A stretch of 64,000 nt of DNA from assembly GCA_017441505.1 (NCBI GenBank), contig JAFRXL010000043.1, positions 1 through 64,000 on the forward strand, given 5' to 3'. Source of the stretch: Ruminococcus sp. Lineage in GTDB: Bacteria; Bacillota; Clostridia; Oscillospirales; Ruminococcaceae. A program made the translations under genes and the position numbers. This document shows, in pieces, positions 1-64,000 of the stretch. Each line of letters begins with the position of its first letter. Positions within the stretch are counted from its first letter, which is position 1. The notes beneath the pieces are model-generated. The model was not told where the DNA came from. It searched no databases and saw only the letters and a program-made list of their open reading frames with translations.

Positions 1-195
1 GGAAGAAAAATCAAAGAGCCTAAGATCAGTAATATCAATGTCAAATTCAATGGAGATGCGCAGGGCTTCGACCTGTTCATAAAATCGCTGCTGAGCGACT
101 ATCTCCATTCGGGTGATGTAGACAAATCTCCACTGAAAGATGTTGTTGATAAGGTCGAAATTTCGAGCGAAAAGGAAAAATCAGTAGACTTCTGA
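1..195 (+). CDS. C-terminal part of small hypothetical protein (paralogue of next gene)
   Basis: The reading frame is open from the first base and ends at TGA 193-195, so the start lies outside the window. The visible 64 residues contain the pattern KEPKI-x-N and a FNGD ... F-x-LFI-x-SLLSDYL block. The same block recurs in the next gene (269-565), so the two are tandem paralogues. I do not recognise the family and see no transmembrane segment. Its position just ahead of a serine recombinase suggests it belongs to a mobile element. Confidence 0.7.
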   Translation, partial: GRKIKEPKISNINVKFNGDAQGFDLFIKSLLSDYLHSGDVDKSPLKDVVDKVEISSEKEKSVDF

Positions 196-268
196 GAAGG
201 TCTGTGGTATGGTGTGTCGTAGCACCAACCGAGGTGCTGCGACTGCCAAAACGAATGGAGGTATAAAA

Positions 269-565
269 ATGAAATCATCAGCATTAAACAAAATGGAATC
301 CTGTGACCGTGACGAGAGCATCATACAGGCTCCGCAGCAGATACGTCTTGACTATGTCGAGCAGAACGACGATGACACAGGAGGCATAACGCTTGGAGAA
401 GAAGCGTCATACGGCAGAGTCAAGGAGCCGAGAATCAGAAATGTCATCGCCAGATTCAACGGCGACCGTGAGAGCTTCGAGCTGTTCATCAGGTCGCTTC
501 TGAGCGATTATCTTCACGCAGCCGAGGTTGAAAAGAGCTCGGCAGGAAAGGAGGCAGATGAATGA
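269..565 (+). CDS. Small hypothetical protein, paralogue of preceding gene
   Basis: This encodes a 98-residue acidic protein. ATG 269 is chosen because GGAGG lies seven bases upstream; an in-frame extension to 209 has no ribosome site. Residues ~49-81 repeat the KEP(R/K)I ... FNGD ... LF-x-SLLSDYL block of the preceding gene, while the first ~45 residues (polar, D/E/Q rich) are visible only here. Its TGA overlaps ATG 562 as ATGA, so it is probably translationally coupled to the recombinase. Function is unknown; co-occurrence with the recombinase suggests an accessory role in a mobile element. Confidence 0.75.
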   Translation: MKSSALNKMESCDRDESIIQAPQQIRLDYVEQNDDDTGGITLGEEASYGRVKEPRIRNVIARFNGDRESFELFIRSLLSDYLHAAEVEKSSAGKEADE

Positions 566-2136
566 AAGCATGGTTATATTACTGACTGTCACGCGACGAG
601 GACGCCGAGATGAACAGCCTTCAGAATCAGCGCCAGATACTTGTTGACTATGCAGAGCAGCACGGCTACGAAATATCGGGCGAGAGCTTCGACGACAACG
701 TATCAGGTATGACATTTGAACGAAAGGGACTTCATCAGATAGAGCTCGCGGTCGAAGACGGCAAAGTCGACGTCCTGCTGGTCAAGGACTTGTCCCGACT
801 TGGCAGACACCGAACACGCACGGCACTGTTCATCGACTACCTGCGCGAGAACAATGTCAAAGTGTACTCGGTGACAGAGGGCATAGACTCCTCGAATGAG
901 AATGACGATATGATAATCGGATTCAAGCAGCTTGTGAATGATTTCTACGCTAAGGATATCGGCAAGAAGGTGCGAACAGGCATACGTCAGAAGCAGAAAA
1001 CAGGCATGACCGTAAATCTGCCAATGGGTTACTACAAGGACAGGAATACAGGCGAGGTGCTTGTCGATGAAACGGCAGCGGCGATAGTCAGGGAGATATT
1101 TGAAAAGTTCTTCGCAGGCTACGGACTCAGTACAATAGCGAAAGACTTCAACCGCCGCGGCATAAAGTCGCCGGAATACTTCTCCCACAGGAAGAAAAAT
1201 CCGCGACATACTGAGGTTGCGAGAAAGTTCCTGTGGGTGCAGACCTCAGTCAAGCGTATAATTCAGAACGAGGCGTACACAGGAACACTTGTCAACCACA
1301 AGACTGTGACATCAAAAATCTATAAGACCGTGGACGTCATTCCGCCCGAGGAACAGTACCGCCACGAAAACTTCATGCCTGCGATAATTGACCGCGAGAC
1401 ATTCAACCAGGCACAGGTGCTTCTCGAGAGCAGACTCAGGAGCGGTGTCCGTGCTAAGTTCGGAAACACTATCCACAGATACTGCGGTATGATAAAATGT
1501 GCCGAGTGCGGAGCAAACTTCATTGCCAAGAAGCGGACAGTCGCAGGGAAGTCGTGGGTGGAGTACACCTGCAACAGCAACCACCGTTACGGCAACGAAT
1601 ACTGCACCGCTCACACTATCCGCGAGACTCAGCTTGACGAGATTATCCACACGGAGCTTGTAATGCTCCGTCAGGAGATACTGGATTCCAGTCAGAAGTA
1701 CGACGAGATAGTCAGGGAGTGGAACAAAAAGAAGCCGAAGTACGATAAAATGATAAAGGACTACACCGAGAAGATAGCCAATCTCAAGGTCCAGATTGAA
1801 CAGGTGATCATTGAGCGAATCAATGACCGCGAACACGCCAAGATCTACAACTCAATGATCGAAAAGCGTGAAACTGAGATAGCGGAGCTGACGCAGAAGA
1901 TAGAGGATTGCAGGAAGTTCGACGAACTCAGCAAGAAGCGCCGCGACGAACTGATGTCCACAGCAGAGCTGCTCGACGAGGTGCTCCTCGAACCGTACAT
2001 CTCGGATGCAAATATGCGTCTGCTCGTTCGGAAGATAAACGTCCACGAAAACGAGGACGGAAGCCTTGATGTAACACTTGAATTCAACGGTGACTTCAAG
2101 GATTCAAGTACGGTGTGCTTTGAGATCAATGATTAA
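562..2136 (+). pseudogene. Large serine recombinase with in-frame TGA at the catalytic Arg codon
   Basis: Starting at ATG 562 (ATGA overlap with the upstream gene) the frame reads MKAWLYY, stop TGA (583-585), then LSRDEDAEMNSLQNQRQIL. Serine recombinases begin Y-x-R-x-S, so TGA replaces the catalytic Arg (one C-to-T change from CGA) just before the nucleophilic Ser. The next ATG, 610, gives 508 residues without that Ser. Downstream everything is intact: the resolvase core, the recombinase domain, a zinc ribbon (CAEC ... C-x(9)-C) near residue 300, a coiled coil (about 350-440) and a C-terminal tail. The family excises or integrates transposons and ICEs. Unless the TGA is read through or is a sequencing error, this copy is catalytically dead. 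Confidence 0.8.
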
Positions 2137-2147
2137 AAACAGCGAAA

Positions 2148-2167
2148 GCCGCAGGGAGACCTGCGGC
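2148..2167 (+). terminator. Hairpin after recombinase gene
   Basis: GCCGCAGG - 4 nt - CCTGCGGC makes a perfect 8-bp stem 11 bases after the recombinase stop. It is followed by AAAATTTG rather than a clean T run, so it is a weak intrinsic terminator at best. The same two 8-base arms occur at 4634-4653, on the other side of the next gene. Confidence 0.55.
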
Positions 2168-2228
2168 AAAATTTGTTAATAAACAGCTGATTCAATTTGA
2201 TTCAAAAGAACGTGAAATCAGTGACATA

Positions 2229-2257
2229 TTGTCATATGAGCAAAATTATGATATAAT
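2229..2257 (+). promoter_or_regulatory. Promoter of zinc-ribbon nuclease gene
   Basis: TTGTCA (2229-2234) and TATAAT (2252-2257) are separated by 17 bp, a strong sigma-A type promoter 32 bp before the ATG. The gene therefore has its own transcription, independent of the recombinase. Confidence 0.75.
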
Positions 2258-2289
2258 ATTATTAAAGCACATTGAGACGAGGTGGGGAT

Positions 2290-4602
2290 ATGACTAAACT
2301 TGAAAGAGGTATAAATGATCTTCAAACTACCAATCCCGAAGTAGCTAGAGAATGGAATTACGACAAAAACGGAGATTTACAACCATCAGATGTACTTCCT
2401 GGCTCACATAAGAAGGTATGGTGGAAGTGTCAGGAAGGACATGAATGGGAAGCAATTATAAGAGACAGGGTTGAGGGGAAGCCATGTCCCTACTGTTCGA
2501 ATTATAAGGTTCTTTCTGGTTTTAATGATTTAGCTACTGTTAATCCTGAAGTGGCAGCAGAGTGGAACTATGAAAAGAATGGTGATCTTACTCCTGCCCA
2601 GGTAAAGTATAGTGCAAACGCTAAAGTATGGTGGAAATGTGCGAATGGTCATGAATGGGAAGCTTATGTATTTAATAGGAGTAAAGGACACGGTTGTCCG
2701 TATTGTTGCAATTTCTCAGTATTAACTGGCTATAATGATTTAGCGACAACAAATCCTGAATTGCTTCAAGAATGGAATTTCGATAGAAATGGAGCATTAA
2801 AGCCGTCAGATGTGCTTGCGGGTTCACACAAAAAAGTCTGGTGGAAATGTGCTGAAGGGCATGAATGGATAGCCAAAATACAAAGTAGAGTAAGTGGCTA
2901 TGGGTGTCCATATTGTGCAAATATTGCTGTTTTATCTGGATATAACGATCTCTACACTTATTGTGTTCAAAATCACAGAGTCGACATTATAAATGAATTT
3001 GACGTTGAAAAAAACGGATTTTCCTTGAGAGAAATTATGTCGGGAAGTAAAAGAGAAGTTTGGTGGAGATGTGATAAAGGGCATTCGTATCATGCCTCCG
3101 TTTATCGTCGCCTCAAAGTAGGTTCAGGATGTGGAATATGTAGTCATAATATTCTAATGAAGAATGAAAATGATCTTTTAACTACGAATCCCGAAATAGC
3201 TCAAGAATGGGACTATGATAAAAATGACTGCAATCCAGGTGAGGTTATGGCAGGAAGCAATATAAAAAAATACTGGTTTATTTGCCCTAAAGGACATAGT
3301 TATCAAGCTACACCTTTGAGTAGAAAGAAGGGATCAAATTGTCCAGTATGTGCCATGGAAAAGCATACATCATTCCCAGAGAAGGCGATATTCTTCTATG
3401 TTAAGCAGTATTTTGAGAAAGCAATAGAAAACTATCGTAGTTCTTTCTTGGGAAGAAAAGAACTTGATATTTTTATCCCTGACTTAAAAGTAGCAATTGA
3501 ATATGATGGTGTAGCTTGGCATAAAGATACAGAAAGAGATCTAAAGAAGGATATTGCTTGCCAAAAGCACGGAATTTTATTAATTAGAATAAGAGAAAAT
3601 GGATGCATTGATTATGATAGCGATTCCATTAAAAAATATATTCCACCTTATGATATGCAGCAGTTAAAAGATGCAATTCTTTTCGTTTTTGATTTCCTTA
3701 ATCAGAAATTCAAATTGAGTATTGAAGCTGATATTGATGTTGACAGAGATAGGATAAGCATTATGGAGCGAATGAACCTATCTGAAAAAGAAAACTCAAT
3801 TGCTGAATACTGCCCTAAAATAAAGGAATTTTGGGATTATGATAAAAATGGGAAAATCACACCAGAACAAATTCCTCATGCAAGCTATAAAAAGGTACAT
3901 CTAAAATGTAAAATAGGGCATGAATGGGAAGTTGCTGTAAGTAGTTTTCCTTCACATCCGTGGTGTCCATATTGTTTAGGACGTAGAGCGTTGCCAGGGT
4001 TTAATGATTTGTTTACCACCAACCCAGAACTAATTCCATTATGGTCAAAGAGTAATACAATGAATCCTACCAAGATAAAAAAAGGATGTAATTCAAAGGC
4101 TTTATGGTATTGTCCTGTTTGTGGTGGTGAATATGATATGATAGTTCAAGATAAAGCCAAAGGTAGAGGATGCCCGTACTGTTCTGGACATAGAGTGCTG
4201 AAAGGGTATAATGATTTAGCTACATTATTCCCTGAAATTGCTCTGGACTGGGATTACGAAAAAAACTCACCTTTACTTCCTGATGATGTGGTTAAAGGCT
4301 CAAATAAAACAGTTTGGTGGAAATGCCACGTTTGTGGCTATGAATGGAAAACATCTATCTGTAGCCGAACTGGTAAAAATAAGACAGGCTGTCCTCATTG
4401 TAGTAAATCGAGAATAAATGCAAAATGTGTTGTACAGATGTCGTTAGATGGAACAATCATTGCTGAATATCCAAGTGCAGCTGAAGCTGAAAGACAAACG
4501 GGAATAAAATCAATACATAAAGTATGCAGAGGTGAAGGAAAGACAGCAGGTGGTTTTATATGGAAATATAAGACCGATAATTATGATAAAGAAAAAGAAT
4601 AG
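2290..4602 (+). CDS. Multi-zinc-ribbon protein with embedded PD-(D/E)XK/Vsr-like nuclease and NUMOD-like tail
   Basis: This encodes 770 residues from ATG 2290 (GAGGTGGGG upstream). About eight repeats of ~65 residues each carry N-DL-x-T-x-NPE ... EW-x-Y-x-KNG ... WWKC-x-x-GHEW ... CPYC, the zinc-ribbon pattern of the DUF4379 type. Five precede and three follow a nuclease-like segment at ~360-450, with ELDIFIPD (E391), IEYDG (E404) and WHKD-x-ERD-x-KK, a Vsr/DUF559-style arrangement. The last ~50 residues (Q-x-SLDG-x-II ... S-AAEAE ... GG-FIWKY) resemble NUMOD1, a DNA-binding module of homing endonucleases. The domain reading comes from visible motifs; a role as a homing or defence endonuclease is inferred. 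The gene is more AT-rich than the recombinase before it, which suggests separate acquisition. Confidence 0.8.
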   Translation: MTKLERGINDLQTTNPEVAREWNYDKNGDLQPSDVLPGSHKKVWWKCQEGHEWEAIIRDRVEGKPCPYCSNYKVLSGFNDLATVNPEVAAEWNYEKNGDLTPAQVKYSANAKVWWKCANGHEWEAYVFNRSKGHGCPYCCNFSVLTGYNDLATTNPELLQEWNFDRNGALKPSDVLAGSHKKVWWKCAEGHEWIAKIQSRVSGYGCPYCANIAVLSGYNDLYTYCVQNHRVDIINEFDVEKNGFSLREIMSGSKREVWWRCDKGHSYHASVYRRLKVGSGCGICSHNILMKNENDLLTTNPEIAQEWDYDKNDCNPGEVMAGSNIKKYWFICPKGHSYQATPLSRKKGSNCPVCAMEKHTSFPEKAIFFYVKQYFEKAIENYRSSFLGRKELDIFIPDLKVAIEYDGVAWHKDTERDLKKDIACQKHGILLIRIRENGCIDYDSDSIKKYIPPYDMQQLKDAILFVFDFLNQKFKLSIEADIDVDRDRISIMERMNLSEKENSIAEYCPKIKEFWDYDKNGKITPEQIPHASYKKVHLKCKIGHEWEVAVSSFPSHPWCPYCLGRRALPGFNDLFTTNPELIPLWSKSNTMNPTKIKKGCNSKALWYCPVCGGEYDMIVQDKAKGRGCPYCSGHRVLKGYNDLATLFPEIALDWDYEKNSPLLPDDVVKGSNKTVWWKCHVCGYEWKTSICSRTGKNKTGCPHCSKSRINAKCVVQMSLDGTIIAEYPSAAEAERQTGIKSIHKVCRGEGKTAGGFIWKYKTDNYDKEKE

Positions 4603-4633
4603 TGTTGTTTCTATAATGAATCGTAAAGTCAAA

Positions 4634-4653
4634 GCCGCAGGTCTACCTGCGGC
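4634..4653 (+). terminator. Hairpin after zinc-ribbon nuclease gene
   Basis: GCCGCAGG - TCTA - CCTGCGGC, 31 bases after the stop, followed by TATTCTATTTG. It is a likely terminator and has the same stem as the hairpin at 2148-2167. Confidence 0.55.
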
Positions 4654-4737
4654 TATTCTATTTGTCGGCATACACATGAAATACACGTTTTGTGTCTCAT
4701 TACCTGGTACCAAGATAGGAATAGAAGAGAGCAAAAG

Positions 4738-4763
4738 AAAAAAGCCCGAATAATCGGACTTTT
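4738..4763 (-). terminator. Terminator of tRNA-Leu
   Basis: On the minus strand AGTCCGA - TTAT - TCGGGCT is followed by a run of T, directly after the encoded CCA of the tRNA. Confidence 0.75.
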
Positions 4764-4767
4764 TGAA

Positions 4768-4852
4768 TGGTGCGGGTGACAGGACTTGAACCTGCACACC
4801 TCTCGGTACAAGAACCTAAATCTTGCGTGTCTGCCAATTTCACCACACCCGC
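4768..4852 (-). tRNA. tRNA-Leu (anticodon TAG)
   Basis: On the minus strand the gene starts GCGGGTGTGGTGAAATTGG and ends with an encoded CCA (4768-4770). The anticodon stem CAAGA/TCTTG encloses the loop TTTAGGT, giving anticodon TAG. A variable arm (TGTACCGAGAGGTGT region) and a T-arm with loop TTCAAGT are present. The acceptor stem GCGGGTG/CACCCGC is perfect. A new-looking promoter (TTGGCA, 17 bp, TAATTT on the minus strand) lies just upstream. The gene's probable original promoter lies about 230 bp away at 5081-5109, beyond two extra copies of its 5' half. Confidence 0.95.
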
Positions 4853-4926
4853 ATATTAAATTATGACTGTCGAATTGAACTGCCAACAGTGGACAGTTTT
4901 ATAAATCCAATGACGTAGCGTGAACG

Positions 4927-4961
4927 AAATCTGACGTGTCTGCCAATTTCACCACACCCGC
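4927..4961 (-). repeat. tRNA-Leu 5'-half fragment, copy 2
   Basis: These 35 bases match tRNA-Leu positions 4818-4852 (acceptor 5' strand, D-arm, 5' side of the anticodon stem-loop) with two mismatches. Homology stops in the anticodon loop. The sequence beyond it (ACGTAGCGTGAACG, 4913-4926) is shared with copy 3, which looks like an element end. It is read as an attachment-site remnant. Confidence 0.75.
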
Positions 4962-5030
4962 ATATTAAATTTTAGTTGATTTTGCACAATAGAACTGTTG
5001 CCTTATAATTCCAATAACGTAGCGTGAACG

Positions 5031-5065
5031 AAATCTTGCGTGTCTGCCAATTTCACCACACCCGC
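5031..5065 (-). repeat. tRNA-Leu 5'-half fragment, copy 3 (next to original promoter)
   Basis: These 35 bases are identical to 4818-4852 of tRNA-Leu. The copy abuts the same ACGTAGCGTGAACG junction as copy 2 (here at 5017-5030). It lies directly downstream of a strong promoter, so it is probably the native tRNA 5' half left behind by integration. Confidence 0.8.
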
Positions 5066-5080
5066 ACAAACAACAGTATA

Positions 5081-5109
5081 ATTATACCTCAAATGGCTGG
5101 ATTTGTCAA
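5081..5109 (-). promoter_or_regulatory. Original tRNA-Leu promoter
   Basis: On the minus strand TTGACA (5109-5104), 17 bp, TATAAT (5086-5081). Transcription from here crosses both tRNA fragments before reaching the intact tRNA. Confidence 0.8.
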
Positions 5110-5121
5110 GGGGTATAGTGA

Positions 5122-5148
5122 GAAAAAATGAGGAGCAAAAAGCTCCTC
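5122..5148 (-). terminator. Terminator of the 5150-5641 gene
   Basis: The perfect stem GAGGAGC/GCTCCTC (5130-5148) is followed on the minus strand by ATTTTTTCTC, immediately after the stop codon at 5150. Confidence 0.85.
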
Positions 5149-5149
5149 A

Positions 5150-5641
5150 TTATGCATTATTATCGTTATTTTTTTCAGTGGATTCAACATTTTCCTCAGC
5201 AGGAGCAGGGGACTTATCATCACTATTTTTTTCATTAGCCGCATTTTCCTTAGACTCCTGAGCTTTAGGAGCATCCAGCTCATTTTTAGGTTCATCTTTT
5301 TTTGCAGAGTCATTATTAGCAGCTTCATTTTTAGCAGACTTATCATCGTTATTCTGTTTAGAAGCTTCCTTTTCTTTTTCGGCACGATCACCAGCTGACT
5401 CTATATAAATATCCTCATCTGCAAGGCTTCCAACGAAATTGAGCTGTTTAACAGGGATTCTTTTTAATGGAGAATAAATGAAGCTATTGCAGGAATAGTT
5501 TGGGTCAACGAGACCTTTTTTCTCACAGAGGATCTTATTACCTGCATTAGTACGTTTACCGTGCTGACAATAATCACATTTAGCAGGGATCTTTTTATCA
5601 AAATATTTAACGCCGGTCTGGAAGATGGATAAAATGCCCAT
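5150..5641 (-). CDS. Hypothetical protein with Cys cluster and long charged C-terminal tail
   Basis: This encodes 163 residues. ATG 5641 is preferred because GAGGTGATC precedes it; a GTG nine bases upstream lies inside that site. Residues ~1-75 look folded and hold C-x-x-C (CDYC) and two later Cys (LC-x-KKG, NYSC), possibly a metal site. From ~85 to the end the chain is a low-complexity run rich in K, E, N, D, A and S, probably disordered. I do not recognise the family. It sits alone between tRNA-Leu and the hydrogenase-maturation operon. Confidence 0.8.
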   Translation of the reverse strand: MGILSIFQTGVKYFDKKIPAKCDYCQHGKRTNAGNKILCEKKGLVDPNYSCNSFIYSPLKRIPVKQLNFVGSLADEDIYIESAGDRAEKEKEASKQNNDDKSAKNEAANNDSAKKDEPKNELDAPKAQESKENAANEKNSDDKSPAPAEENVESTEKNNDNNA

Positions 5642-5841
5642 TCTGATCACCTCAAAAATTTAATCTTATAATATTATAACACAGTAAAAATGATTTGTCC
5701 AGTGTTTTTTAGCGAAAATATATATTTTTTAAAAGGATATTTTAGATTTTGTTGACTTTGTATAAATAGTTAAAAAGAATTTGTGCGTAATGAATGATAG
5801 AATATGAACTCTATTTGTTATATAGTACAAACAAGTTGAGT

Positions 5842-5870
5842 TTGACTTTAGTTCATTTTTGTGTTAGAAT
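5842..5870 (+). promoter_or_regulatory. Promoter of the hydG operon
   Basis: TTGACT (5842-5847), 17 bp, TAGAAT (5865-5870). Transcription would start near 5877, exactly at the first structured base of the leader described next. Confidence 0.75.
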
Positions 5871-5877
5871 TATAAAA

Positions 5878-6033
5878 GCGGAGATCAGGATTTATTCTGA
5901 TCTTGGCTGAATAAAAATGAGTATGTTTTCGGACAATAGGGTGAAAACTCTGTTATCGGATGGCAGTAAGTATAATTGTATAGAAATTACAAGTGTATAG
6001 CTCCGTCCGTATGACTATGGACGGAGTTTTTAT
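5878..6033 (+). promoter_or_regulatory. Structured 5' leader with intrinsic terminator (candidate riboswitch/attenuator)
   Basis: About 155 nt of leader end in a strong terminator, CTCCGTCC (6001-6008) / GGACGGAG (6019-6026) then TTTTT. Upstream hairpins are GATCAG/CTGATC (5883-5902) and GACAATAG with CTGTTATC (one mismatch). The first bases of the transcript, CGGAG (5879-5883), can pair with CTCCG (6001-6005) in the 5' arm of the terminator. Closing such a P1 would break the terminator. That logic fits a riboswitch or attenuator controlling hydrogenase maturation. I could not match it to a known class. Confidence 0.6.
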
Positions 6034-6048
6034 ATTTAAGGAGGGAAA

Positions 6049-6297
6049 ATGGGCGAAAAAAGGATTGCCGTCGCAGCCATAGTGATCGACGAGCAGGATG
6101 CGTCAGTAGAGGTAAATAAGGTGCTCCATGATTATAACAGTATTATTATAGGAAGAATGGGGATACCCTATAAAGAGCGGGGAATATCGCTCATATCAGT
6201 GGCACTTGATGCTGAACCGGATAAAATAAGCAGTCTGACCGGAAGGCTCGGACAGATAGCAGGAGTATCCGTGAAAGCTGCAATATCAAAGAAATGA
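6049..6297 (+). CDS. Putative iron-only hydrogenase system regulator (TM1266 family)
   Basis: This encodes 82 residues from ATG 6049 with AAGGAGG seven bases upstream. The sequence (RIAVAAIVID at the start, NKVLHDYNSIIIGRMGIPY, then GISLISVALDAE and LTGRLGQIAGVSVKA) matches the small ferredoxin-fold proteins of the TM1266 family, related to the NikR C-terminal (ACT-like) domain and habitually found beside [FeFe]-hydrogenase maturases. It has no DNA-binding domain, so 'regulator' is a family label rather than a demonstrated role. It is 10 bases from hydG in the same transcript. Confidence 0.85.
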   Translation: MGEKRIAVAAIVIDEQDASVEVNKVLHDYNSIIIGRMGIPYKERGISLISVALDAEPDKISSLTGRLGQIAGVSVKAAISKK

Positions 6298-6307
6298 GGA
6301 ATAGAAA

Positions 6308-7759
6308 ATGTATAATATGAAATCGCTCAAGGCAGAGGAGTTCATCAACCATGAGGAGATACTTGAGACACTTGAGTATGCTGAGAAGAACAAGAACAAT
6401 CACGAGCTGATCGAGCAGATACTTGAAAAAGCAGCTCCGAAGAAGACCGGCAGGGGAGTTGAATGTGCAGGACTTAGTCACCGTGAAGCAAGTGTGCTTC
6501 TTGCCTGTGACGATCCGGAAGTAGTTGAGAAGATATATGCTCTTGCAAGACAGATAAAGGAGGCATTTTACGGTGACAGAATAGTAATGTTTGCACCTCT
6601 TTATCTTTCAAATTACTGTGTGAATCAGTGCGTATACTGTCCTTACCATTTAAAGAACAAGGAGATTCCGAGAAAGAAGCTCACACAGGAAGAGGTCAAG
6701 CAGGAGGTTATCGCTCTGCAGGATATGGGACACAAGAGACTTGCCATTGAAGCAGGTGAAGACCCTGTAAACAATCCTATCGAGTATATACTTGACTGCA
6801 TTAATACTATTTACTCCATAAAGCATAAGAACGGAGCTATCAGACGAGTAAATGTAAATATTGCAGCTACAACAGTTGAAAACTACAAGAAGCTCCACGA
6901 TGCCGGAATAGGTACATATATCCTTTTCCAGGAGACATACCATAAGGAGAGTTACGAGAAGCTTCATCCGGCTGGACCTAAGCATGATTACGCATACCAC
7001 ACAGAGGCTATGGACAGAGCTATGGAGGGCGGCATAGATGATGTAGGTCTCGGAGTTCTTTTCGGTCTTGATATGTACAAATACGAGTTTGCCGGTATAC
7101 TCATGCACGCTGAGCACCTTGAAGCTGTCCACGGAGTAGGTCCGCATACAATCAGTGTACCAAGAGTTAAAAAGGCATCTGACATCGACCCGAACGTTTT
7201 TGACAACAGCATTGACGATGACACATTTGCAAAGATAATCGCTTGTATAAGAATAGCTGTACCGTATACAGGTATGATAATTTCGACCCGTGAGAATGAG
7301 ACTTGCCGTGAAAAAGTTATGGGACTTGGTATCTCACAGATCTCCGGCGGTTCGAGAACATCTGTCGGCGGCTACGCTGGATATACTCCTGAGGAAAGAC
7401 CTCACGACACAGAGCAGTTCGACGTTTCAGACCAGCGTTCACTTGATGAAGTTGTTAAGTGGCTCATGGATCTTGGCTATATACCGTCATTCTGTACTGC
7501 TTGTTACAGAGAAGGCAGAACAGGTGACCGCTTTATGGCACTTTGTAAAGTCGGACAGATACAGAACTGCTGTCACCCAAATGCACTCATGACATTACAG
7601 GAATATCTCACAGACTATGCTTCTCCTGAGACACGCAAAGTAGGTGAGGCACTTATAGCTCGTGAGATACAGAATGTACCTGATGAAAAGAGAAGACAGA
7701 GAGCTATTGATTATCTTGAAGAGATCAAGAACGAAGGCAAAAGAGACTTCCGTTTCTGA
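6308..7759 (+). CDS. hydG: [FeFe] hydrogenase H-cluster radical SAM maturase HydG
   Basis: The 483-residue product is the usual HydG length. HydG is a radical SAM tyrosine lyase that makes the CO and CN ligands for the H-cluster. The radical-SAM motif C-x3-C-x2-C is at residues 104-111 (YCVNQCVYC). The C-terminal auxiliary-cluster region is visible as FCTACYREGRTGDRF ... CHPNALMTLQEYL. ATG 6308 has GAGGA eight bases upstream. It is co-transcribed with the TM1266-like gene. HydE and HydF are not in the window. The likely client is the HydA encoded at 34441-36189. Confidence 0.97.
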   Translation: MYNMKSLKAEEFINHEEILETLEYAEKNKNNHELIEQILEKAAPKKTGRGVECAGLSHREASVLLACDDPEVVEKIYALARQIKEAFYGDRIVMFAPLYLSNYCVNQCVYCPYHLKNKEIPRKKLTQEEVKQEVIALQDMGHKRLAIEAGEDPVNNPIEYILDCINTIYSIKHKNGAIRRVNVNIAATTVENYKKLHDAGIGTYILFQETYHKESYEKLHPAGPKHDYAYHTEAMDRAMEGGIDDVGLGVLFGLDMYKYEFAGILMHAEHLEAVHGVGPHTISVPRVKKASDIDPNVFDNSIDDDTFAKIIACIRIAVPYTGMIISTRENETCREKVMGLGISQISGGSRTSVGGYAGYTPEERPHDTEQFDVSDQRSLDEVVKWLMDLGYIPSFCTACYREGRTGDRFMALCKVGQIQNCCHPNALMTLQEYLTDYASPETRKVGEALIAREIQNVPDEKRRQRAIDYLEEIKNEGKRDFRF

Positions 7760-7795
7760 TAAATTGGATTTATTATTACTTGGGGAATAAATATC

Positions 7796-8016
7796 TATAA
7801 AACGACGAAGTCGGCAAAAAAGGGATTCCAAAGGGTTTCCAACCCTTTGGCGAAAAGGTGTGCGAGGGTTACCCCTACCGGCGGTAGGGGATGTCAGCTT
7901 GCTGACAGGGGTGGCTGGACCCGATTAGGGTGGCAGAGCCTTCCCTAAGAAGCAGTACAGCGAGCAAAGCAACGCTGTACGAACTGTCCGCATCACTTCC
8001 CTCGGCTTGACCGACG
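7796..8016 (+). repeat. Interspersed structured repeat, copy 1 (long form)
   Basis: This begins TATAAAACGACGAAGTCGG and ends CCTCGGCTTGACCGACG. Conserved internal hairpins are CCAAAGGG ... CCCTTTGG and GTACAGCG ... CGCTGTAC. It matches copies at 45065-45223 and (inverted) 61681-61841. Relative to them its central stem is interrupted by ~60 bp of extra hairpins (CCCCTACC/GGTAGGGG, TGTCAGC/GCTGACA). It occupies most of the hydG-pnp gap. The flanks (TATAAA before, TTATTGC after) are also shared with copy 2. No protein is encoded. Confidence 0.85.
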
Positions 8017-8112
8017 AAAATTCTATTAATATTTTATTGCCACATTAATAGTAAGTAAAGTATATAGTAAAAAATCGGCTTTGCATCTTGCAAAGCCGAT
8101 AATTTTATCTCA

Positions 8113-10227
8113 TTACTTATTCTGTTTAGCTTCAATATCAGCAAGAGCGTCCTTGCGTGAAAGATTGATCCTGCCCTGACGGTCGATCTCAGTAACCTTA
8201 ACAACGATCTCGTCACCGATAGAAACAACGTCCTCGACCTTTTCAACTCTCTGCTTGTCCAGCTTGGAGATATGAACGAGTCCGTCAACACCCGGAACGA
8301 TCTCAACGAAAGCACCGAAGTCCATAAGTCTAACGACTTTACCACGGTAGATAGCACCAACTTCCGGACCGTTAGCGATAGTCTCAACGATCTGGAGAGC
8401 CTTCTTTGTGTTGTCTCCGTCTATACCGCTGATGAATACATTTCCGTCATCGCTGATGTCGATCTTAACATCGCAGTCAGCAGAAATTTTCTGGATAACT
8501 TTACCGCCTGAACCGATAACTTCTCTGATCTTCTCAGCAGGTATCTTAGTCTGGAGCATCTTTGGAGCGTACTTATTAACATTAGGTCTTACCTCAGGAA
8601 TAGCCTTGAGCATTATCTCGTCAAGGATATAAAGACGAGCTTTTCTTGTCTTCTCGAAAGCTTCCTTGATGATAGCAGGTGTAAGACCGTCGACCTTTAT
8701 ATCGACCTGAATAGCTGTGATACCCTTGTGAGTACCGCCAACCTTGAAGTCCATATCGCCGAAGAAGTCTTCAAGACCCTGAATATCGACCATAGTCATG
8801 AATTCGTCACTGTCAGGCTTTGTGATAAGACCGCAGGAAATACCGGCAACAGGAGCCTTTATCGGTACACCGGCATCCATAAGTGCGAGTGTAGAGCCGC
8901 ATATTGAACCCTGTGAAGTAGAACCGTTTGAAGAGAGTACCTCAGAAACAAGTCTGAGAGCATATGGGAATTCCTCGACCTGTGGGATAACAGGGGCAAG
9001 AGCACGCTCAGCGAGTGCACCGTGACCGATCTCACGACGTCCCGGACCTCTGCTTGGTTTTGTTTCGCCAACTGAATAGCTCGGGAAGTTATACTGATGC
9101 ATATATCTCTTGGTTTCTTCCTCATCGAGACCGTCGATCCTCTGTGCGTCGCTTACAGGACCGAGAGTTGCGATAGTAAGAACCTGTGTCTGACCTCTTG
9201 TGAAGAGACCTGAACCGTGAACTCTTGGGAGAAGACCAACTTCAGCAGCAAGAGGACGTATCTCATCGATGCCACGTCCGTCAACACGCTTGCCCTCATA
9301 GAGCCAGTTACGAACTATCTTCTTCTGGAGCTTGTAGATGCACTCATCTATCATAGGTATCTGTTCAGGATACTGCTCATCGAATTTAGCGTGAATATCG
9401 TCAACGATAGGAGCAAGTCTCTCATCACGAACGTTCTTGTCGTTAGTATCGAGAGCGAACTTTACTCTGTCGGAAGCGAATTCTTCGATAGCGTCGAACA
9501 TATCGTGGTCAACTTCCATAGACTCAAAGGTAAACTTAGGCTTACCGATCTGAGCACGGATGTCGTTGATGAAAGCGACCATTTTCTTTATCTCTTCGTG
9601 ACCTTTAAGGATAGCTTCAAGCATTATATCCTCAGGTACTTCGTTAGCACCAGCCTCGATCATAACGATCTTTTCAGCTGTACCTGCAACAGTAAGTACG
9701 AGGTCAGTCTTAGCTCTCTGTTCAAGAGTTGGGTTGAGGACTATCTCACCGTCAACAAGACCAACATTGATACCGGAAATAGGACCATTCCACGGAATAT
9801 CAGAAATTGAGATAGCAATAGAAGTAGCGATCATACCGGCGATCTCAGGTGAGTTATCAGGCTCAACAGAGAGAACTGTCATAACGACAGAAACATCGTT
9901 TCTCATATCCTTAGGGAAGAGCGGACGGATAGGTCTGTCGACACATCTTGAAGTAAGGATAGCCTTTTCTGTAGGCTTACCCTCTCTCTTGGTGAAAGAG
10001 CCCGGGATCTTGCCAACTGAATAGAGTCTTTCCTCGTAGTCAACTGAGAGCGGGAAGAAGTCGATTCCCTCTCTTGGCTTAGCACTTGCAGTAACGTTAG
10101 CCATAACGACTGTTTCGCCATAGCGTACCCAGCATGAGCCGTTGGAAAGGCCGCAGGTCTTGCCTGTCTCTACTATGAGAGGTCTGCCGGCATAGGTTGT
10201 TTCAAAAGTTCTGTAATTTTCAAACAT
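8113..10227 (-). CDS. pnp: Polynucleotide phosphorylase (PNPase)
   Basis: This 704-residue 3'-5' exoribonuclease degrades RNA by phosphorolysis and acts in mRNA turnover. The order of domains is standard: RNase PH-like 1 (from ~10, with FFPLSVDYEER and FTKREGKP), an all-alpha linker, RNase PH-like 2 (~320-540, with GSGLFTRGQTQ and DIQGLEDFFGDMDFKVGG), KH (~555-615, IREVIGSGGKVIQKI) and S1 (~620-690, GKVVRLMDFGAFVEI). It lies downstream of rpsO in the conserved rpsO-pnp order, with a hairpin between them. Confidence 0.98.
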   Translation of the reverse strand: MFENYRTFETTYAGRPLIVETGKTCGLSNGSCWVRYGETVVMANVTASAKPREGIDFFPLSVDYEERLYSVGKIPGSFTKREGKPTEKAILTSRCVDRPIRPLFPKDMRNDVSVVMTVLSVEPDNSPEIAGMIATSIAISISDIPWNGPISGINVGLVDGEIVLNPTLEQRAKTDLVLTVAGTAEKIVMIEAGANEVPEDIMLEAILKGHEEIKKMVAFINDIRAQIGKPKFTFESMEVDHDMFDAIEEFASDRVKFALDTNDKNVRDERLAPIVDDIHAKFDEQYPEQIPMIDECIYKLQKKIVRNWLYEGKRVDGRGIDEIRPLAAEVGLLPRVHGSGLFTRGQTQVLTIATLGPVSDAQRIDGLDEEETKRYMHQYNFPSYSVGETKPSRGPGRREIGHGALAERALAPVIPQVEEFPYALRLVSEVLSSNGSTSQGSICGSTLALMDAGVPIKAPVAGISCGLITKPDSDEFMTMVDIQGLEDFFGDMDFKVGGTHKGITAIQVDIKVDGLTPAIIKEAFEKTRKARLYILDEIMLKAIPEVRPNVNKYAPKMLQTKIPAEKIREVIGSGGKVIQKISADCDVKIDISDDGNVFISGIDGDNTKKALQIVETIANGPEVGAIYRGKVVRLMDFGAFVEIVPGVDGLVHISKLDKQRVEKVEDVVSIGDEIVVKVTEIDRQGRINLSRKDALADIEAKQNK

Positions 10228-10273
10228 ATTTTTCCTCCATTTGATAGTATTTTGCTATCAGAGAAGAGCCTTT

Positions 10274-10328
10274 AGAAGTTAGAGGCAAAGGGTAGGGAAG
10301 GAGTTCATATCCCTTGCCTCTGACTTCT
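10274..10328 (-). promoter_or_regulatory. Long intergenic hairpin between rpsO and pnp
   Basis: AGAAGTTAGAGGCAAAGGG pairs, with few mismatches, with CCCTTGCCTCTGACTTCT. This forms a ~18-bp stem in the rpsO-pnp mRNA just before pnp. In other bacteria this position carries an RNase III site or pnp autoregulatory stem; that role is inferred here. A second stem (AAGGCAG/CTGCCTT, 10353-10384) lies directly after the rpsO stop and may be a partial terminator. Confidence 0.6.
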
Positions 10329-10399
10329 AATCTCTTAATTCTCTAATAGACTTAAAGGCAGAAGGGTATATGACCCCACTGCCTTCATCACCGAAAAAA

Positions 10400-10666
10400 T
10401 TACTTACGGAGACCGAGCTTCTCTACGATTGCACGGTATCTGTTGATGTCCTTCTTCTTGAGATAGCCGAGAAGGTTACGTCTGTGACCAACCATCTTGA
10501 GAAGACCTCTTCTGGAGTGGTGGTCATTCTTGTGGGTCTTGAGGTGGTTTGTAAGATCGTTGATTCTTCTTGTGAGAATAGCGATCTGAACCTCAGGAGA
10601 TCCTGTGTCATTTTCGTGAGTTCTGTTAGCTTCGATAACAGCTGTCTTTTCATCTTTCAGTAACAT
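10400..10666 (-). CDS. rpsO: 30S ribosomal protein S15
   Basis: The 88-residue product is the normal S15 length. Visible signatures are [40 protein letters not shown] and LLGYLKKKD. It binds 16S rRNA in the central domain. ATG 10666 is preferred over a GTG nine bases upstream, because GAGGTG is the ribosome site itself. It is the first gene of the rpsO-pnp unit. Confidence 0.97.
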
Positions 10667-10875
10667 TGAAAGCACCTCATTAATAAAATATTCCGTAAAC
10701 TGAGAAGAGGGGTGAGAAACGAGGTCAAGCCCCAGTCCAAGTACACGGTGATAATATTATATCACAAATCCGAATGTTTGTAAAGAGTTTTTCTGAAATT
10801 TTCCTGAAAGATGCATAAAAATATCCGCAAGAAATAAAATTTTAACGGCTTTCACAATTTTATGGAGAAAAAATG

Positions 10876-10904
10876 TTGACTATTGGTTCAATTTATGGTA
10901 AAAT
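10876..10904 (+). promoter_or_regulatory. Promoter of the PH-domain/FkbM genes
   Basis: TTGACT (10876-10881), 17 bp, TAAAAT (10899-10904), 46 bp before the ATG at 10951. Confidence 0.75.
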
Positions 10905-10950
10905 AGAAAAAAGTATCATTACATGATGAACACGAACGGAGGAATTGACT

Positions 10951-11385
10951 ATGAAAAAAGATTCTTTTAAATATATATGGACAGATAAAAAACGTGGAAT
11001 TTTCGGTTTGCCGTGGACTTTCACACGTTATTTCCTCACTGAGACCAAGTTCATAACAAGGACAGGGTTCCTCAGTGTTGATGAAGACGAGATCGATCTA
11101 TACAAGATCACAGACAAGAAAGTTAAATTTCCGTTCTGGCAGAGGATCGTAAACTGCGGAACGATTATAATATACAGCAGAGATACAGATACTCCTTCAA
11201 AGGAAGTACGCTGTATAAAGAATGTGCGTCAGGTCTCTGAGCTTATTGATAAGCATCTCACTATAATGCGTGACAGATACGGTATTCGTGGACGTGACAT
11301 GATGGGATTCCATGGCGGACACGATCATCATGACGGCGATGACTATGATACCTATGATTATCATGATGTGGATGACGGTCAATAA
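10951..11385 (+). CDS. Bacterial PH-domain protein with His/Asp-rich tail
   Basis: This encodes 144 residues from ATG 10951 (GGAGG ten bases upstream). The middle of the protein (LSVDEDEIDLYKI, WQRIVNCGTIIIYS, KNVRQVSELIDKHL) follows the bacterial PH domain (bPH_2, YdbS/YdbT type) pattern. The last ~30 residues are rich in His and Asp (GGHDHHDGDDYDTYDYHD), possibly metal-binding. There is no obvious membrane segment. The next gene, an FkbM methyltransferase, starts 21 bases downstream. The role is unknown. Confidence 0.75.
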   Translation: MKKDSFKYIWTDKKRGIFGLPWTFTRYFLTETKFITRTGFLSVDEDEIDLYKITDKKVKFPFWQRIVNCGTIIIYSRDTDTPSKEVRCIKNVRQVSELIDKHLTIMRDRYGIRGRDMMGFHGGHDHHDGDDYDTYDYHDVDDGQ

Positions 11386-11406
11386 TAATTCAGGAGTGAG
11401 AGAAAA

Positions 11407-12471
11407 ATGCTTTCCTTTATAACAGAAAAAACGAACTGCTGGGATAAGCTCAAAGCGGAGCAAAGACCTATATTTATATATGGTATGGGCGACGGAGCAC
11501 TAAAAATAATGTCCGCATTCCGTGAAAAGGGCATAGTCATTTCCGGTATCTTTGCCAGCGATGATTTCGTAAGAGGACATTCATTTGAGGGCTACAGAGT
11601 GCATAAACTTTCTGAGATAGAAGAAGTTGTTGATGATTTTGTGGTCGTTCTCGCTTTTGCAGCCGGTTATCAGGAGATCGTAGATAAAATAATAGACATA
11701 GCTTCAAGACATACTCTTTATGTTCCGGATGTGCCTGTAATAGGCAGGGGGCTTTTTACATACGAGTACTGTGTTGAAAACGCAGAAAAGATACAGCAGG
11801 TATATGACAGTCTTGCAGATGACTATTCACGCAAGGTCTATGCTAATATAATCAATTTCAAGATAAGCGGCAATATCGACTATCTGTCTGAGGTGACTAC
11901 TCCAAAGGAGGAGATCTATCGCAAGATAATCAAGCCTAATATGAATGAGGTATACGTTGACCTCGGAGCATATAACGGCGATACTATCAGAGAGATACTT
12001 GAATTTACAAGAGGTGCATACAATTCTATATATGCACTCGAACCGGATAGAAAGAACTTCAAGAAGCTTGCTAAATTCGTGGACGGCATGAATCACGTTT
12101 ATGCTTTCAACGCAGCTGCGTGGTGTGTTGACACTGAGCTCCCTTTCGCAGCAAAAGCCGGCAGGCAGTCTGCAATAACTGCAAGTTCTGAAAATATGGT
12201 GGCTGCACGTTCTGTTGACAGCGTACTTGGCAGAAAAGCTGCTACTATTATAAAAATGGACGTTGAAGGCTTCGAGCGTGAGGCTATCTGGGGAGCTGCG
12301 ATAAATATTTCTCATAATTCCCCTAAGATGATGGTCTCGCTCTATCACAGGAATGAGGACATATTCGAGCTTCCGCTGCTTATAAAGGCTCTGAACCCTA
12401 ATTATAAGCTGTATATACGTCATCAGCTTTATATCCCGGCTTGGGAAACAAATCTGTATGCTACACTGTAA
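11407..12471 (+). CDS. FkbM-family SAM-dependent methyltransferase
   Basis: This encodes 354 residues. The N-terminal ~130 residues (IFIYGMGDGALKIM, then GIFASDDFVRG) look like a nucleotide-binding-fold segment often fused to glycan-modifying enzymes. The C-terminal part carries the FkbM methyltransferase motifs VDLGAYNGDTIREI (SAM-binding, ~185), YALEPDRKNF and IKMDVEGFEREAI. FkbM enzymes O-methylate sugars or polyketides; the substrate cannot be told here. The gene follows the PH-domain gene and ends at a strong terminator. Confidence 0.88.
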   Translation: MLSFITEKTNCWDKLKAEQRPIFIYGMGDGALKIMSAFREKGIVISGIFASDDFVRGHSFEGYRVHKLSEIEEVVDDFVVVLAFAAGYQEIVDKIIDIASRHTLYVPDVPVIGRGLFTYEYCVENAEKIQQVYDSLADDYSRKVYANIINFKISGNIDYLSEVTTPKEEIYRKIIKPNMNEVYVDLGAYNGDTIREILEFTRGAYNSIYALEPDRKNFKKLAKFVDGMNHVYAFNAAAWCVDTELPFAAKAGRQSAITASSENMVAARSVDSVLGRKAATIIKMDVEGFEREAIWGAAINISHNSPKMMVSLYHRNEDIFELPLLIKALNPNYKLYIRHQLYIPAWETNLYATL

Positions 12472-12488
12472 GCGTTAATATTAAATTG

Positions 12489-12519
12489 AAGCGGTTGAGT
12501 TTTACTCAGCCGCTTTTTA
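12489..12519 (+). terminator. Terminator of the PH-domain/FkbM unit
   Basis: AAGCGGTTGAGT/ACTCAGCCGCTT with a three-base loop, then TTTTTAT. Confidence 0.85.
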
Positions 12520-12713
12520 TATGTAAATAATATCAGAATTGTGCAGGTTGATGATAAAATACTGTTGTTTTTGTAGAAAATGACATTTGAAAAGACTTTA
12601 CTTTTGGACTGATTTGTGGTAAAATATAATTATATTTTATTACTTTGAAGCTGTGGAACTTTAATGCAGAAAATCCACAGGTCAATCTGTTGAAAACAGA
12701 AAGGAAAATCATA

Positions 12714-14348
12714 ATGCCGATAACAGAATTACTTGAAAGAAATGCCGCTTCCTACGGAAATGATGTGGCACTTATCGAAGTCAATCCGGAGATAACTGAA
12801 CTCCGCAGAAAAACTTGGAGAGATTACGATCTTATTGAGCCTGATAATATGAGCTTTTACAGAAGAGAGATCACATGGAAGGTCTTTGACGAAAAGGCTA
12901 ACCGCTTTGCAAATCTTCTTCTTGAAAGAGGAGTCAAGAAAGGCGACAAAGTCGGGATACTTCTGATGAACTGTCTTGAATGGCTTCCTATATATTTTGG
13001 AATACTCAAAACCGGAGCACTCGCAGTTCCGCTTAATTTCAGATACACACCTGACGAGATAAAGTATTGTCTCGACCTTGCAGAAGTAGATGTGCTTATG
13101 TTCGGTCCGGAGTTTATCGGAAGAATTGAAGAAATTGCAGATGAGATAAGCAAGAACAGACTTTTATTCTATGTGGGCGAGGGATGTCCTTCGTTTGCCG
13201 AGCACTATGACAGCCTTGTTGCTAACTGTGCAAGTTCAGCACCGGATATAAAGCTGACTGATGCAGACGATTCGGCTATATACTTCTCATCCGGTACGAC
13301 CGGTTTCCCGAAGGCTATTCTTCATAATCACGAGAGCCTCATGCACTCCGCTAAAGTAGAGCAGAATCACCACGGTCAGACTCGTGACGACATTTTCCTC
13401 TGTATCCCGCCGCTCTACCATACGGGAGCTAAGATGCACTGGTTCGGAAGTCTTTATTCCGGAAGCAAAGCAGTCCTCCTTAAAGGCATTAAGCCGAAGA
13501 ACATACTTGAAACCGTACATAATGAAGGATGTTCAATAGTATGGCTCCTTGTTCCGTGGGCACAGGATATACTTGACGCTATAGACAGGGGAGACATAGA
13601 CCTAAGCAACTATGATCTTTCTCGTTGGAGACTCATGCATATCGGAGCACAGCCTGTACCTCCGTCGCTTATTGCACGTTGGAAGGCTATATTCCCGAAT
13701 CATCAGTACGATACAAACTATGGACTTAGTGAGTCTATCGGACCTGGCTGTGTACATCTTGGAGTTGAGAATATTCACAAGGTAGGTGCGATCGGTAAGG
13801 CTGGTTATGGCTGGGAAGTAAAGATAGCTGACGAAAACGGAAATGCAGTTGAGCGTGGAGAAGTTGGCGAGCTTTATGTTAAAGGTCCTGGAGTAATGAC
13901 CTGTTACTACCGTGATGAAAAAGCTACAGCCGATACTCTCAAAGACGGATGGCTGCTGACAGGCGATATGGCTCAGGAGGATGAGGACGGTTTCATCTAC
14001 CTCGTTGACCGTAAGAAAGACGTTATCATCAGCGGCGGTGAGAATCTCTATCCGGTACAGATCGAGGACTTCCTCAGATCCCACTCTGCAATAAAGGATG
14101 TTGCTGTTATCGGTTTGCCGGACAAGCGTCTTGGCGAGATAGCTGCTGCAATTATTTCGCTGAAGGAGGGCTGCAACTGCACAGAAGATGAGATAAATGA
14201 GTTTTGTCAGAAGCTCCCGAGATATAAGAGGCCTCATAAGATAATATTTGCAGACGTTCCGAGAAATCCTACCGGAAAGATCGAGAAGCCAAAGCTTCGT
14301 GAGAAGTACTGCGGAGAAAGTCTTGTAGCAAAACAGATAAGAAACTGA
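12714..14348 (+). CDS. Acyl-CoA synthetase / AMP-dependent ligase
   Basis: This 544-residue ANL-superfamily enzyme activates a carboxylic acid with ATP and loads it on CoA. The P-loop is IYFSSGTTGFPKA (~190), the A5 motif is YGLSES, the hinge is LLTGDMAQEDEDGFIYLVDR, and the catalytic-Lys region is NPTGKIEKPKLREKY near the C-terminus. ATG 12714 has AAGGAAAA nearby. A longer in-frame reading to 12645 overlaps a small hairpin (CTGTGGA/TCCACAG) and is unlikely. It resembles medium/long-chain FadD-like ligases; the substrate is uncertain. It is monocistronic. Confidence 0.9.
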   Translation: MPITELLERNAASYGNDVALIEVNPEITELRRKTWRDYDLIEPDNMSFYRREITWKVFDEKANRFANLLLERGVKKGDKVGILLMNCLEWLPIYFGILKTGALAVPLNFRYTPDEIKYCLDLAEVDVLMFGPEFIGRIEEIADEISKNRLLFYVGEGCPSFAEHYDSLVANCASSAPDIKLTDADDSAIYFSSGTTGFPKAILHNHESLMHSAKVEQNHHGQTRDDIFLCIPPLYHTGAKMHWFGSLYSGSKAVLLKGIKPKNILETVHNEGCSIVWLLVPWAQDILDAIDRGDIDLSNYDLSRWRLMHIGAQPVPPSLIARWKAIFPNHQYDTNYGLSESIGPGCVHLGVENIHKVGAIGKAGYGWEVKIADENGNAVERGEVGELYVKGPGVMTCYYRDEKATADTLKDGWLLTGDMAQEDEDGFIYLVDRKKDVIISGGENLYPVQIEDFLRSHSAIKDVAVIGLPDKRLGEIAAAIISLKEGCNCTEDEINEFCQKLPRYKRPHKIIFADVPRNPTGKIEKPKLREKYCGESLVAKQIRN

Positions 14349-14358
14349 TAGTTTAAAT

Positions 14359-14397
14359 ATAAAAACGCTGTATTTGCATAAAATATAGCGTTTTTTA
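14359..14397 (+). terminator. Terminator of acyl-CoA synthetase
   Basis: AAAACGCTGTATTTGC pairs imperfectly with GCATAAAATATAGCGTTTT, followed by a T run. Confidence 0.75.
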
Positions 14398-14443
14398 CTT
14401 TGTTTACGCATATATATTATAAAATAGTATGCGGGGTGATCGT

Positions 14444-14707
14444 ATGAGACTGAACCTTGAAGATATTAAGCGAAAAGAAGTTATAGACATATCGAACGGC
14501 GAAAGATTGGGATATATCGATGATGCGGTCATAGATATACAGACTTCAAGTCTTGAATCACTTGTGATATATGGCCGCAATAAATTGTTCGGACTTTTGG
14601 GCAAAGAGGACGATATTTCTATTCCGTGCAGCAAAATTAAAGTGATAGGAAATGAGGTAGTGCTTGTTGATCTTGAATCACACCACATCAACATAATGCA
14701 CAAATAA
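14444..14707 (+). CDS. YlmC/YmxH-family PRC-barrel protein
   Basis: This encodes 87 residues. ATG 14444 is selected because GGGGTGAT precedes it; an in-frame ATG at 14429 lies inside the ribosome site. The PRC-barrel-like sequence (RKEVIDISNGERLGYIDDAVID ... LVIYGRNKLFGLLGKEDDI ... IKVIGNEVVLVD) matches the small YlmC/YmxH sporulation-associated family of Firmicutes. The molecular function is not established in the family. Confidence 0.85.
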   Translation: MRLNLEDIKRKEVIDISNGERLGYIDDAVIDIQTSSLESLVIYGRNKLFGLLGKEDDISIPCSKIKVIGNEVVLVDLESHHINIMHK

Positions 14708-14756
14708 GCTCTGAGGAAGTTGTTTAAAAACGTTATAGTGACAACATATAAACCTC

Positions 14757-14785
14757 TTGCATTTTTGTCCGGAAAGTGATATAAT
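14757..14785 (+). promoter_or_regulatory. Promoter of rpsB-tsf
   Basis: TTGCAT (14757-14762), 17 bp, TATAAT (14780-14785). It precedes a structured leader. Confidence 0.8.
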
Positions 14786-14801
14786 ATTAAAGCAATTCGC
14801 A

Positions 14802-14860
14802 CGCCGATGTTTTTACAGGTTGGTGCATCAACGATGTTGCCTGTAAGTCAAGCACGGCGG
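14802..14860 (+). promoter_or_regulatory. Structured rpsB leader (candidate S2 autoregulatory RNA)
   Basis: The 5' UTR holds CGCCG (14802-14806) pairing with CGGCG (14855-14859). Inside it, TTACAGG (14813-14819) pairs with CCTGTAA (14840-14846), enclosing a loop with GTTGGTGCATCAACGATGTTG-like internal complementarity. The fold ends ~35 nt before the rpsB start. Ribosomal protein operons are commonly autoregulated through such leaders; recognition by S2 is inferred. Confidence 0.5.
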
Positions 14861-14896
14861 AGGATTAATATTAACCAATTTAAGGAGGACTACACC

Positions 14897-15643
14897 ATGG
14901 GAGTAGTATCAATGAAACAGCTTCTTGAAGCTGGCGTTCATTTCGGACATCAGACAAGAAGATGGAACCCCAAAATGGCTCCGTACATCTTCACAGAAAG
15001 AAACGGAATCTACATCATCGACCTTCAGAAGACAGTTAAGAAGCTTGAAGACGCTTATCTTTTCGTTCGTGAGCTTTCAGCACAGGGCGGAGAAGTTCTT
15101 TTCGTAGGTACAAAGAAGCAGGCTGGAGATTCAGTTAAGGAAGAGGCTACAAGAGCTGGTGCACATTATGTAAATGCAAGATGGCTCGGCGGTATGCTCA
15201 CAAACTTCAAGACTATCCAGACAAGAATCAAGAGACTTGAGCAGCTCCACACAATGGAAGAAGACGGCACATTCGCACTTCTCCCTAAGAAGGAAGTTGT
15301 TAAGCTCAACCTTGAAATAGAGAAGCTTGAGAAGTTCCTCGGCGGTATCAAGACAATGAAGAAGCTCCCGGCAGCACTCTTCATCGTTGACCCACGCAAG
15401 GAAAAGATCGCTGTTGCAGAAGCTAAGAAGCTCAACATCCCGATCGTTGCTATCGTAGATACAAACTGCGATCCAGACGAAGTTGATTACGTTATCCCAG
15501 GTAACGATGACGCTATCAGAGCTGTAAAGCTTATCGCTGGTACAATCGCTAACGCTATCATCGAAGGCAGACAGGGCGATGACACAGCTGACGTTGCTCA
15601 GGAAGCTCCGGCAGAAGAAGCTGCTGAGACAGAAGCTGAATAA
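14897..15643 (+). CDS. rpsB: 30S ribosomal protein S2
   Basis: This encodes 248 residues from ATG 14897 with AAGGAGG upstream. Family signatures are [20 protein letters not shown], the segment [13 protein letters not shown], and [21 protein letters not shown] with [25 protein letters not shown]. An acidic Ala/Glu-rich tail follows. A terminator-like hairpin separates it from tsf, probably tuning the S2:EF-Ts ratio. Confidence 0.98.
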
Positions 15644-15660
15644 TTAAGATGAACTAAATC

Positions 15661-15689
15661 AAAAACCCGAACTAACCCTTCGGGTTTTT
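15661..15689 (+). terminator. Attenuating terminator between rpsB and tsf
   Basis: AAAACCCGAA - 7 nt - TTCGGGTTTT, then T and G. tsf has no obvious separate promoter, so partial read-through is likely. Confidence 0.75.
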
Positions 15690-15727
15690 GCGGATATTAT
15701 ATTACAATTTAATAGGAGGTAATAACA

Positions 15728-16645
15728 ATGGGAAAGGTTTCCGTTGCAGAAATAAAGGAACTCATGAAGTCCACAGGCGTTGGCATGATGGACTGTAAGA
15801 AGGCTCTTGAAGCAAACGATGGCGATATGGATAAGGCTATCGAATTCCTCAGAGAAAAAGGACTCGCTACACAGGCTAAGAAGAGCGGCAGAGCTGCTGC
15901 TGAGGGTGTAGTTGCAGCTGTAGTTAAGGGCAATGTCGGTGTACTTCTCGAAGTAAACACAGAGACTGACTTCGCTGCTAACACAGATGACATCAGAAAC
16001 TTCGTTGCTAACGTAGCAAACACGATCATCGAAAAGAATCCTGCTGACGTTGAGGCTCTCAAGAACGAAGCACTCGTTGGCGGTACAGGTACAGTTGGTG
16101 AAGCTCTCACAGAGCTCGCTGGCATGAAGATCAGAGAGAATATCGTTATCCGTCGTTTTGTAAGACTTGAGGGCGTTCTCGCTTCTTATATCCACAACGG
16201 CGGCAGCATCGGTGTTCTTGTTAAGCTCGATACAGAGCTTTCTGCTGACCAGGTAGCAGCTATCGGTAAGGACGTTGCTATGCAGTCTGCTGCTCTTAAT
16301 GCTCCATATCTCTGCCGTGAGCAGGTTCCTGCTGACGTTATCGAGAAGGAGAAGGAGATCATGATGGCTCAGATGGCTGAGGATCCTAAGATGGCAAGCA
16401 AGCCAGAGCAGGTTAGAGCTAAGATCGTTGAAGGTAAGGTTGGCAAGTACTACTCTGAGAACTGCCTCCTTGAGCAGGCATTCGTTAAGGATGACAAGCT
16501 TTCTGTACAGGGTTATGTTGATGCTGAGGCTAAGAAGCTCGGCGGTTCTATCAAGGTTGTTGACGTAATTCGTTACGAGCGTGGCGAGGGAATCGAGAAG
16601 AAGGAAGAGAACTTCGCTGACGAGATCGCTAACATGATCAAGTAA
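15728..16645 (+). CDS. tsf: Elongation factor Ts
   Basis: This 305-residue protein is the nucleotide-exchange factor for EF-Tu. Visible signatures are the N-terminal UBA-like segment VAEIKELMKSTGVGMMDCKKAL, then LEVNTETDFAANTDDI and IGVLVKLDTE of the dimerisation domains. AGGAGG precedes ATG 15728. It forms a unit with rpsB and ends at a strong terminator. Confidence 0.98.
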   Translation: MGKVSVAEIKELMKSTGVGMMDCKKALEANDGDMDKAIEFLREKGLATQAKKSGRAAAEGVVAAVVKGNVGVLLEVNTETDFAANTDDIRNFVANVANTIIEKNPADVEALKNEALVGGTGTVGEALTELAGMKIRENIVIRRFVRLEGVLASYIHNGGSIGVLVKLDTELSADQVAAIGKDVAMQSAALNAPYLCREQVPADVIEKEKEIMMAQMAEDPKMASKPEQVRAKIVEGKVGKYYSENCLLEQAFVKDDKLSVQGYVDAEAKKLGGSIKVVDVIRYERGEGIEKKEENFADEIANMIK

Positions 16646-16660
16646 TTAATAAATTTTTCG

Positions 16661-16692
16661 GACGCAGTTCATTTATGGACTGCGTCTTTTTT
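16661..16692 (+). terminator. Terminator of tsf
   Basis: GACGCAGT/ACTGCGTC (16661-16686) followed by TTTTTT. Confidence 0.9.
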
Positions 16693-16829
16693 GTTTTACT
16701 ATATTTTATAATGCAAAGTTCAAATAATTCGTGATCAGGTATAAGTCAATTGGACTGTTTACCAAAATTTGTTACAAATCTTTGGCTAATATCACATGGC
16801 TTTAAGCACATTTTTCACATATATTTCAC

Positions 16830-16858
16830 TTGCAGTAAATTGATTTTTGTGATATAAT
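16830..16858 (+). promoter_or_regulatory. Promoter of the moxR operon
   Basis: TTGCAG (16830-16835), 17 bp, TATAAT (16853-16858), 45 bp before moxR. Nothing else is evident between the tsf terminator and this promoter. Confidence 0.8.
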
Positions 16859-16902
16859 ATTCATTGAGTAGATTCTAAATCTAAATCAATGAGGTATTTT
16901 GA

Positions 16903-17844
16903 ATGAATAAAAAAATTTCTGTTCTTGCAGAGTCTGTAAGCAAGGTCATCGTTGGTAAGGATGATACGGTCATCAAGCTTATCTCTGCTATGTTGTGCGA
17001 AGGACACGTTTTGCTTGAAGACGTGCCCGGAGTCGGCAAAACTCAACTTATTACAGCTTTATCACGTTCTATAGGAGGAAAGTTCAACAGGATCCAGCTC
17101 ACTCCTGATGTTATGCCGTCGGATATTGCAGGTTTTACCATGCTCGACTCAAAACAGGGGGATTTCGTCTACAGGGACGGAGCTGTTATGTGCAATTTCC
17201 TTTTGGCTGATGAGATCAACCGTGCCTCGCCAAAGGTGCAGTCTGCTCTACTTGAAGCTATGGAGGAGCGTCAGATAAGTCTTGACGGAGTTACTCACGC
17301 TTTGCCTAAACCGTTTCTCGTACTTGCTACTCAGAATCCTGTTGAGACATACGGTACTTTCCACCTTCCGGAAGCTCAGATGGACCGATTCTTTATGAAG
17401 CTGTCGATGGGCTATCCTACTGAAGAGGAAGAAATAAAGATACTCGAAAGAACTGAGTACCACAATCCTATCAAGAATATTGACGCACCTGCGATGTCTG
17501 TTGAAGATGTTCTTGCTATGCAGGAAGAGGTACGCAGAGTAAGAGTTACAGATCAGGTGAAAAATTACATAGTCAAGCTTGTTACATCAACAAGAAATGA
17601 CAGAAATACAGTGCTTGGAATAAGTCCAAGAGGAAGTATAGCTTTGTATAAAGCTGCAAAGGCTTTTGCTTATATATATGAAAGAGAGTATGTAACTCCG
17701 GATGACGTTAAGAATGTTGCAGTATCGGTTCTTGCTCACAGGATAATACTTTCTCCGCAGGGCAAAACTGCTTTTGAAACTAACGAGAGATACGTTGAAC
17801 ATATTCTTGCTGTGAATGATGTTCCGTCAATGAGTGAAAAATGA
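16903..17844 (+). CDS. MoxR-family AAA+ ATPase
   Basis: This encodes 313 residues. Walker A is GVGKT in LLEDVPGVGKTQLI (~45), Walker B is FLLADEINRASPK (~104), sensor 1 is LATQNPVE (~145), and an ArgFinger-type segment TTEEEEI... with a C-terminal AAA lid follows. MoxR ATPases act as chaperones for partner proteins, typically encoded beside DUF58 and vWA or transglutaminase genes, as here. The stop overlaps the next start (ATGA). Confidence 0.95.
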   Translation: MNKKISVLAESVSKVIVGKDDTVIKLISAMLCEGHVLLEDVPGVGKTQLITALSRSIGGKFNRIQLTPDVMPSDIAGFTMLDSKQGDFVYRDGAVMCNFLLADEINRASPKVQSALLEAMEERQISLDGVTHALPKPFLVLATQNPVETYGTFHLPEAQMDRFFMKLSMGYPTEEEEIKILERTEYHNPIKNIDAPAMSVEDVLAMQEEVRRVRVTDQVKNYIVKLVTSTRNDRNTVLGISPRGSIALYKAAKAFAYIYEREYVTPDDVKNVAVSVLAHRIILSPQGKTAFETNERYVEHILAVNDVPSMSEK

Positions 17845-19013
17845 TAAGAAAACTCGGAACTATTATAAGTTTGCTCGGTATTGTAGGAATAGTATGGGTA
17901 TTTACGTTCAGGGTAGAAGGTGAAATGGGTATAGTGCTTTTTGCATTCATGATAATTGCACCGCTTATCTCCCTAATTATTGCATTTTTTGGCAGAAAGC
18001 GTTTAGTGATAAGCATAGACAGTGACGGCTACGTAAAAAAAGGCAATGAACTTGAAGTCACGGTCACGATCGAAAAAATGGGAAAATTCCCGTTTTCGAT
18101 AATTGAGATCATACCTGATGCAAGTCCGGTATTCGATATTGAACGCAAGTCATATAAATTATCGATGCTTTTTGCTGACAAATGTGAGTTTAAGTATAAG
18201 GTGAAAGCTAAAGTCGGCGGTAACGGCGAGGTATATATTGGAAATGTTTATTCCTGCGGATTCCTTGGATACATCAGATTTAAGGTAAAACAAGGACTTC
18301 CCGAACCTGTTTCAGTCGGAGTAATACCTGAGATACCGGATATTAAACCCACATCCCGATTGCTCAGACAGCTTGCAGATGTCGTTATGACAACTGACAA
18401 CGATGAAGAGAACGAGTCGACAATGGTATTTTCAGCCAATACTGCTCCGGGATATGAGCACAGGGAGTACGTTCAGGGTGACCCGCTGAAAAGAGTAAAC
18501 TGGAAGCTTTCTTCTAAAAAGGACAAGCTAATGGTCAGACTTGATGAAGCTGTATCATCTGTACAGCCTATGGTCATACTCGACCTTTTCAGAAGCACTT
18601 CGATCGACGTTGAACGTTCTATATATATTGAAGAAAAGATTTTAAGATCGGTTTTCGGACTGCTGAAAATACTCATAAAGCAGGGAATAGCTTGCGATAT
18701 TTCATACAGCGGCGGCGGTGACCGCATTATAACCGAGACTGTTGACAATCCTGATTATGTCGATGCAGTACTTTTGAAGGTGCTTGCGGTAAAAGTGGTA
18801 CCCGGCTACAGGATCGACCCTTCTAAGATATGGGGAAATGTCTGTGCCTGCGTTATAGCTACAACTGACGTAACAGGCAGATTTAATGATATTGCAGAAA
18901 AGTTCCATGGTACAGAGCAGCTGAGCATCATTGTACCGGATATAACAGATAAGTATATTGGTACTGCAAGTCTGTGGTATCTTGATGAAGATAATAATTT
19001 TAAGTTGGTATAA
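17841..19013 (+). CDS. DUF58 domain membrane protein
   Basis: This encodes 390 residues. Two transmembrane helices occupy ~7-22 and ~29-47 (IISLLGIVGIVWVF, MGIVLFAFMIIAPLISLIIAFF). A beta-rich segment follows, then the DUF58 signature REYVQGDPLKRVNWKLSSKKDKLMVR (~210-235) and a vWA-like tail (VILDLFRSTS). It is coupled to moxR by a 4-base overlap and followed three bases later by a transglutaminase gene. MoxR-DUF58-transglutaminase operons are widespread; the client process is unknown. Confidence 0.93.
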   Translation: MIRKLGTIISLLGIVGIVWVFTFRVEGEMGIVLFAFMIIAPLISLIIAFFGRKRLVISIDSDGYVKKGNELEVTVTIEKMGKFPFSIIEIIPDASPVFDIERKSYKLSMLFADKCEFKYKVKAKVGGNGEVYIGNVYSCGFLGYIRFKVKQGLPEPVSVGVIPEIPDIKPTSRLLRQLADVVMTTDNDEENESTMVFSANTAPGYEHREYVQGDPLKRVNWKLSSKKDKLMVRLDEAVSSVQPMVILDLFRSTSIDVERSIYIEEKILRSVFGLLKILIKQGIACDISYSGGGDRIITETVDNPDYVDAVLLKVLAVKVVPGYRIDPSKIWGNVCACVIATTDVTGRFNDIAEKFHGTEQLSIIVPDITDKYIGTASLWYLDEDNNFKLV

Positions 19014-19016
19014 AGT

Positions 19017-21275
19017 ATGCAAGAAACTGAGAAAAGGACCAGTAATCTTAAAGAACTGGCTATAAAGTATCTTTGTGATCCTGTATTGATATATACCGTA
19101 ATATCGATGATGTCGATAATGTATCATTACCGTGATAAGCTGACGGCTGTTTACGGTTTAGTGTCACTTATCATATCGTTCATACTTTTCAGAATATTTG
19201 ATTTTATGCAGAAGCATAAATTTATAGGTCTGTTGATCTATCCTGTGATCGGAATGCTGTTTATGTTTGCAGCAAGTATCGCCATTGAAAACGGACAAAA
19301 GGATTATCCGCTTCCGTTTTGGGTATGGATCATTACACCTCAGATAGCAATGGACTATAATAAATGGTTTACACTTGCTATATATCTGTTTTTTGAAATG
19401 TATATGAGCTCAGTAATATACTATTTTACACGAGTGCGGTACAGGATATTTATGAGCTTCCTTGTACTTATAATACCATTTACAATATATGGTAAGGAAG
19501 CTGAAACAATGCCTATCCCATTTGTAGTGCTTATGGCGATGAGCTATATAGTGCTCATGATATATTTCAGACAGCTGAAAGAAAGCGGAAAGACTGTTAT
19601 TGTTTCCAAAATAGAATCATGGAGGTCTATCGGAGCTTTTACTCTTGCATTTGTTGCTATTGCTTCTTTAGTGCCAAAGCCGGAGATACAGGCAGACCGT
19701 AGTGCCTTGGAAGGTCTTATCTCTGCGGACAGGTTCACTGACCGACTTGTTTCTATGCTGAGTACGTTCAGAGATTCAAGCTCAGGCGGACAGTTCAGAG
19801 ATGTAAATAACACCACTCCGCTGTACTACGCAATAGCCGATGAAGAACTTCATCTCAAAACAAATTCTTTTACGCACTATAATTACTCAAGAGATGCGTG
19901 GACTATCTCGTCCTATGACAATAATGTCAAGCGTACAAGCAGCAGACGTCCGATTCACATTGCTGATAACGGAGAGCTTACAGTGGCTATCATGAAAGCT
20001 GCTGAGCTTGACAGTGCTTTTGCTGAGAAATACGGACTGTCAGAGTATGCTGGTGTTCCGGTAATGATACCGGAAGAGCATGAAATGAAGATATTTTCGG
20101 TAAACAGAGCGACAGATTATGCTCCTGTACCTGAAAATGCAGTTTCACTTATAGATTCGTCTTATGACGATGAAATAGAGGTGCTCGATACCGGATTGGT
20201 AAGGGGAGTTCAAAGATTCAGCAGGGAAGAAAATTTTGCATTCAACTACAATTCCGATACATTCTTTTTTGAGGGTTCAAACTCAGAAATAATAAATATA
20301 ATTTCGTCATCTGACTATAGTTCGCTTCTGCGTGATGCATCCGATGTTCTTTCCGATGAGTATTATGCCGGTGATGAGTTCGACGATGAGCTTATAACTT
20401 ATTCTGATCTGCTTTGGGACGAGTATCAGGCATACAGTGATATGGACGAATATCTCGATTATGGCAATGAAGAGCGTATCGCTGAGCTTGCCGCAGAAAT
20501 AACTGAGGGGCTTGACTCTGATTACGAAAAGGCGAGAGCTATTGAATATTATTTCCTTGAAAACGACTATATCTATGACCTGTCATATGTTAAGACAAGA
20601 GGCGAAAATGTAGTCAATTTCCTTTTCAATACAAAGCGGGGAGTTTGCTTTGAGTACGCAACAGCAATGGTACTGCTTTCAAGAGCAGCCGGCATCCCTG
20701 CGAGGTACTGTGAAGGATTCAATATGTCGGAGCCTAATCAGATGCAGGGGTTCGATGCCAATTATGTAATAACACCGAAAGTTGCCCATGCGTTTCCGGA
20801 ATTATACATAAACGGGTACGGCTGGCACTATTTTGAACCGACTATCGTTCCGGAAGCTCCTAAGGAAGAGAAAAAGACGTTTGTAAACTCGATGATGAAA
20901 GCAGGAATGATCCTGCTTATCATACTTGTGATCGCTCTTGTTATAATATGGAATCACCAGAGGATAGCACATAGATTCTTCATGATAATTGTGAAGAGAA
21001 AGTCGCCTGAGGATGCTTCAAGAGCGGTAATGTACAGGATATGCAAGATATACGGTATATCCGGAGTAAATACTTCACACGAGGCGGCAGAGATCGTCCG
21101 CAGTATGTCCGGAGCTGATATAAGCTTTACAGCTGAAAAATTTGATGCTGTAGCTTATGGTTCTGAAGCTATCAGTGAGGAAGATAAAGAAAAAATACTC
21201 GCTGAATATTCCGGAGCATACGAAGCATTCATGCTTACAAAGAAAGACAGGAGAACAAAGGCAAAAAAAGTTTGA
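19017..21275 (+). CDS. Membrane-anchored transglutaminase-like protein (TgpA-type)
   Basis: This encodes 752 residues. About six N-terminal transmembrane helices span ~20-220, followed by a large extracytoplasmic part. The transglutaminase core is YFLENDYIYDLSYVK ... NFLFNTKRGVCFEYATAMVLLSRAAGIPARYCEGF, with the catalytic Cys in RGVCFEYAT (~545). The later His is in PKVAHAFPELYINGYGWHYFEPT. A further helix at ~625-645 precedes a cytoplasmic tail with a DUF4129-like segment. It is the third gene of the moxR operon and may be a cysteine protease or transglutaminase acting at the envelope. Confidence 0.9.
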   Translation: MQETEKRTSNLKELAIKYLCDPVLIYTVISMMSIMYHYRDKLTAVYGLVSLIISFILFRIFDFMQKHKFIGLLIYPVIGMLFMFAASIAIENGQKDYPLPFWVWIITPQIAMDYNKWFTLAIYLFFEMYMSSVIYYFTRVRYRIFMSFLVLIIPFTIYGKEAETMPIPFVVLMAMSYIVLMIYFRQLKESGKTVIVSKIESWRSIGAFTLAFVAIASLVPKPEIQADRSALEGLISADRFTDRLVSMLSTFRDSSSGGQFRDVNNTTPLYYAIADEELHLKTNSFTHYNYSRDAWTISSYDNNVKRTSSRRPIHIADNGELTVAIMKAAELDSAFAEKYGLSEYAGVPVMIPEEHEMKIFSVNRATDYAPVPENAVSLIDSSYDDEIEVLDTGLVRGVQRFSREENFAFNYNSDTFFFEGSNSEIINIISSSDYSSLLRDASDVLSDEYYAGDEFDDELITYSDLLWDEYQAYSDMDEYLDYGNEERIAELAAEITEGLDSDYEKARAIEYYFLENDYIYDLSYVKTRGENVVNFLFNTKRGVCFEYATAMVLLSRAAGIPARYCEGFNMSEPNQMQGFDANYVITPKVAHAFPELYINGYGWHYFEPTIVPEAPKEEKKTFVNSMMKAGMILLIILVIALVIIWNHQRIAHRFFMIIVKRKSPEDASRAVMYRICKIYGISGVNTSHEAAEIVRSMSGADISFTAEKFDAVAYGSEAISEEDKEKILAEYSGAYEAFMLTKKDRRTKAKKV

Positions 21276-21288
21276 TCTGGAGGTTAAT

Positions 21289-22512
21289 ATGCACACAATA
21301 TGTAAAAAAGGGATGATCAGTTTATCACTGGCACTGCTTATGCTTTTCGGAGCTGTTGCCGGAGCGTTCAGACCTATGAGTACAACTGCTGCGGAAGATT
21401 ACCGTATGTGGACTCAGCTGGACGGAAGGTGGATAAACGTTGATATGAACGGTACAACTATCGGACGCTCAGGATGTCTTATAACTTCACTTTCAATAAT
21501 GGCAATGGCATCCGGTTCGCTCGATAGCAAAGCTCTTTCAAATCTTGGTATAAGCAATGCTAATCAGTTTAATCCCGGAGTACTTGCAACTGCTTACAGA
21601 AAGCGTGGAGCTTTCACCTACGGCGGAGGCATTGCAAGCTGGGGAACAATTAATCAGATAATCCCTTCTATTACATTCGTTAAGGATGCATATCTGAAAA
21701 GTTATACAAGAAGCAGTATAGCAAGCGAGATAAAGTCCATGATGGATCAGGGAATGTACGTTATAGTAAATGTAAACGGACACCATTGGGTGCTTATCGA
21801 GGGAGTTATTGGCGATAAGGTCTACATGAACGACCCTGCAACTCATTCAACACTTATGTTCGACCAGTATGCTATTTCCGGAGGAAATGAGTACTGGGCA
21901 CTTAAAGGAAAGAATCCGCCTGCTGCTTTCAAAGACCCAAATACAACTACTACAACAAAAAAAGTGACTACTACCAAAAAGACAACCACTACCACTACAA
22001 CAACCACTACCACTACAACCACAACTACTACAACCACCACAACTGATACGACTACAACAACTACAACTATCGTGACTGAACCTGTGGTTACTTTAGAAGC
22101 TCCGGAGGAGTATTATTACACAAGTGATAAAACAGCTGATGTATATACAATGCCGTCCGAACTCAGCGAAAGTGTAGCTCAGATGAAAAACGGATACGTA
22201 TTTGAAATATCTGCTGTAAGCGGCGATTACGGACTTATACAGGGTGAGAGCGAAAGCCTTGGCTGGGTCCAGCTCAAAGACGCTAAAAAGACATCCGCCG
22301 AGAAAAAGTATATCGCCGGAGACATAAATAACGACATGAAGGTCGATATTTACGATCTTGGTCTGCTCAGTGAGTATCTGAAAAATCTTAAAGTGCTCCC
22401 TGACGGGATCGCAACTTTAAGTAACTGCGAAACAGAAGCTGCGGACATCAATTGTGACGGAAAAGTCAACGAAGGTGACGTGCTTGTATATCTTATGTTA
22501 ATTTGCATTTAA
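21289..22512 (+). CDS. Secreted C39-like cysteine peptidase with Thr linker and dockerin
   Basis: This encodes 407 residues with an N-terminal signal peptide (SLSLALLMLFGAVAG). The peptidase_C39-like domain has catalytic Cys63 in GRSGCLITS and His165/166 in GHHWVLIEG, followed by YMNDPAT. A very long Thr tract (~218-265, low-complexity ACN codons) is the linker. An SH3-like segment (YYYTSDKTADVYTMPSE) follows, then a type I dockerin (GDINNDMKVDIYDLGLLSEYL and ADINCDGKVNEGDVLVYLM) with two Ca-binding loops. The dockerin implies attachment to cohesins of a cellulosome-like scaffold. It starts 13 bases after the transglutaminase gene. Confidence 0.88.
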   Translation: MHTICKKGMISLSLALLMLFGAVAGAFRPMSTTAAEDYRMWTQLDGRWINVDMNGTTIGRSGCLITSLSIMAMASGSLDSKALSNLGISNANQFNPGVLATAYRKRGAFTYGGGIASWGTINQIIPSITFVKDAYLKSYTRSSIASEIKSMMDQGMYVIVNVNGHHWVLIEGVIGDKVYMNDPATHSTLMFDQYAISGGNEYWALKGKNPPAAFKDPNTTTTTKKVTTTKKTTTTTTTTTTTTTTTTTTTTTDTTTTTTTIVTEPVVTLEAPEEYYYTSDKTADVYTMPSELSESVAQMKNGYVFEISAVSGDYGLIQGESESLGWVQLKDAKKTSAEKKYIAGDINNDMKVDIYDLGLLSEYLKNLKVLPDGIATLSNCETEAADINCDGKVNEGDVLVYLMLICI

Positions 22513-22524
22513 GGAGAATTGTCA

Positions 22525-23490
22525 ATGGAATGGACAGAGGTCAATATATTTACGACTACAGAGGGGATCGAGCTTGTATGTTCCAAGCTCATGGACATCG
22601 GAATAAAAGGATTTGCCATACAGGATTCTGAGGATTTTAACGAGTTTCTTGAAAACAAGAATGGTCAGTGGGACTATATCGATGAAGACCTTATGGGACT
22701 ATCAAACTGCGAAACCCGAATAACAGTATATCTCCCGTCGAATACTCAGGGAGTGGATATGCTCGCATCAATAAGAAGTATGCTTACAGAGCTTAAAGCA
22801 GACGATACTGAAAATCAGTACGGAAGGCTTGAAGCTGAGCTTTCAAGCATACGTGAAGAGGACTGGGCAAATAACTGGAAACAGTATTTCAAGCCTCTGA
22901 AAGTCGGAGAAAAGCTCGTTATAAAGCCTTCGTGGGAGGACTACAATGAAGACGGCGACCGCATTATTCTCGAAATTGATCCGGCTTCAAGCTTTGGAAC
23001 AGGTCAGCATCATACAACAAGGCTTTGTCTTGAACTTCTTGAAAAAAGTCTCAGCAAAGATGATGTGATACTTGATATGGGCTGCGGAAGCGGAATACTC
23101 TCTATCGGAGCAATGCTTCTTGGAGCAAAAAGAGCTGTTGCAGTCGATATTGAGCAGAATGCAGCAGAGACAGCTCTTGAAAATGCGGTTAAAAATAATA
23201 TTTCACCTGAGCTTTATGAGACTCATTTCGGAAATATCCTTTCAGATGAAAAACTTGCATCTGAGATAGACTATAAGTACGATATAATAACCGCTAACAT
23301 TGTTGCAGACGTTCTTATAGCAATGAAAGATCACTTTGTCCGCTACATAAAGAAAGGCGGCACACTTATCGTGTCCGGCATAATCGAAGAGAGAATGGAC
23401 GAAGTTATAGATGCATTAAAATCAGTTGGTTTTAGTTCGCCTGAGGTGAACATCAAAGAAGGTTGGGCGGCAGTCCGCTTCGTATATTAA
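22525..23490 (+). CDS. prmA: Ribosomal protein L11 methyltransferase
   Basis: This encodes 321 residues. ATG 22525 is preferred over TTG 22519 since AAGGAGA ends two bases before that TTG. The SAM-dependent methyltransferase trimethylates L11. Its motifs are LEIDPASSFGTGQHHTT, VILDMGCGSGILSIGAMLLGAK (~180), DIITANIVADVLIAMK and GGTLIVSGIIEER. The N-terminal substrate-recognition domain (WTEVNIFTTTEGIELVCSKL) is present. Confidence 0.95.
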   Translation: MEWTEVNIFTTTEGIELVCSKLMDIGIKGFAIQDSEDFNEFLENKNGQWDYIDEDLMGLSNCETRITVYLPSNTQGVDMLASIRSMLTELKADDTENQYGRLEAELSSIREEDWANNWKQYFKPLKVGEKLVIKPSWEDYNEDGDRIILEIDPASSFGTGQHHTTRLCLELLEKSLSKDDVILDMGCGSGILSIGAMLLGAKRAVAVDIEQNAAETALENAVKNNISPELYETHFGNILSDEKLASEIDYKYDIITANIVADVLIAMKDHFVRYIKKGGTLIVSGIIEERMDEVIDALKSVGFSSPEVNIKEGWAAVRFVY

Positions 23491-23522
23491 TATCCAAAAT
23501 AAAAACAAGGAGAATGATCAAA

Positions 23523-24746
23523 GTGGCATTTTTTAAGAAGAAGAACAAGCAGGCAGAAGAGGTCGAAGCTGTAAAAAGTGAAGAGGAAATAGCTATGGAG
23601 GAAGCTGCTGAAGAAGCAAACCAAGTTAAACTTCTCGTGCTTGAAAAATTAAATGAGAAACTCAAGGGAACTCTTTACGATGATTGTGTTATCATGCCTA
23701 AGGGATATACTATCGACGTGCAGGTAGGAAGAAAAGAGCAGAAGGATGACGTATATCTTATTCAGGTCGTATACATAGTAAAGAACGATCTCTTTGACGA
23801 GCCTCTTATCGACCCTGTTGATGCTCAGGGCAAGACTGTAGAGGAAGCAGCTCAGATGGCTGTTGAGATATTCTTTGGAGGCGTATGGCATCCGATAGAT
23901 CAGTCGATGACAAAGACAAATCCTCAGCTTATATCAGTTGATTTCCTCAGACAGCACTATGATTTTGATATGTACTGCCAGTCAGTTGTAAGGATCGGCG
24001 TTAAGGAAAAGAAGCCTGTAATGATAATGAACTATCTTATGGAGCAGCTTCCTAAGTACCTCGGTTCAAAGAAGTATTACTGGGTAAGAGTATATCTTGC
24101 AAAGTTCAAAGAGAACAAGATAATCGAAGTAAGAGTAAACGGTTCAGTATGCCCTCAGCTTGGCGAGCTTCTCACTTCATATGTCGATGAGTGGGAAGAT
24201 AACGGTTCATTCCTCTGTGAAAAACAGTACGCTATATTTGTAAACAGAGCTGACGATGAGTGTCCGTTTGACAAGGAAAAGGTAATGGAGGCTGCTAAGC
24301 TTGCTATCAGCCGTATGGTCGAGATCAAAGATCGTGACGATTATGCTGCAATGGTACAGGAGCTTGAAGAGACTACAGGTGACAAGAACCTTGCTGCTGA
24401 AGTAAGAATATTCATCCCTGAGATATTTGCTAAGCTCACACTCGGATACCGTGAGGGCGACAGCCTTTTCCTCATCGAAGGTGAAGGCGAGGAGCAGCAG
24501 CAGATAGAGTTCAAGAAAACTCAGCTCCGCTCATATTTCTATCTCCAGCAGGCAGTGCTCGAATACCTCAGCACAAGACCTGAAAAGGAGCTCGTTACAC
24601 GTATTGTTACAAACAGTGTAGCTTTCCGTGAGATGAGAAAAGTAACCGAGCAGGTGAAGGAGCAGGGCAAGGAAGTTAAGCCTTCTGACCTCTTTGTTCC
24701 GGGTACTTCATATAAGATCGGCAACGAAGATTACAGAGTCTGGTAA
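23523..24746 (+). CDS. Conserved hypothetical protein (acidic N-terminal, no membrane segment)
   Basis: This encodes 407 residues from GTG 23523, which lies ten bases after AAGGAG; the in-frame ATG at 23514 is only two bases from that site. The first ~40 residues are charged (KKKNKQAEEVEAVKSEEE). The rest is globular and repeats of LYDDCVIMPKGYTIDVQVGRKEQ-type beta segments are visible, plus a possible C-terminal helical part. No motif allows a family name. It follows prmA by 32 bases and ends with its own terminator, so it is likely co-transcribed with prmA. Confidence 0.7.
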   Translation: MAFFKKKNKQAEEVEAVKSEEEIAMEEAAEEANQVKLLVLEKLNEKLKGTLYDDCVIMPKGYTIDVQVGRKEQKDDVYLIQVVYIVKNDLFDEPLIDPVDAQGKTVEEAAQMAVEIFFGGVWHPIDQSMTKTNPQLISVDFLRQHYDFDMYCQSVVRIGVKEKKPVMIMNYLMEQLPKYLGSKKYYWVRVYLAKFKENKIIEVRVNGSVCPQLGELLTSYVDEWEDNGSFLCEKQYAIFVNRADDECPFDKEKVMEAAKLAISRMVEIKDRDDYAAMVQELEETTGDKNLAAEVRIFIPEIFAKLTLGYREGDSLFLIEGEGEEQQQIEFKKTQLRSYFYLQQAVLEYLSTRPEKELVTRIVTNSVAFREMRKVTEQVKEQGKEVKPSDLFVPGTSYKIGNEDYRVW

Positions 24747-24756
24747 TGATATTGAA

Positions 24757-24785
24757 GATTCCCCGCTTTTGTGGGGAATTTTCTT
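24757..24785 (+). terminator. Terminator after 23523-24746 gene
   Basis: ATTCCCC/GGGGAAT stem with a short loop, then TTTTCTTTT. Confidence 0.8.
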
Positions 24786-24806
24786 TTGAAAATCTGAAAA
24801 AAATCC

Positions 24807-24835
24807 TTGACAAAAGGCTTTATATGTGCTAAAAT
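24807..24835 (+). promoter_or_regulatory. Promoter of rplU operon
   Basis: TTGACA (24807-24812), 17 bp, TAAAAT (24830-24835). Confidence 0.85.
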
Positions 24836-24840
24836 ATTAT

Positions 24841-24919
24841 TGCCGCTTGTAAACGGGTACTCCAAGTTGTGTATACACACCCGTAACAGCGAGTTTATTG
24901 AAAAGGCAGGTGCCACAAT
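24841..24919 (+). promoter_or_regulatory. Ribosomal protein L21 leader RNA
   Basis: The ~78-nt leader between promoter and rplU has the appearance of the Firmicute L21 leader: GCCGCTTGTAAACGGGTACTCC, a short stem (TTGTGTATACACA), ACCCGTAACAGCGAG pairing back to the first strand, and a purine-rich stretch before the start. ACGGGT (24853-24858) pairs with ACCCGT. It is known to associate with rplU and is thought to autoregulate the operon. Confidence 0.75.
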
Positions 24920-25231
24920 ATGTACGCAGTTATTGAAACCGGCGGAAAGCAGTATCAGGTAAATGAGGGAGATATCATCTTCATCGAAAAGCTCGCAGCA
25001 GAGGCTGACCAGACAGTTACTTTTGATAAGGTAGTTGCTCTCGGTGCTGACGATGGACTTAAGATCGGTGCTCCTTATGTTGACGGTGCAGCTGTAGAAG
25101 CTAAGGTTCTGAAGAACGGCAAGGCTAAGAAGATCACTGTTTTCACTTACAAGCCTAAGAAGGGTGAGAAGAAGAAGCAGGGTCACAGACAGCCTTACAC
25201 TCAGGTTAAGATCGAAGCTATCAAGGCTTGA
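24920..25231 (+). CDS. rplU: 50S ribosomal protein L21
   Basis: The 103-residue product is the standard length. It starts [20 protein letters not shown] and ends with the basic [18 protein letters not shown] motif that binds 23S rRNA. It is first in the conserved rplU-prp-rpmA order. Confidence 0.98.
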
Positions 25232-25239
25232 TCGGACCT

Positions 25240-25548
25240 ATGATTCGTGCAGACTTTTATGAATCAGAGGGAGTTCTGAAAGGATTCAGCTTTAGCGGAC
25301 ACTCCGGCTACGCTGAGAGCGGAAGCGATATAGTTTGTGCTTCAGTATCTTCAGCAGTGCAGTTTACTGTAAATCTGCTTGAAGAGTTTGGATGTTCTCC
25401 TGATGTTAAAGTTGAGGAGAACCTGATAAAATGTACTGTGAAGGGTGACGATAATTCCTCACGTATACTTAGTCAGCTCAAGCTTCATTTTGGATCCATA
25501 CTCGAAGAATTTCCCGGAACAATTAAAATCACTATTTCGGAGGTGTAA
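25240..25548 (+). CDS. prp: Ribosomal-processing cysteine protease Prp
   Basis: This encodes 102 residues from ATG 25240, with a weak ribosome site; a TTG at 25228 overlapping the rplU stop is possible. The catalytic pair is visible in [21 protein letters not shown] (His and Cys about 12 apart). Prp removes the N-terminal extension of L27. It sits between rplU and rpmA, and L27 here carries the matching cleavage motif, which supports the assignment. Confidence 0.93.
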
Positions 25549-25550
25549 GT

Positions 25551-27187
<1,637 letters not shown>

Positions 27188-27190
27188 AAT

Positions 27191-27601
27191 ATGGAAAGAA
27201 ATTACTTGACAGAACGTGAAGCAAATACGTACAGTCCGCTGAGCCTTGCATTTCTCGGCGACAGTGTGTATGATACTCTTGTGAGGGAATATCTCCTCAA
27301 AAAGGCAAATATGCCAGTTGCAAAGCTTCACTCTGAGAAAATAAAACTGGTGTGTGCTGAGTTTCAGTCGAAAGTTTATGATTTGATTATGGAAAGTCTT
27401 ACTGAACATGAAGTCGCTGTGCTGAAAAGGGGACGCAATGCCACAGGCAACACAGTCCCGAAACACGCCGAAGCAATAGAATACAGACGAGCAACTGCCG
27501 TTGAATCACTGTTCGGTTACCTCTATATCACCGGACAGAATGATAGAATAATGGAACTGTTTGCTATTATAATAAATGATAACGATCAGATAGGAGTGTA
27601 A
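27191..27601 (+). CDS. mrnC: Mini-ribonuclease III
   Basis: This encodes 136 residues. The RNase III catalytic domain without a dsRNA-binding domain is shown by YSPLSLAFLGDSVYDTLVREYLL and the C-terminal EAIEYRRATAVESLFGYLYITG. Asp in LGDSVYD and Glu in ATAVESLFG are the metal ligands of the family. It matures 23S rRNA ends in Bacillus. It starts three bases after obgE. Confidence 0.93.
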   Translation: MERNYLTEREANTYSPLSLAFLGDSVYDTLVREYLLKKANMPVAKLHSEKIKLVCAEFQSKVYDLIMESLTEHEVAVLKRGRNATGNTVPKHAEAIEYRRATAVESLFGYLYITGQNDRIMELFAIIINDNDQIGV

Positions 27602-27604
27602 AAA

Positions 27605-28339
27605 ATGTCAGGTCATTCAAAATGGAATAATATCAAGCGTAAGAAGGAAGCAACTGATGCTGCCAAGGGTAAGATATTTACAAAGATAGGCAGAGAGATC
27701 ACTGTTGTAGTTAAAGAGGGCGGTCCTGACCCGAATAACAACAGCAAGCTTCGTGACCTTATTGCAAAAGCTAAGGCTAATAATGTGCCTAACGACAATA
27801 TCGACAGAATCATAAAGAAAGCTGCCGGCGGTGAGGACAAGAACAACTATGAGAACATCACATACGAGGGATACGGTCCTAATGGTGTTGCTGTAATTGT
27901 TGAGTGCCTTACAGATAACAGAAACAGAACAGCAGGCGAAGTTCGTCACTATTTTGATAAGTTCGGCGGAAATCTTGGTACTATCGGCTGCGTATCATTC
28001 ATGTTCAGCACTAAGGGTATAGTTATCCTTGAAAATACAGGTCTTGACGAAGATGCTGTTATGGACGATGTCTTTGAGTTCGGCGGAGACGATTTCGATA
28101 TTAATGAAGAGACAGTCGAGATAGAGTGTGCTCCTGAGAACGTTCACGCACTCCGTGAGGGACTTACAGGTAAGGGATACAATGTTATCTCAGCTGAGGT
28201 AGAGCAGATCCCTTCAACATACGCTACTCTCACAGACGAGGATCACATCAAGAAGATGAATCTCCTTCTTGAGCATCTTGAAGATAATGATGATGTACAG
28301 AATGTATATCACAACTGGGAGATGCCTGATGAAGACTGA
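27605..28339 (+). CDS. YebC/PmpR-family protein
   Basis: This encodes 244 residues. The start MSGHSKWNNIKRKKEATDA and GPDPNNNSKLRDLIAKAKANNVPNDNI are hallmarks, as is NRNRTAGEVRHYFDKFGGNLG. The family has been described as transcriptional regulators and, more recently, as translation factors easing polyproline stalls. It starts three bases after mrnC and ends with a strong terminator. Confidence 0.95.
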   Translation: MSGHSKWNNIKRKKEATDAAKGKIFTKIGREITVVVKEGGPDPNNNSKLRDLIAKAKANNVPNDNIDRIIKKAAGGEDKNNYENITYEGYGPNGVAVIVECLTDNRNRTAGEVRHYFDKFGGNLGTIGCVSFMFSTKGIVILENTGLDEDAVMDDVFEFGGDDFDINEETVEIECAPENVHALREGLTGKGYNVISAEVEQIPSTYATLTDEDHIKKMNLLLEHLEDNDDVQNVYHNWEMPDED

Positions 28340-28353
28340 TAAAGTCTGAGAGC

Positions 28354-28396
28354 AAGTCATAGTATAATGAAAAAGTCATTATGCTATGACTTTTTT
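28354..28396 (+). terminator. Terminator of the obgE-mrnC-yebC unit
   Basis: AAGTCATAGTATAATGA pairs with TCATTATGCTATGACTT (one mismatch), then TTTTTT. Confidence 0.9.
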
Positions 28397-28431
28397 ATTT
28401 ACATAAGTTATCAAGTGCTAACCAGCATATA

Positions 28432-28460
28432 TTGACTATGGGGACTATATAATGTATAAT
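28432..28460 (+). promoter_or_regulatory. Promoter of mntP
   Basis: TTGACT (28432-28437), 17 bp, TATAAT (28455-28460). Confidence 0.8.
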
Positions 28461-28469
28461 AAGCATTGT

Positions 28470-28622
28470 TATGTGAGGGAGTAGTTAGCACAAATGTGTG
28501 GTGATCCGACATACTGGCGATCATGTCGCCCGGTTTCATCTTAAATAACGAGACTCATGTACGGCTTTTTGTCGTACCTGAGTGTATTGATTCGGGTGCG
28601 GTGATGTATCCGAATTTTTTTA
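28470..28622 (+). promoter_or_regulatory. yybP-ykoY family manganese riboswitch
   Basis: The leader carries GAGGGAGTAG near its 5' end and AACGAGACTCA in the 3' part, both typical of the Mn2+-sensing yybP-ykoY class. It is followed by a terminator (ATTCGG / CCGAAT then T7, ~28588-28620). The downstream gene is the Mn exporter MntP, a classic target. Mn2+ binding is expected to prevent termination. Confidence 0.85.
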
Positions 28623-28635
28623 TGTGGAGGACGTT

Positions 28636-29202
28636 ATGGGAGTTTTAGAGCTTATTTTATTGTCAGTTGGACTTGCAATGGATGCATTTTCAGTTTCAGT
28701 CTGTAAGGGGCTTAGCATGAAGAAACTTGACGTTAAGTCAGGTATCATTATAGCATCATTTTTCGGAGTTTTTCAGGCAGGGATGCCGCTGATGGGCTAT
28801 TTGCTGAGCAATAGTTTCACAAAATACATAAGCTCCTACAGCCATTGGGTAGCATTTATACTTCTTGCAGTCATCGGAGGAAAGATGCTCATTGAGTCTA
28901 TAACTGAGAAAGAAGAAGAGAGCGAGGCAGATTTTTCGCTAAATATCAAAGAGATATTATTGCTTGCGGTCGCAACAAGCATCGATGCACTTGCGGTAGG
29001 GATAGTATTCTCGGCAGAGGCGATAAAACCGTACATTCCGGTACTGGTTATTGGGGCTATTACTTTTGTACTTTCGTTTGCAGGTGTTGCTATCGGACAT
29101 AAATTCGGAAACAAATACGAAAAGAAAGCAGGTATCGCAGGAGGTACTATACTTATACTTATAGGCATAAAACTTCTGCTGGACGGACTTGGCGTAATAT
29201 GA
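28636..29202 (+). CDS. mntP: Manganese efflux pump MntP
   Basis: This encodes 188 residues, about six transmembrane helices in two repeats. The repeats carry SVGLAMDAFSVSVCKGL (~10) and ATSIDALAVGIVFS (~115), with the conserved Asp residues. ATG 28636 has GGAGG seven bases upstream. It is controlled by the Mn riboswitch just upstream. Confidence 0.95.
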   Translation: MGVLELILLSVGLAMDAFSVSVCKGLSMKKLDVKSGIIIASFFGVFQAGMPLMGYLLSNSFTKYISSYSHWVAFILLAVIGGKMLIESITEKEEESEADFSLNIKEILLLAVATSIDALAVGIVFSAEAIKPYIPVLVIGAITFVLSFAGVAIGHKFGNKYEKKAGIAGGTILILIGIKLLLDGLGVI

Positions 29203-29204
29203 AA

Positions 29205-29239
29205 AAATGCTGCATATTGAGTTATGCAGCATTTTTATT
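29205..29239 (+). terminator. Terminator of mntP
   Basis: AAAATGCTGCATA - 5 nt - TATGCAGCATTTT, then TATTAT. It may serve the opposite strand as well. Confidence 0.85.
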
Positions 29240-29251
29240 ATATACTAATTA

Positions 29252-30589
29252 TTATTCATATAATGGAAGTGAAGGCACAACATTTATCAATAATTTCTGT
29301 ATAGCTATCGCATCCATATTTGTTATGCCGGAGCCAGGATTGTAGCAATCAGCATTTACAAGATTTTCTTCATTTATTGAGTAAATGTCAGAGTTTGCAC
29401 ATACCTGCATGATGAGTACGGCATCGTTCATTTTAACCTCGCCGTTACCTGTTGCATCACCATACACAGCATCCGGATCTGTAGGAGGCTGAGTTGTTGG
29501 AGCTGTACCTTTTATCCACACAGCTTTAAGGCTTATTCCTCTTCCAGACATAGCACCTTTAATGAAGAATTCTTCGCCTGGTTTATAAACAACACCTTCA
29601 TATTCCCAGCCATCGAAATAATAACCAGGGTTTGTGATATTGATGTCAGGAACAACTATTGAAGTATCTGTTGCACCTTTGATCTTTATAAAATCATCCT
29701 GATTTTTATTGCCCGGATTGAAAACGATAGTATACTCGATCGGTTCCCATACAGCGGTCATGGTAACATCCTTGCTTGGCATTGTGTACATTGAGAGCGG
29801 TTTATAGAAAACATCACCATCGTCACAAATCCAGCCAATGATCTTGAAGCCGTTTCTTGAAAATCTGTCTGAAGCGGCTGTCTCTGTAGCTGTACCTTCA
29901 AGTCTCTCAAAAGTCTGGGTCGTTGCTCCGACAATACGGTCAACATCTCCCGGAGTGAAAGTGAGATTGAAGAATCTATGCCAGCTTGGAGTGAGAAGAA
30001 GATCGTGGTCTGTTACAATGATTTTCTGCTCTCCACGGTACTCTTTTCCCTCACAAAGCCATCCCAGCTGAGAGCGTGAATAATCATTATGTCGGTAAGT
30101 CAATCCTGAAACAGTTACAAACTCGCCGGAACGGTATGATTTTGTTCTGAGATCTTTTGATGTATCGAGAACTGTACCGTCAGCATATTCAACTTTATAT
30201 ACAACATCGTAATAGTTCTCGTCATCCGGATCAGACCATACAGGAGTAAGAGTAACATCATCAGTTTCTACAAGAAAAGCTGAATCAGCTGTAAATCCCT
30301 CTATGCCGTCAGCAGTCCAGCCGTTGAAAACGAATCCTTCTTTAGCAGGGATAGCTTCTGGCAGTCTGACAGCGTTATAAGGCGGTATTTCGATGTCCTC
30401 GATCGTTTGAGGATTTCCGTCTTCATCAGGAGCTATTGTTATACCAGGCTCACTGAGGTCGAAATGAATGATAACATTCGTTTTAGTAGTTGTGTCATCA
30501 TCTGCAACTGAGATCAGACTGCTTGTTGAAGAAAAAGCTAACAAAGCAGAGAGAATAACAGAAGATAACTTAAAAGATATAGGTTTCAT
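29252..30589 (-). CDS. Secreted InlB B-repeat-type protein with C-terminal dockerin
   Basis: This encodes 445 residues from ATG 30589 (GGGAGG upstream). The signal peptide is at ~1-30 (LSSVILSALLAFSSTSSLI). Several Listeria-Bacteroides (InlB B) repeats follow, recognisable from FNGWT/ LGWLCEG / IIGWICDDGD / FDGWEYEG with TLTPVW or TAVW endings. After a TAPTTQPPTDPD linker comes a dockerin (GDATGNGEVKMNDAVLIMQ and ADCYNPGSGITNMDAIAIQ); the second Ca loop is unusual. It is probably a surface or scaffold-bound adhesive protein without an enzyme domain. Confidence 0.87.
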   Translation of the reverse strand: MKPISFKLSSVILSALLAFSSTSSLISVADDDTTTKTNVIIHFDLSEPGITIAPDEDGNPQTIEDIEIPPYNAVRLPEAIPAKEGFVFNGWTADGIEGFTADSAFLVETDDVTLTPVWSDPDDENYYDVVYKVEYADGTVLDTSKDLRTKSYRSGEFVTVSGLTYRHNDYSRSQLGWLCEGKEYRGEQKIIVTDHDLLLTPSWHRFFNLTFTPGDVDRIVGATTQTFERLEGTATETAASDRFSRNGFKIIGWICDDGDVFYKPLSMYTMPSKDVTMTAVWEPIEYTIVFNPGNKNQDDFIKIKGATDTSIVVPDINITNPGYYFDGWEYEGVVYKPGEEFFIKGAMSGRGISLKAVWIKGTAPTTQPPTDPDAVYGDATGNGEVKMNDAVLIMQVCANSDIYSINEENLVNADCYNPGSGITNMDAIAIQKLLINVVPSLPLYE

Positions 30590-30621
30590 AGTCCCTCCCA
30601 TCCCGATGCATACATCGGATC

Positions 30622-30798
30622 TTAAATGAAACGATTTTTTTCCTTGTCGTAAGCGTAACCGATTGCAGAAAGTTTAGTTTCTATCAGTTCCTGTGAAACA
30701 CAGAGACTCTTACATAATTCTTCTAAAGAGGGAAAATCATCCCTTAATTTTGTGTTTATAAAACTTAATAAAATAGCAGGATCATTTGGAATACTCAT
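30622..30798 (-). CDS. DUF4250 domain small protein
   Basis: This encodes 58 residues from ATG 30798, with GGAGGTAA seven bases upstream. The sequence (MSIPNDPAILLSFINTKLRD, then PSLEELC and SAIGYAYDKEKNRF) fits the short DUF4250 family of Firmicutes. The function is unknown. It may be co-transcribed with the dockerin gene that follows it on the minus strand. Confidence 0.85.
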   Translation of the reverse strand: MSIPNDPAILLSFINTKLRDDFPSLEELCKSLCVSQELIETKLSAIGYAYDKEKNRFI

Positions 30799-30995
30799 AA
30801 TTACCTCCAGGGAAAATAAAAGAAACAAAACATCAGAATGCAGTGCAGGACATTCTGTCTGCGTTACGCAGTTAGTGCTAAAAACTGCGAAAAATCCGTT
30901 GTCTTACAAGATAAATATACAATACATAATGGCTTTTGTCAATGATTTTGGTGAAAAGAGAAATAATAATTTTTTGTAAATAAGTATATAAAATT

Positions 30996-31023
30996 AAAAA
31001 TACTGCCAAACGGCAGTATTTTT
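30996..31023 (-). terminator. Bidirectional terminator
   Basis: AAAAATACTGCC - 4 nt - GGCAGTATTTTT. On the minus strand it ends the 31039-31656 gene. Confidence 0.85.
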
Positions 31024-31038
31024 AATTAACAAGTGCAC

Positions 31039-31656
31039 TTATTCTTTATTATCATCATTATTTATTGCATCAAAGTTGAGTTCTTCCATTTCGTCAGATG
31101 ACTGCCGCACATATCTGTTATATTCACACTGAAATTTATCGATTTTACTGTTTTGCTCTTCTAATCTTTCGTTGAATTGAGGGTATCCTGGCTGATCTTC
31201 AAGCCAGTGATAGATGATATTTGTTCGGAATCCGATAAGTGATGCGATAGCACCAAATCCGCTGTACAGAGTAAATGCCCAGAATGCGATCGGTACTCTG
31301 TCGAAGAAATTCCAGTTCCGTTTGAGTATAAAAGCAATGAAAACACCTGTCAGCATGGCAATACTGAAAAAAGCGGATAGATCGTGCTGTTTTGTGCATA
31401 TATTGAATCCGAATAAAAAGGTCAGGGGAGCAATGACCAATGCGATAGCCAATAATAAAAGAAAACTTGGCGAAAGAGGCTCCGCACCGGCTTTCATGAT
31501 AAGATTCTTGTCAACTCCTATGCATACCAGATTGAAGGTACTGTATATCAAAAGCAGTATGCAGGAAAACAGATAGTAAAAGAACAGAAATGTATATCTT
31601 TTCTTGCATTTTTTTAATAATGAGTAATTTTTTGCGAAATTGTCTGTATCAGTCAT
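31039..31656 (-). CDS. Four-helix membrane protein of unknown function
   Basis: This encodes 205 residues from ATG 31656 (AAGGAGGG upstream). Four transmembrane segments are visible at ~23-45, 63-83, 93-113 and 120-145. A charged C-terminal cytoplasmic tail (QFNERLEEQNSKIDKFQ ... SSDEMEELNFD) follows, partly coiled-coil in character. I recognise no family. It is monocistronic. The 345 bp to the hydrogenase operon hold only its promoter side and the hydrogenase leader. Confidence 0.75.
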   Translation of the reverse strand: MTDTDNFAKNYSLLKKCKKRYTFLFFYYLFSCILLLIYSTFNLVCIGVDKNLIMKAGAEPLSPSFLLLLAIALVIAPLTFLFGFNICTKQHDLSAFFSIAMLTGVFIAFILKRNWNFFDRVPIAFWAFTLYSGFGAIASLIGFRTNIIYHWLEDQPGYPQFNERLEEQNSKIDKFQCEYNRYVRQSSDEMEELNFDAINNDDNKE

Positions 31657-31896
31657 AAATATCCCTCCTTGTTTGATATTATTATACATCTGATTGGATA
31701 TTTAGTCAATAGTAATTATCAAAGTTACAATTTTGTCATAATTGGAATAGGATAGATCTATATATAATTTGGAAACTGGAGTTATACTAAAATTGTTAGC
31801 ATCATAAAACTTTAGATATAAATACTGTACAAAACACACAAAAAAAAATAGTCGATTTAGGTCAAATTAGAAATGGAATTTTTCATTATTATATGT

Positions 31897-31945
31897 TATA
31901 ATACATTAAGATATGTGAGATGTGATATAGGACGTGCATATCTTA
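31897..31945 (+). promoter_or_regulatory. Promoter -10 and leader hairpin of hydrogenase operon
   Basis: TATAAT lies at 31897-31902, and no good -35 is visible 17 bp upstream (TGGAAT). The ~95-nt leader begins with AAGATATG pairing with CATATCTT (31908-31945). The weak -35 suggests dependence on an activator. I see no clear Rex or other operator. Confidence 0.45.
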
Positions 31946-32001
31946 TTTTGATGTGCTACATTGTTACATTTTTCACATTTTAAATCAAGGAGGTTCATCT
32001 A

Positions 32002-32496
32002 ATGAATTCAGCTAAATCAACTGTTCCTTTCAAGGGCACTCCTGAACAGGAGGCTCAGCTTCTCAAGGTTATCGAAGAGAAGAAAAATGATAAGGGTGCT
32101 CTCATGCCCATTCTTCAGAAGGCTCAGGAAATCTACGGCTACCTTCCTATCGAGGTGCAGGCTATCATTTCTGATAACACCGGCATCCCGCTTGAGAAGA
32201 TCTATGGCGTAGTAACATTCTATGCACAGTTCTCTCTTTATCCAAAGGGCGAATATACTATCTCTGTCTGTCTTGGTACAGCTTGCTATGTAAAGGGCTC
32301 CGGCGATATTTATAATAAGCTTCAGGAAAAGCTTGGAATAGGCGGCGGTGAATGTACAGCCGACGGAAAGTTCTCTCTGGATGCTTGCCGCTGCATCGGT
32401 GCTTGCGGACTTGCTCCTGTTCTCACAGTTAATGAGGACGTTTATGGCCGTCTGACTGTTGACGACGTTGATAAGATCATTGCAAAATACGCTTGA
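32002..32496 (+). CDS. hydC: Bifurcating [FeFe] hydrogenase, [2Fe-2S] subunit (HydC/NuoE-like)
   Basis: This encodes 164 residues. The thioredoxin-like [2Fe-2S] domain has ligands in SVCLGTACYVKG and DACRCIGACGLAPV, the pattern of NuoE and HydC. It is the smallest subunit of the NADH/ferredoxin-dependent hydrogenase complex. AAGGAGG precedes the start. It is first in a three-gene operon with NuoF- and HydA-like genes. The letter name follows Thermotoga; some annotations use hndA. Confidence 0.93.
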   Translation: MNSAKSTVPFKGTPEQEAQLLKVIEEKKNDKGALMPILQKAQEIYGYLPIEVQAIISDNTGIPLEKIYGVVTFYAQFSLYPKGEYTISVCLGTACYVKGSGDIYNKLQEKLGIGGGECTADGKFSLDACRCIGACGLAPVLTVNEDVYGRLTVDDVDKIIAKYA

Positions 32497-32527
32497 TTCC
32501 ATTAAATATCGATTAGGAGGTTAACTT

Positions 32528-34426
32528 ATGAAAACTCTTGAAGAACTCAAGGTTGTCAGAGAAAGCATGGAGGGTGAGGTTGCTCTCAGAACTCACGGAA
32601 ATGCTTCTTCAAAATATGAAAGACACGTCCTTGTGTGCGGCGGTACAGGATGTACATCATCCGGTTCTCCCAAGATAATTGAAAAGCTTGAGGAAGAATT
32701 CGCTGCAAAGGGACTTACAGATAAGGTACAGATCGTTAAGACTGGTTGTTTCGGACTCTGCGAAAGAGGTCCTATCATGATCGTTTACCCAGAGGGTTCA
32801 TTCTACTCCCGTGTAAACGTTGACGAGATCTCACGTATCGTTGATGAGCACCTCATCGGCGGAACTCCTGTTAAGGAATTCCTCTATGAGGAAACTGTTG
32901 CCGGTGACGAGATCAAGTCACTTGACGATACTTCATTCTATAAAAAGCAGCACCGTGTTGCTCTCAGAAACTGCGGTGTTATCAATCCTGAAAATATAAA
33001 CGAGTACATAGGCCGTCACGGTTATGAGGCTCTCGGTAAGGTCCTCACTTCCATGACTCCTGAGGACGTTATCCAGACTATCCTCGATTCCGGTCTCCGT
33101 GGACGTGGAGGCGGCGGATTCCCAACCGGTATGAAGTGGAAGCTCGCAAGAAACATCGTTCCTAATGCTGACCAGAAGTATGTTTGCTGTAACGCTGACG
33201 AGGGCGACCCGGGTGCATTCATGGATCGTTCCGTACTCGAAGGTGACCCACACGTTGTTCTCGAAGCTATGGCTATCGCAGGCTACGCTATCGGTGCTAC
33301 ACAGGGTTATATCTACGTTCGTGCAGAGTACCCGATCGCTGTTGAGCGTCTTAATATCGCTATTCAGCAGGCTCGTGAAGCTGGTATGCTCGGCAAGAAC
33401 ATATTCGGTACAGACTTCAGCTTCGACATCGATCTTCGTCTCGGTGCAGGTGCATTCGTTTGCGGTGAGGAAACAGCTCTTATGACTTCTATCGAAGGCA
33501 ACAGAGGTGAGCCTCGTCCAAGACCTCCTTTCCCAGCTGAAAAAGGTCTCTATCAGAAGCCAACTATCCTCAACAATGTTGAGACATATGCTAATATCCC
33601 TCAGATCATCCTCAATGGTGCAGAGTGGTTCGCATCAATGGGTACTGAGAAGTCCAAGGGTACAAAGGTATTTGCTCTTGGCGGTAAGATAAAGAATACA
33701 GGTCTTGTTGAAGTACCAATGGGTACAACTCTCCGTGAAGTAATCGAGGAGATCGGCGGCGGTATCCCGAACGGCAAGAAGTTCAAGGCTGCTCAGACAG
33801 GTGGCCCTTCCGGTGGATGTATCGACGCTTCTAACTTCGACATCCCGATCGACTACGATAACCTCATCGGTATAGGTTCAATGATGGGTTCAGGCGGACT
33901 TATCGTTATGGACGAAGACAACTGTATGGTTGATATTGCTAAATTCTTCCTCGAATTTACTGTTGATGAGTCTTGCGGTAAATGTACACCATGCCGTATC
34001 GGTACAAAGAGAATGTACGAGATCCTCGACAAGATCACAAAGGGTAAGGGAACTCTTGAGGATCTTGATAAGCTCGAAGAACTCGCATATCATATCAAGG
34101 CAAACTCACTCTGCGGACTTGGACAGACAGCTCCAAACCCAGTTCTTTCTACACTCAGATGTTTCAAGGACGAGTATCTTGCTCACGTTGTTGACAAGAA
34201 ATGTCCTGCTGGCGTATGTAAGGACCTCCTCAGCTTCGAGATCATCAAAGACAGCTGTATCGGATGTGGTATGTGTGCTAAGCAGTGTCCTGCTTCTGCT
34301 ATCACAAGAACAGATTATGTTGCTCCCGGCAAGAAGCTTGCTGCAATGGAGATCGACAAGAACAAGTGCGTAAAGTGCGGTGCTTGTATCGCAACTTGTA
34401 AGTTCAAGGCAATCATCAAGAAGTAA
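32528..34426 (+). CDS. hydB: Bifurcating [FeFe] hydrogenase, flavin/NADH subunit (HydB/NuoF-like)
   Basis: This encodes 632 residues. In order: an N-terminal [2Fe-2S] domain (VCGGTGCTSSG ... TGCFGLCERGP, ~35-80), the FMN/NADH site (RGRGGGGFPTGMKWK, ~195), the SLBB segment, a 4Fe-4S motif ESCGKCTPCRIG (~480), and a C-terminal double ferredoxin (CIGCGMCAKQCP and CVKCGACIATCK). This layout is that of HydB of the confurcating/bifurcating hydrogenase, which couples NADH and reduced ferredoxin to H2 formation. It lies 31 bases after hydC. Confidence 0.95.
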   Translation: MKTLEELKVVRESMEGEVALRTHGNASSKYERHVLVCGGTGCTSSGSPKIIEKLEEEFAAKGLTDKVQIVKTGCFGLCERGPIMIVYPEGSFYSRVNVDEISRIVDEHLIGGTPVKEFLYEETVAGDEIKSLDDTSFYKKQHRVALRNCGVINPENINEYIGRHGYEALGKVLTSMTPEDVIQTILDSGLRGRGGGGFPTGMKWKLARNIVPNADQKYVCCNADEGDPGAFMDRSVLEGDPHVVLEAMAIAGYAIGATQGYIYVRAEYPIAVERLNIAIQQAREAGMLGKNIFGTDFSFDIDLRLGAGAFVCGEETALMTSIEGNRGEPRPRPPFPAEKGLYQKPTILNNVETYANIPQIILNGAEWFASMGTEKSKGTKVFALGGKIKNTGLVEVPMGTTLREVIEEIGGGIPNGKKFKAAQTGGPSGGCIDASNFDIPIDYDNLIGIGSMMGSGGLIVMDEDNCMVDIAKFFLEFTVDESCGKCTPCRIGTKRMYEILDKITKGKGTLEDLDKLEELAYHIKANSLCGLGQTAPNPVLSTLRCFKDEYLAHVVDKKCPAGVCKDLLSFEIIKDSCIGCGMCAKQCPASAITRTDYVAPGKKLAAMEIDKNKCVKCGACIATCKFKAIIKK

Positions 34427-34440
34427 GCGGAGGAATAGTA

Positions 34441-36189
34441 ATGGAAAATATAACTGTTAAAATCAACGGTGTTGAATTAGAAGTACCTAAGGGCACCACT
34501 GTTCTTGAGGCTGCTCACATGGCTGGCTTTGAAATTCCTACACTTTGCTATATGAAAGAGATCAACGAGATCGGTGCCTGCCGTATCTGCGTTACAGAAG
34601 TAAACGAAGGCAGAGGCTTCCGCCTTGTTGCCGGATGTGTATATCCATGTTCAAATAACATGGAGATACTTACAAATTCTCCAAAGGTTATCCAGTCAAG
34701 AAAGAGAACTCTTGAACTCATCCTTTCAACACACGACAGAAAGTGTCTCTCATGCGTAAGAAGCGGTAACTGTGAGCTCCAGAAGCTCGCTAAGGACTAC
34801 GGCGTTGAAGATGCATCTGTTTACGACGGAGTTAAGAACGAGTACGAAGTAGATAATTCTGCTGCTCATATGTATCGTGATAACAATAAGTGTATCCTTT
34901 GCCGCCGCTGCGTAGCAGTATGTTCAAAGACACAGGGTATCGGCGTTATCGGTGCTAATGAGAGAGGTTTCAAGACATATATCGGTTCTGCATTCGATAT
35001 GGGGCTTGGTGAAACAAGCTGTGTATCATGCGGACAGTGTATCGCAGTATGTCCTGTTGGTGCTATCGCTGAAAAGGATTATACTAAGGAAGTTATGGCT
35101 GCGATCGCTGATCCTGAGAAGACTGTTCTTGTACAGACAGCTCCTGCTGTTCGTGCCGGTCTTGGTGAGGCATTCGGTCTTCCTATCGGTACAAATGTAG
35201 AAGGAAAGATGGCTGCTGCTCTCAGACGCCTTGGATTCGATAAGGTATTTGATACAGATTTCGCTGCTGATCTTACTATCATGGAAGAAGCTAACGAGTT
35301 TATCGAGCGTGTTCAGAACGGCGGTACACTCCCACTTATCACATCATGTTCACCAGGATGGGTAAAGTTCTGTGAGCACTATTATCCAGACCTTCTTGGT
35401 CACCTTTCAAGCTGTAAGTCACCACAGCAGATGTTCGGTGCAACAGCTAAGACATACTACGCTGAGAAGATGGGTCTTGATCCTAAGAACATCGTTATGG
35501 TATCTATCATGCCATGTACAGCTAAGAAGTTCGAGATCGGCAGAGAAGATCAGAGTGCAGCAGGTGTACCTGATGTTGATTATTCACTTACAACCCGTGA
35601 GCTCGGCAGAATGATCGAGCGTGCAGGTATCAACTTCCTCGGACTCGCTGATGAGAAGTTTGATGATCCGCTCGGACTTTCAACTGGTGCTGCTGTTATA
35701 TTCGGTGCTACCGGCGGTGTTATGGAGGCTGCTCTCAGAACAGCTGTTAACACACTCACAGGTCAGACTGTAACTGATCTTCCAGAGGTTCGTGGTACAG
35801 ACGGAATCAAGGAAGCTGAGTATGCTGTTGGCGATCTCAATGTTAAGGTCAAGGTTGCAAGCGGACTTTCAAATGCTCGTAAGATCCTTGATGACATCAG
35901 AGCTGGCAAGTGCGATGCACAGTTCATCGAGATCATGGCTTGTCCTGGCGGTTGTGTAAACGGCGGCGGTCAGCCACAGGTACCAATGGGAGTCAGAAAC
36001 TTCGTTGACATCAGAGCTGAAAGAGCTAAGGTTCTTTATGACATTGACAAGGCTATGCCTCTCAGACAGTCTCATGAGAATCCGGCTATCAAGCAGGTTT
36101 ACGAGGAATTCTTTGGTAAGCCGGGCAGCCACAAGGCTCATGAAGTTCTCCACACATCTTATGTGAAGAGAAAGGTTAACGAAATATAA
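34441..36189 (+). CDS. hydA: Bifurcating [FeFe] hydrogenase catalytic subunit
   Basis: This encodes 582 residues. An N-terminal [2Fe-2S] (GACRICV), a His-Cys3 cluster (HDRKCLSCVRSGNCELQ) and two 4Fe-4S motifs (CILCRRCVAVC, CVSCGQCIAVCP) precede the H-cluster domain. Its signatures are TSCSPGWVKF (L1), MPCTAKKFE (L2) and MACPGGCVNGGGQP (L3). It evolves H2 in fermentation. It is last in the hydC-B-A operon and needs the HydG encoded at 6308. Confidence 0.96.
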   Translation: MENITVKINGVELEVPKGTTVLEAAHMAGFEIPTLCYMKEINEIGACRICVTEVNEGRGFRLVAGCVYPCSNNMEILTNSPKVIQSRKRTLELILSTHDRKCLSCVRSGNCELQKLAKDYGVEDASVYDGVKNEYEVDNSAAHMYRDNNKCILCRRCVAVCSKTQGIGVIGANERGFKTYIGSAFDMGLGETSCVSCGQCIAVCPVGAIAEKDYTKEVMAAIADPEKTVLVQTAPAVRAGLGEAFGLPIGTNVEGKMAAALRRLGFDKVFDTDFAADLTIMEEANEFIERVQNGGTLPLITSCSPGWVKFCEHYYPDLLGHLSSCKSPQQMFGATAKTYYAEKMGLDPKNIVMVSIMPCTAKKFEIGREDQSAAGVPDVDYSLTTRELGRMIERAGINFLGLADEKFDDPLGLSTGAAVIFGATGGVMEAALRTAVNTLTGQTVTDLPEVRGTDGIKEAEYAVGDLNVKVKVASGLSNARKILDDIRAGKCDAQFIEIMACPGGCVNGGGQPQVPMGVRNFVDIRAERAKVLYDIDKAMPLRQSHENPAIKQVYEEFFGKPGSHKAHEVLHTSYVKRKVNEI

Positions 36190-36212
36190 TTGTTTTTGCT
36201 GGAACGGTTAAG

Positions 36213-36237
36213 GAGCGGACTTTTGTCCGCTCTTTTT
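36213..36237 (+). terminator. Terminator of hydrogenase operon
   Basis: GAGCGGAC - TTTT - GTCCGCTC then TTTTT. Confidence 0.92.
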
Positions 36238-36290
36238 ATGTTTAAAATAGTTTTTTCTGGACATAATAAAGCTCAAAGGAGGCTGATATT

Positions 36291-36905
36291 ATGCAGAATA
36301 ATTTATGTGAAAGTCAGACAAAAATAAACCTTATGAGATCATTTGCCGGAGAGTGCCAGTCGAGACAGAGGTATTATCAGGCAGCTCTTATAGCTCAGCA
36401 GCAGAATTATGTTGGACTGGAGCGAATGTTCAGATTCACGGCAGAGCAAGAGGAGCGTCATGCTAAACAGTTCTTTGAGAGATTAAAGGAATGTGCAGGC
36501 GAGACTATCGAGATACAGGCGACCTATCCTGCATCCGCTTTTAGTGACTTAGGTGAGCTTCTTGACGCATCTGCGAAAGAAGAATACCACGAGTTTTCTG
36601 AGGTATATCCTGAGTTTTCATCTGTTGCAAAGCAGGAAGGTTTCACGGACATTGCTTCCGAGTTTGATATGATTGCGAAGATAGAGGAGTCGCATCATAA
36701 AAGGTTTGACTACTATCTAAAGCTTTGGAAAGAGGATATGCTTTTAAGGGCGGAAAGCAGTGAGGAGTTATGGATGTGTCTTAACTGCGGTCATATCCAC
36801 AAGGGCAGTGAGCCGCCGAGGGAGTGTCCGGTATGCGGAGTTCAGCAGGGGTATTTCATCAGAGAAGCAGAGGCACCGTTTACGGACTGCAATATGTTAA
36901 ACTAA
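36291..36905 (+). CDS. Rubrerythrin (classical order)
   Basis: This encodes 204 residues. The N-terminal ferritin-like diiron domain has FAGECQSRQRYYQAA, EEERHAKQFFERL and a later EESHHKRFDYYL. The C-terminal rubredoxin-like FeCys4 site is MCLNCGHIH ... CPVCG. It reduces hydrogen peroxide in anaerobes. It sits on its own after the hydrogenase operon; a second rubrerythrin with reversed domain order is at 44427. Confidence 0.95.
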   Translation: MQNNLCESQTKINLMRSFAGECQSRQRYYQAALIAQQQNYVGLERMFRFTAEQEERHAKQFFERLKECAGETIEIQATYPASAFSDLGELLDASAKEEYHEFSEVYPEFSSVAKQEGFTDIASEFDMIAKIEESHHKRFDYYLKLWKEDMLLRAESSEELWMCLNCGHIHKGSEPPRECPVCGVQQGYFIREAEAPFTDCNMLN

Positions 36906-36907
36906 AA

Positions 36908-36945
36908 AAATCCGGTCATTTCGTTTTGAAATGACCGGATTTTAC
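36908..36945 (+). terminator. Bidirectional terminator
   Basis: AAATCCGGTCATTTC pairs perfectly with GAAATGACCGGATTT, loop of five bases, T/A runs on both sides. It serves rubrerythrin and, from the other side, the phosphoesterase. Confidence 0.92.
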
Positions 36946-36981
36946 TATTAACATAAGTTGACATAAGTGAATATAATATTA

Positions 36982-37467
36982 TCAGACATTAGCAATATTC
37001 ATAACAACACCAGCAGGTGAAATATCGATATGACCGAATGAAGGTGCATATTCGTCTCTGGGACATGAACAGCTGCCGGGATTCATAATATGGAATCCGT
37101 CCTCGTATCTCATGCATCTTACGTGTGTATGACCAAAGAGGATTATATCGCAGCCTTTTTCTTCAGCGAGCATTTTCAGACGCTCTACAGAGCATCTTAC
37201 CCCATACTTATGACCGTGAGTCGCAAGTATTTTGTGACCTTCAGTTACCGGCAGTATACAGACATCTTCAGACAGACTGTCATAGTCGCAGTTGCCGGCA
37301 ACATGGATTATCTTTGGAGCAATAGCAGGGTGAGTAATAATCAATCTATCAAGTTCACGTTCACCGTCACCGAGATGAAAGATCCAGTCGGCATCGGCAT
37401 TTCTCATAACAACTTTTTCAAGAGCAAAATAGTCCCCATGGGAGTCTGACAAAACAATGATTCTCAT
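36982..37467 (-). CDS. YfcE/MJ0936-type metallophosphoesterase
   Basis: This encodes 161 residues. Metal-binding motifs are VLSDSHGD (start), FHLGDGERE, VAGNCDYD, LATHGHKYG and LFGHTHVR, the order seen in calcineurin-like phosphodiesterases of the YfcE family. It probably hydrolyses phosphodiesters; the physiological substrate is unknown. It commonly follows a RdgB-type gene, which is absent here. Confidence 0.92.
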   Translation of the reverse strand: MRIIVLSDSHGDYFALEKVVMRNADADWIFHLGDGERELDRLIITHPAIAPKIIHVAGNCDYDSLSEDVCILPVTEGHKILATHGHKYGVRCSVERLKMLAEEKGCDIILFGHTHVRCMRYEDGFHIMNPGSCSCPRDEYAPSFGHIDISPAGVVMNIANV

Positions 37468-37566
37468 AGCATCACCTTTAAAAATATTATAGTCTAATTA
37501 TATCATAATTGACAAAAAAAATCAATATATATTTATAAGAACTTATGAATTATTAAGGAGGAACAT

Positions 37567-37818
37567 ATGGATAGACAGAGTATCGACCCTAAAAAAGCAA
37601 ACGGACTTATAAATGCTATCAGCAAAAAAATAGGAGTATCACCGGAAAAATTGAAAAGTGAGCTTGAAGCCGGTAAATTTGACAGTACTTTATCAGCTAT
37701 GGATAAGAAAGATGCGGCAAAGTTCCAGAGAGCATTAAATGACCCTAAGTTAGTCGAGCGGCTAATGAGTACTCCGCAGGCACAGGCTTTATACAATAAA
37801 TTATCCGGTAAAAAGTAA
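37567..37818 (+). CDS. Small hypothetical protein
   Basis: This encodes 83 residues from ATG 37567 with AAGGAGG upstream. It is hydrophilic, probably all-helical (MDRQSIDPKKANGLINAISKK, KLKSELEAGKF, MSTPQAQALYNKL). Unrecognised. It is the first of four short genes (37567-38744) spaced 11-16 bases apart that end with a BofA-like gene, so a sporulation-linked role is possible but unproven. Confidence 0.75.
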   Translation: MDRQSIDPKKANGLINAISKKIGVSPEKLKSELEAGKFDSTLSAMDKKDAAKFQRALNDPKLVERLMSTPQAQALYNKLSGKK

Positions 37819-37832
37819 ATATCGGAGGAGAA

Positions 37833-38180
37833 ATGGAAGATTTCATCGCAAAACTTGGAGAGATATTATCCGATGAAGAGAGTGTGAAACAGCTTTCCGA
37901 GCTTGCTCAGATGCTTGATACTGAAAATGAAAACGATGGTGTACAGGAAAAAGAAGAGAAAACTGATTCATCATCGATAGATATGGAAAAGATACTAAAG
38001 CTCACGGGGATGCTGAGCAGTATTTCCGAGAAGGACAAAAATGCGGAACTTCTGCTCGCACTCCGACCGCATCTTAAAGAGGAAAAGCAAAAGAGAGTGG
38101 ATAAGGCGATAAAACTCCTTAAAATAATTGCTGTTTGGAATATGGCAAAGGAGAACGGACTGTTGAATGATATTATATAA
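37833..38180 (+). CDS. Small hypothetical protein
   Basis: This encodes 115 residues from ATG 37833 (GGAGGAG upstream). The N-terminal helix has acidic character (FIAKLGEILSDEESVKQL), then an acidic linker and a helical C-terminal part (LLALRPHLKEEKQKRVDKAI). Unrecognised. The same arrangement of short genes without known domains occurs around it. Confidence 0.75.
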   Translation: MEDFIAKLGEILSDEESVKQLSELAQMLDTENENDGVQEKEEKTDSSSIDMEKILKLTGMLSSISEKDKNAELLLALRPHLKEEKQKRVDKAIKLLKIIAVWNMAKENGLLNDII

Positions 38181-38196
38181 AAGGGGATGAGGACTT

Positions 38197-38481
38197 ATTG
38201 AACTGCGTGACAACAGGCGAATAAGGCATATACGGCAGGACGCTATAAGTCGGTCACAGGAGAATTTCAGCCGACCTTCAATAAGTCCTGCACCTATTTT
38301 AGCCGACATGAAAAGAGCAGAAACGCATCAAAGCGAGGATAAGCTAAAAAAGATGCTCGACGATATTATTGACGGCAGTCTTGATGCTGATAAGCTGCTT
38401 ATAGCGGCACTTCTTATACTTATGCTTCATGAGGGAGCGGATATAAAGCTTATCCTTGCTTTGGGTTACATACTGATATGA
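38197..38481 (+). CDS. Small hypothetical protein, probable ATT start
   Basis: The frame is open from a stop at 38188 to TGA 38481. No ATG, GTG or TTG occurs before ATG 38308, yet codon use looks coding well upstream of that. AAGGGGATGAGG (38181-38192) is a strong ribosome site that would position ATT 38197 (or CTG 38203). The resulting 94 residues start MELRDNRRIRHIRQD and end with a Leu/Ile-rich segment (LLIAALLILMLHEGADIK). If only ATG 38308 were used, 57 residues would remain. Family unrecognised. Confidence 0.5.
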   Translation: MELRDNRRIRHIRQDAISRSQENFSRPSISPAPILADMKRAETHQSEDKLKKMLDDIIDGSLDADKLLIAALLILMLHEGADIKLILALGYILI

Positions 38482-38492
38482 GGTGGAAATAA

Positions 38493-38744
38493 ATGGAAAA
38501 AACAATATTCTTCGGAATATGTGCTTTATCGGCGGCGATAATGTTAATATACTATGCTACACGAAAAAATCGATTGAGCAGTCTTGTAAAGGGGAGCATA
38601 TTAGGTCTTGCGGCACTTTTTATTCTTGAAAGATTCGGAGAAAAATATGGTATCAATATGCCTTTGAATATAATGAATGTTTCTGGGAGTGCATTGCTGG
38701 GAGTTCCGTATCTTATTTGTGTTGTTTTATTGAAAATATTGTGA
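38493..38744 (+). CDS. BofA-like small membrane protein
   Basis: This encodes 83 residues with two transmembrane helices and a C-terminal hydrophobic stretch. The end (GINMPLNIMNVSGSALLGVPYL) resembles BofA, the inhibitor of pro-sigma-K processing (SigmaK_BofA family: N-x(n)-LG-P-G). This is an identification from pattern only. GAGGTGG precedes ATG 38493. Confidence 0.6.
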   Translation: MEKTIFFGICALSAAIMLIYYATRKNRLSSLVKGSILGLAALFILERFGEKYGINMPLNIMNVSGSALLGVPYLICVVLLKIL

Positions 38745-38772
38745 GATACTGAATAATTTTTTTAGAAAACTC

Positions 38773-38801
38773 TTGAAATTTTGTGTCAAATATGGTAAAA
38801 T
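38773..38801 (+). promoter_or_regulatory. Promoter of pyrimidine phosphorylase gene
   Basis: TTGAAA (38773-38778), 17 bp, TAAAAT (38796-38801), 28 bp before the ATG. Confidence 0.75.
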
Positions 38802-38828
38802 AAATATATCAATAATAGGAGGTGGAGT

Positions 38829-40106
38829 ATGAACGCTATTGATATAATTAACAAAACCAAAAGGTCTGTCATTCTTTCCGATGACGAGATAAACTGGCTC
38901 GTTAAAAGCTATACAGAAGGGGACATCCCTGATTATCAGATGTCAGCATGGCTCATGGCTGTCAGACTTAACGGTCTTACAGAGCAGGAGACTATCTCGC
39001 TTACTTATGCTATGCGTGACAGCGGCGATATAATGAGACTGAACGTAGGCAAGACAGCTGACAAGCACAGTACAGGTGGTGTCGGTGATAAGACAAGTCT
39101 TATTATCGGACCTATAGTTGCGTCCTGCGGAGTATGTATGGCAAAGATGTCAGGCAGGGGACTTGGACATACCGGCGGTACTATCGATAAGCTTGAAAGT
39201 ATCAGCGGCTTTCGTACTGAACTGCCTATATCCGAATTTGAGGAAATACTCCGGGAGAATAAATTTGCCATTATATCTCAGAGCGGAGAATTATGTCCCG
39301 CTGACAAGAAAATGTATGATCTGAGAAATGCTACAGGTACAGTGGACAGTATTCCTTTGATCGCCGCAAGCATAATGAGCAAAAAGCTGTCGGTTAATGC
39401 CGATTATCTTCTTCTGGACGTGAAATACGGTTCGGGAGCTTTTATGAAAACTAAAGATGAAGCCGAAAAGCTGGCTGCTATTATGGAGAAAATCGGTATA
39501 GCTGCCGGAAAGAAGTGCAAAGCGATAGTCACTGATATGGACACGCCTCTTGGCAGAAATATCGGAAACTCACTTGAAGTCAGGGAGGCTATCGAGATCT
39601 TGCAGGGAAAGTATAAGGGTAAGCTCTATGACCTTTGTATAGAGCTTTCTGCTGAGATACTCAGACTTGCTGACAAAGGCGACTATCAGGAGTGCGTTGC
39701 AATGGCTGAGGACGCTGTATCATCCGGAAAAGCACTTGAGGTCTTTAGAAATACTATCAGACTTCAGGGTGGTGACCCGAAGGTGTGTGATGATGTAGAG
39801 CTGCTTCCGCAGGCAAGGTCAAAGTATGAAGTAAGAACAGTTCAGGATATGAAGATATTAAAGATCAACTGCGAAGAGATCGGAATGACCTCACTATTAT
39901 TAGGTGCAGGACGTATAAATAAAGGCGATCCTATCGATATGAGTGCAGGAGTTGTAATGAATATCGAACCGGGCGACAATGTGTCTGCCGGAGATACCCT
40001 GCTGACCTTGTATTCCTCTGTATGCAGCGATTTTTCCGACGCTGCCGTAAGAGCTTTGAATGCAATAGATTTTGAATCGCTTAATTGTCATAAACCCTTG
40101 ACTTAA
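38829..40106 (+). CDS. pdp: Pyrimidine-nucleoside phosphorylase
   Basis: This encodes 425 residues. Family signatures are MSAWLMAVRLNGLTEQET, DKHSTGGVGDKTSLIIGPIVA (phosphate-binding), MSGRGLGHTGGTIDKLE and KLSVNADYLLLDVKYGSGAFM. It cleaves uridine, thymidine or deoxyuridine with phosphate. The close relative deoA (thymidine phosphorylase) cannot be excluded. The C-terminal PYNP domain is complete. Confidence 0.93.
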   Translation: MNAIDIINKTKRSVILSDDEINWLVKSYTEGDIPDYQMSAWLMAVRLNGLTEQETISLTYAMRDSGDIMRLNVGKTADKHSTGGVGDKTSLIIGPIVASCGVCMAKMSGRGLGHTGGTIDKLESISGFRTELPISEFEEILRENKFAIISQSGELCPADKKMYDLRNATGTVDSIPLIAASIMSKKLSVNADYLLLDVKYGSGAFMKTKDEAEKLAAIMEKIGIAAGKKCKAIVTDMDTPLGRNIGNSLEVREAIEILQGKYKGKLYDLCIELSAEILRLADKGDYQECVAMAEDAVSSGKALEVFRNTIRLQGGDPKVCDDVELLPQARSKYEVRTVQDMKILKINCEEIGMTSLLLGAGRINKGDPIDMSAGVVMNIEPGDNVSAGDTLLTLYSSVCSDFSDAAVRALNAIDFESLNCHKPLT

Positions 40107-40158
40107 AAGGATATTTATGATAAAATATAAAAAAATGAACCGTAAGGAGGTCGTTATT

Positions 40159-40755
40159 ATGGGATTTATGGATTCAGTAAAAGGTTTTGCCGAGAAGGTC
40201 GGAGGAAGCCTTGAAAGCGGAGTTAACAGCGTAAAGGACACAACTAAGAAAATGGGCGAAAAGAGCAAGGTCAAGAATGAGATCAGCAAGCTTGAGGGCG
40301 AGATCAAAGATGCTTACTTTGCTATAGGAAAGAAGTATTTTGAAAAGCATTCTTCTGATCCCGAAGCTGAGTACGCTTCTTCTGTTGAGGAGATCGTTTC
40401 AAAGACAGAGCGTGTTGAGAAGTTCAAACAGCTGCTCGCTTCTTTTGACGACAAACAGGCTTGTACCAACTGCGGTGCAGAGGTTTCAAGAGGACAGAAA
40501 TTCTGCGATAAGTGCGGTACTAAAGTTGAATTTGTAGAGGCACCTGTTATCGAGGGATTCAACGATAATGCTCCGGAGAATCCTTTCCAGCAATTCGATC
40601 AGAGCGAAAGCAATACTGAGGCACCTGCTGCTTCTGAAACTGTAGAAACACCAGCTCCCGAAGCACCGGCAGCTAAGAAGTTCTGCACAAAGTGCGGCAC
40701 ACCTTATGAAGTAGGACAGAAATTCTGCGATAAGTGCGGAAATCCATTAGAATAA
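40159..40755 (+). CDS. Zinc-ribbon protein with helical N-terminus
   Basis: This encodes 198 residues. ATG 40159 is fixed by AAGGAGG at 40144; an in-frame extension to 40117 has no such site. A coiled-coil-like N-terminus (~1-110: KGFAEKVGGSLESGVNSVK, KNEISKLEGEIKDAYFAIGKK) precedes a first zinc ribbon (CTNCGAEVSRGQKFCDKCG, ~107-125). An acidic linker follows, then a second ribbon (KFCTKCGTPYEVGQKFCDKCG). The role is unknown. Confidence 0.85.
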   Translation: MGFMDSVKGFAEKVGGSLESGVNSVKDTTKKMGEKSKVKNEISKLEGEIKDAYFAIGKKYFEKHSSDPEAEYASSVEEIVSKTERVEKFKQLLASFDDKQACTNCGAEVSRGQKFCDKCGTKVEFVEAPVIEGFNDNAPENPFQQFDQSESNTEAPAASETVETPAPEAPAAKKFCTKCGTPYEVGQKFCDKCGNPLE

Positions 40756-40782
40756 TTAGTGCATTTATGTCATTAAATAATC

Positions 40783-40815
40783 AAAGCGGCTGAGTCTTTA
40801 TCTTAGCCGCTTGTT
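40783..40815 (+). terminator. Terminator of zinc-ribbon gene
   Basis: AAGCGGCTGAG pairs with CTTAGCCGCTT, then GTTATTTT. Confidence 0.7.
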
Positions 40816-40843
40816 ATTTTGAGATGTTTTATTACAAAATAGC

Positions 40844-40872
40844 TTGCATTTTTAAATTCCATGTAGTATAAT
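40844..40872 (+). promoter_or_regulatory. Promoter of proC
   Basis: TTGCAT (40844-40849), 17 bp, TATAAT (40867-40872). Confidence 0.8.
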
Positions 40873-40905
40873 TAAAGAGTAATTTTTTTAAAGGGAGAAT
40901 CAGAA

Positions 40906-41712
40906 ATGAGCAAAGTTAATATTGGTTTCATCGGAGCAGGCAATATGGGAAGTGCCATAATGAAGGGCATTGCCGGCAGTTCTGCGTCTGAAAATATATC
41001 ATTATTCGCATTTGATCCGGATACTTCAAAGCTTGAAGCTCTTGCTGCATCCGGAGTAAAAGCTTGTGCAAGCGAGGCTGAACTTGTATCAGTATGCAAG
41101 TACGTATTCCTCGCAGTTAAGCCTCAGATAATCGAGGGAGTTCTTGAAGCTGCTGCACCTGCTGCTACAGCTGAAACTGTTTTCGTGTCGATCGCAGCAG
41201 GCATTACAGACGAGTTTGTTGCAAGAAAAACTCTTCCGGAGGCTAAGGTAATACTCGTTATGCCAAATACTCCTCTTCTTCTTGGAGAAGGTGCGTCTGC
41301 ACTTTCAAGAAACGACAAGGTTTCAGACGAAGAATTTGAGCTTATTCTTGGTATTTTCAGAGTATGCGGAAAGGCTGCTGTTATATCAAAGGATAAAATG
41401 AAGGAGATAATTGCTATAAACGGAAGCAGTCCGGCATTTATCTACCTCTACGCAAAGGGCTTTATTGACTATGCTGAGTCTGTTGGCATTGACAAGAGTG
41501 CAGCTGAGGAGCTTTTTGCTCAGAGCCTTATCGGTTCAGCTAAAATGATAACTGATTCCGGTTATACTATAGACGAGCTTATAAAAATGGTATCATCTCC
41601 GGGAGGAACTACACTTGCCGGTCTTGATAAGCTCTATGAGGGCAACCTTACTGATACAGTAAAGAAGTGCTGCGAGAGCTGTACAAACAGAGCTTACGAG
41701 CTTTCAAAGTAA
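40906..41712 (+). CDS. proC: Pyrroline-5-carboxylate reductase
   Basis: This encodes 268 residues. The Rossmann start is VNIGFIGAGNMGSAIMKGI, followed by VFLAVKPQ, VIRVMPNTP-type VILVMPNTPLLLGEGASAL and the C-terminal SSPGGTTLAGLDKLYEG signature. It catalyses the last step of proline synthesis with NAD(P)H. GGGAGA precedes ATG 40906. Confidence 0.96.
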   Translation: MSKVNIGFIGAGNMGSAIMKGIAGSSASENISLFAFDPDTSKLEALAASGVKACASEAELVSVCKYVFLAVKPQIIEGVLEAAAPAATAETVFVSIAAGITDEFVARKTLPEAKVILVMPNTPLLLGEGASALSRNDKVSDEEFELILGIFRVCGKAAVISKDKMKEIIAINGSSPAFIYLYAKGFIDYAESVGIDKSAAEELFAQSLIGSAKMITDSGYTIDELIKMVSSPGGTTLAGLDKLYEGNLTDTVKKCCESCTNRAYELSK

Positions 41713-41767
41713 AGTACTAAATGCATAGTCATCTGCATATCCTTTAATATGATCGATAAAAGAGAGG

Positions 41768-42370
41768 ATGATGCAGATGCAGCATATTCAATATGCAGCA
41801 GGACGTGGAAAAAAGGTGCATATATACCTTCTTGGTATAGCAGTGCTGACCGGATTGATAACAGGTTCAGTTTATCAGGCGGTGAAAGCACCTTATCCGT
41901 CCGCTTTGATACATCAGTTTTTTGCACCGGTTTACAGCAGCATGAAAGTATCAGACTACGTCTGGAGCAGTTTTATGCAGTCAGTTATCGTACTTGCGAT
42001 AATGTTCCTTCTGGGATTTTTCGCTCTTGGACAACCTTTCGGAGTTTTGCTCCTTTTGTACAGAGGATTCGGTATAGGAGCTTCATCTGCAATGATATAC
42101 GAGCTGTTCGGCATAAAAGGTGCTGTAAGTATCATATTTCTTGTGATACCAAAAGCGAGTGCAATAATACTGATGACCATGCTCGGTGCAAGAGAGCTTA
42201 TCCGATCCTCGAATTATACTCTTTCCTGTTGGACGAGCCATGCAGAGCCGAACGAAGTGGACAATATATTTCGTTTGTACTGCATCAAATTTCTTGTACT
42301 TATGTTAACTGCCGCTGTAATATCTGGGATCGATGCGGCGGTCAATCTGATCTATGTAAAGATCGGATGA
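41768..42370 (+). CDS. Stage II sporulation protein M-like membrane protein
   Basis: This encodes 200 residues if started at ATG 41768. AGAGAGG at 41761-41767 would better fit ATG 41777. About five transmembrane helices are seen, in the pattern of SpoIIM: LLGIAVLTGLITGSVY, a loop, then LAIMFLLGFFALGQPFGVLLLLYRGFGIG and AVSIIFLVIPKASAIILMTMLGAREL. SpoIIM takes part in engulfment in Bacillus (DMP complex with SpoIID and SpoIIP). Those partners are not in the window. Confidence 0.8.
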   Translation: MMQMQHIQYAAGRGKKVHIYLLGIAVLTGLITGSVYQAVKAPYPSALIHQFFAPVYSSMKVSDYVWSSFMQSVIVLAIMFLLGFFALGQPFGVLLLLYRGFGIGASSAMIYELFGIKGAVSIIFLVIPKASAIILMTMLGARELIRSSNYTLSCWTSHAEPNEVDNIFRLYCIKFLVLMLTAAVISGIDAAVNLIYVKIG

Positions 42371-42394
42371 TAAAATAAACGGAGGATGTATAAA

Positions 42395-43306
42395 TTGGCA
42401 TTATTTGATTACGAAAGTGCCGGTTCCGGAATATCAAAAAACGCTCCCAAGAAAAAGGGAATAAAGTTGTTTTTTGATATTTTTTTCCGGAAATTCTGGC
42501 AGCTTTTTGAAGTGAATTTCCTTTATTCGTTATTTTTCCTGCCGTTACTTCTTATAATAACGGCGATAAGTGTACTGGAGAATTACACACTGATACTTAT
42601 AATAAGTGCTTTTCTTATTCTGACATTCACCATTATTATCGGACCTGCAACTGCTGGTATGACCAAGATAATGCGGTGTTACATGATAGAAAAACACACT
42701 TTTATCGTAAGAGACTTTTTCAGAACGTTCCGCAAAAATTTCAAGAAAGCATCTATCATAGGTTTTCTTGATTGTCTTGTTATGTTTTCTGTATTTGCGT
42801 CATTCAGAGTTTATCCGGCTATGGCATCTCATTATAATATGCCGATACTTTACGTACCGATGACGCTGACACTTAGTATAGCACTGATTGTAATGATGAT
42901 GAATTATTACATATATATCATGCTCGTGGCGACTAATCTTTCGCTGAAGAATCTTATAAAGAATTCATTTGTACTCACCTTCATCGGACTTAAAAAGAAT
43001 ATCATAACATTTGTTGTGACCTGTATTACTTTTTGTTTTATGCTTGTGATATTCAGGTATCTGATGCCATTGTTTATGATATTGCTTCCATTCTTCCCGG
43101 CAGCATTCCTGTGCTTTGTATCATGTTTCAACAGCTATCCGCTTATACAGAAATATGTTATAAATCCGTACTATACAAGCAGAGGCGAGATAAATCCAGA
43201 GCTTGCCGGCAATGATTCCGACGAGGAAACTATCTTTGAAGATAAAGGCGGAGAAGAAAAGCCTATAGAGAAACGTAAGAAAGGTAAGGGAAAAAGAATA
43301 TCATAG
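42395..43306 (+). CDS. YesL/DUF624-type membrane protein, TTG start
   Basis: This encodes 303 residues. GGAGG (42381-42385) abuts an ATG at 42386, leaving no spacing, whereas TTG 42395 is nine bases away; TTG is preferred (product begins MALFDYESAGSG). About six transmembrane segments are present, with a basic C-terminal tail (EEKPIEKRKKGKGKRIS). The layout is that of YesL/DUF624 proteins, which often sit near carbohydrate genes. No catalytic motif is visible. Confidence 0.78.
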   Translation: MALFDYESAGSGISKNAPKKKGIKLFFDIFFRKFWQLFEVNFLYSLFFLPLLLIITAISVLENYTLILIISAFLILTFTIIIGPATAGMTKIMRCYMIEKHTFIVRDFFRTFRKNFKKASIIGFLDCLVMFSVFASFRVYPAMASHYNMPILYVPMTLTLSIALIVMMMNYYIYIMLVATNLSLKNLIKNSFVLTFIGLKKNIITFVVTCITFCFMLVIFRYLMPLFMILLPFFPAAFLCFVSCFNSYPLIQKYVINPYYTSRGEINPELAGNDSDEETIFEDKGGEEKPIEKRKKGKGKRIS

Positions 43307-43308
43307 TA

Positions 43309-43968
43309 TCAGTCTTTAGGTCTGAGAAATTTGAATTTCCTTTTAGAAATAGTCAGTACTCCAGCGTTTTTCAGTTTTGATATTTCACGCTGGAGGGCAC
43401 TGCGGTTAACACATAAATAATCTGACAAAGCTGTTGTTGAGAAAGGTATCTGCGGAGTTTTACCGTCCGGAGTTTTATCCTCTATTATCTCAAGACAGCT
43501 TATTAATTTATCTTCAATTGAACGCTGACTGAGTACTTCTATCCTTTCGCTGAGCGAGATAGTTTTTTCTGACATTAATGCTAATAGGTTCTCAACGACC
43601 ATTGAATGGCACTGGCAGGCTTTTTCGCATCTTTTGGTTATTTCCGAACGGCGTACAAACATTATTTCGCAGTCAGTCTCGCTGACTATCTCGATAGTGT
43701 TCCGCTTTGAAATATTAAAAGTAAAAAATGCACCGAAAATACTTTGTTCTTCAAGGGATTCAATAATCGTCCTGACACCGTTTATGTCATACCGCACCAT
43801 TACCGCTCTGCCGCTGAGTAATATGCCAATTTTGTCATTGTATTCATCGTAATTAGCAATACAGCTTCCGGACTTATATCGCTTTATATCAGGATTAAAG
43901 CAGGTCATCATGCGTTTGCAGTCATACGAATTTATATTTTTAAAAAGAATGTTATGTTCTGGTAACAT
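43309..43968 (-). CDS. Crp/Fnr-family transcriptional regulator
   Basis: This encodes 219 residues. The N-terminal cyclic-nucleotide-binding-type beta barrel (KIGILLSGRAVMVRYDINGV, LEEQSIFGAFFTFN) is followed by a long helix. The C-terminal winged HTH is IPFSTTALSDYLCVNRSALQREISKLKNAGVL. It lacks a clear Cys cluster at the N-terminus, so it is not a canonical O2-sensing Fnr. It is divergent from the 44083 gene, with a perfect palindrome between them. Confidence 0.9.
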   Translation of the reverse strand: MLPEHNILFKNINSYDCKRMMTCFNPDIKRYKSGSCIANYDEYNDKIGILLSGRAVMVRYDINGVRTIIESLEEQSIFGAFFTFNISKRNTIEIVSETDCEIMFVRRSEITKRCEKACQCHSMVVENLLALMSEKTISLSERIEVLSQRSIEDKLISCLEIIEDKTPDGKTPQIPFSTTALSDYLCVNRSALQREISKLKNAGVLTISKRKFKFLRPKD

Positions 43969-43982
43969 TAAAATCGCTCCCT

Positions 43983-43998
43983 TGTTGCAATTGCAACA
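43983..43998. promoter_or_regulatory. Palindromic operator, likely for the Crp/Fnr regulator
   Basis: TGTTGCAATTGCAACA is a perfect 16-bp palindrome 15 bp upstream of the regulator's start. It overlaps a plausible -35 (TTGCAA, 43991-43996) for the divergent gene. The half-site TGTTGC resembles Crp/Fnr-type half-sites. Autoregulation is inferred. Confidence 0.65.
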
Positions 43999-44082
43999 GA
44001 TTTTTTATACCTTTTATGATACAATATATATATGCAAAAGTCAAGTGATTTTTGGTTTATTATAAACGAGAGGATGATCTTA

Positions 44083-44346
44083 ATGAAGGTAAATGTTGTT
44101 GGTGGACAGATTTCTCAGGATGAGATAAATGCTTACATGGATTACGGCAAGAAGAAGTACAGCAACAGGGAAATTACTGAAATGACCGTAAAGATAGACG
44201 GCGAGTTTGTTGACCTTAAATATGAATTCGCTGATATTCCTTTCGATCGTATAAGAAGAATTACAGGCTATCTTGTCGGTACTCTTGACAGATTCAATAA
44301 CGGTAAAAGAGCTGAAGAACACGACAGAGTAAAACACAGTGTATAA
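44083..44346 (+). CDS. Small conserved protein with NrdD-tail-like sequence
   Basis: This encodes 87 residues from ATG 44083 (GAGAGG nine bases upstream; the in-frame extension to 44032 has no site). It starts MKVNVVGGQISQDEINAY and ends RIRRITGYLVGTLDRFNNGKRAEEHDR, which resembles the C-terminal part of anaerobic ribonucleotide reductase (RITGY ... FN-GK-AE). The catalytic Gly-radical core is absent. It may be a regulator or fragment; the family name is uncertain. It is divergent from the Crp/Fnr regulator and shares its operator. Confidence 0.75.
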   Translation: MKVNVVGGQISQDEINAYMDYGKKKYSNREITEMTVKIDGEFVDLKYEFADIPFDRIRRITGYLVGTLDRFNNGKRAEEHDRVKHSV

Positions 44347-44426
44347 TGCGTGAAGCGTCGGAACAGGATGGAGATTTTTGATTTCGTCGTGTGCATTAAA
44401 TAATATTATTATGGAGGTAATTAATA

Positions 44427-44978
44427 ATGGCAAAATATGTATGTCCTGTGTGCGGATACGTTCATGAGGGTAATGAGCCGCCGGAGAAATGTCCACAGTG
44501 CGGAGTACCTGGTTCAAAGTTTATAAAGAAGGAAGCTGACGAAAAGCTCGTTTTCGCTTGTGAGCACGAAGTTGGAGTAGCTAAAGCAGTAACAGATCAG
44601 GAAATTATCGACGGACTTCGTTCAAACTTTACCGGCGAATGTACAGAAGTTGGTATGTACCTTGCAATGGCAAGAGTAGCTTACAGAGAGGGCTACCCTG
44701 AGATCGGTGCTTACTGGGAGAAGGCTGCTTTTGAGGAAGCTGAGCACGCTGCTAAGTTCGCAGAGCTTCTTGGTGAGGTAGTTTCACCTTCAACAAAGGA
44801 GAATCTCGAAAAGAGAGTTGCTGCTGAACACGGTGCTACAGAGGGCAAGCTCAATCTTGCTAAAAGAGCTAAGGAGCTCAACCTTGACGCTATCCATGAT
44901 ACTGTTCATGAAATGGCAAAAGATGAAGCTCGTCACGGCAAGGCTTTCGAGGGACTTCTCAAGAGATACTTTGGCTGA
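44427..44978 (+). CDS. Reverse-order rubrerythrin / NADH peroxidase-type
   Basis: This encodes 183 residues. A rubredoxin-like domain ([24 protein letters not shown]) comes first, followed by the ferritin-like diiron domain ([42 protein letters not shown]). This reversed order defines revRbr, a peroxide/O2 reductase in Clostridia. It is strongly codon-biased and ends at a strong terminator. Confidence 0.94.
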
Positions 44979-44994
44979 TAAATATATAAATAGA

Positions 44995-45022
44995 GCGTAT
45001 CCAGTTTTACTGGATACGCTTT
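44995..45022 (+). terminator. Terminator of rubrerythrin
   Basis: GCGTATCCAG - 5 nt - CTGGATACGC then TTTTTATT. Confidence 0.93.
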
Positions 45023-45064
45023 TTATTTGGAATATGTAATATTATTACTCCGGCAATTAATTTT

Positions 45065-45223
45065 TATAAAATGACGAAGTCAGCAAAAAGGGATTCCAAA
45101 GGGTTTCCAACCCTTTGGCAAGGAGGTGTTCGAGGGGGAACAGAGTTCCCCCTAAAGAGTAGTTCAGCGAGCAAAGCAACGCTGTACGGACTGTCCATAT
45201 TTCTTTCCTCGGCTTGACCGACG
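45065..45223 (+). repeat. Interspersed structured repeat, copy 2 (short form)
   Basis: The same family as 7796-8016: GACGAAGTC at the left, CCAAAGGG ... CCCTTTGG, a central hairpin GGGGGAAC/GTTCCCCC, AGCGAGCAAAGCAACGCT, and CCTCGGCTTGACCGACG at the right. The central stem differs in sequence from copy 3 yet stays paired. It fills the gap between rubrerythrin and the YunB-like gene. Confidence 0.85.
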
Positions 45224-45331
45224 TAAGTTTATCAACATCTTATTGCTGTATTAATTATTTTCAAATCAGTGCACAATTACCGCTGTTTCAGAATATAATA
45301 CATTGAATCCAATAAACAGGGGAGATGTACT

Positions 45332-45376
45332 ATGAGAAAACATGGTAAGATGATGCAGTTTGAGAAGACATACTAA
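45332..45376 (+). other. Short upstream reading frame overlapping the YunB start
   Basis: ATG 45332 follows GGGGAGATG spacing well and reads MRKHGKMMQFEKTY before TAA, crossing the TTG start of the yunB-like gene in another frame. It may be a leader peptide allowing coupling, or the sign of a one-base frameshift at the 5' end of the larger gene. Confidence 0.4.
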
Positions 45377-46013
45377 AAGGAAAGTAAACTCAAAAGGAGT
45401 TTTTATATTTGTATTTCTTGTGTTCACTATTTCAGCGGTAATATTCATCACGTCAAGGGTCGACAGAGCTATACGCACTCCGGCACAGATGCGAGCAGAA
45501 CAATTCGCCGAGAAGACTGCAAACGAGGTGATCTACACGGCAGTTTCCGACTATCTTAGTGAGAACAACGTGTCCTATTCCGACTTTGCGGCTGTTTTGT
45601 ATAATAATGGAAAAGTCAGCTCGATAGAGGCGATAACGCCTAATATCAACAAAATCCAGTCAGAGCTTACATTGGATATTGACAGTAAACTGCAAGAGTC
45701 CGCTGATTCATTCTGCACTATACCTCTTGGCTCGTTATCGGACTCTTATTTGTTTGCAGGGAAAGGTCCGAAATTGAAGATACGGATATGCCCTGCCGGA
45801 CACGCATCAGTTAGATTAAAAAGCGACTTCACGTCAGCCGGCAACAATCAGACAAGCCACAGAATCTCCGCTATTATAGAGGCTGACATGATTTCATCCA
45901 TACCGCTTTATTCTTTCAGAACTAAAGTCAGCTTTGAGTTTGTGATAGCCGAAAATATCATAGTAGGGGATGTGCCGATGTTCAGCCATGCAGCGTGGAA
46001 TTGTCTCAGGTAG
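45360..46013 (+). CDS. YunB-like sporulation protein
   Basis: This encodes 217 residues if started at TTG 45360; a stop lies in frame just upstream and there is no good ribosome site at that TTG. A single N-terminal transmembrane helix (GVFIFVFLVFTISAVIFI, ~12-30) is followed by an extracytoplasmic domain typical of YunB: ANEVIYTAVSDYL, then VSSIEAITPNINKIQSEL and IPLGSLSDSYLFAGKGPKLKIR. YunB is required for normal spore formation in Bacillus. Confidence 0.85.
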   Translation: MRRHTKRKVNSKGVFIFVFLVFTISAVIFITSRVDRAIRTPAQMRAEQFAEKTANEVIYTAVSDYLSENNVSYSDFAAVLYNNGKVSSIEAITPNINKIQSELTLDIDSKLQESADSFCTIPLGSLSDSYLFAGKGPKLKIRICPAGHASVRLKSDFTSAGNNQTSHRISAIIEADMISSIPLYSFRTKVSFEFVIAENIIVGDVPMFSHAAWNCLR

Positions 46014-46016
46014 GAC

Positions 46017-46655
46017 TTATTTGCGTCCCTCGGCACATATCCATTTTTCTCCGGACTTTGTGTGTATCTTTACATTTTTGAATCCGGCATTTTCAAGGAG
46101 AGTTCTGAATTCCTCTGGAGTCGGATTGAAAAGGTCGAACTTTCTGATTCCCTCAATATCAGCTTCGTCAAGCTCAGCACCGCCGTGAATGTCAGCTACT
46201 ATCAGGAATATTCCTCCGGCAGAAAGAACTCTGAATACCTCTTTCAGATTTTCAGCAGGAGCAGGCCAGAAGTAAAAACTCTCGACAGTAATTATTTTGT
46301 CAAAGCTGTTATCAGGAAAGGGGAGGGCTTCAACAGAAGCTTCTACTACGTCCATTTTTCCGGAGCTGATAATTTTTTCATTACGTTCTGTACTCATTTT
46401 AACGGAAAGTTCAGAATAATCAGCACCGGTAAGGTGACCGGATGTTACTTTTTCTGCCATCCTGTTAAGAGTTTCACCGCCGCCGCAGCCTATATCAAGG
46501 ATGCGGTCATTTTCATGTATATCGAGAAAATCGAGTGCCCAGCCTGTTACGGCATAGTGACGTTCATTCATGCCGTTTAGCATTTCAGCTCCGGCTTCGC
46601 CATGAGGCTTTCTTGGATTTCCAAGTTCTGTTATTGACTTTTTCTCACTGCTCAT
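46017..46655 (-). CDS. Class I SAM-dependent methyltransferase
   Basis: This encodes 212 residues from ATG 46655 (AGGAGG upstream). The SAM motif is ILDIGCGGGETLNRM, then GADYSELSV, ALPFPDNSFDKIITVESFYFW and VLSAGGIFLIV. The last ~50 residues are a small C-terminal extension. The substrate is unknown. It ends four bases from the YunB-like gene on the other strand. Confidence 0.88.
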   Translation of the reverse strand: MSSEKKSITELGNPRKPHGEAGAEMLNGMNERHYAVTGWALDFLDIHENDRILDIGCGGGETLNRMAEKVTSGHLTGADYSELSVKMSTERNEKIISSGKMDVVEASVEALPFPDNSFDKIITVESFYFWPAPAENLKEVFRVLSAGGIFLIVADIHGGAELDEADIEGIRKFDLFNPTPEEFRTLLENAGFKNVKIHTKSGEKWICAEGRK

Positions 46656-46681
46656 AAGTATCCTCCTAAATTTCAAATGAA

Positions 46682-46704
46682 AAAGCGGCGGTTATCCGCC
46701 GCTT
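46682..46704 (-). terminator. Terminator after glmS
   Basis: AAGCGGCGG - TTAT - CCGCCGCTT, just after the glmS stop on the minus strand, leading into TTTTTCATTT. Confidence 0.8.
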
Positions 46705-46708
46705 GATT

Positions 46709-48547
46709 TTATTCAACAGTTACGCTTTTTGCGAGATTTCTCGGTTTATCTACGTCATACCCCTTTGCTACAGATACATAATATCCAAGGAGCTGGAGCG
46801 GTATAACTGCAAGACTTCCTGCGAAGTGGCTGTCAGTCTGAGGAATATACACTGTGAAATCAGCTGTATCTTCCATACTGTAGTTACCGTAAGTAGTCAG
46901 TCCCATAAGAGATGCACCACGGCTCTTTACTTCGACCATATTGCTGACAGTCTTTTCATAAAGATCCTGCTGAGTAAGTACACTTATTACTAATATACCG
47001 TCCTCAATAAGGCTTATCGGACCGTGTTTCAGCTCACCGGCAGCATATGCCTCGGAGTGGATATAGCTTATCTCCTTCATTTTAAGGCTGCCTTCAAGAC
47101 TAATTGCGTAGTCGATACCTCTACCGATGAAGAAAGCGTCCTTAGCATTTGCAAGTTTATTTGAGAACCACTGTATACGCTCTTTATCCTCAAGGATCTT
47201 CTCTATTTTGTCGGGGATAGTATAAAGCTCTTTGAGCATTTCTCCGCACTTTTCTTCTGTCATTTCACCTCTTGCAACTGCAAACTGCATAGCAAGGAGG
47301 TAACCTGCTATAAGCTGAGTGCTGTAGGCTTTTGTAGTAGCAACAGAGATCTCCGGACCTGCAAGTGTATAGAATACATTATCAGCTTCACGAGCGATAG
47401 ATGAACCTACAACATTTACGATACCAAGAGTCTTTATGCCCTTTTCTTTAGCTTCTCTGAGAGCTGCAAGGCTGTCAGCGGTCTCACCGGACTGGCTTAT
47501 AATTATTACAAGACTGTCTTTTGCAAGCGACATTTTTCTGTATCGGAATTCAGAAGCAAGCTCAACTCTTACAGATATAGAAGTAAGGTCCTCTATTACG
47601 TACTGAACTGCCATACCAACGTGATAAGCTGAACCGCAGGCTACAATATATATCTGGCTGATATTCTTCATAGCTTCATCATCGAGACCTATCTCGCTGA
47701 AATCGATCTTACCGTCCTTGACAACGGAGTTTATAGTATCTCTTACAACCTTTGGCTGTTCGTGTATCTCTTTGAGCATGAAATGTTCGTAACCGCCCTT
47801 TTCGGCAGCTTCTGCATCCCATTTTATCTCAGTTAATTCCTTTTTAATTTCCTCACGGTCGATGTTATAGAATGTGGCATTGCCTTTCTGGAGACGAGCT
47901 ATCTCTCTGTTGCCGATGTAATACACATTTCTTGTGTATTTGAGTATAGCCGGTACATCGGAAGCAACATATGTCTCGCCGTTAGTAACACCGATTATCA
48001 TTGGGCTGTCCTTACGGGCTGTGTATATTTCGCCGGGATGATCCTTGAACATTACACAGAGAGCGTAAGAGCCTCTGATCCTTATCATAGCTCTTGCGAT
48101 TGAGTCAACAGGACCAAGACCGTACTTCTTGAAATAGTAGTCTATGAGCTTTACAGCAACCTCTGTATCGGTCTGGGACTTGAATTCATAGCCGCTTTTT
48201 ACAAGCTTTTCCTTGAGTTCCTGATAATTTTCGATAATACCGTTATGAACTGCTACTACGTTCTCATCGTCACTGCTGTGAGGATGAGCATTAAGTGTAG
48301 ACGGCTCGCCATGAGTTGCCCATCTTGTATGACCTATACCGCAGTCACCTTTTACAGCATCTCCGTTGTTAGTCATTTCTTTAAGTACCTTGAGTTTGCC
48401 TTTAGCCTTTACAACCTCGATCTCGCCGTCACCGTCACGTACAGCGATACCGGCGGAGTCATAGCCTCTGTATTCAAGTTTTGAAAGACCGTCAAGCAAT
48501 ATCGGAGCAGCCTGTGCAACTCCTGTAAAGCCAACTATTCCACACAT
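46709..48547 (-). CDS. glmS: Glutamine-fructose-6-phosphate aminotransferase
   Basis: This encodes 612 residues. The N-terminal nucleophile Cys2 follows Met (MCGIVGFTG), and the glutaminase domain has GIGHTRWATHGEPS. Two SIS domains follow (IIISQSGETADSLAALREA and the C-terminal AGELKHGPISLIEDG). It makes glucosamine-6-phosphate for cell wall synthesis. ATG 48547 has GGAGG upstream. I find no glmS ribozyme in the ~100-bp upstream region. Confidence 0.97.
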   Translation of the reverse strand: MCGIVGFTGVAQAAPILLDGLSKLEYRGYDSAGIAVRDGDGEIEVVKAKGKLKVLKEMTNNGDAVKGDCGIGHTRWATHGEPSTLNAHPHSSDDENVVAVHNGIIENYQELKEKLVKSGYEFKSQTDTEVAVKLIDYYFKKYGLGPVDSIARAMIRIRGSYALCVMFKDHPGEIYTARKDSPMIIGVTNGETYVASDVPAILKYTRNVYYIGNREIARLQKGNATFYNIDREEIKKELTEIKWDAEAAEKGGYEHFMLKEIHEQPKVVRDTINSVVKDGKIDFSEIGLDDEAMKNISQIYIVACGSAYHVGMAVQYVIEDLTSISVRVELASEFRYRKMSLAKDSLVIIISQSGETADSLAALREAKEKGIKTLGIVNVVGSSIAREADNVFYTLAGPEISVATTKAYSTQLIAGYLLAMQFAVARGEMTEEKCGEMLKELYTIPDKIEKILEDKERIQWFSNKLANAKDAFFIGRGIDYAISLEGSLKMKEISYIHSEAYAAGELKHGPISLIEDGILVISVLTQQDLYEKTVSNMVEVKSRGASLMGLTTYGNYSMEDTADFTVYIPQTDSHFAGSLAVIPLQLLGYYVSVAKGYDVDKPRNLAKSVTVE

Positions 48548-48650
48548 ATATTTTCCTCCAAATAAATTAGAATTATTGTTTAGATTATAAAAAAAGAACA
48601 ATTTAATTATACACTAAACAGTATATGATTGTCAATATGAATTATTTTAA

Positions 48651-49121
48651 TTAAGAAGATCTTTTTGTTTTTTGAACTTCTTTTCTCAGGAAAGTATCTT
48701 CTGATATATTTACCTTAAAGCTGTTTTCTTTTTTATAATCAGAAGCCGAACTCTTCTGATGAACACTTTTTAGCTGTGCCCACATTGAACCCACTACTAC
48801 ACCAGCAATAATCAGTCCTATGGCAATACAAATCAACACTGTCACTACAATGCCACCGCCTTTTTTTGAACTTTTAGAGCTTTCAGAATCTTCATTGTCC
48901 TTATCTTCCTCAACCTCGAACTCGTCAACTTTGTCAAATGAATCCTCGTCATCATAGAGGTAGTCATCTTCAAATAATTCATCATAGTCGAGGTCTTCTT
49001 CGTAAGCTGCACAAGATTCGCTTATATCATATAATTTGCATTTTGCTTCGCTTGAAAATAAAGGCACTGAAAACAAAAGCAATGCAGAAATAAATGAAAT
49101 TGAGATTTTTTTGACATTCAT
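48651..49121 (-). CDS. Secreted/membrane protein with acidic ectodomain (YdjH-like position)
   Basis: This encodes 156 residues. A signal peptide (SISFISALLLFSVPLFSSEA), an Asp/Glu-rich stretch (~40-75), a Ser/Lys linker, a transmembrane helix (GGIVVTVLICIAIGLIIAGVVVG, ~95-118) and a basic tail are visible. No Cys-rich or enzyme motif is present. As the last gene of the three-gene unit its layout (signal-acid-TM) parallels YdjH of the Bacillus pspA-ydjGHI operon. Confidence 0.7.
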   Translation of the reverse strand: MNVKKISISFISALLLFSVPLFSSEAKCKLYDISESCAAYEEDLDYDELFEDDYLYDDEDSFDKVDEFEVEEDKDNEDSESSKSSKKGGGIVVTVLICIAIGLIIAGVVVGSMWAQLKSVHQKSSASDYKKENSFKVNISEDTFLRKEVQKTKRSS

Positions 49122-49134
49122 CTCCGGAACCTCC

Positions 49135-50220
49135 TTACATCATACCAAATAAATATGATAGACCAAGGAGTACAGCTGTACTTATTGCAGCAGTTGTAAA
49201 GAAGTATTTAATGGCAGTATTCTTATCAGCAGGAAGGTTTCCGACCATTCTGCCAGTCTGACCATTCATTGCAAATGTATATTTATTGCCTTGCCATGTT
49301 GTGTTGAGTATCCATACCGGATACAGAACATATTTTACCTTTCCGTTTTGCAGATTGATATTTTCAATCTCTGTATTTACCGTGTCATAGTTTTTGACAG
49401 TCTGCCTGAAAGCTTCTGAAACGCTTTTTTTCATTCTGTCATTGGCTCTTGGGAGACTGTCCTTATCAGATACATCGTATTTATCGGCAAGGTATCCGGA
49501 AAGATAGGCTGTTTTGAACTCTACAGCGTCCTTAAAATCAAAAGGCTCGATAGACTCCATAAGGTCGTCAGGCATTTTTGACGAGCCGTCGACAGGTACG
49601 TTTTCAAAAGCAAGAGTTCCTGCTCTTGCAACTGAATAGTAGCTTGACTCTACATAGTTATAAGAGCTGTCGCTCCACCTTTTTTTCTTGATAGCTTTGT
49701 AACGCATACTCGCATCTGCATCCGCATCAAAAAGCCATACCGGAACATAAACTCCCTTTATCTCATCAATATGATTTTCCTCACGGAAGACTTTAGGCAG
49801 GAGTTTTTTTCCGTCAAGATGCTTGTTGTAGGCTTCTTTAGCAGATTTTTTGTCGAGCTTGAACGGGATTATGAAATCTGGTTTCAGGTCGCCGGAAAAA
49901 GTTCCGGACATTACGATAGGAGCATCACAATAAGGGCAGCTCGAAGCACCTGTGGTAGCGTCAGCGATGATCTCAGCACCGCATGACTGACAGTGGTAAA
50001 CGTTCATACCGTTTGTCTCGCCGGAAGCCCATTCTCCGCCGGCAGAAGCTTCAAGCTGACCATTGGCGGCGGATGCCGCAGCGAGCTCTTCGTTATATTT
50101 CTGAACAGTTTCTACATCAAATTCAGATTCACAAAACGGACACTTCATATTCTGAGTTCCGCTGTTAAATTCAAGCTTTCCCGCACAGCACGGGCATTTG
50201 TATTCAATTAATTCAGACAT
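49135..50220 (-). CDS. Zinc-ribbon protein with C-terminal transmembrane helix (YdjG-like)
   Basis: This encodes 361 residues. The N-terminus has two zinc ribbons: ECPCCAGKL-type (YKCPCCAGKLEFN ... MKCPFCESEF) and a second HCQSCGAEIIADA ... CPYCDAP. A central globular domain (DFIIPFKLDKKSAKEAY, GVYVPVWLFDADADA) follows, ending in a transmembrane helix (TAAISTAVLLGLSYLFG). This is the layout of Bacillus YdjG. It is adjacent to the SPFH gene. Confidence 0.85.
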   Translation of the reverse strand: MSELIEYKCPCCAGKLEFNSGTQNMKCPFCESEFDVETVQKYNEELAAASAANGQLEASAGGEWASGETNGMNVYHCQSCGAEIIADATTGASSCPYCDAPIVMSGTFSGDLKPDFIIPFKLDKKSAKEAYNKHLDGKKLLPKVFREENHIDEIKGVYVPVWLFDADADASMRYKAIKKKRWSDSSYNYVESSYYSVARAGTLAFENVPVDGSSKMPDDLMESIEPFDFKDAVEFKTAYLSGYLADKYDVSDKDSLPRANDRMKKSVSEAFRQTVKNYDTVNTEIENINLQNGKVKYVLYPVWILNTTWQGNKYTFAMNGQTGRMVGNLPADKNTAIKYFFTTAAISTAVLLGLSYLFGMM

Positions 50221-50295
50221 ATTTTCACCCCTTGTGAAATATATAAAATTCGGTGCAGCTTCATCAGCCGACGAGCTGCACCGATATAAAAGTAA

Positions 50296-51729
50296 TTACT
50301 TCACAATATCAGAATCATCAAAAGGATCTCCGCACTCAGCACAGAACTTAGGAGGATTGAATGGATCCTCAGGCTCCCAACCGCACTTATCACAGCGATA
50401 GAGAGGAGCTCCTGCCGGCTTTGGCTTACCGCACTCAGCACAGAATTTACCCTTATTTATAGCACCGCATGAGCAAACCCAGCCTTCCGGAGCTGCATCA
50501 GCCGGCTTTGGTTTACCGCAGTTGTTACAGAATTTACCTGTATTATCAGCTCCGCATGAACACTTCCAGGTGCTTACAGGTGCCGGCTTTGGTTTGCCGC
50601 AGTTATTGCAGAACTTACCTGTATTAGCAGTGCCGCATTCACAGTTCCAGCTGCCTGCTGCTGCAGCCGGAGCAGGATTTCCTGCTGCATTTGGAGATGT
50701 TGTAGCACCAACAGCTCCCTGCTGTGCTCCCATATTGAAGAGACCCTGAGCGTTCATTCCGCCCATCTGATTTGCCATGCCCATACCGAATAATCCCATA
50801 GCAGCACCATTAGGATTGTTTGCAGCGTTCTGCATAGCCTGTGCCTGAGCTTCAACAAGTGTAGCAGCGGCATTAGTTGGATTTGTATTCCAGGCTCTGT
50901 CCTCAAATTCCTGGATACGCTTAGTATCTTCAGCGGAGATAGTAGCTGAATTGATAGCGACCTTCTCGATCTGAAGACCTCTTCTTTCTTTCCAGTCAGA
51001 AGTAAGCTCAGTTTCTATAGCATCCTTGACTTCTCTCTGTCTTCCGGGGAGTTCATCGTATCTTATACCGCTTGCAGAGATCTTAGCGAATGCAGGCTGG
51101 AGTGAATCAAGGAATTCACTCTTGAGCTGTCCGTCGAGCTCTGAACGGGAATAGCTGGAAGATACGTTTCCGCAGACATTTGCGTAGAAAAGTACAGGGT
51201 CTGCGATCTTGTATGAATAGATACCATTGCAGCGTACTCCGACAGTAAAGCTTCTGTTAAGATCCTGGTATGTAACTCTGAAAGGAACAGGATTCTGTGT
51301 ACCGAACTTGTTATCGAGGAGTTCCTTCATGTTGAAGTAATAGATCCTCTGATCCTTTGCTGCGTCACCGCCGTGCTTGATACGATCCCACATTTCTTTA
51401 AATGTGTTTTTCAGTCCGGCACCGAAAGTGCTGGAGAAGAAGCTTGGTGATGTACCAGTGTCATATTTATATACACCAGGAGCAGTAGCGATCTCAGTAA
51501 CAACGCCCTGATCTATCATGATCATTGCCTGTCCCTCGTGAACCACGATACCGCTTCCGTCAGAAATAACGTTTTCATTACCCTTCTTATTTGATGAATG
51601 TTTTCCGAGTTGTTTTTTTCCTCTTACTACGAGCACATCAGTTGGAATAGAATCACAAACGAAGAATTCCTCCCATGTATCTGCAAGTGTAGTGGCTGCT
51701 CCGACAAGTGCTGCCTGAATAAGACCCAT
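50296..51729 (-). CDS. SPFH/YdjI-like protein with C-terminal zinc ribbons
   Basis: This encodes 477 residues from ATG 51729. The N-terminal SPFH/'virion core' domain is visible (TDVLVVRGKKQLGKHSSN, GQAMIMIDQGVVTEI, then a coiled region with VKDAIETELTSDWKERRGLQIEKVAI). A Gly/Ala/Met-rich linker follows. Then come three zinc ribbons of the type W-x-CSCG-x-x-N-x-GKFC-x-x-CGKPKP and a fourth rubredoxin-like one at the end. It matches YdjI of the phage-shock-like pspA-ydjGHI operon in Bacillus, where it binds membranes with YdjG; a PspA gene is not seen here. Confidence 0.85.
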   Translation of the reverse strand: MGLIQAALVGAATTLADTWEEFFVCDSIPTDVLVVRGKKQLGKHSSNKKGNENVISDGSGIVVHEGQAMIMIDQGVVTEIATAPGVYKYDTGTSPSFFSSTFGAGLKNTFKEMWDRIKHGGDAAKDQRIYYFNMKELLDNKFGTQNPVPFRVTYQDLNRSFTVGVRCNGIYSYKIADPVLFYANVCGNVSSSYSRSELDGQLKSEFLDSLQPAFAKISASGIRYDELPGRQREVKDAIETELTSDWKERRGLQIEKVAINSATISAEDTKRIQEFEDRAWNTNPTNAAATLVEAQAQAMQNAANNPNGAAMGLFGMGMANQMGGMNAQGLFNMGAQQGAVGATTSPNAAGNPAPAAAAGSWNCECGTANTGKFCNNCGKPKPAPVSTWKCSCGADNTGKFCNNCGKPKPADAAPEGWVCSCGAINKGKFCAECGKPKPAGAPLYRCDKCGWEPEDPFNPPKFCAECGDPFDDSDIVK

Positions 51730-51917
51730 AACTAAGACTCCTTTCGGGATTATCCCTATAAAATGTATTGTCTGGAAATATTTTCCATGAACATTACGCC
51801 GGTCCCCGACCGACATAATGTAATTATAACATATTTCGATTAAAAATGCATTACTTTTTCGGCAATTTTTATTCTTTTATAAATATTTTTTTGTTTTAAC
51901 AATATCGACTCAGAGTA

Positions 51918-52259
51918 TTATTCCCATTCTTTCCATATTTCAGGACAGTATCCGATAGTTGCTTTTTTACCGTTGCGGACTACCGGAGTTGCGATTATCT
52001 GAGGATTTTCGATCATTTTTTCTTCCTTATCCGATTCAGTAAGGTAATTGAGCAAAGTAAGCAGTTCCTTGTCCTTAGCTTTTTCGTTTATCAGTTTATC
52101 ACAGCCTCCGACAGCCTGCTTCACGCTGTTGAACTCGCCCTTGCTCATGCCTTTTTCTTTCATATCGATGAACTGATATTTAACTCCACGTTCCTTGAAG
52201 TATCTTTCAGCTTTTTTGGTATCAAAGCATTTTTTAGTACCAAATATCTGTATATTCAT
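51918..52259 (-). CDS. ArsC/Spx-family protein
   Basis: This encodes 113 residues. The thioredoxin-like fold starts MNIQIFGTKKCFDTKKAERYF, with a single Cys in the KKCFDTKK motif and P-x-VRNGKKATIGYCPE (the cis-Pro and RNG loop). It lies between Spx-like regulators (which have C-x-x-C) and arsenate reductases (one Cys); the role cannot be decided here. It is coupled to the GH3 gene upstream by an ATGA overlap. Confidence 0.85.
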   Translation of the reverse strand: MNIQIFGTKKCFDTKKAERYFKERGVKYQFIDMKEKGMSKGEFNSVKQAVGGCDKLINEKAKDKELLTLLNYLTESDKEEKMIENPQIIATPVVRNGKKATIGYCPEIWKEWE

Positions 52260-55039
52260 CAGTTTTCCTCCTGTAAGAAGGCTATGTCGATATTGTCAAC
52301 AGCCTTATCGAGCACAAATTTTATTTTGTGCAGTTCAAGACCGTTCTGGGCAAAATATAGCCTTACAGCGGTGAAATGTGAGAATATCGGAGCTCTCTTT
52401 GTAATTCCGACTGACTCACCGTTTGTACCGTTCCATGTGTAAGTACCGGAAGCAGTTCCCATGAGGAAGAGTGTTACCGGTATCTGTGCAAGTTCGCTTG
52501 CACCGGAAGAGGCTTCTATCTCGACATTGTACCAGCCTGGTTTGCCTACTTTCAGAGCAAAGCTGTAATTTTTACCGATCTCGCTCTTAACTCCGGAGAG
52601 GTCTAATTCAAGGTCACCGTCAAGGTCGTACCAAGTAACGTCATTGTCATTGCTTTCATCTTCTGCCGGACGGTTTATGACCTCTATCTCATCAGCGTCA
52701 CCGATAAGACGCTTCATAGCTCTTGTTCTCAGAAGGAAGCTGAGTATATTTGAAGCATTTCTCTGTAATTCGGCACGGGTAAGAGTACCTGCTTCGAGTT
52801 CGGCAGCCAAAGTATCCTCATGGTCTGCACAATCAGCACATACCATATAAATATCGTTCTGAGCCTTTGCCATAGCCGCAAAATGATTTCTATCCGGCTT
52901 TCCGCCACGCTCACTGATATTTGCCCACCAGTCGGTCATAACGATTCCTACGAAGTTCCAGTTTTCTCTCAATATCGTTGTGCAGAGATCGAAATTACCG
53001 GCTGTCCAGAGTCCGTTTACTGAACCGTAAGTTGTCATTACAGAGTGAGCATTGCCGTCTCTTATTGCTATTTCAAAGCCTTTAAGGTAAATTTCTCTCA
53101 GTGCTCTTTCGGATATTACCGCATCAACAAAGTGGCGGTTAGTTTCCTGATTATTTCCGCAGAAGTGTTTTAGTGTACCTGTAACACCGTTTTTGTGGAG
53201 ACCTCTTATCTCGGCAGCAGCCATACTTCCTGTGAGGTACGGGTCTTCGGAGAAATACTCGAAATTGCGTCCGTTAAGAGGGTGTCTGTGGATATTCATT
53301 CCCGGACCAAGCAGGCAGTCGACATTATTTGCAGCCATTTCAAGTCCGACGAATTCAAAAAGTTCGCTGACAAGCTCTTTATTGAAAGTTGAAGCTATCA
53401 TTGTACCATTTGGCAGACTGAAAGCTTTAGTGCCGCAGTTAAGTCTCATACCGGAAGGACCGTCTGAGCAGCAGGCAGCAGGTATACCGTACTCCACAAG
53501 CTTATCAGTAACTCCGCCGAAAGCAGAAGCAGTACCGGCTGTTACTCTCGGACTTCCCATACCTTCGCCCCTGACTATGCTCATAAGTTCCTCATCAGAG
53601 AGCTGTGCAAGGAATTCACGCATATTATTCTTGCGTTTGTAAACGTCTGTGAACTTTATTCCCTTGTCTCCGGTAAAAGGTATAGCTTTCGGGATTTTGA
53701 ATTCACGGCGGCGTTTTTCGTCGACTTCACTGAGCGGTACTTTCTCCATAACAGGAATGATGTCATCGCCGTCTTCAACAGCCTTTATCCTCTCGTACTC
53801 AAGAACAGGAGCCATACACTGTATGCAGCGTTTATAGAGTGAAGTCTGAGGCTGTTTTACTGAGAATCCGGAAGTAGCACTTCTGACATCACTGCCGACG
53901 TAGAAAATGTCATTGCCGGCTTCATTTATCCAGCTATGAGCGAAACCTGATGCTCCGGAGTCGTCAAACGACATTATATCTGCAAGATTTATAAATATCT
54001 CTAATGACTGTGTCTCACCCGGTTCAAGCTCCTTAGTCTTTTCAAATCCGCAAAGCACTCTTGAAGGTGTACCTATCTTGCCGTTAGGAGTATTCACATA
54101 GACCTGAACTACTTCCTTACCTTTGTATGAACCGGTATTCGTAACATTTACCATTATCGTAACGCTTTTGCCGTCACCGACAGTACGGTACGGTTCAATT
54201 TTAAACGTGGTATATGAAAGTCCGAATCCGAAAGGATAGCGTACTTTATCTTTAGCAAAAGTCTCGAACCAGCGATAGCCTACATAAATATCTTCAACAT
54301 AGAAATTACGCTCTTTGTCGCCGAAATATTTTGAGGAAGGGTAGTCTGAGATATTATATGCAATTGTGTCCGGAAGCTTTCCGGAAGGAGAGACTGCACC
54401 TGTAAGTACAGCTGCTGTACCTGTTCCGCCGGTCATACCGCCCTGCCATACATAGAGTACCGAGTCAGGTGAGTACTTATCAACAAAGCTCATATCGATT
54501 ATGCCGCCGACATTGAGCAGTACTATCATTTTACCGAAGTTTTTGCGTACCTTTTCAAGCATATCGCATTCAGCCGCAGTCAGAAGATATGAGCCTTCTT
54601 CCTCACGGGCATCCATTTCTTCTCCGGCAGTTCTGCCTATTATGACTATTGCGGTATCTCCGGTTTCGGCAGCTTTCTTTACAGTTTCATCGTCAAGAGG
54701 CATTTCCTTCTGTGACCAAGGCTCACTGCCCCAGCCTGTACCGAGGTCATAAGGATTTTCCTCGTTCCATTTTTTATATACATCAAGCAGTTCTTCATTT
54801 AATTTAGCACCTGCTTCTTTAAGTCCGTCGATGATATTAGTAACTTTTGCTACGTTTACCATACCGCCTGAACCTGTACCGCTCTTATAGTAATGGAGCT
54901 GGATTCGTCCGAAAACTGAAATTGTATCATCTTTATTCAAAGGCAAAGCATTATTGTCATTTTTTAGCATTACTATACCTTCGGCAACTGTTCTTGCAGC
55001 AGCTTCGAGGTATTTTTTCCAATCAAGTGTTTTTTTCAT
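52259..55039 (-). CDS. Glycoside hydrolase family 3, circularly permuted
   Basis: This encodes 926 residues. The domain order is unusual: the GH3 C-terminal domain comes first (AARTVAEGIVMLKNDNNALPLN at the start, IIGRTAGEEMDAREEEGSY) with its fibronectin-III-like piece. The GH3 N-terminal TIM barrel follows at ~450-800 (GPGMNIHRHPLNGRNFEYFSE, GTLKHFCGNNQE). The catalytic Asp is in GIVMTDWW at residue 703, against ~230-290 in unpermuted enzymes. Permuted GH3 beta-glucosidases are known in Ruminococcus. There is no signal peptide, so it probably acts on imported cello- or other oligosaccharides. Confidence 0.9.
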   Translation of the reverse strand: MKKTLDWKKYLEAAARTVAEGIVMLKNDNNALPLNKDDTISVFGRIQLHYYKSGTGSGGMVNVAKVTNIIDGLKEAGAKLNEELLDVYKKWNEENPYDLGTGWGSEPWSQKEMPLDDETVKKAAETGDTAIVIIGRTAGEEMDAREEEGSYLLTAAECDMLEKVRKNFGKMIVLLNVGGIIDMSFVDKYSPDSVLYVWQGGMTGGTGTAAVLTGAVSPSGKLPDTIAYNISDYPSSKYFGDKERNFYVEDIYVGYRWFETFAKDKVRYPFGFGLSYTTFKIEPYRTVGDGKSVTIMVNVTNTGSYKGKEVVQVYVNTPNGKIGTPSRVLCGFEKTKELEPGETQSLEIFINLADIMSFDDSGASGFAHSWINEAGNDIFYVGSDVRSATSGFSVKQPQTSLYKRCIQCMAPVLEYERIKAVEDGDDIIPVMEKVPLSEVDEKRRREFKIPKAIPFTGDKGIKFTDVYKRKNNMREFLAQLSDEELMSIVRGEGMGSPRVTAGTASAFGGVTDKLVEYGIPAACCSDGPSGMRLNCGTKAFSLPNGTMIASTFNKELVSELFEFVGLEMAANNVDCLLGPGMNIHRHPLNGRNFEYFSEDPYLTGSMAAAEIRGLHKNGVTGTLKHFCGNNQETNRHFVDAVISERALREIYLKGFEIAIRDGNAHSVMTTYGSVNGLWTAGNFDLCTTILRENWNFVGIVMTDWWANISERGGKPDRNHFAAMAKAQNDIYMVCADCADHEDTLAAELEAGTLTRAELQRNASNILSFLLRTRAMKRLIGDADEIEVINRPAEDESNDNDVTWYDLDGDLELDLSGVKSEIGKNYSFALKVGKPGWYNVEIEASSGASELAQIPVTLFLMGTASGTYTWNGTNGESVGITKRAPIFSHFTAVRLYFAQNGLELHKIKFVLDKAVDNIDIAFLQEEN

Positions 55040-55149
55040 GAGGGTTCCTCCAATTCGGTTATATATTCTTATTATACCAAATTTTGAATTTTTTGCAAGC
55101 CTTTTTTATTAAATTTTATGGTGGCTTAAAAGTCCGTAAAAAAATAAAA

Positions 55150-55183
55150 GACCTTCAACGGTCATATCAGACCGCAGAAGGTC
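55150..55183 (-). terminator. Terminator of the RNA-repair minus-strand operon
   Basis: On the minus strand GACCTTCTGCGGTC pairs with GACCGTTGAAGGTC (one bulge), followed by TTTTATTTTTTT. It ends the vWA gene six bases downstream of its stop. Confidence 0.85.
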
Positions 55184-55188
55184 GTATT

Positions 55189-56661
55189 TTATGCCGCAGT
55201 TACGGCAGCGTATCTCTCCGAGGAGAGTATCTTGTTCATAACAGTCTCAGGCGAACATTCTCCGCCTATGACCATATCGAATACAGCAGGTGAGTAGCCG
55301 GAAACAAGTGCCGCACCGGTCTCTGAACGTGTAACGGGCACTGCATCGCATCGTGCGTTAACATTCCAGAAAACTATCTCAGGCATTATGTAACCGTAGT
55401 TGTGGTAAAGCTTTCTCATAGCCTTGAACAGCACTTCATTATTGCCGCCGATTATGCAGCTGTCAAACTGCATATCAGAGATTATGTAGAGCTTTGCAGG
55501 CATATCGCTTGCAGCAACGTTGTTCTTAACTGCGGTCTTTAATATGAGTTTGAAAACTGCCTCTAAATTGGTATTTGCTATCTCGTTGAAAGTCCGGCAG
55601 TAATTCACCTTTTCGACGATATTGCCGCCCTTTATTTCAACAAGTTGAGGAGTTTCAGAGAATGTTATGAAGTGGTTGGCGAATGCACCCTTGTTGTGCT
55701 CTGCAAAGTATATTCCCAGCGACAATGCCGCATCTATCGGACGTATACCTCCGCAGCCGCAGGTCATTGAGCCTGAACCGTCGATGACTGCAATTGCATT
55801 TTCACGCTTTGCAGCAGTCAGGTCAGGCAGAGACTTCCATGCAGCGTCAAGGGACATATTCTCCTCACGAGTTACGATACCAGCCATAGCTGCACGTACT
55901 ATCTCGTATGGATACAATCTGTCAGCATTCATTTTAGTCTCACCGCTGTGAACTCTGTTCAGGTAGTCGATATAACGCTCGTTATCGTTGCGGATGAAAG
56001 CGTTGCGGTACTTGAACATTGCACATGAAGGCTGCACCTCATACTTGAAAGTGTAGTCACGCTCACGGAGGCGGTTCTCTATGATGTCGGTATATCTGCG
56101 GAGTGCTGACAAAGTTTTTCTGTATTCACGCTCGCTCATACAGAGCAAAGCTGCGATGCGTCTGCCCATGTTTCTTGTCTCCTTTGAGGACGCATTCACT
56201 GAGGGCAGCCACTTTGCAAGCAAAGAAGCAGGCTCATTTGCATACATAGCTTCAATATCCTTGTAGAGCTGTTCGGTTATAACGTTAATTGCCTCATCCT
56301 CTACCGGAGTTCCGAGCAATACGCACAGGTCGTCATAGCGTCCGTACTCAGCAAAAAGATGTACATTTCTCTTTACAGCCTCAGGAGCTATCTTAACGAG
56401 TGCAGTTATCGCTATACGGAAGAAACGTCTTTCACCAAGACCGCCTCTTGCATCACGGGCAAAGAAAACTATCTTTATAGTCTTGTCGGGATCCTCAGCG
56501 TATGCACGGGTAACAGTATCTGCTATCTCTTCGGCTGTGGAGTTTCTCATCGCACCAGCCTTGAAGAACATGTCCAGACAAAATGACTCTGCTGAACGGT
56601 AAGCTGTGCCGCCGTTTTCAGTATATGTTAAGTTGGATTCTTTCTTTAAAAAGTTAAGCAT
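55189..56661 (-). CDS. vWA protein of the Ro60/TROVE or DUF2828 type
   Basis: This encodes 490 residues. The N-terminal ~270 residues are helical with features of the Ro60 ring family or DUF2828: AARDARGGLGERRFFRIA, LAKWLPSVNASSKETR, YRKTLSALRRYTDIIE. A von Willebrand A domain with MIDAS DGSGSM (D294) follows, ending at MSGYSPAV-like VSGYSPAVFDMVIG. Ro60 proteins bind Y RNAs and misfolded RNAs; in bacteria they are encoded beside rtcB. Position here, right behind an RNA module array and rtcB, supports an RNA-binding role. Whether it is true TROVE or DUF2828 cannot be settled by eye. Confidence 0.82.
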   Translation of the reverse strand: MLNFLKKESNLTYTENGGTAYRSAESFCLDMFFKAGAMRNSTAEEIADTVTRAYAEDPDKTIKIVFFARDARGGLGERRFFRIAITALVKIAPEAVKRNVHLFAEYGRYDDLCVLLGTPVEDEAINVITEQLYKDIEAMYANEPASLLAKWLPSVNASSKETRNMGRRIAALLCMSEREYRKTLSALRRYTDIIENRLRERDYTFKYEVQPSCAMFKYRNAFIRNDNERYIDYLNRVHSGETKMNADRLYPYEIVRAAMAGIVTREENMSLDAAWKSLPDLTAAKRENAIAVIDGSGSMTCGCGGIRPIDAALSLGIYFAEHNKGAFANHFITFSETPQLVEIKGGNIVEKVNYCRTFNEIANTNLEAVFKLILKTAVKNNVAASDMPAKLYIISDMQFDSCIIGGNNEVLFKAMRKLYHNYGYIMPEIVFWNVNARCDAVPVTRSETGAALVSGYSPAVFDMVIGGECSPETVMNKILSSERYAAVTAA

Positions 56662-56679
56662 AATGATTACCTCTCTTTC

Positions 56680-56760
56680 AAGTCAGCGTTTTTCCATACG
56701 TTTCCGCAGGGCAGGATTTGAACCTGCAAAATGCCAATTTTCTTATGCTGTTGCTGACTT
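56680..56760 (-). ncRNA. Module M5 with tRNA-like T-arm
   Basis: Inside the AAGTCAGC/GCTGACTT stem lies GCAGG - TTCAAAT - CCTGC (56711-56727), a canonical tRNA T-arm with T-loop, preceded by AAAATTGGCA, which looks like a D-loop. No acceptor or anticodon stem completes a tRNA. Bacterial Y RNAs (YrlA) carry a tRNA-mimicking domain of this sort. Confidence 0.7.
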
Positions 56761-57147
56761 ATGTTTCTGTAAGTTTTCACTTCTCGGCTCGTTTTTTCAC
56801 TCAGCCCTTGTCGCTGCCGATGGTTTCTGAGTCCCCAGAACAAATGCTGTGAGAGCCGAATACAAGACGCATATATTTCATGTCAGATGAATTTTTACCT
56901 CTGCTGTTTGCGTCTTAGCAAGGCGTTTCTTAGTTAATGAGACTAAGTTAAGAAAATGGACATTGTTACTTGCAGTAAACGCCTTATGGATTTTGGCGTA
57001 ACGCCGGACAAGGCACTTATTTATCTTGACAGGATAACGTTGATTGCTGTTTGTGCCTTAAATTATTCCCCAGCGTTACGCCGGCTCGTCACTGTATGGT
57101 TTGAATGATCAGTTCAAATAAGCTCCGCTTTTTTGCTGTAAGTGACG
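56680..57147 (-). ncRNA. Tandem array of six structured RNA modules between rtcB and vWA gene
   Basis: The gap between rtcB and the vWA gene is filled by six stem-closed modules, read on the minus strand: M0 57147-57087 (CGTCACT/AGTGACG), M1 57059-57010 (AAGGCAC/GTGCCTT), M2 56985-56920 (AAGGCGTTT/AAACGCCTT), M3 56916-56864 (AAGACGCA/TGCGTCTT), M4 56858-56785 (CGGCTC/GAGCCG), M5 56760-56680 (AAGTCAGC/GCTGACTT). The closing stems differ in sequence but stay perfectly paired. In five modules ACAGCA, and in M2 ACTGCA, lies 0-2 nt inside the 5' strand; the opposite strand is A-rich. An extra 10-bp stem (56995-57004 with 57073-57082) encloses M1. M0 starts 6 nt after rtcB stop and M5 ends 19 nt before the vWA start. 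Y RNA-like function is inferred. Confidence 0.75.
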
Positions 57148-57152
57148 AAATA

Positions 57153-58388
57153 TCAACCTTTTATAACTCCGACTGTAAACAGCTGTTTTACAGGCTCGGT
57201 AAGATCCTGCTGATTTGCCATGACATCGCTGATGTCCTTGTATGCGAATCTGGATTCCTCGGCAACATCGGACTTATTGTTCTTTGCAAGAACTACGTTC
57301 TGCTGCTTCAGGTCGACCATTACGGACTCGACTGAAAATTTGTCCATTGCTGCTGTACGTGAGTAAGCTCTGCCTGCACCGTGTGAAGAGGACATAAAGC
57401 TGTCGGCATTGCCTTTTCCACGGACTATGTAGCTGTATGAGCCCATAGCTCCCGGGATTATTCCCATGTCTCCCTCACGGGCACGTATAGCTCCCTTACG
57501 GTGTACCCACACGTTCTTTCCAAAGTGATTTTCAAGAGCAGCGTAGTTGTGGTGGCAGTTTATCTCACCTGAAAACTCAGGCAGGATACCGGTATGCTTC
57601 ACAACGTGCTTTGTGAATATTTCCTTGACCTTATTAAGCATTATCGCACGGTTCTCGTAGGCGAAATCCATACATAACTGCATCCATGCGAGGTATCTTT
57701 TTCCCTCTTCGGTGTCGACCGGCAGGAATGGCAGATTCCACTCGCCGGGTACTTGCGAGAACCACTTGTCGTTAAGCTCGTGAGCAATTTTGTTGAAGTA
57801 CTGACCGACTATATTTCCAAAGTGACGGCTGCCTGAATGGAGCATTATACCGCACATTCCTTCGTCGTCCTGCTGGAGCTCAATGAAATGATTTCCGCCG
57901 CCGAGAGTTCCTGCCTGATAGTAGCCCTCCTCGATCTGAGGGATAAGCTCCATATCGGCTTCGTAGCGGCTCATTTCTGCCTTTGCACGGTCAAGTACAT
58001 CCGAATGCTGAGCTGTTTTATAATGAGCAAAACCTGTCGGGATATTTCTAAGAATATCGCCGCATATCGTCTGCACAAGGTTTCCGCTGCCTGTTATTGT
58101 GTCACGGAGGAGCGATACCGGTATATCGGTCTGGATGTAAGCCATTCCGCAGCCAATATCAACCCCGACTGCATTTGGTATCACAATGTCCTCGCAGGCG
58201 ATAACTCCGCCGATCGGCATACCCTTTCCGGCATGAGTGTCAGGCATAAGAGCTATCCACTTATGTGCGAACAGGAGCTTTGCAAGGTGCTCCGCCTGTT
58301 CGATACATTTTTCACCGACAGCCTCAATATCTGTCTGCCATATTTTTATCGGGAGCATATTTTCATTCTTATTGTAATGTACGAACAT
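57153..58388 (-). CDS. rtcB: RNA ligase RtcB
   Basis: This encodes 411 residues from ATG 58388; a GTG at 58397 is possible. RtcB joins 2',3'-cyclic phosphate or 3'-phosphate RNA ends to 5'-OH ends with GTP and Mn2+. The metal Cys is in GVDIGCGM (C80), with GGGNHFIELQ, HSGSRHFG and the guanylylated His in SSSHGAGRAYSRTAA (H336). It opens the minus-strand RNA-repair unit, upstream of the RNA array and vWA gene. A -10-like TATACT (58440-58435) without a good -35 precedes it, suggesting an activator. RtcA is absent. Confidence 0.96.
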   Translation of the reverse strand: MFVHYNKNENMLPIKIWQTDIEAVGEKCIEQAEHLAKLLFAHKWIALMPDTHAGKGMPIGGVIACEDIVIPNAVGVDIGCGMAYIQTDIPVSLLRDTITGSGNLVQTICGDILRNIPTGFAHYKTAQHSDVLDRAKAEMSRYEADMELIPQIEEGYYQAGTLGGGNHFIELQQDDEGMCGIMLHSGSRHFGNIVGQYFNKIAHELNDKWFSQVPGEWNLPFLPVDTEEGKRYLAWMQLCMDFAYENRAIMLNKVKEIFTKHVVKHTGILPEFSGEINCHHNYAALENHFGKNVWVHRKGAIRAREGDMGIIPGAMGSYSYIVRGKGNADSFMSSSHGAGRAYSRTAAMDKFSVESVMVDLKQQNVVLAKNNKSDVAEESRFAYKDISDVMANQQDLTEPVKQLFTVGVIKG

Positions 58389-58494
58389 TTTCTTCACTTC
58401 TTTCGTTTTTATTTCTTTCCTTTAGCTTGATCTTAGTATATCACAGAAACTGGAAATAATCATATAAAATTTTCTGCACACACTCGTGACCGTA

Positions 58495-58523
58495 TTGCAA
58501 AAGTAACTTTTTTCTGTTAATAT
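58495..58523 (+). promoter_or_regulatory. Promoter of the WYL/HD operon
   Basis: TTGCAA (58495-58500), 17 bp, TAATAT (58518-58523), 27 bp before the first WYL gene. It is divergent from the rtcB start. The 162-bp gap between them would hold any shared operator; I could not pick out a clear repeat. Confidence 0.65.
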
Positions 58524-58550
58524 ATAAATGTAGAAAGGAAGTGGAAGAGC

Positions 58551-59825
58551 ATGGCAGGATTTTCCGAGCTTATAAAAAATTTTGATAAGACCCGTGATTA
58601 TGTCCGTGATTTTTTCATATACGGATGTAAAGTAAGAAGTGATTTTGAACGCAAGAGCATCCGCACATACGGCGATGAAAAAAGACGTGTAGAAAGCTGG
58701 ATGGGAGATTATATGCGTTATGACGACTCTGTACACGGAAGAAGTGTATCAATTTCGGTGGACAGCGGTCACATTCCGGAAAATCCGCTGTATAATGCCT
58801 ATTACTCCAAAAGCTTTACCGACAACGACATCCGTTTGCACTTCCTTATAACAGATGTATTGAACGACGGACAGAGCAGGACTCTGAAAGAGATAACAGA
58901 TACTCTGAATACAGAATATGCCCAGCTTTTTGATGAACAGACTGTCCGCAACAAACTGAGGGAGTATGTTGAAGAGGGGATAATTATTTCAGAAAAAAAC
59001 GGTAAGACTCTTTATTATAAACTTTCAGAAGACAGAGCTGACGACTATATAAACAGATATACCGGACTTGATGATGCATTGAAGTTCTTCTCAGAAACTC
59101 AGCACTTTGGTATTATTGGCAACAGCATACTCAAAATGCTCGGACTGAAAAACGACCTCTTTTTCATCAAGCATAACTATATGATACATACTCTTGAAGA
59201 TATACTGATACCTGAGATAATTTCTGCTATAAATGAAAAACGCCATATTTCGTTCCGCACATTCTCAGCAAAAAGGAGTAATGATGGCGACTCTTCAGGT
59301 ACTGAAAATCAGGTAGTGCCGATGAAGATACTTGTTTCAGTGCAGACCGGAAGACGCTATCTTGCGGCGTATATCCCGGGACTAAGAAGATTTTCTGCAT
59401 TCAGACTGGACTACATGAAAACAGTCAAAAAAGGTGATACTTGCGAGCAGTATGATGAAGTGAAAGCTAAATTTGACCGCAATATGGAGCATTGTTTCGG
59501 AGTTTCATTTGGTATGCGGCGTGAGACAGGCACGGTAACTCCCATGAAGATAACATTTTTCGCCGACGAGGAAAAAGAGCACTATATCGTTGAGAGGCTT
59601 GAACGTGAGAAACGCTGCTGTAAGCTTGAAAAGTCCGGAGAAAAACTTTACACACTGACTGCTGATGTTTTTGACCCTAATGAGCTTATGCACTGGGCTA
59701 AAACTTTTATCGGCAGGATAGTCCGTATCGAGGGCGGCTCTGATACAGTGAGAAAGCGTTTTTATTGCGATATAGCGAGAATGAACAGAATGTACGGCGG
59801 TGATGAAGATGAACATATTCAGTGA
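58551..59825 (+). CDS. WYL-domain transcriptional regulator 1
   Basis: This encodes 424 residues. A long N-terminal region (~1-100) is followed by a winged-HTH (~105-165: RLHFLITDVLNDGQSRTLKEI, then TVRNKLREYVEEGIIISEKNGKTLYYKL). The WYL domain lies at ~225-300 (NEKRHISFRTFSAKRSND, SVQTGRRYLAAYIPGLRRFSAFRLD) with a C-terminal WCX extension. WYL proteins sense nucleic acids or nucleotides and control repair and defence genes. It is divergent from rtcB and probably regulates it. Confidence 0.9.
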   Translation: MAGFSELIKNFDKTRDYVRDFFIYGCKVRSDFERKSIRTYGDEKRRVESWMGDYMRYDDSVHGRSVSISVDSGHIPENPLYNAYYSKSFTDNDIRLHFLITDVLNDGQSRTLKEITDTLNTEYAQLFDEQTVRNKLREYVEEGIIISEKNGKTLYYKLSEDRADDYINRYTGLDDALKFFSETQHFGIIGNSILKMLGLKNDLFFIKHNYMIHTLEDILIPEIISAINEKRHISFRTFSAKRSNDGDSSGTENQVVPMKILVSVQTGRRYLAAYIPGLRRFSAFRLDYMKTVKKGDTCEQYDEVKAKFDRNMEHCFGVSFGMRRETGTVTPMKITFFADEEKEHYIVERLEREKRCCKLEKSGEKLYTLTADVFDPNELMHWAKTFIGRIVRIEGGSDTVRKRFYCDIARMNRMYGGDEDEHIQ

Positions 59826-60804
59826 AATATACGGTGCATATTTCCGGACAGCGGCTAAACTGCTCGAAAATGAAATTACTGACGAAAAAACAGTTCGTGA
59901 GACGGTTCAGCGTGAGGGATTTCGTGAATCGGTTCTTTTTCTGCCTCAGAAGCTCATTCCCAACGGTGAGGACTGGGGACTTTTCAGCCGTACTCCGGAC
60001 GGTAAACTAAAACGCATAACCAAAGCATCACCGGTAAGTGTGCTGACAAAATTGCAGGAAATGTGGCTGAAAGCAAAGCTCTCCGACCCGAGAATAAGGC
60101 TTTTTATAGACGATAAAACGCTCTCAGAGCTTAACGACAGATTAGCGGACGTTTCTCCGCTTTATAAAAATGAGCATTTCAGATTTACTGACCGGTTTTC
60201 TGACAGCGATGACTTTTACAACGAGAACTATATAAAGAATTTTCGCATTGCTCTTGATGCGGTAAAAAAGAGGAAAATAGTATACATCGAATTTGTTTCC
60301 GGACATGGTAAAAAAATGAGCGGTAAGTTTGTTATGCTGAAAATGGAGTACTCGCCAAAGAACGATAAATTCCGTGCATACTGCTATTTGCTGCGGCATG
60401 ATAAGATAAGAAACAGCGGTATAATCAACATAGGACGAATAACAAAGATAGTCGACACCGGACGTATTTTCCGCACTCCTGTGTCTATGGAAGATTATTT
60501 TTCAAGCCGCAAATGCAGTTCGCCGGCGGTAATAAAAGTTACAACAGAACGCAACGGTGTTGAGCGGTTTATGCTGGAATTTGCTTCATATGAGAAGCAC
60601 ACTGTCCGTGATCTTGAGACTGGTCAATATAGGGTCGAGCTATGGTACGATGAGCAGGATGAGACAGAGCTGCTCATACGCCTGCTGAGCTTTGGTCCGG
60701 TGATAGAGATACTTGGTCCGCAGAGTTTGAGGGAACAAGCAAAATTACGCATAAAAATGCAGGCTGAACTTATTGCAGAGTATGGAGATGAAAAAGATGT
60801 CTGA
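59809..60804 (+). CDS. WYL-domain protein 2
   Basis: This encodes 331 residues from ATG 59809 (GGCGG eight bases upstream; ATG 59803 is also possible). No canonical HTH is visible at the N-terminus. The WYL-like core is AVKKRKIVYIEFVSGHGKK ... AYCYLLRHDKIRNSGIINIGRITKIV, with a C-terminal WCX-like segment. It overlaps the end of the first WYL gene. It may be the partner subunit of a WYL heteromer. Confidence 0.85.
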   Translation: MNIFSEIYGAYFRTAAKLLENEITDEKTVRETVQREGFRESVLFLPQKLIPNGEDWGLFSRTPDGKLKRITKASPVSVLTKLQEMWLKAKLSDPRIRLFIDDKTLSELNDRLADVSPLYKNEHFRFTDRFSDSDDFYNENYIKNFRIALDAVKKRKIVYIEFVSGHGKKMSGKFVMLKMEYSPKNDKFRAYCYLLRHDKIRNSGIINIGRITKIVDTGRIFRTPVSMEDYFSSRKCSSPAVIKVTTERNGVERFMLEFASYEKHTVRDLETGQYRVELWYDEQDETELLIRLLSFGPVIEILGPQSLREQAKLRIKMQAELIAEYGDEKDV

Positions 60805-61564
60805 ACTTGAAAATGTACTGCTGAACTACGAAAAGCCATCGGTTTATTTTGAACAGATGCAGCGTATGGAGCAGTTGGATAGTCTGTTTCCGGAGCTGAA
60901 AGCACTTATCGGGATACCTCAGAATCGTTTTCATCACCATGAGGGTGATGCGTGGACTCATACGATGATGGTGCTCGATGAAGCTGCGAAACGCCGTAAG
61001 ATAGTGAAGGAGCCGTATGGCTTCATGCTTTCGGCACTTTGCCATGATTTGGGCAAGGCGGTGTGTACGACAGTTTCAGATGACGGTACAGTGCACTCGT
61101 ATGAGCATGAAACTATCGGACTGCCAATGGTCCGGACTTTTATGGAGCGTATCACCGATAACATAAAACTGACAGAATACGTACTTAACATGACTGAACT
61201 CCACATGGAGCCTAATATAATGGCACACGCAAAGTCAAAACTGAAGAAGACAAACAGGCTTTTTGATTCGGCTATCGAACCATTTGACCTGATACAGCTG
61301 GCAGTCTGTGACGGACTTGGCAAGCTGCCGAAATGTGATGATACAGAGGAATTTCTCATGCAGAGGTACGAGATGTATAAGAAGATAATGGAGCGTCCGT
61401 ATCTGACTGAACAAGATCTTATTGGAGCAGGTTTGAAGTCTGCTGAGAGTTTATCAGAGATACTCACATATGCTCATAAACTCAGGCTTGCAGGTCTCAG
61501 CAAAGAAGATCAGCTCAGACAAAGTCTTGCTTATGCGAGAAGTGTTCTGAAAATTAAAATATGA
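60797..61564 (+). CDS. HD-domain protein resembling the HD module of CCA-adding enzymes
   Basis: This encodes 255 residues from ATG 60797 (GGAG nine bases upstream; overlaps the WYL2 stop by 8 bases). The HD signature is H55 (in WTHTMMVLDEAAKRR), H83-D84 (CHDLGK) and a distal D in LAVCDGLGK. The N-terminus (IGIPQNRFHHHEGDAWTH) resembles the HD domain of bacterial CCA tRNA nucleotidyltransferases. That domain has 2',3'-cyclic phosphodiesterase and phosphatase activity in E. coli Cca. In this operon it could heal RNA ends for RtcB; this is inferred. Confidence 0.85.
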   Translation: MSELENVLLNYEKPSVYFEQMQRMEQLDSLFPELKALIGIPQNRFHHHEGDAWTHTMMVLDEAAKRRKIVKEPYGFMLSALCHDLGKAVCTTVSDDGTVHSYEHETIGLPMVRTFMERITDNIKLTEYVLNMTELHMEPNIMAHAKSKLKKTNRLFDSAIEPFDLIQLAVCDGLGKLPKCDDTEEFLMQRYEMYKKIMERPYLTEQDLIGAGLKSAESLSEILTYAHKLRLAGLSKEDQLRQSLAYARSVLKIKI

Positions 61565-61680
61565 ATATTTAAGCTAAATACAAAGGGGTTATTTATATTA
61601 AAAATCCTGTTTAATTAATAATAGACAAATATGGTTTAATGTGGTATAATTAATATTACAATAAAAAATTGGTAAAATTT

Positions 61681-61841
61681 ACGTCGGTCAAGCCGAGGGA
61701 AGATATACGAACGGTACGTACAGCGTTGCTTTGCTCGCTGTACTGCTTCTTAGGAAGGGCTCTGCCCTTCCTCGCACACCTTTCCGCCAAAGGGTTGGAA
61801 ACCCTTTGGAATCCCTTTTTTGCCGACTTCGTCGTTTTATA
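61681..61841 (-). repeat. Interspersed structured repeat, copy 3 (short form, inverted)
   Basis: This is the family of 7796-8016, here on the minus strand: ACGACGAAGTCGGC at the right end, CCAAAGGG ... CCCTTTGG, central stem AGGAAGGGC/GCCCTTCCT, GTACAGCG ... CGCTGTAC, and CCTCGGCTTGACCGACG at the left. It lies between the HD gene and the TetM-like gene, 35 bp before the latter's ATG. Confidence 0.87.
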
Positions 61842-61876
61842 GATGTTAATAATATATTGAACGGAGGTAACGAATT

Positions 61877-64000
61877 ATGAGCGATGCAAAAAAACGTATA
61901 ACTATAGGTATCACTGCCCACGTTGACTCCGGAAAGACTACGCTTGCGGAGGCGATGCTCTACAAAAGCGGAAAAATAAGAAAGCTCGGACGAGTTGATA
62001 ACGGCGATTCTGCTCTTGATACGGACTCTATTGAGCGTAACAGGGGAATTACTATTTTTGCTCATCAGGCTGAATTTGACATTGATGATACGCATATATC
62101 TCTTCTTGATACTCCGGGACATATCGATTTTTCCGCTGAAACCGAACGAACAATGAGGGTGCTTGATTATGCTGTACTCGTCATAAGCGGTACTGACGGG
62201 ATACAAAGTCACACAATGACACTCTGGAAGCTCCTAAGCAGATATGAAGTGCCGGTTTTTATTTTTATAAATAAAATGGACCTTATTGGTGCTGACAGAA
62301 AATCAGTTCTTGAAAAAATTCAGAACAGACTCTCAGATATGTGTACTGATTTCAGCGGAACAGAGGCTCAGATAATTGAAAACACTGCTATGTGCAGTGA
62401 CGAATATATGGAGAAGTATCTATCTGAAGGCACTTTGAGTGACGATGATATTGTCAAAGCGATAAAACAGCGTCAGGTTTTTCCGTGCTGTTTCGGCTCT
62501 GCACTGAAAATGGACGGTATCGATCGGTTTATGGAGCTTATCGGACGTTATACCACTGAGCCTGAAAGAACAAGCGAGTTCGGGGCAATGGTCTATAAGA
62601 TCTCATACGACCCGAAAGGAAGCCGTCTTACACATTTAAAAGTAGTTAATGGTGAGCTGAAAATGCGTGCTGAACTTACATATACCGATCAGGACGGAAA
62701 TGAGATCACAGGCAAAGTCAGCTCGCTCAGGATATATTCGGGTGAAAAATTCAGGAACGCTGAAAGTGCAACAGCAGGAGAGGTGTGTGCTGTGACCGGA
62801 CTGCCTTCGACATTTGCAGGTCAGGGACTCGGCAGCATAAGGAATTCAGATAGGGCTCTACTCGAACCTGTTATGACATATAATGTTGCGATACCGGATG
62901 AAATCAATATTCACGAAGCACTTAAAGATATGCGTCGCCTTGAAGATGAGGACCCTCAGCTGCATATACTCTGGAACGAGCAGCTGAGAGAGATACATAT
63001 ACAGCTGATGGGAGCTGTACAACTTGAAGTTCTTACAGAGATGATAAAGCAGCGTTTTGGTTATAAAGTTGAATTCCTTGACGGTGCTATTGCTTACAAA
63101 GAGACTATTAAGAATATAGTTGAGGGAGTAGGGCACTACGAGCCGCTCAAACACTATGCGGAGGTTCATGTTCTTCTTGAACCTCTTGAACGTGGCAGCG
63201 GAGTAAAAATCGACACTATCGTACCGGAAGATGAACTTGACCGCAACTGGCAGAGACTTATACTCACTCACTTTGAAGAAAAAGAACATATCGGAGTACT
63301 TACAGGTTCGCCTATAACTGATATAAAAATTACACTTGCTGCCGGAAAAGCTCACGTAAAGCATACTGAGGGAGGAGATTTCCGTCAGGCCACCTACAGG
63401 GCTATACGTCAGGGACTTCGCAATGCGGAGAGCGTATTGCTCGAACCGTATTATGATTATGAGATAGAGATACCCTCCGACTGTGTAGGCAGGGTGATCT
63501 CCGATCTGCAGCATATGTCGGCAGAGTTCAGCTCACCTGAGATAACAGGGGATATGGCAGTTATTTCCGGTACAGCTCCGGTATCTGAGATGAACGGTTA
63601 TCAGCAGGAACTTATAAGCTTTACAAAGGGACGTGGCAGACTAAGCTGCTCGGTTGGCGGATACTGTGAGTGCCATGACGCTGAAAGAGTCATAGAGCAG
63701 ATAGGTTATGACTGTGACGGCGATACCGAAAACAGTGCGGACTCCATATTTTGCTCGCACGGAGCAGGCTATATGGTCAAATGGAATGAAGTTCCGGACT
63801 ATATGCATCTTCCTTCATGTCTGAAAGACGATGATGAGCATGAGGATGAGGAAGTCAGGATAGGCAAAGCAAAGCGGTTTATAGAAAATGCAGTCTCAGA
63901 AAAAGAGCTCATGGAGATTTTTGAGCGGACATATGGCAAAATCAATGTCGACCCACGAAGAGCTTTCAAAAAGAGCAAGGCTGTGTCCATAGAAAATAAG
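61877..64000 (+). CDS. TetM/TetO-like EF-G-family GTPase, partial
   Basis: The gene runs off the window end after 708 codons. GTPase motifs: AHVDSGKTTL (~15), RGITI switch I, DTPGHIDFSAE (~75), NKMDLIG (~130). EF-G-like domains II-V follow (LGSIRNSDRALLEP, QLMGAVQLEV, KHTEGGDFRQATYRAIRQG). It resembles tetracycline ribosomal-protection proteins, but the C-terminal extension (CHDAERVIEQIGYDC, KAKRFIENAVSEKEL) beyond domain V is unusual. Drug resistance cannot be assumed. GGAGG precedes ATG 61877. Confidence 0.87.
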   Translation, partial: MSDAKKRITIGITAHVDSGKTTLAEAMLYKSGKIRKLGRVDNGDSALDTDSIERNRGITIFAHQAEFDIDDTHISLLDTPGHIDFSAETERTMRVLDYAVLVISGTDGIQSHTMTLWKLLSRYEVPVFIFINKMDLIGADRKSVLEKIQNRLSDMCTDFSGTEAQIIENTAMCSDEYMEKYLSEGTLSDDDIVKAIKQRQVFPCCFGSALKMDGIDRFMELIGRYTTEPERTSEFGAMVYKISYDPKGSRLTHLKVVNGELKMRAELTYTDQDGNEITGKVSSLRIYSGEKFRNAESATAGEVCAVTGLPSTFAGQGLGSIRNSDRALLEPVMTYNVAIPDEINIHEALKDMRRLEDEDPQLHILWNEQLREIHIQLMGAVQLEVLTEMIKQRFGYKVEFLDGAIAYKETIKNIVEGVGHYEPLKHYAEVHVLLEPLERGSGVKIDTIVPEDELDRNWQRLILTHFEEKEHIGVLTGSPITDIKITLAAGKAHVKHTEGGDFRQATYRAIRQGLRNAESVLLEPYYDYEIEIPSDCVGRVISDLQHMSAEFSSPEITGDMAVISGTAPVSEMNGYQQELISFTKGRGRLSCSVGGYCECHDAERVIEQIGYDCDGDTENSADSIFCSHGAGYMVKWNEVPDYMHLPSCLKDDDEHEDEEVRIGKAKRFIENAVSEKELMEIFERTYGKINVDPRRAFKKSKAVSIENK

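Follow-up and report, generated by a model that had tools for sequence, protein, structure and literature searches.

In the Ruminococcus DNA analysed here (a stretch of 64,000 nucleotides, hereafter the window), a gene for the RNA ligase RtcB is separated from a gene for a vWA protein by a 0.49-kb gap, and the locus raises the question of what this gap encodes and what its product might do beside these two proteins. The initial annotation had read the gap as six repeated structured-RNA domains next to rtcB and, more specifically, as a Y RNA-like array.

Six framed modules in the rtcB-vWA gap

rtcB, the gap and the vWA gene follow one another in this order on the minus strand, and the six consecutive modules that had been proposed, M1 to M6, are all present there (Table 1). 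They share one frame, in which a closing stem is followed after 0-2 nt by the motif ACAGCA, a variable insert and the stem partner. The stems pair as had been described, although their length is 8-10 bp by module coordinates, with outer U-G pairs counted, rather than the 6-9 bp given before. In five of the six modules the 5' arm is followed within 0-2 nt by ACAGCA, and in M3 by ACTGCA, as already noted, whereas the A-rich 3' strand ascribed to every module is clear in M2, M5 and M6 only. The view that the whole gap is made of modules also needs amending, since a further helix of 13 bp encloses M2. When the 64-kb window was searched for stem plus motif, nine sites were found on the minus strand, six of them in the gap, and two on the plus strand. 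Promoter-like (8 versus 6.7 shuffled) and terminator-like sites (2 versus 3.8) in the region were at the level of shuffles.

Table 1. Positions of the modules and of the neighbouring genes within the window.
Feature	Position	Strand	Description
vWA / DUF2828+DUF7788 protein	55189..56661	-	Pfam DUF7788 1.7e-45, DUF2828 4.4e-34; phrog_850 'RNA-binding protein' 3.1e-134
M6	56679..56761	-	closing stem TAAGTCAGC/GCTGACTTG; ACAGCA; T arm GCAGG-TTCAAAT-CCTGC, then sealed hairpin with GAAA loop
M5	56783..56860	-	closing stem TTCGGCTC/GAGCCGAG; ACAGCA; insert CTCAG...CTGAG with inner hairpin; A-rich 3' side
M4	56863..56917	-	closing stem TAAGACGCA/TGCGTCTTG; ACAGCA; small insert without clear tRNA feature
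M3	56919..56986	-	closing stem TAAGGCGTTT/AAACGCCTTG; ACTGCA; hairpin CTTAGT-CTCATTA-ACTAAG
Outer helix, 13 bp	56994..57082	-	57082-57070 with 57007-56994; encloses M2; from gap MFE and sequence
M2	57009..57060	-	closing stem TAAGGCAC/GTGCCTTG; ACAGCA; anticodon stem-loop TTATC-CTGTCAA-GATAA (Asp GUC)
M1	57085..57149	-	closing stem TTCGTCACT/AGTGACGAG; ACAGCA; hairpin TTTGAA-CTGATCA-TTCAAA
rtcB, RNA ligase	57153..58397	-	upstream of array, same strand; Pfam RtcB PF01139 4.4e-107
Two divergent genes (WYL-like; WCX)	58551..60804	+	WYL/WCX model matches

Each module, folded alone, formed its closing stem, and the number of shuffles per 200 that folded at least as well was 0 for M1, 10 for M2, 5 for M3, 2 for M4, 15 for M5 and 2 for M6. 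In the MFE structure of the whole gap, the closing stems of M1, M2, M4 and M5 held with mean pair probabilities of 0.89-0.95, whereas those of M3 and M6 gave way to long-range pairing (0.09 and 0.10).

The inserts differ from module to module. The M1 hairpin has a 7-nt loop with GAU at the anticodon position but C37, making it Ile-like in a looser sense; it was read from the sequence and is absent from the MFE structure of M1 alone. In other loci (numbered with L throughout), M1-like stems hold a T arm instead (GGGTTCAACTCCC; L003, L016 and L018), and the loops of M2 relatives read CTGTCAC (Asp), CTTTCAC (Glu) or CTTCCAA (Gly). The 7-nt loop of M3 carries CAU but U37, again a looser, Met-like case, while M3-like stems elsewhere carry CTGTTAA (Asn, L016) or CTTTTAA (Lys, L018). 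M6, whose insert type also occurs in L002, reads as a reduced permuted tRNA mimic without a D arm, and the inserts of M4 and M5 copy no RNA that can be named. ARAGORN found no tRNA in the window's array, which has no full cloverleaf with free acceptor ends.

The M5-type insert recurs in related loci as GGGG, a short stem, a 2-3 nt bulge, an inner hairpin and an A-rich tail. Mimicry of rRNA by M5 and other inserts was considered and rejected: in comparisons with E. coli 16S, 23S and 5S rRNA and tRNA-Glu, the matches listed went no further than words of 9-15 bases, including genuine T-arm and anticodon words in the tRNA-Glu comparison.

The frame in bacterial and phage genomes

A contig scan with the window's vWA protein yielded 102 relatives, from which 80 loci were kept; the relatives in the loci compared, from Ruminococcus to phages, are 37-95% identical to the window protein, and the frame recurs beside them in Ruminococcus, Lachnospiraceae and many phages. 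Across 81 loci (the 80 plus the window), module density upstream of the vWA gene was 4.66/kb (281 sites in 60.3 kb), compared with 57 and 44 sites per strand in 615.5 kb elsewhere in these loci (0.09 and 0.07/kb), a few of the 57 being true modules further upstream, as in L067 and L043. With no prior stem requirement, an exact 7-bp partner accompanied 265 of 362 upstream ACAGCA motifs and 26 of 585 elsewhere; against shuffled downstream sequence the figure was 1.3%. A looser set comprised 288 modules in 80 of the 81 loci, with 113 different closing arms (last 7 nt) and, by the module finder used here, up to seven modules per bacterial locus (median four), in the form AAGACAC-N-ACAGCA...GTGTCTTG and variants. 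The array in the gap is thereby confirmed as real and more than chance, and both the proposal of repeated structured-RNA domains next to rtcB and the expectation that stems and ACAGCA are kept in related loci are borne out by this conservation with the neighbouring protein.

Covariation, to which the initial annotation had looked for support, contributes little. An M2-type alignment of 24 of 64 modules (23 plus the window's, hand-chosen, five of them from more distant loci) gave a consensus fold of the closing stem alone, in which a single sequence had one pair with both bases changed. Since the anticodon stem is misaligned in it, covariation there is weak evidence, and we relied instead on frame and insert counts compared with shuffles.

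Relatives of the vWA protein are widespread among phages. IMG/VR held 568 contigs with a relative, of which 80 (37-44% identical) were kept, INPHARED had relatives in 672 of 50,697 records and PLSDB in 4 of 72,556; the names among the phage matches listed were hypothetical, RNA-binding, DUF2828 or Ro-like ('Ro-like RNA binding protein'). Once duplicate viral loci had been removed, 44 of the 64 distinct ones had a framed module in the 600 nt before the vWA gene (1.90/kb compared with 0.076/kb in the control), and the remaining 20 had no framed module upstream. Motif variants of the form NCAGC occur in some viral loci (L134, L140 and L155), and phage modules were found upstream or downstream of the vWA gene. 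Ten of 14 annotated records hold the frame near the vWA gene, namely Felix O1-like tootiki, Listeria P100, Enterococcus EfV12-phi1, mycobacteriophage Kahlid, a Staphylococcus phage, Campylobacter NCTC12673, Bacillus FADO, Synechococcus B23, a gut phage contig and a Subdoligranulum plasmid, the last two with the frame 1.4-1.8 kb upstream. The frame is doubtful in a Jeotgalibacillus plasmid, and no module is recognisable beside the protein in Vibrio nt-1, Aeromonas Ah1 and Serratia BF.

The frame can also be used without the protein. A protein-blind scan for it returned 83 stretches in viral contigs, and of the 80 that were fetched (11 on contigs already known from the protein search), 46 contained a vWA relative, 45 of them on the same strand and at a median distance of 228 nt; the other 34 had no relative in the stored stretch.

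Two further observations concern individual phage loci. Ordinary-looking tRNA genes stand, by eye, directly before the vWA gene in L162 and L155, the former without a framed module. In Listeria phage P100 (L196:456-1007), a ROOL-like RNA scoring 86 bits (cut-off 99.1) lies upstream of tRNA-Met and the Ro-like gene. Published RNA-seq of the related phage CKA15 was considered as support for module expression and set aside: the most-read region in the part of the report available, 26,236-26,727, maps by coordinates to this ROOL-like RNA, where the P100 record annotates three small ORFs (PMC12282133).

tRNA-like inserts and their anticodons

Beyond what the initial annotation had described, the frame extends to many phages and the inserts are pieces of tRNAs, above all anticodon stem-loops with changing anticodons. 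Judging by sequence, many inserts across the family are tRNA mimics, and they come as bare anticodon stem-loops with authentic 7-nt loops, as a T arm plus sealed acceptor hairpin, as direct-order tRNAs and as circularly permuted tRNAs. Among the 80 loci, ARAGORN reported tRNA-like inserts within closing stems at L031, L065, L067, L071, L074 and L075. Rfam, run on nine of the 80, agreed for L065, L067 and L071 and for one of the two inserts in L074.

To quantify the enrichment, 187 non-redundant bacterial cargos, from which overlapping modules and near-duplicate inserts had been dropped, were compared with 200 shuffles. Anticodon-like 7-nt loops, excluding T loops, were present in 46 cargos on stems of at least 4 bp (shuffled mean 9.2, maximum 17) and in 36 on stems of at least 5 bp (3.4, maximum 9); an earlier count of 63 of 187 includes T loops. 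Strict CTNNNAN loops were found in 32 (1.7, maximum 7) and T-loop hairpins in 33 (0.4, maximum 3). The loop of the best hairpin measured 7 nt in 58 cases, T loops included, compared with 17.8 after shuffling, and the next size, 6 nt, was seen in 21 compared with 17.6. In addition, hairpin loops in ten of the 187 cargos were identical to one of the own genome's 26 anticodon-loop types (0.27 and at most 2 in 200 shuffles), while reversed and complemented control loops gave 1 and 0 matches, respectively. In the redundant count of 288 modules, 67 showed just an anticodon-like loop, 51 just a T arm, 9 the two together and 161 neither.

The phage inserts gave a similar result by the same kinds of count. 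Cargos found through the frame alone had anticodon-like loops in 25 of 67 (4.8, maximum 11, in 200 shuffles), or 21 of 67 on stems of at least 5 bp (1.9, maximum 7). In the 113 cargos of viral vWA loci and annotated records, from which phage modules without a 3' G had been dropped, 24 anticodon-like loops were counted on stems of at least 4 bp (7.3, maximum 17), 18 on stems of at least 5 bp (2.9, maximum 7), and T-loop hairpins in 19 (0.14, maximum 1). T arms were often followed by a closed acceptor: in bacteria and phages together, 38 of 71 T-arm cargos had a sealed hairpin no more than 5 nt after the arm (shuffled 13.5, maximum 20). A loose D-arm pattern flagged 13 of the 71, some of them short M6-type inserts in which the D arm is not genuine. 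Full permuted tRNAs were recognised by eye in L030, L036, L047, L061, L168, L195, L197 (two), L198 and L203.

The anticodons themselves vary. A strict bacterial tally of 44 distinct stem-loops gave Asp 14, Phe 8 (seven GAA, one AAA), Asn 6, Gly 4, Glu 3, Lys 3, Ser 2, Met 2, Leu 1 and Arg 1, and 32 distinct phage loops gave Lys UUU 9, Asn GUU 4, Ile 3, Ser UGA 3, Lys CUU 2 and eleven others once each. The change takes place on constant stems: tcata/tatga carries CTGTTAA (Asn), CTTTTAA (Lys) or CTGCTAA (Ser), and ttatc/gataa carries CTGTCAA or CTGTCAC (Asp), CTTTCAC (Glu) or CTTCCAA (Gly), with C32, U33 and A37 kept in the swapped loops. The same loops, among others, appear in 64 modules chosen solely by the 5' arm AAGGYRC plus ACAGCA. 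Where a bacterial locus has two CTNNNAN loops, the two anticodons differ in 11 of 11 cases, which, some of these loci being close relatives, represent fewer than 11 independent ones. In four viral loci (L144, L155, L157 and L174), loops read by eye as CGTTTAA or CGGTTAA combine Lys- or Asn-like anticodons with G at position 33.

Such inserts might be no more than decayed tRNA genes captured by repeats and devoid of function, and some phage copies do lie in or near tRNA clusters. Against this, stems, ACAGCA and loops recur beside proteins 37-95% identical to the window's, from Ruminococcus to phages, and C32, U33 and A37 persist through the swaps, so that we regard functionless decay as scarcely credible. 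A role for the modules in translation is also unlikely, because the tRNA part is kept inside the closing stem.

Separate from the modules, L033:7250-7640, L039:6850-7040 and L041:7480-7660 contain two tandem tRNA-like domains about 1.4-2.2 kb after the vWA gene (twice in L033), which ARAGORN calls as a 73-nt 'tRNA-Ser GCT' and which by eye have a promoter-like start and a terminator-like end.

Protein neighbours, known relatives and possible roles

The vWA protein is the presumed partner of the frame. The comparison with a Ro60-like operon in the initial annotation finds an echo in the phage relatives named 'RNA-binding' or 'Ro-like', whereas the protein itself is of the DUF2828+DUF7788 type with no Pfam TROVE match. 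Alignment by hhalign to six TROVE proteins was colinear over 355 columns at a probability of 4.5% and an E value of 0.009, and a profile search of the PDB gave no match at E<=1. A canonical TROVE gene is absent from the own genome and present in 2 of 197 family genomes and 4 of 291 class genomes; the vWA protein is itself sporadic, occurring in 18 of 197 family and 8 of 398 phylum genomes, the own genome counted in both. To our knowledge, these vWA relatives have no settled RNA partner and no established purpose. In the available portion of a study of P100-like phages, D. radiodurans Rsr is the protein to which HHPred relates the homologue CKA15_055 most closely, and 20 peptides of CKA15_055 were recovered among purified-particle proteins (PMC12282133).

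rtcB is a frequent neighbour. Of the 80 bacterial loci, 47 contain it: rtcB precedes the vWA gene in 36, follows it in 10 and does both in one. Where it lies upstream, the rtcB-vWA gap spans 421 to 1323 nt. It was missing from the fetched stretch in the other 33, several of which are contig ends, and from all 80 viral loci and 11 of the 14 annotated records. In L062, L064, L066, L067, L071, L074, L075, L077, L078 and L080 the vWA gene is instead followed by a distinct RtcB type that shares 27-36% identity with the window's; in L064, the one tested, it is the phage-type PHROG 1075.

What could link a presumed RNA-binding protein, an RNA ligase and a set of changing anticodons? One explanation, to which we attach about even weight, is that the modules are RNP-bound baits for anticodon nucleases and might be re-ligated by RtcB. 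The gap encodes a string of RNA cassettes, in each of which an exchangeable insert sits in a constant frame of closing stem plus ACAGCA; the vWA protein, presumed to be Ro60-like, would hold them by the frame, and the inserts would be displayed to anticodon nucleases, whether toxins or the defence enzymes met by phages. RtcB joins cyclic-phosphate (or 3'-phosphate) and 5'-OH ends, and a cut bait, remaining joined through its closing stem, could be resealed by it. Arrays with different anticodons would cover several nucleases, and anticodons would be exchanged as nucleases change. In its broader form, which we put forward more tentatively, DUF2828-vWA proteins would carry an interchangeable library of RNA baits in a fixed frame, with the anticodons of attacked tRNAs rewritten in an arms race and cut baits re-sealed by RtcB in bacteria. 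Given the bacterial, viral and annotated stretches in which rtcB is missing, resealing by a neighbouring RtcB would not be general.

The same neighbourhood admits other explanations. RtcB might close excised modules into small circular RNAs, their tRNA likeness serving processing by tRNA enzymes; the closing stem would bring the ends together, and RtcB is found in 47 of the 80 bacterial loci, yet its absence from all 80 viral stretches and the unexplained change of anticodons make this very unlikely. Alternatively, the modules might act within an rtcB-vWA transcript as a sensor, in which a nuclease cutting the anticodon-like loops would alter mRNA stability or translation and so report tRNA damage. 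Their position between two same-strand genes, with promoter- and terminator-like sites at shuffle level, would suit a sensor, as would the Salmonella operon, which in the part of its description available is activated when tRNA fragments act through RtcR (PMC7790460). Phage modules, however, are found on either side of the vWA gene, mostly in stretches without rtcB, and a single switch has no need of different anticodons in one array, which leaves a sensor improbable.

The closest known RNA is YrlA. Y RNA-like tRNA mimics beside rtcB are already known, and the proposal of a Y RNA-like array holds in part. The window modules themselves have no Rfam match: a search of positions 50000-64000 with 4227 families at E<=5 gave none in the gap and one weak match outside it. 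A scan with the YrlA model (RF02553) of this part of the window and 18 loci gave five sub-threshold matches, in which permuted modules matched the whole model in the bacterial loci L061 (53.8 bits) and L047 (50.3 bits) and in an Enterococcus phage (L197, 45.2 bits), with weaker matches at 34.3 (a second in L197) and 28.4 bits. Because YrlA also matches weakly across ordinary tandem tRNAs in L074 (32.4 and 24.4 bits), only the three highest carry weight, and no module scanned reached the gathering score of 69 bits. rRNA models gave no match in 13 genomes (the own genome plus 12 relatives), and the tmRNA model gave eight sub-threshold matches in the own genome, mostly at listed tRNA sites.

In layout the likeness is closer. 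A YrlA-type basal stem that joins the two ends of the RNA is found in all six modules as single folds and in the 265 of 362 homologous motifs mentioned above. An A-rich 3' side is clear in some modules, a minority of related modules follow the Rfam alignment in placing a T arm before a sealed acceptor and a D arm, and rtcB and a presumed Ro60-type protein are found alongside. Within the window, T and sealed acceptor arms of this type occur in M6 alone, without a D arm. Unlike YrlA, the modules score below the cut-off, number up to seven per locus and accompany a DUF2828 rather than a TROVE protein, and anticodon stem-loops are common and changing in them, whereas YrlA, in the portion of its description available, copies D, T and acceptor arms (PMC8394870). 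The array can thus be described as YrlA-like in layout and not a YrlA member by score. The Salmonella-type rsr-yrlBA-rtcBA operon, as far as its available description goes, likewise unites RtcB, a vWA protein and a noncoding tRNA-like RNA (PMC7790460), and the present locus differs from it in having DUF2828 instead of TROVE, six modules and divergent neighbours that match WYL/WCX models.

These likenesses favour the main rival to the bait explanation, in which the modules would be Y RNA scaffolds: the frame would bind the vWA protein, taken to be Ro60-like, and the tRNA-like insert would dock it to an enzyme that recognises tRNAs, such as PNPase, RtcB or a modification or processing enzyme. 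An array would then yield a set of RNPs whose partners in RNA decay or repair differ, the inserts being docking handles and not bait. In the available part of the work on YrlA, the basal stem is used for Rsr and the tRNA-like domain for PNPase (PMC8394870), and the sub-threshold whole-model matches in L061, L047 and L197, the YrlA order of arms and the adjoining RtcB are consistent with a scaffold. Many inserts, however, are only anticodon stem-loops whose anticodon changes on a kept stem, in contrast to the D, T and acceptor arms described for YrlA, and a docking handle has no obvious need for changing anticodons; we consider a scaffold role less likely than bait, though clearly better placed than a sensor.

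Two groups of phage systems bear on the bait explanation. In the available portions of the sources, AriB, the PARIS nuclease, cuts tRNA-Lys(UUU), Thr(UGU) and Asn(GUU) (PMC12409363), and phage tRNAs act against such nucleases, T5 tRNAs countering PARIS, phage tRNA-Lys countering PrrC and tRNA-Tyr countering retron Eco7 (PMC12409363, PMC11555353). Like these, the modules are small phage RNAs with the anticodon arm of attacked tRNAs, some near tRNA clusters; unlike these, which are real tRNAs, they keep the tRNA part inside a closing stem. The Ro-like RNPs of mycobacteriophages and P100-like Listeria phages involve the same protein family, and Y RNAs have been proposed for phage CKA15 and cited for mycobacteriophages; the frame, the arrays and the anticodon loops are features of the modules here and set them apart from those RNPs as described in the part of the source available (PMC12282133). 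A conserved frame with exchangeable anticodon stem-loops and such arrays with DUF2828 appear to be new, as we found no description of either in the open-access literature, preprints excluded.

Several results weigh on either side of the modules being bait. The commonest phage anticodons, Lys UUU and Asn GUU, coincide with AriB targets (PMC12409363), a coincidence that concerns few loops and was noticed after the fact; Thr(UGU), the other prime target of AriB, is not among the phage loops listed, and the commonest bacterial anticodon, Asp GUC, has no matching nuclease in the sources consulted. By the rule used here, 7-nt hairpins of both the anticodon-like and the T type are lacking in 161 of 288 bacterial modules, and in the window M1 and M3 have an unusual base 37, nothing is recognised in M4 and M5, and M3 and M6 refold in the whole gap. 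The protein also occurs without a recognisable module in 3 of 14 annotated records, and 20 of 64 viral loci lack a framed one. For YrlA, the available part of the study by Hughes et al. raises competitive inhibition of an anticodon nuclease as a possibility, and also reports that YrlA fragments were not detected and judges YrlA to be no substrate of the nuclease (PMC7790460).

If the modules are baits, they would constitute an RNA-based anti-nuclease library and give a concrete role to tRNA mimicry by Y RNA-like RNAs; their anticodons would predict which nuclease each module meets, and the frame finds candidate RNAs directly. If they are not, the changing anticodons still need another explanation.

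Finally, the two divergent genes beyond rtcB are possible regulators of the cluster, to judge from their WYL/WCX model matches. When five proteins were compared with models of defence families, only the two WYL-like neighbours matched PADLOC models, the best being CRISPR-associated WYL.
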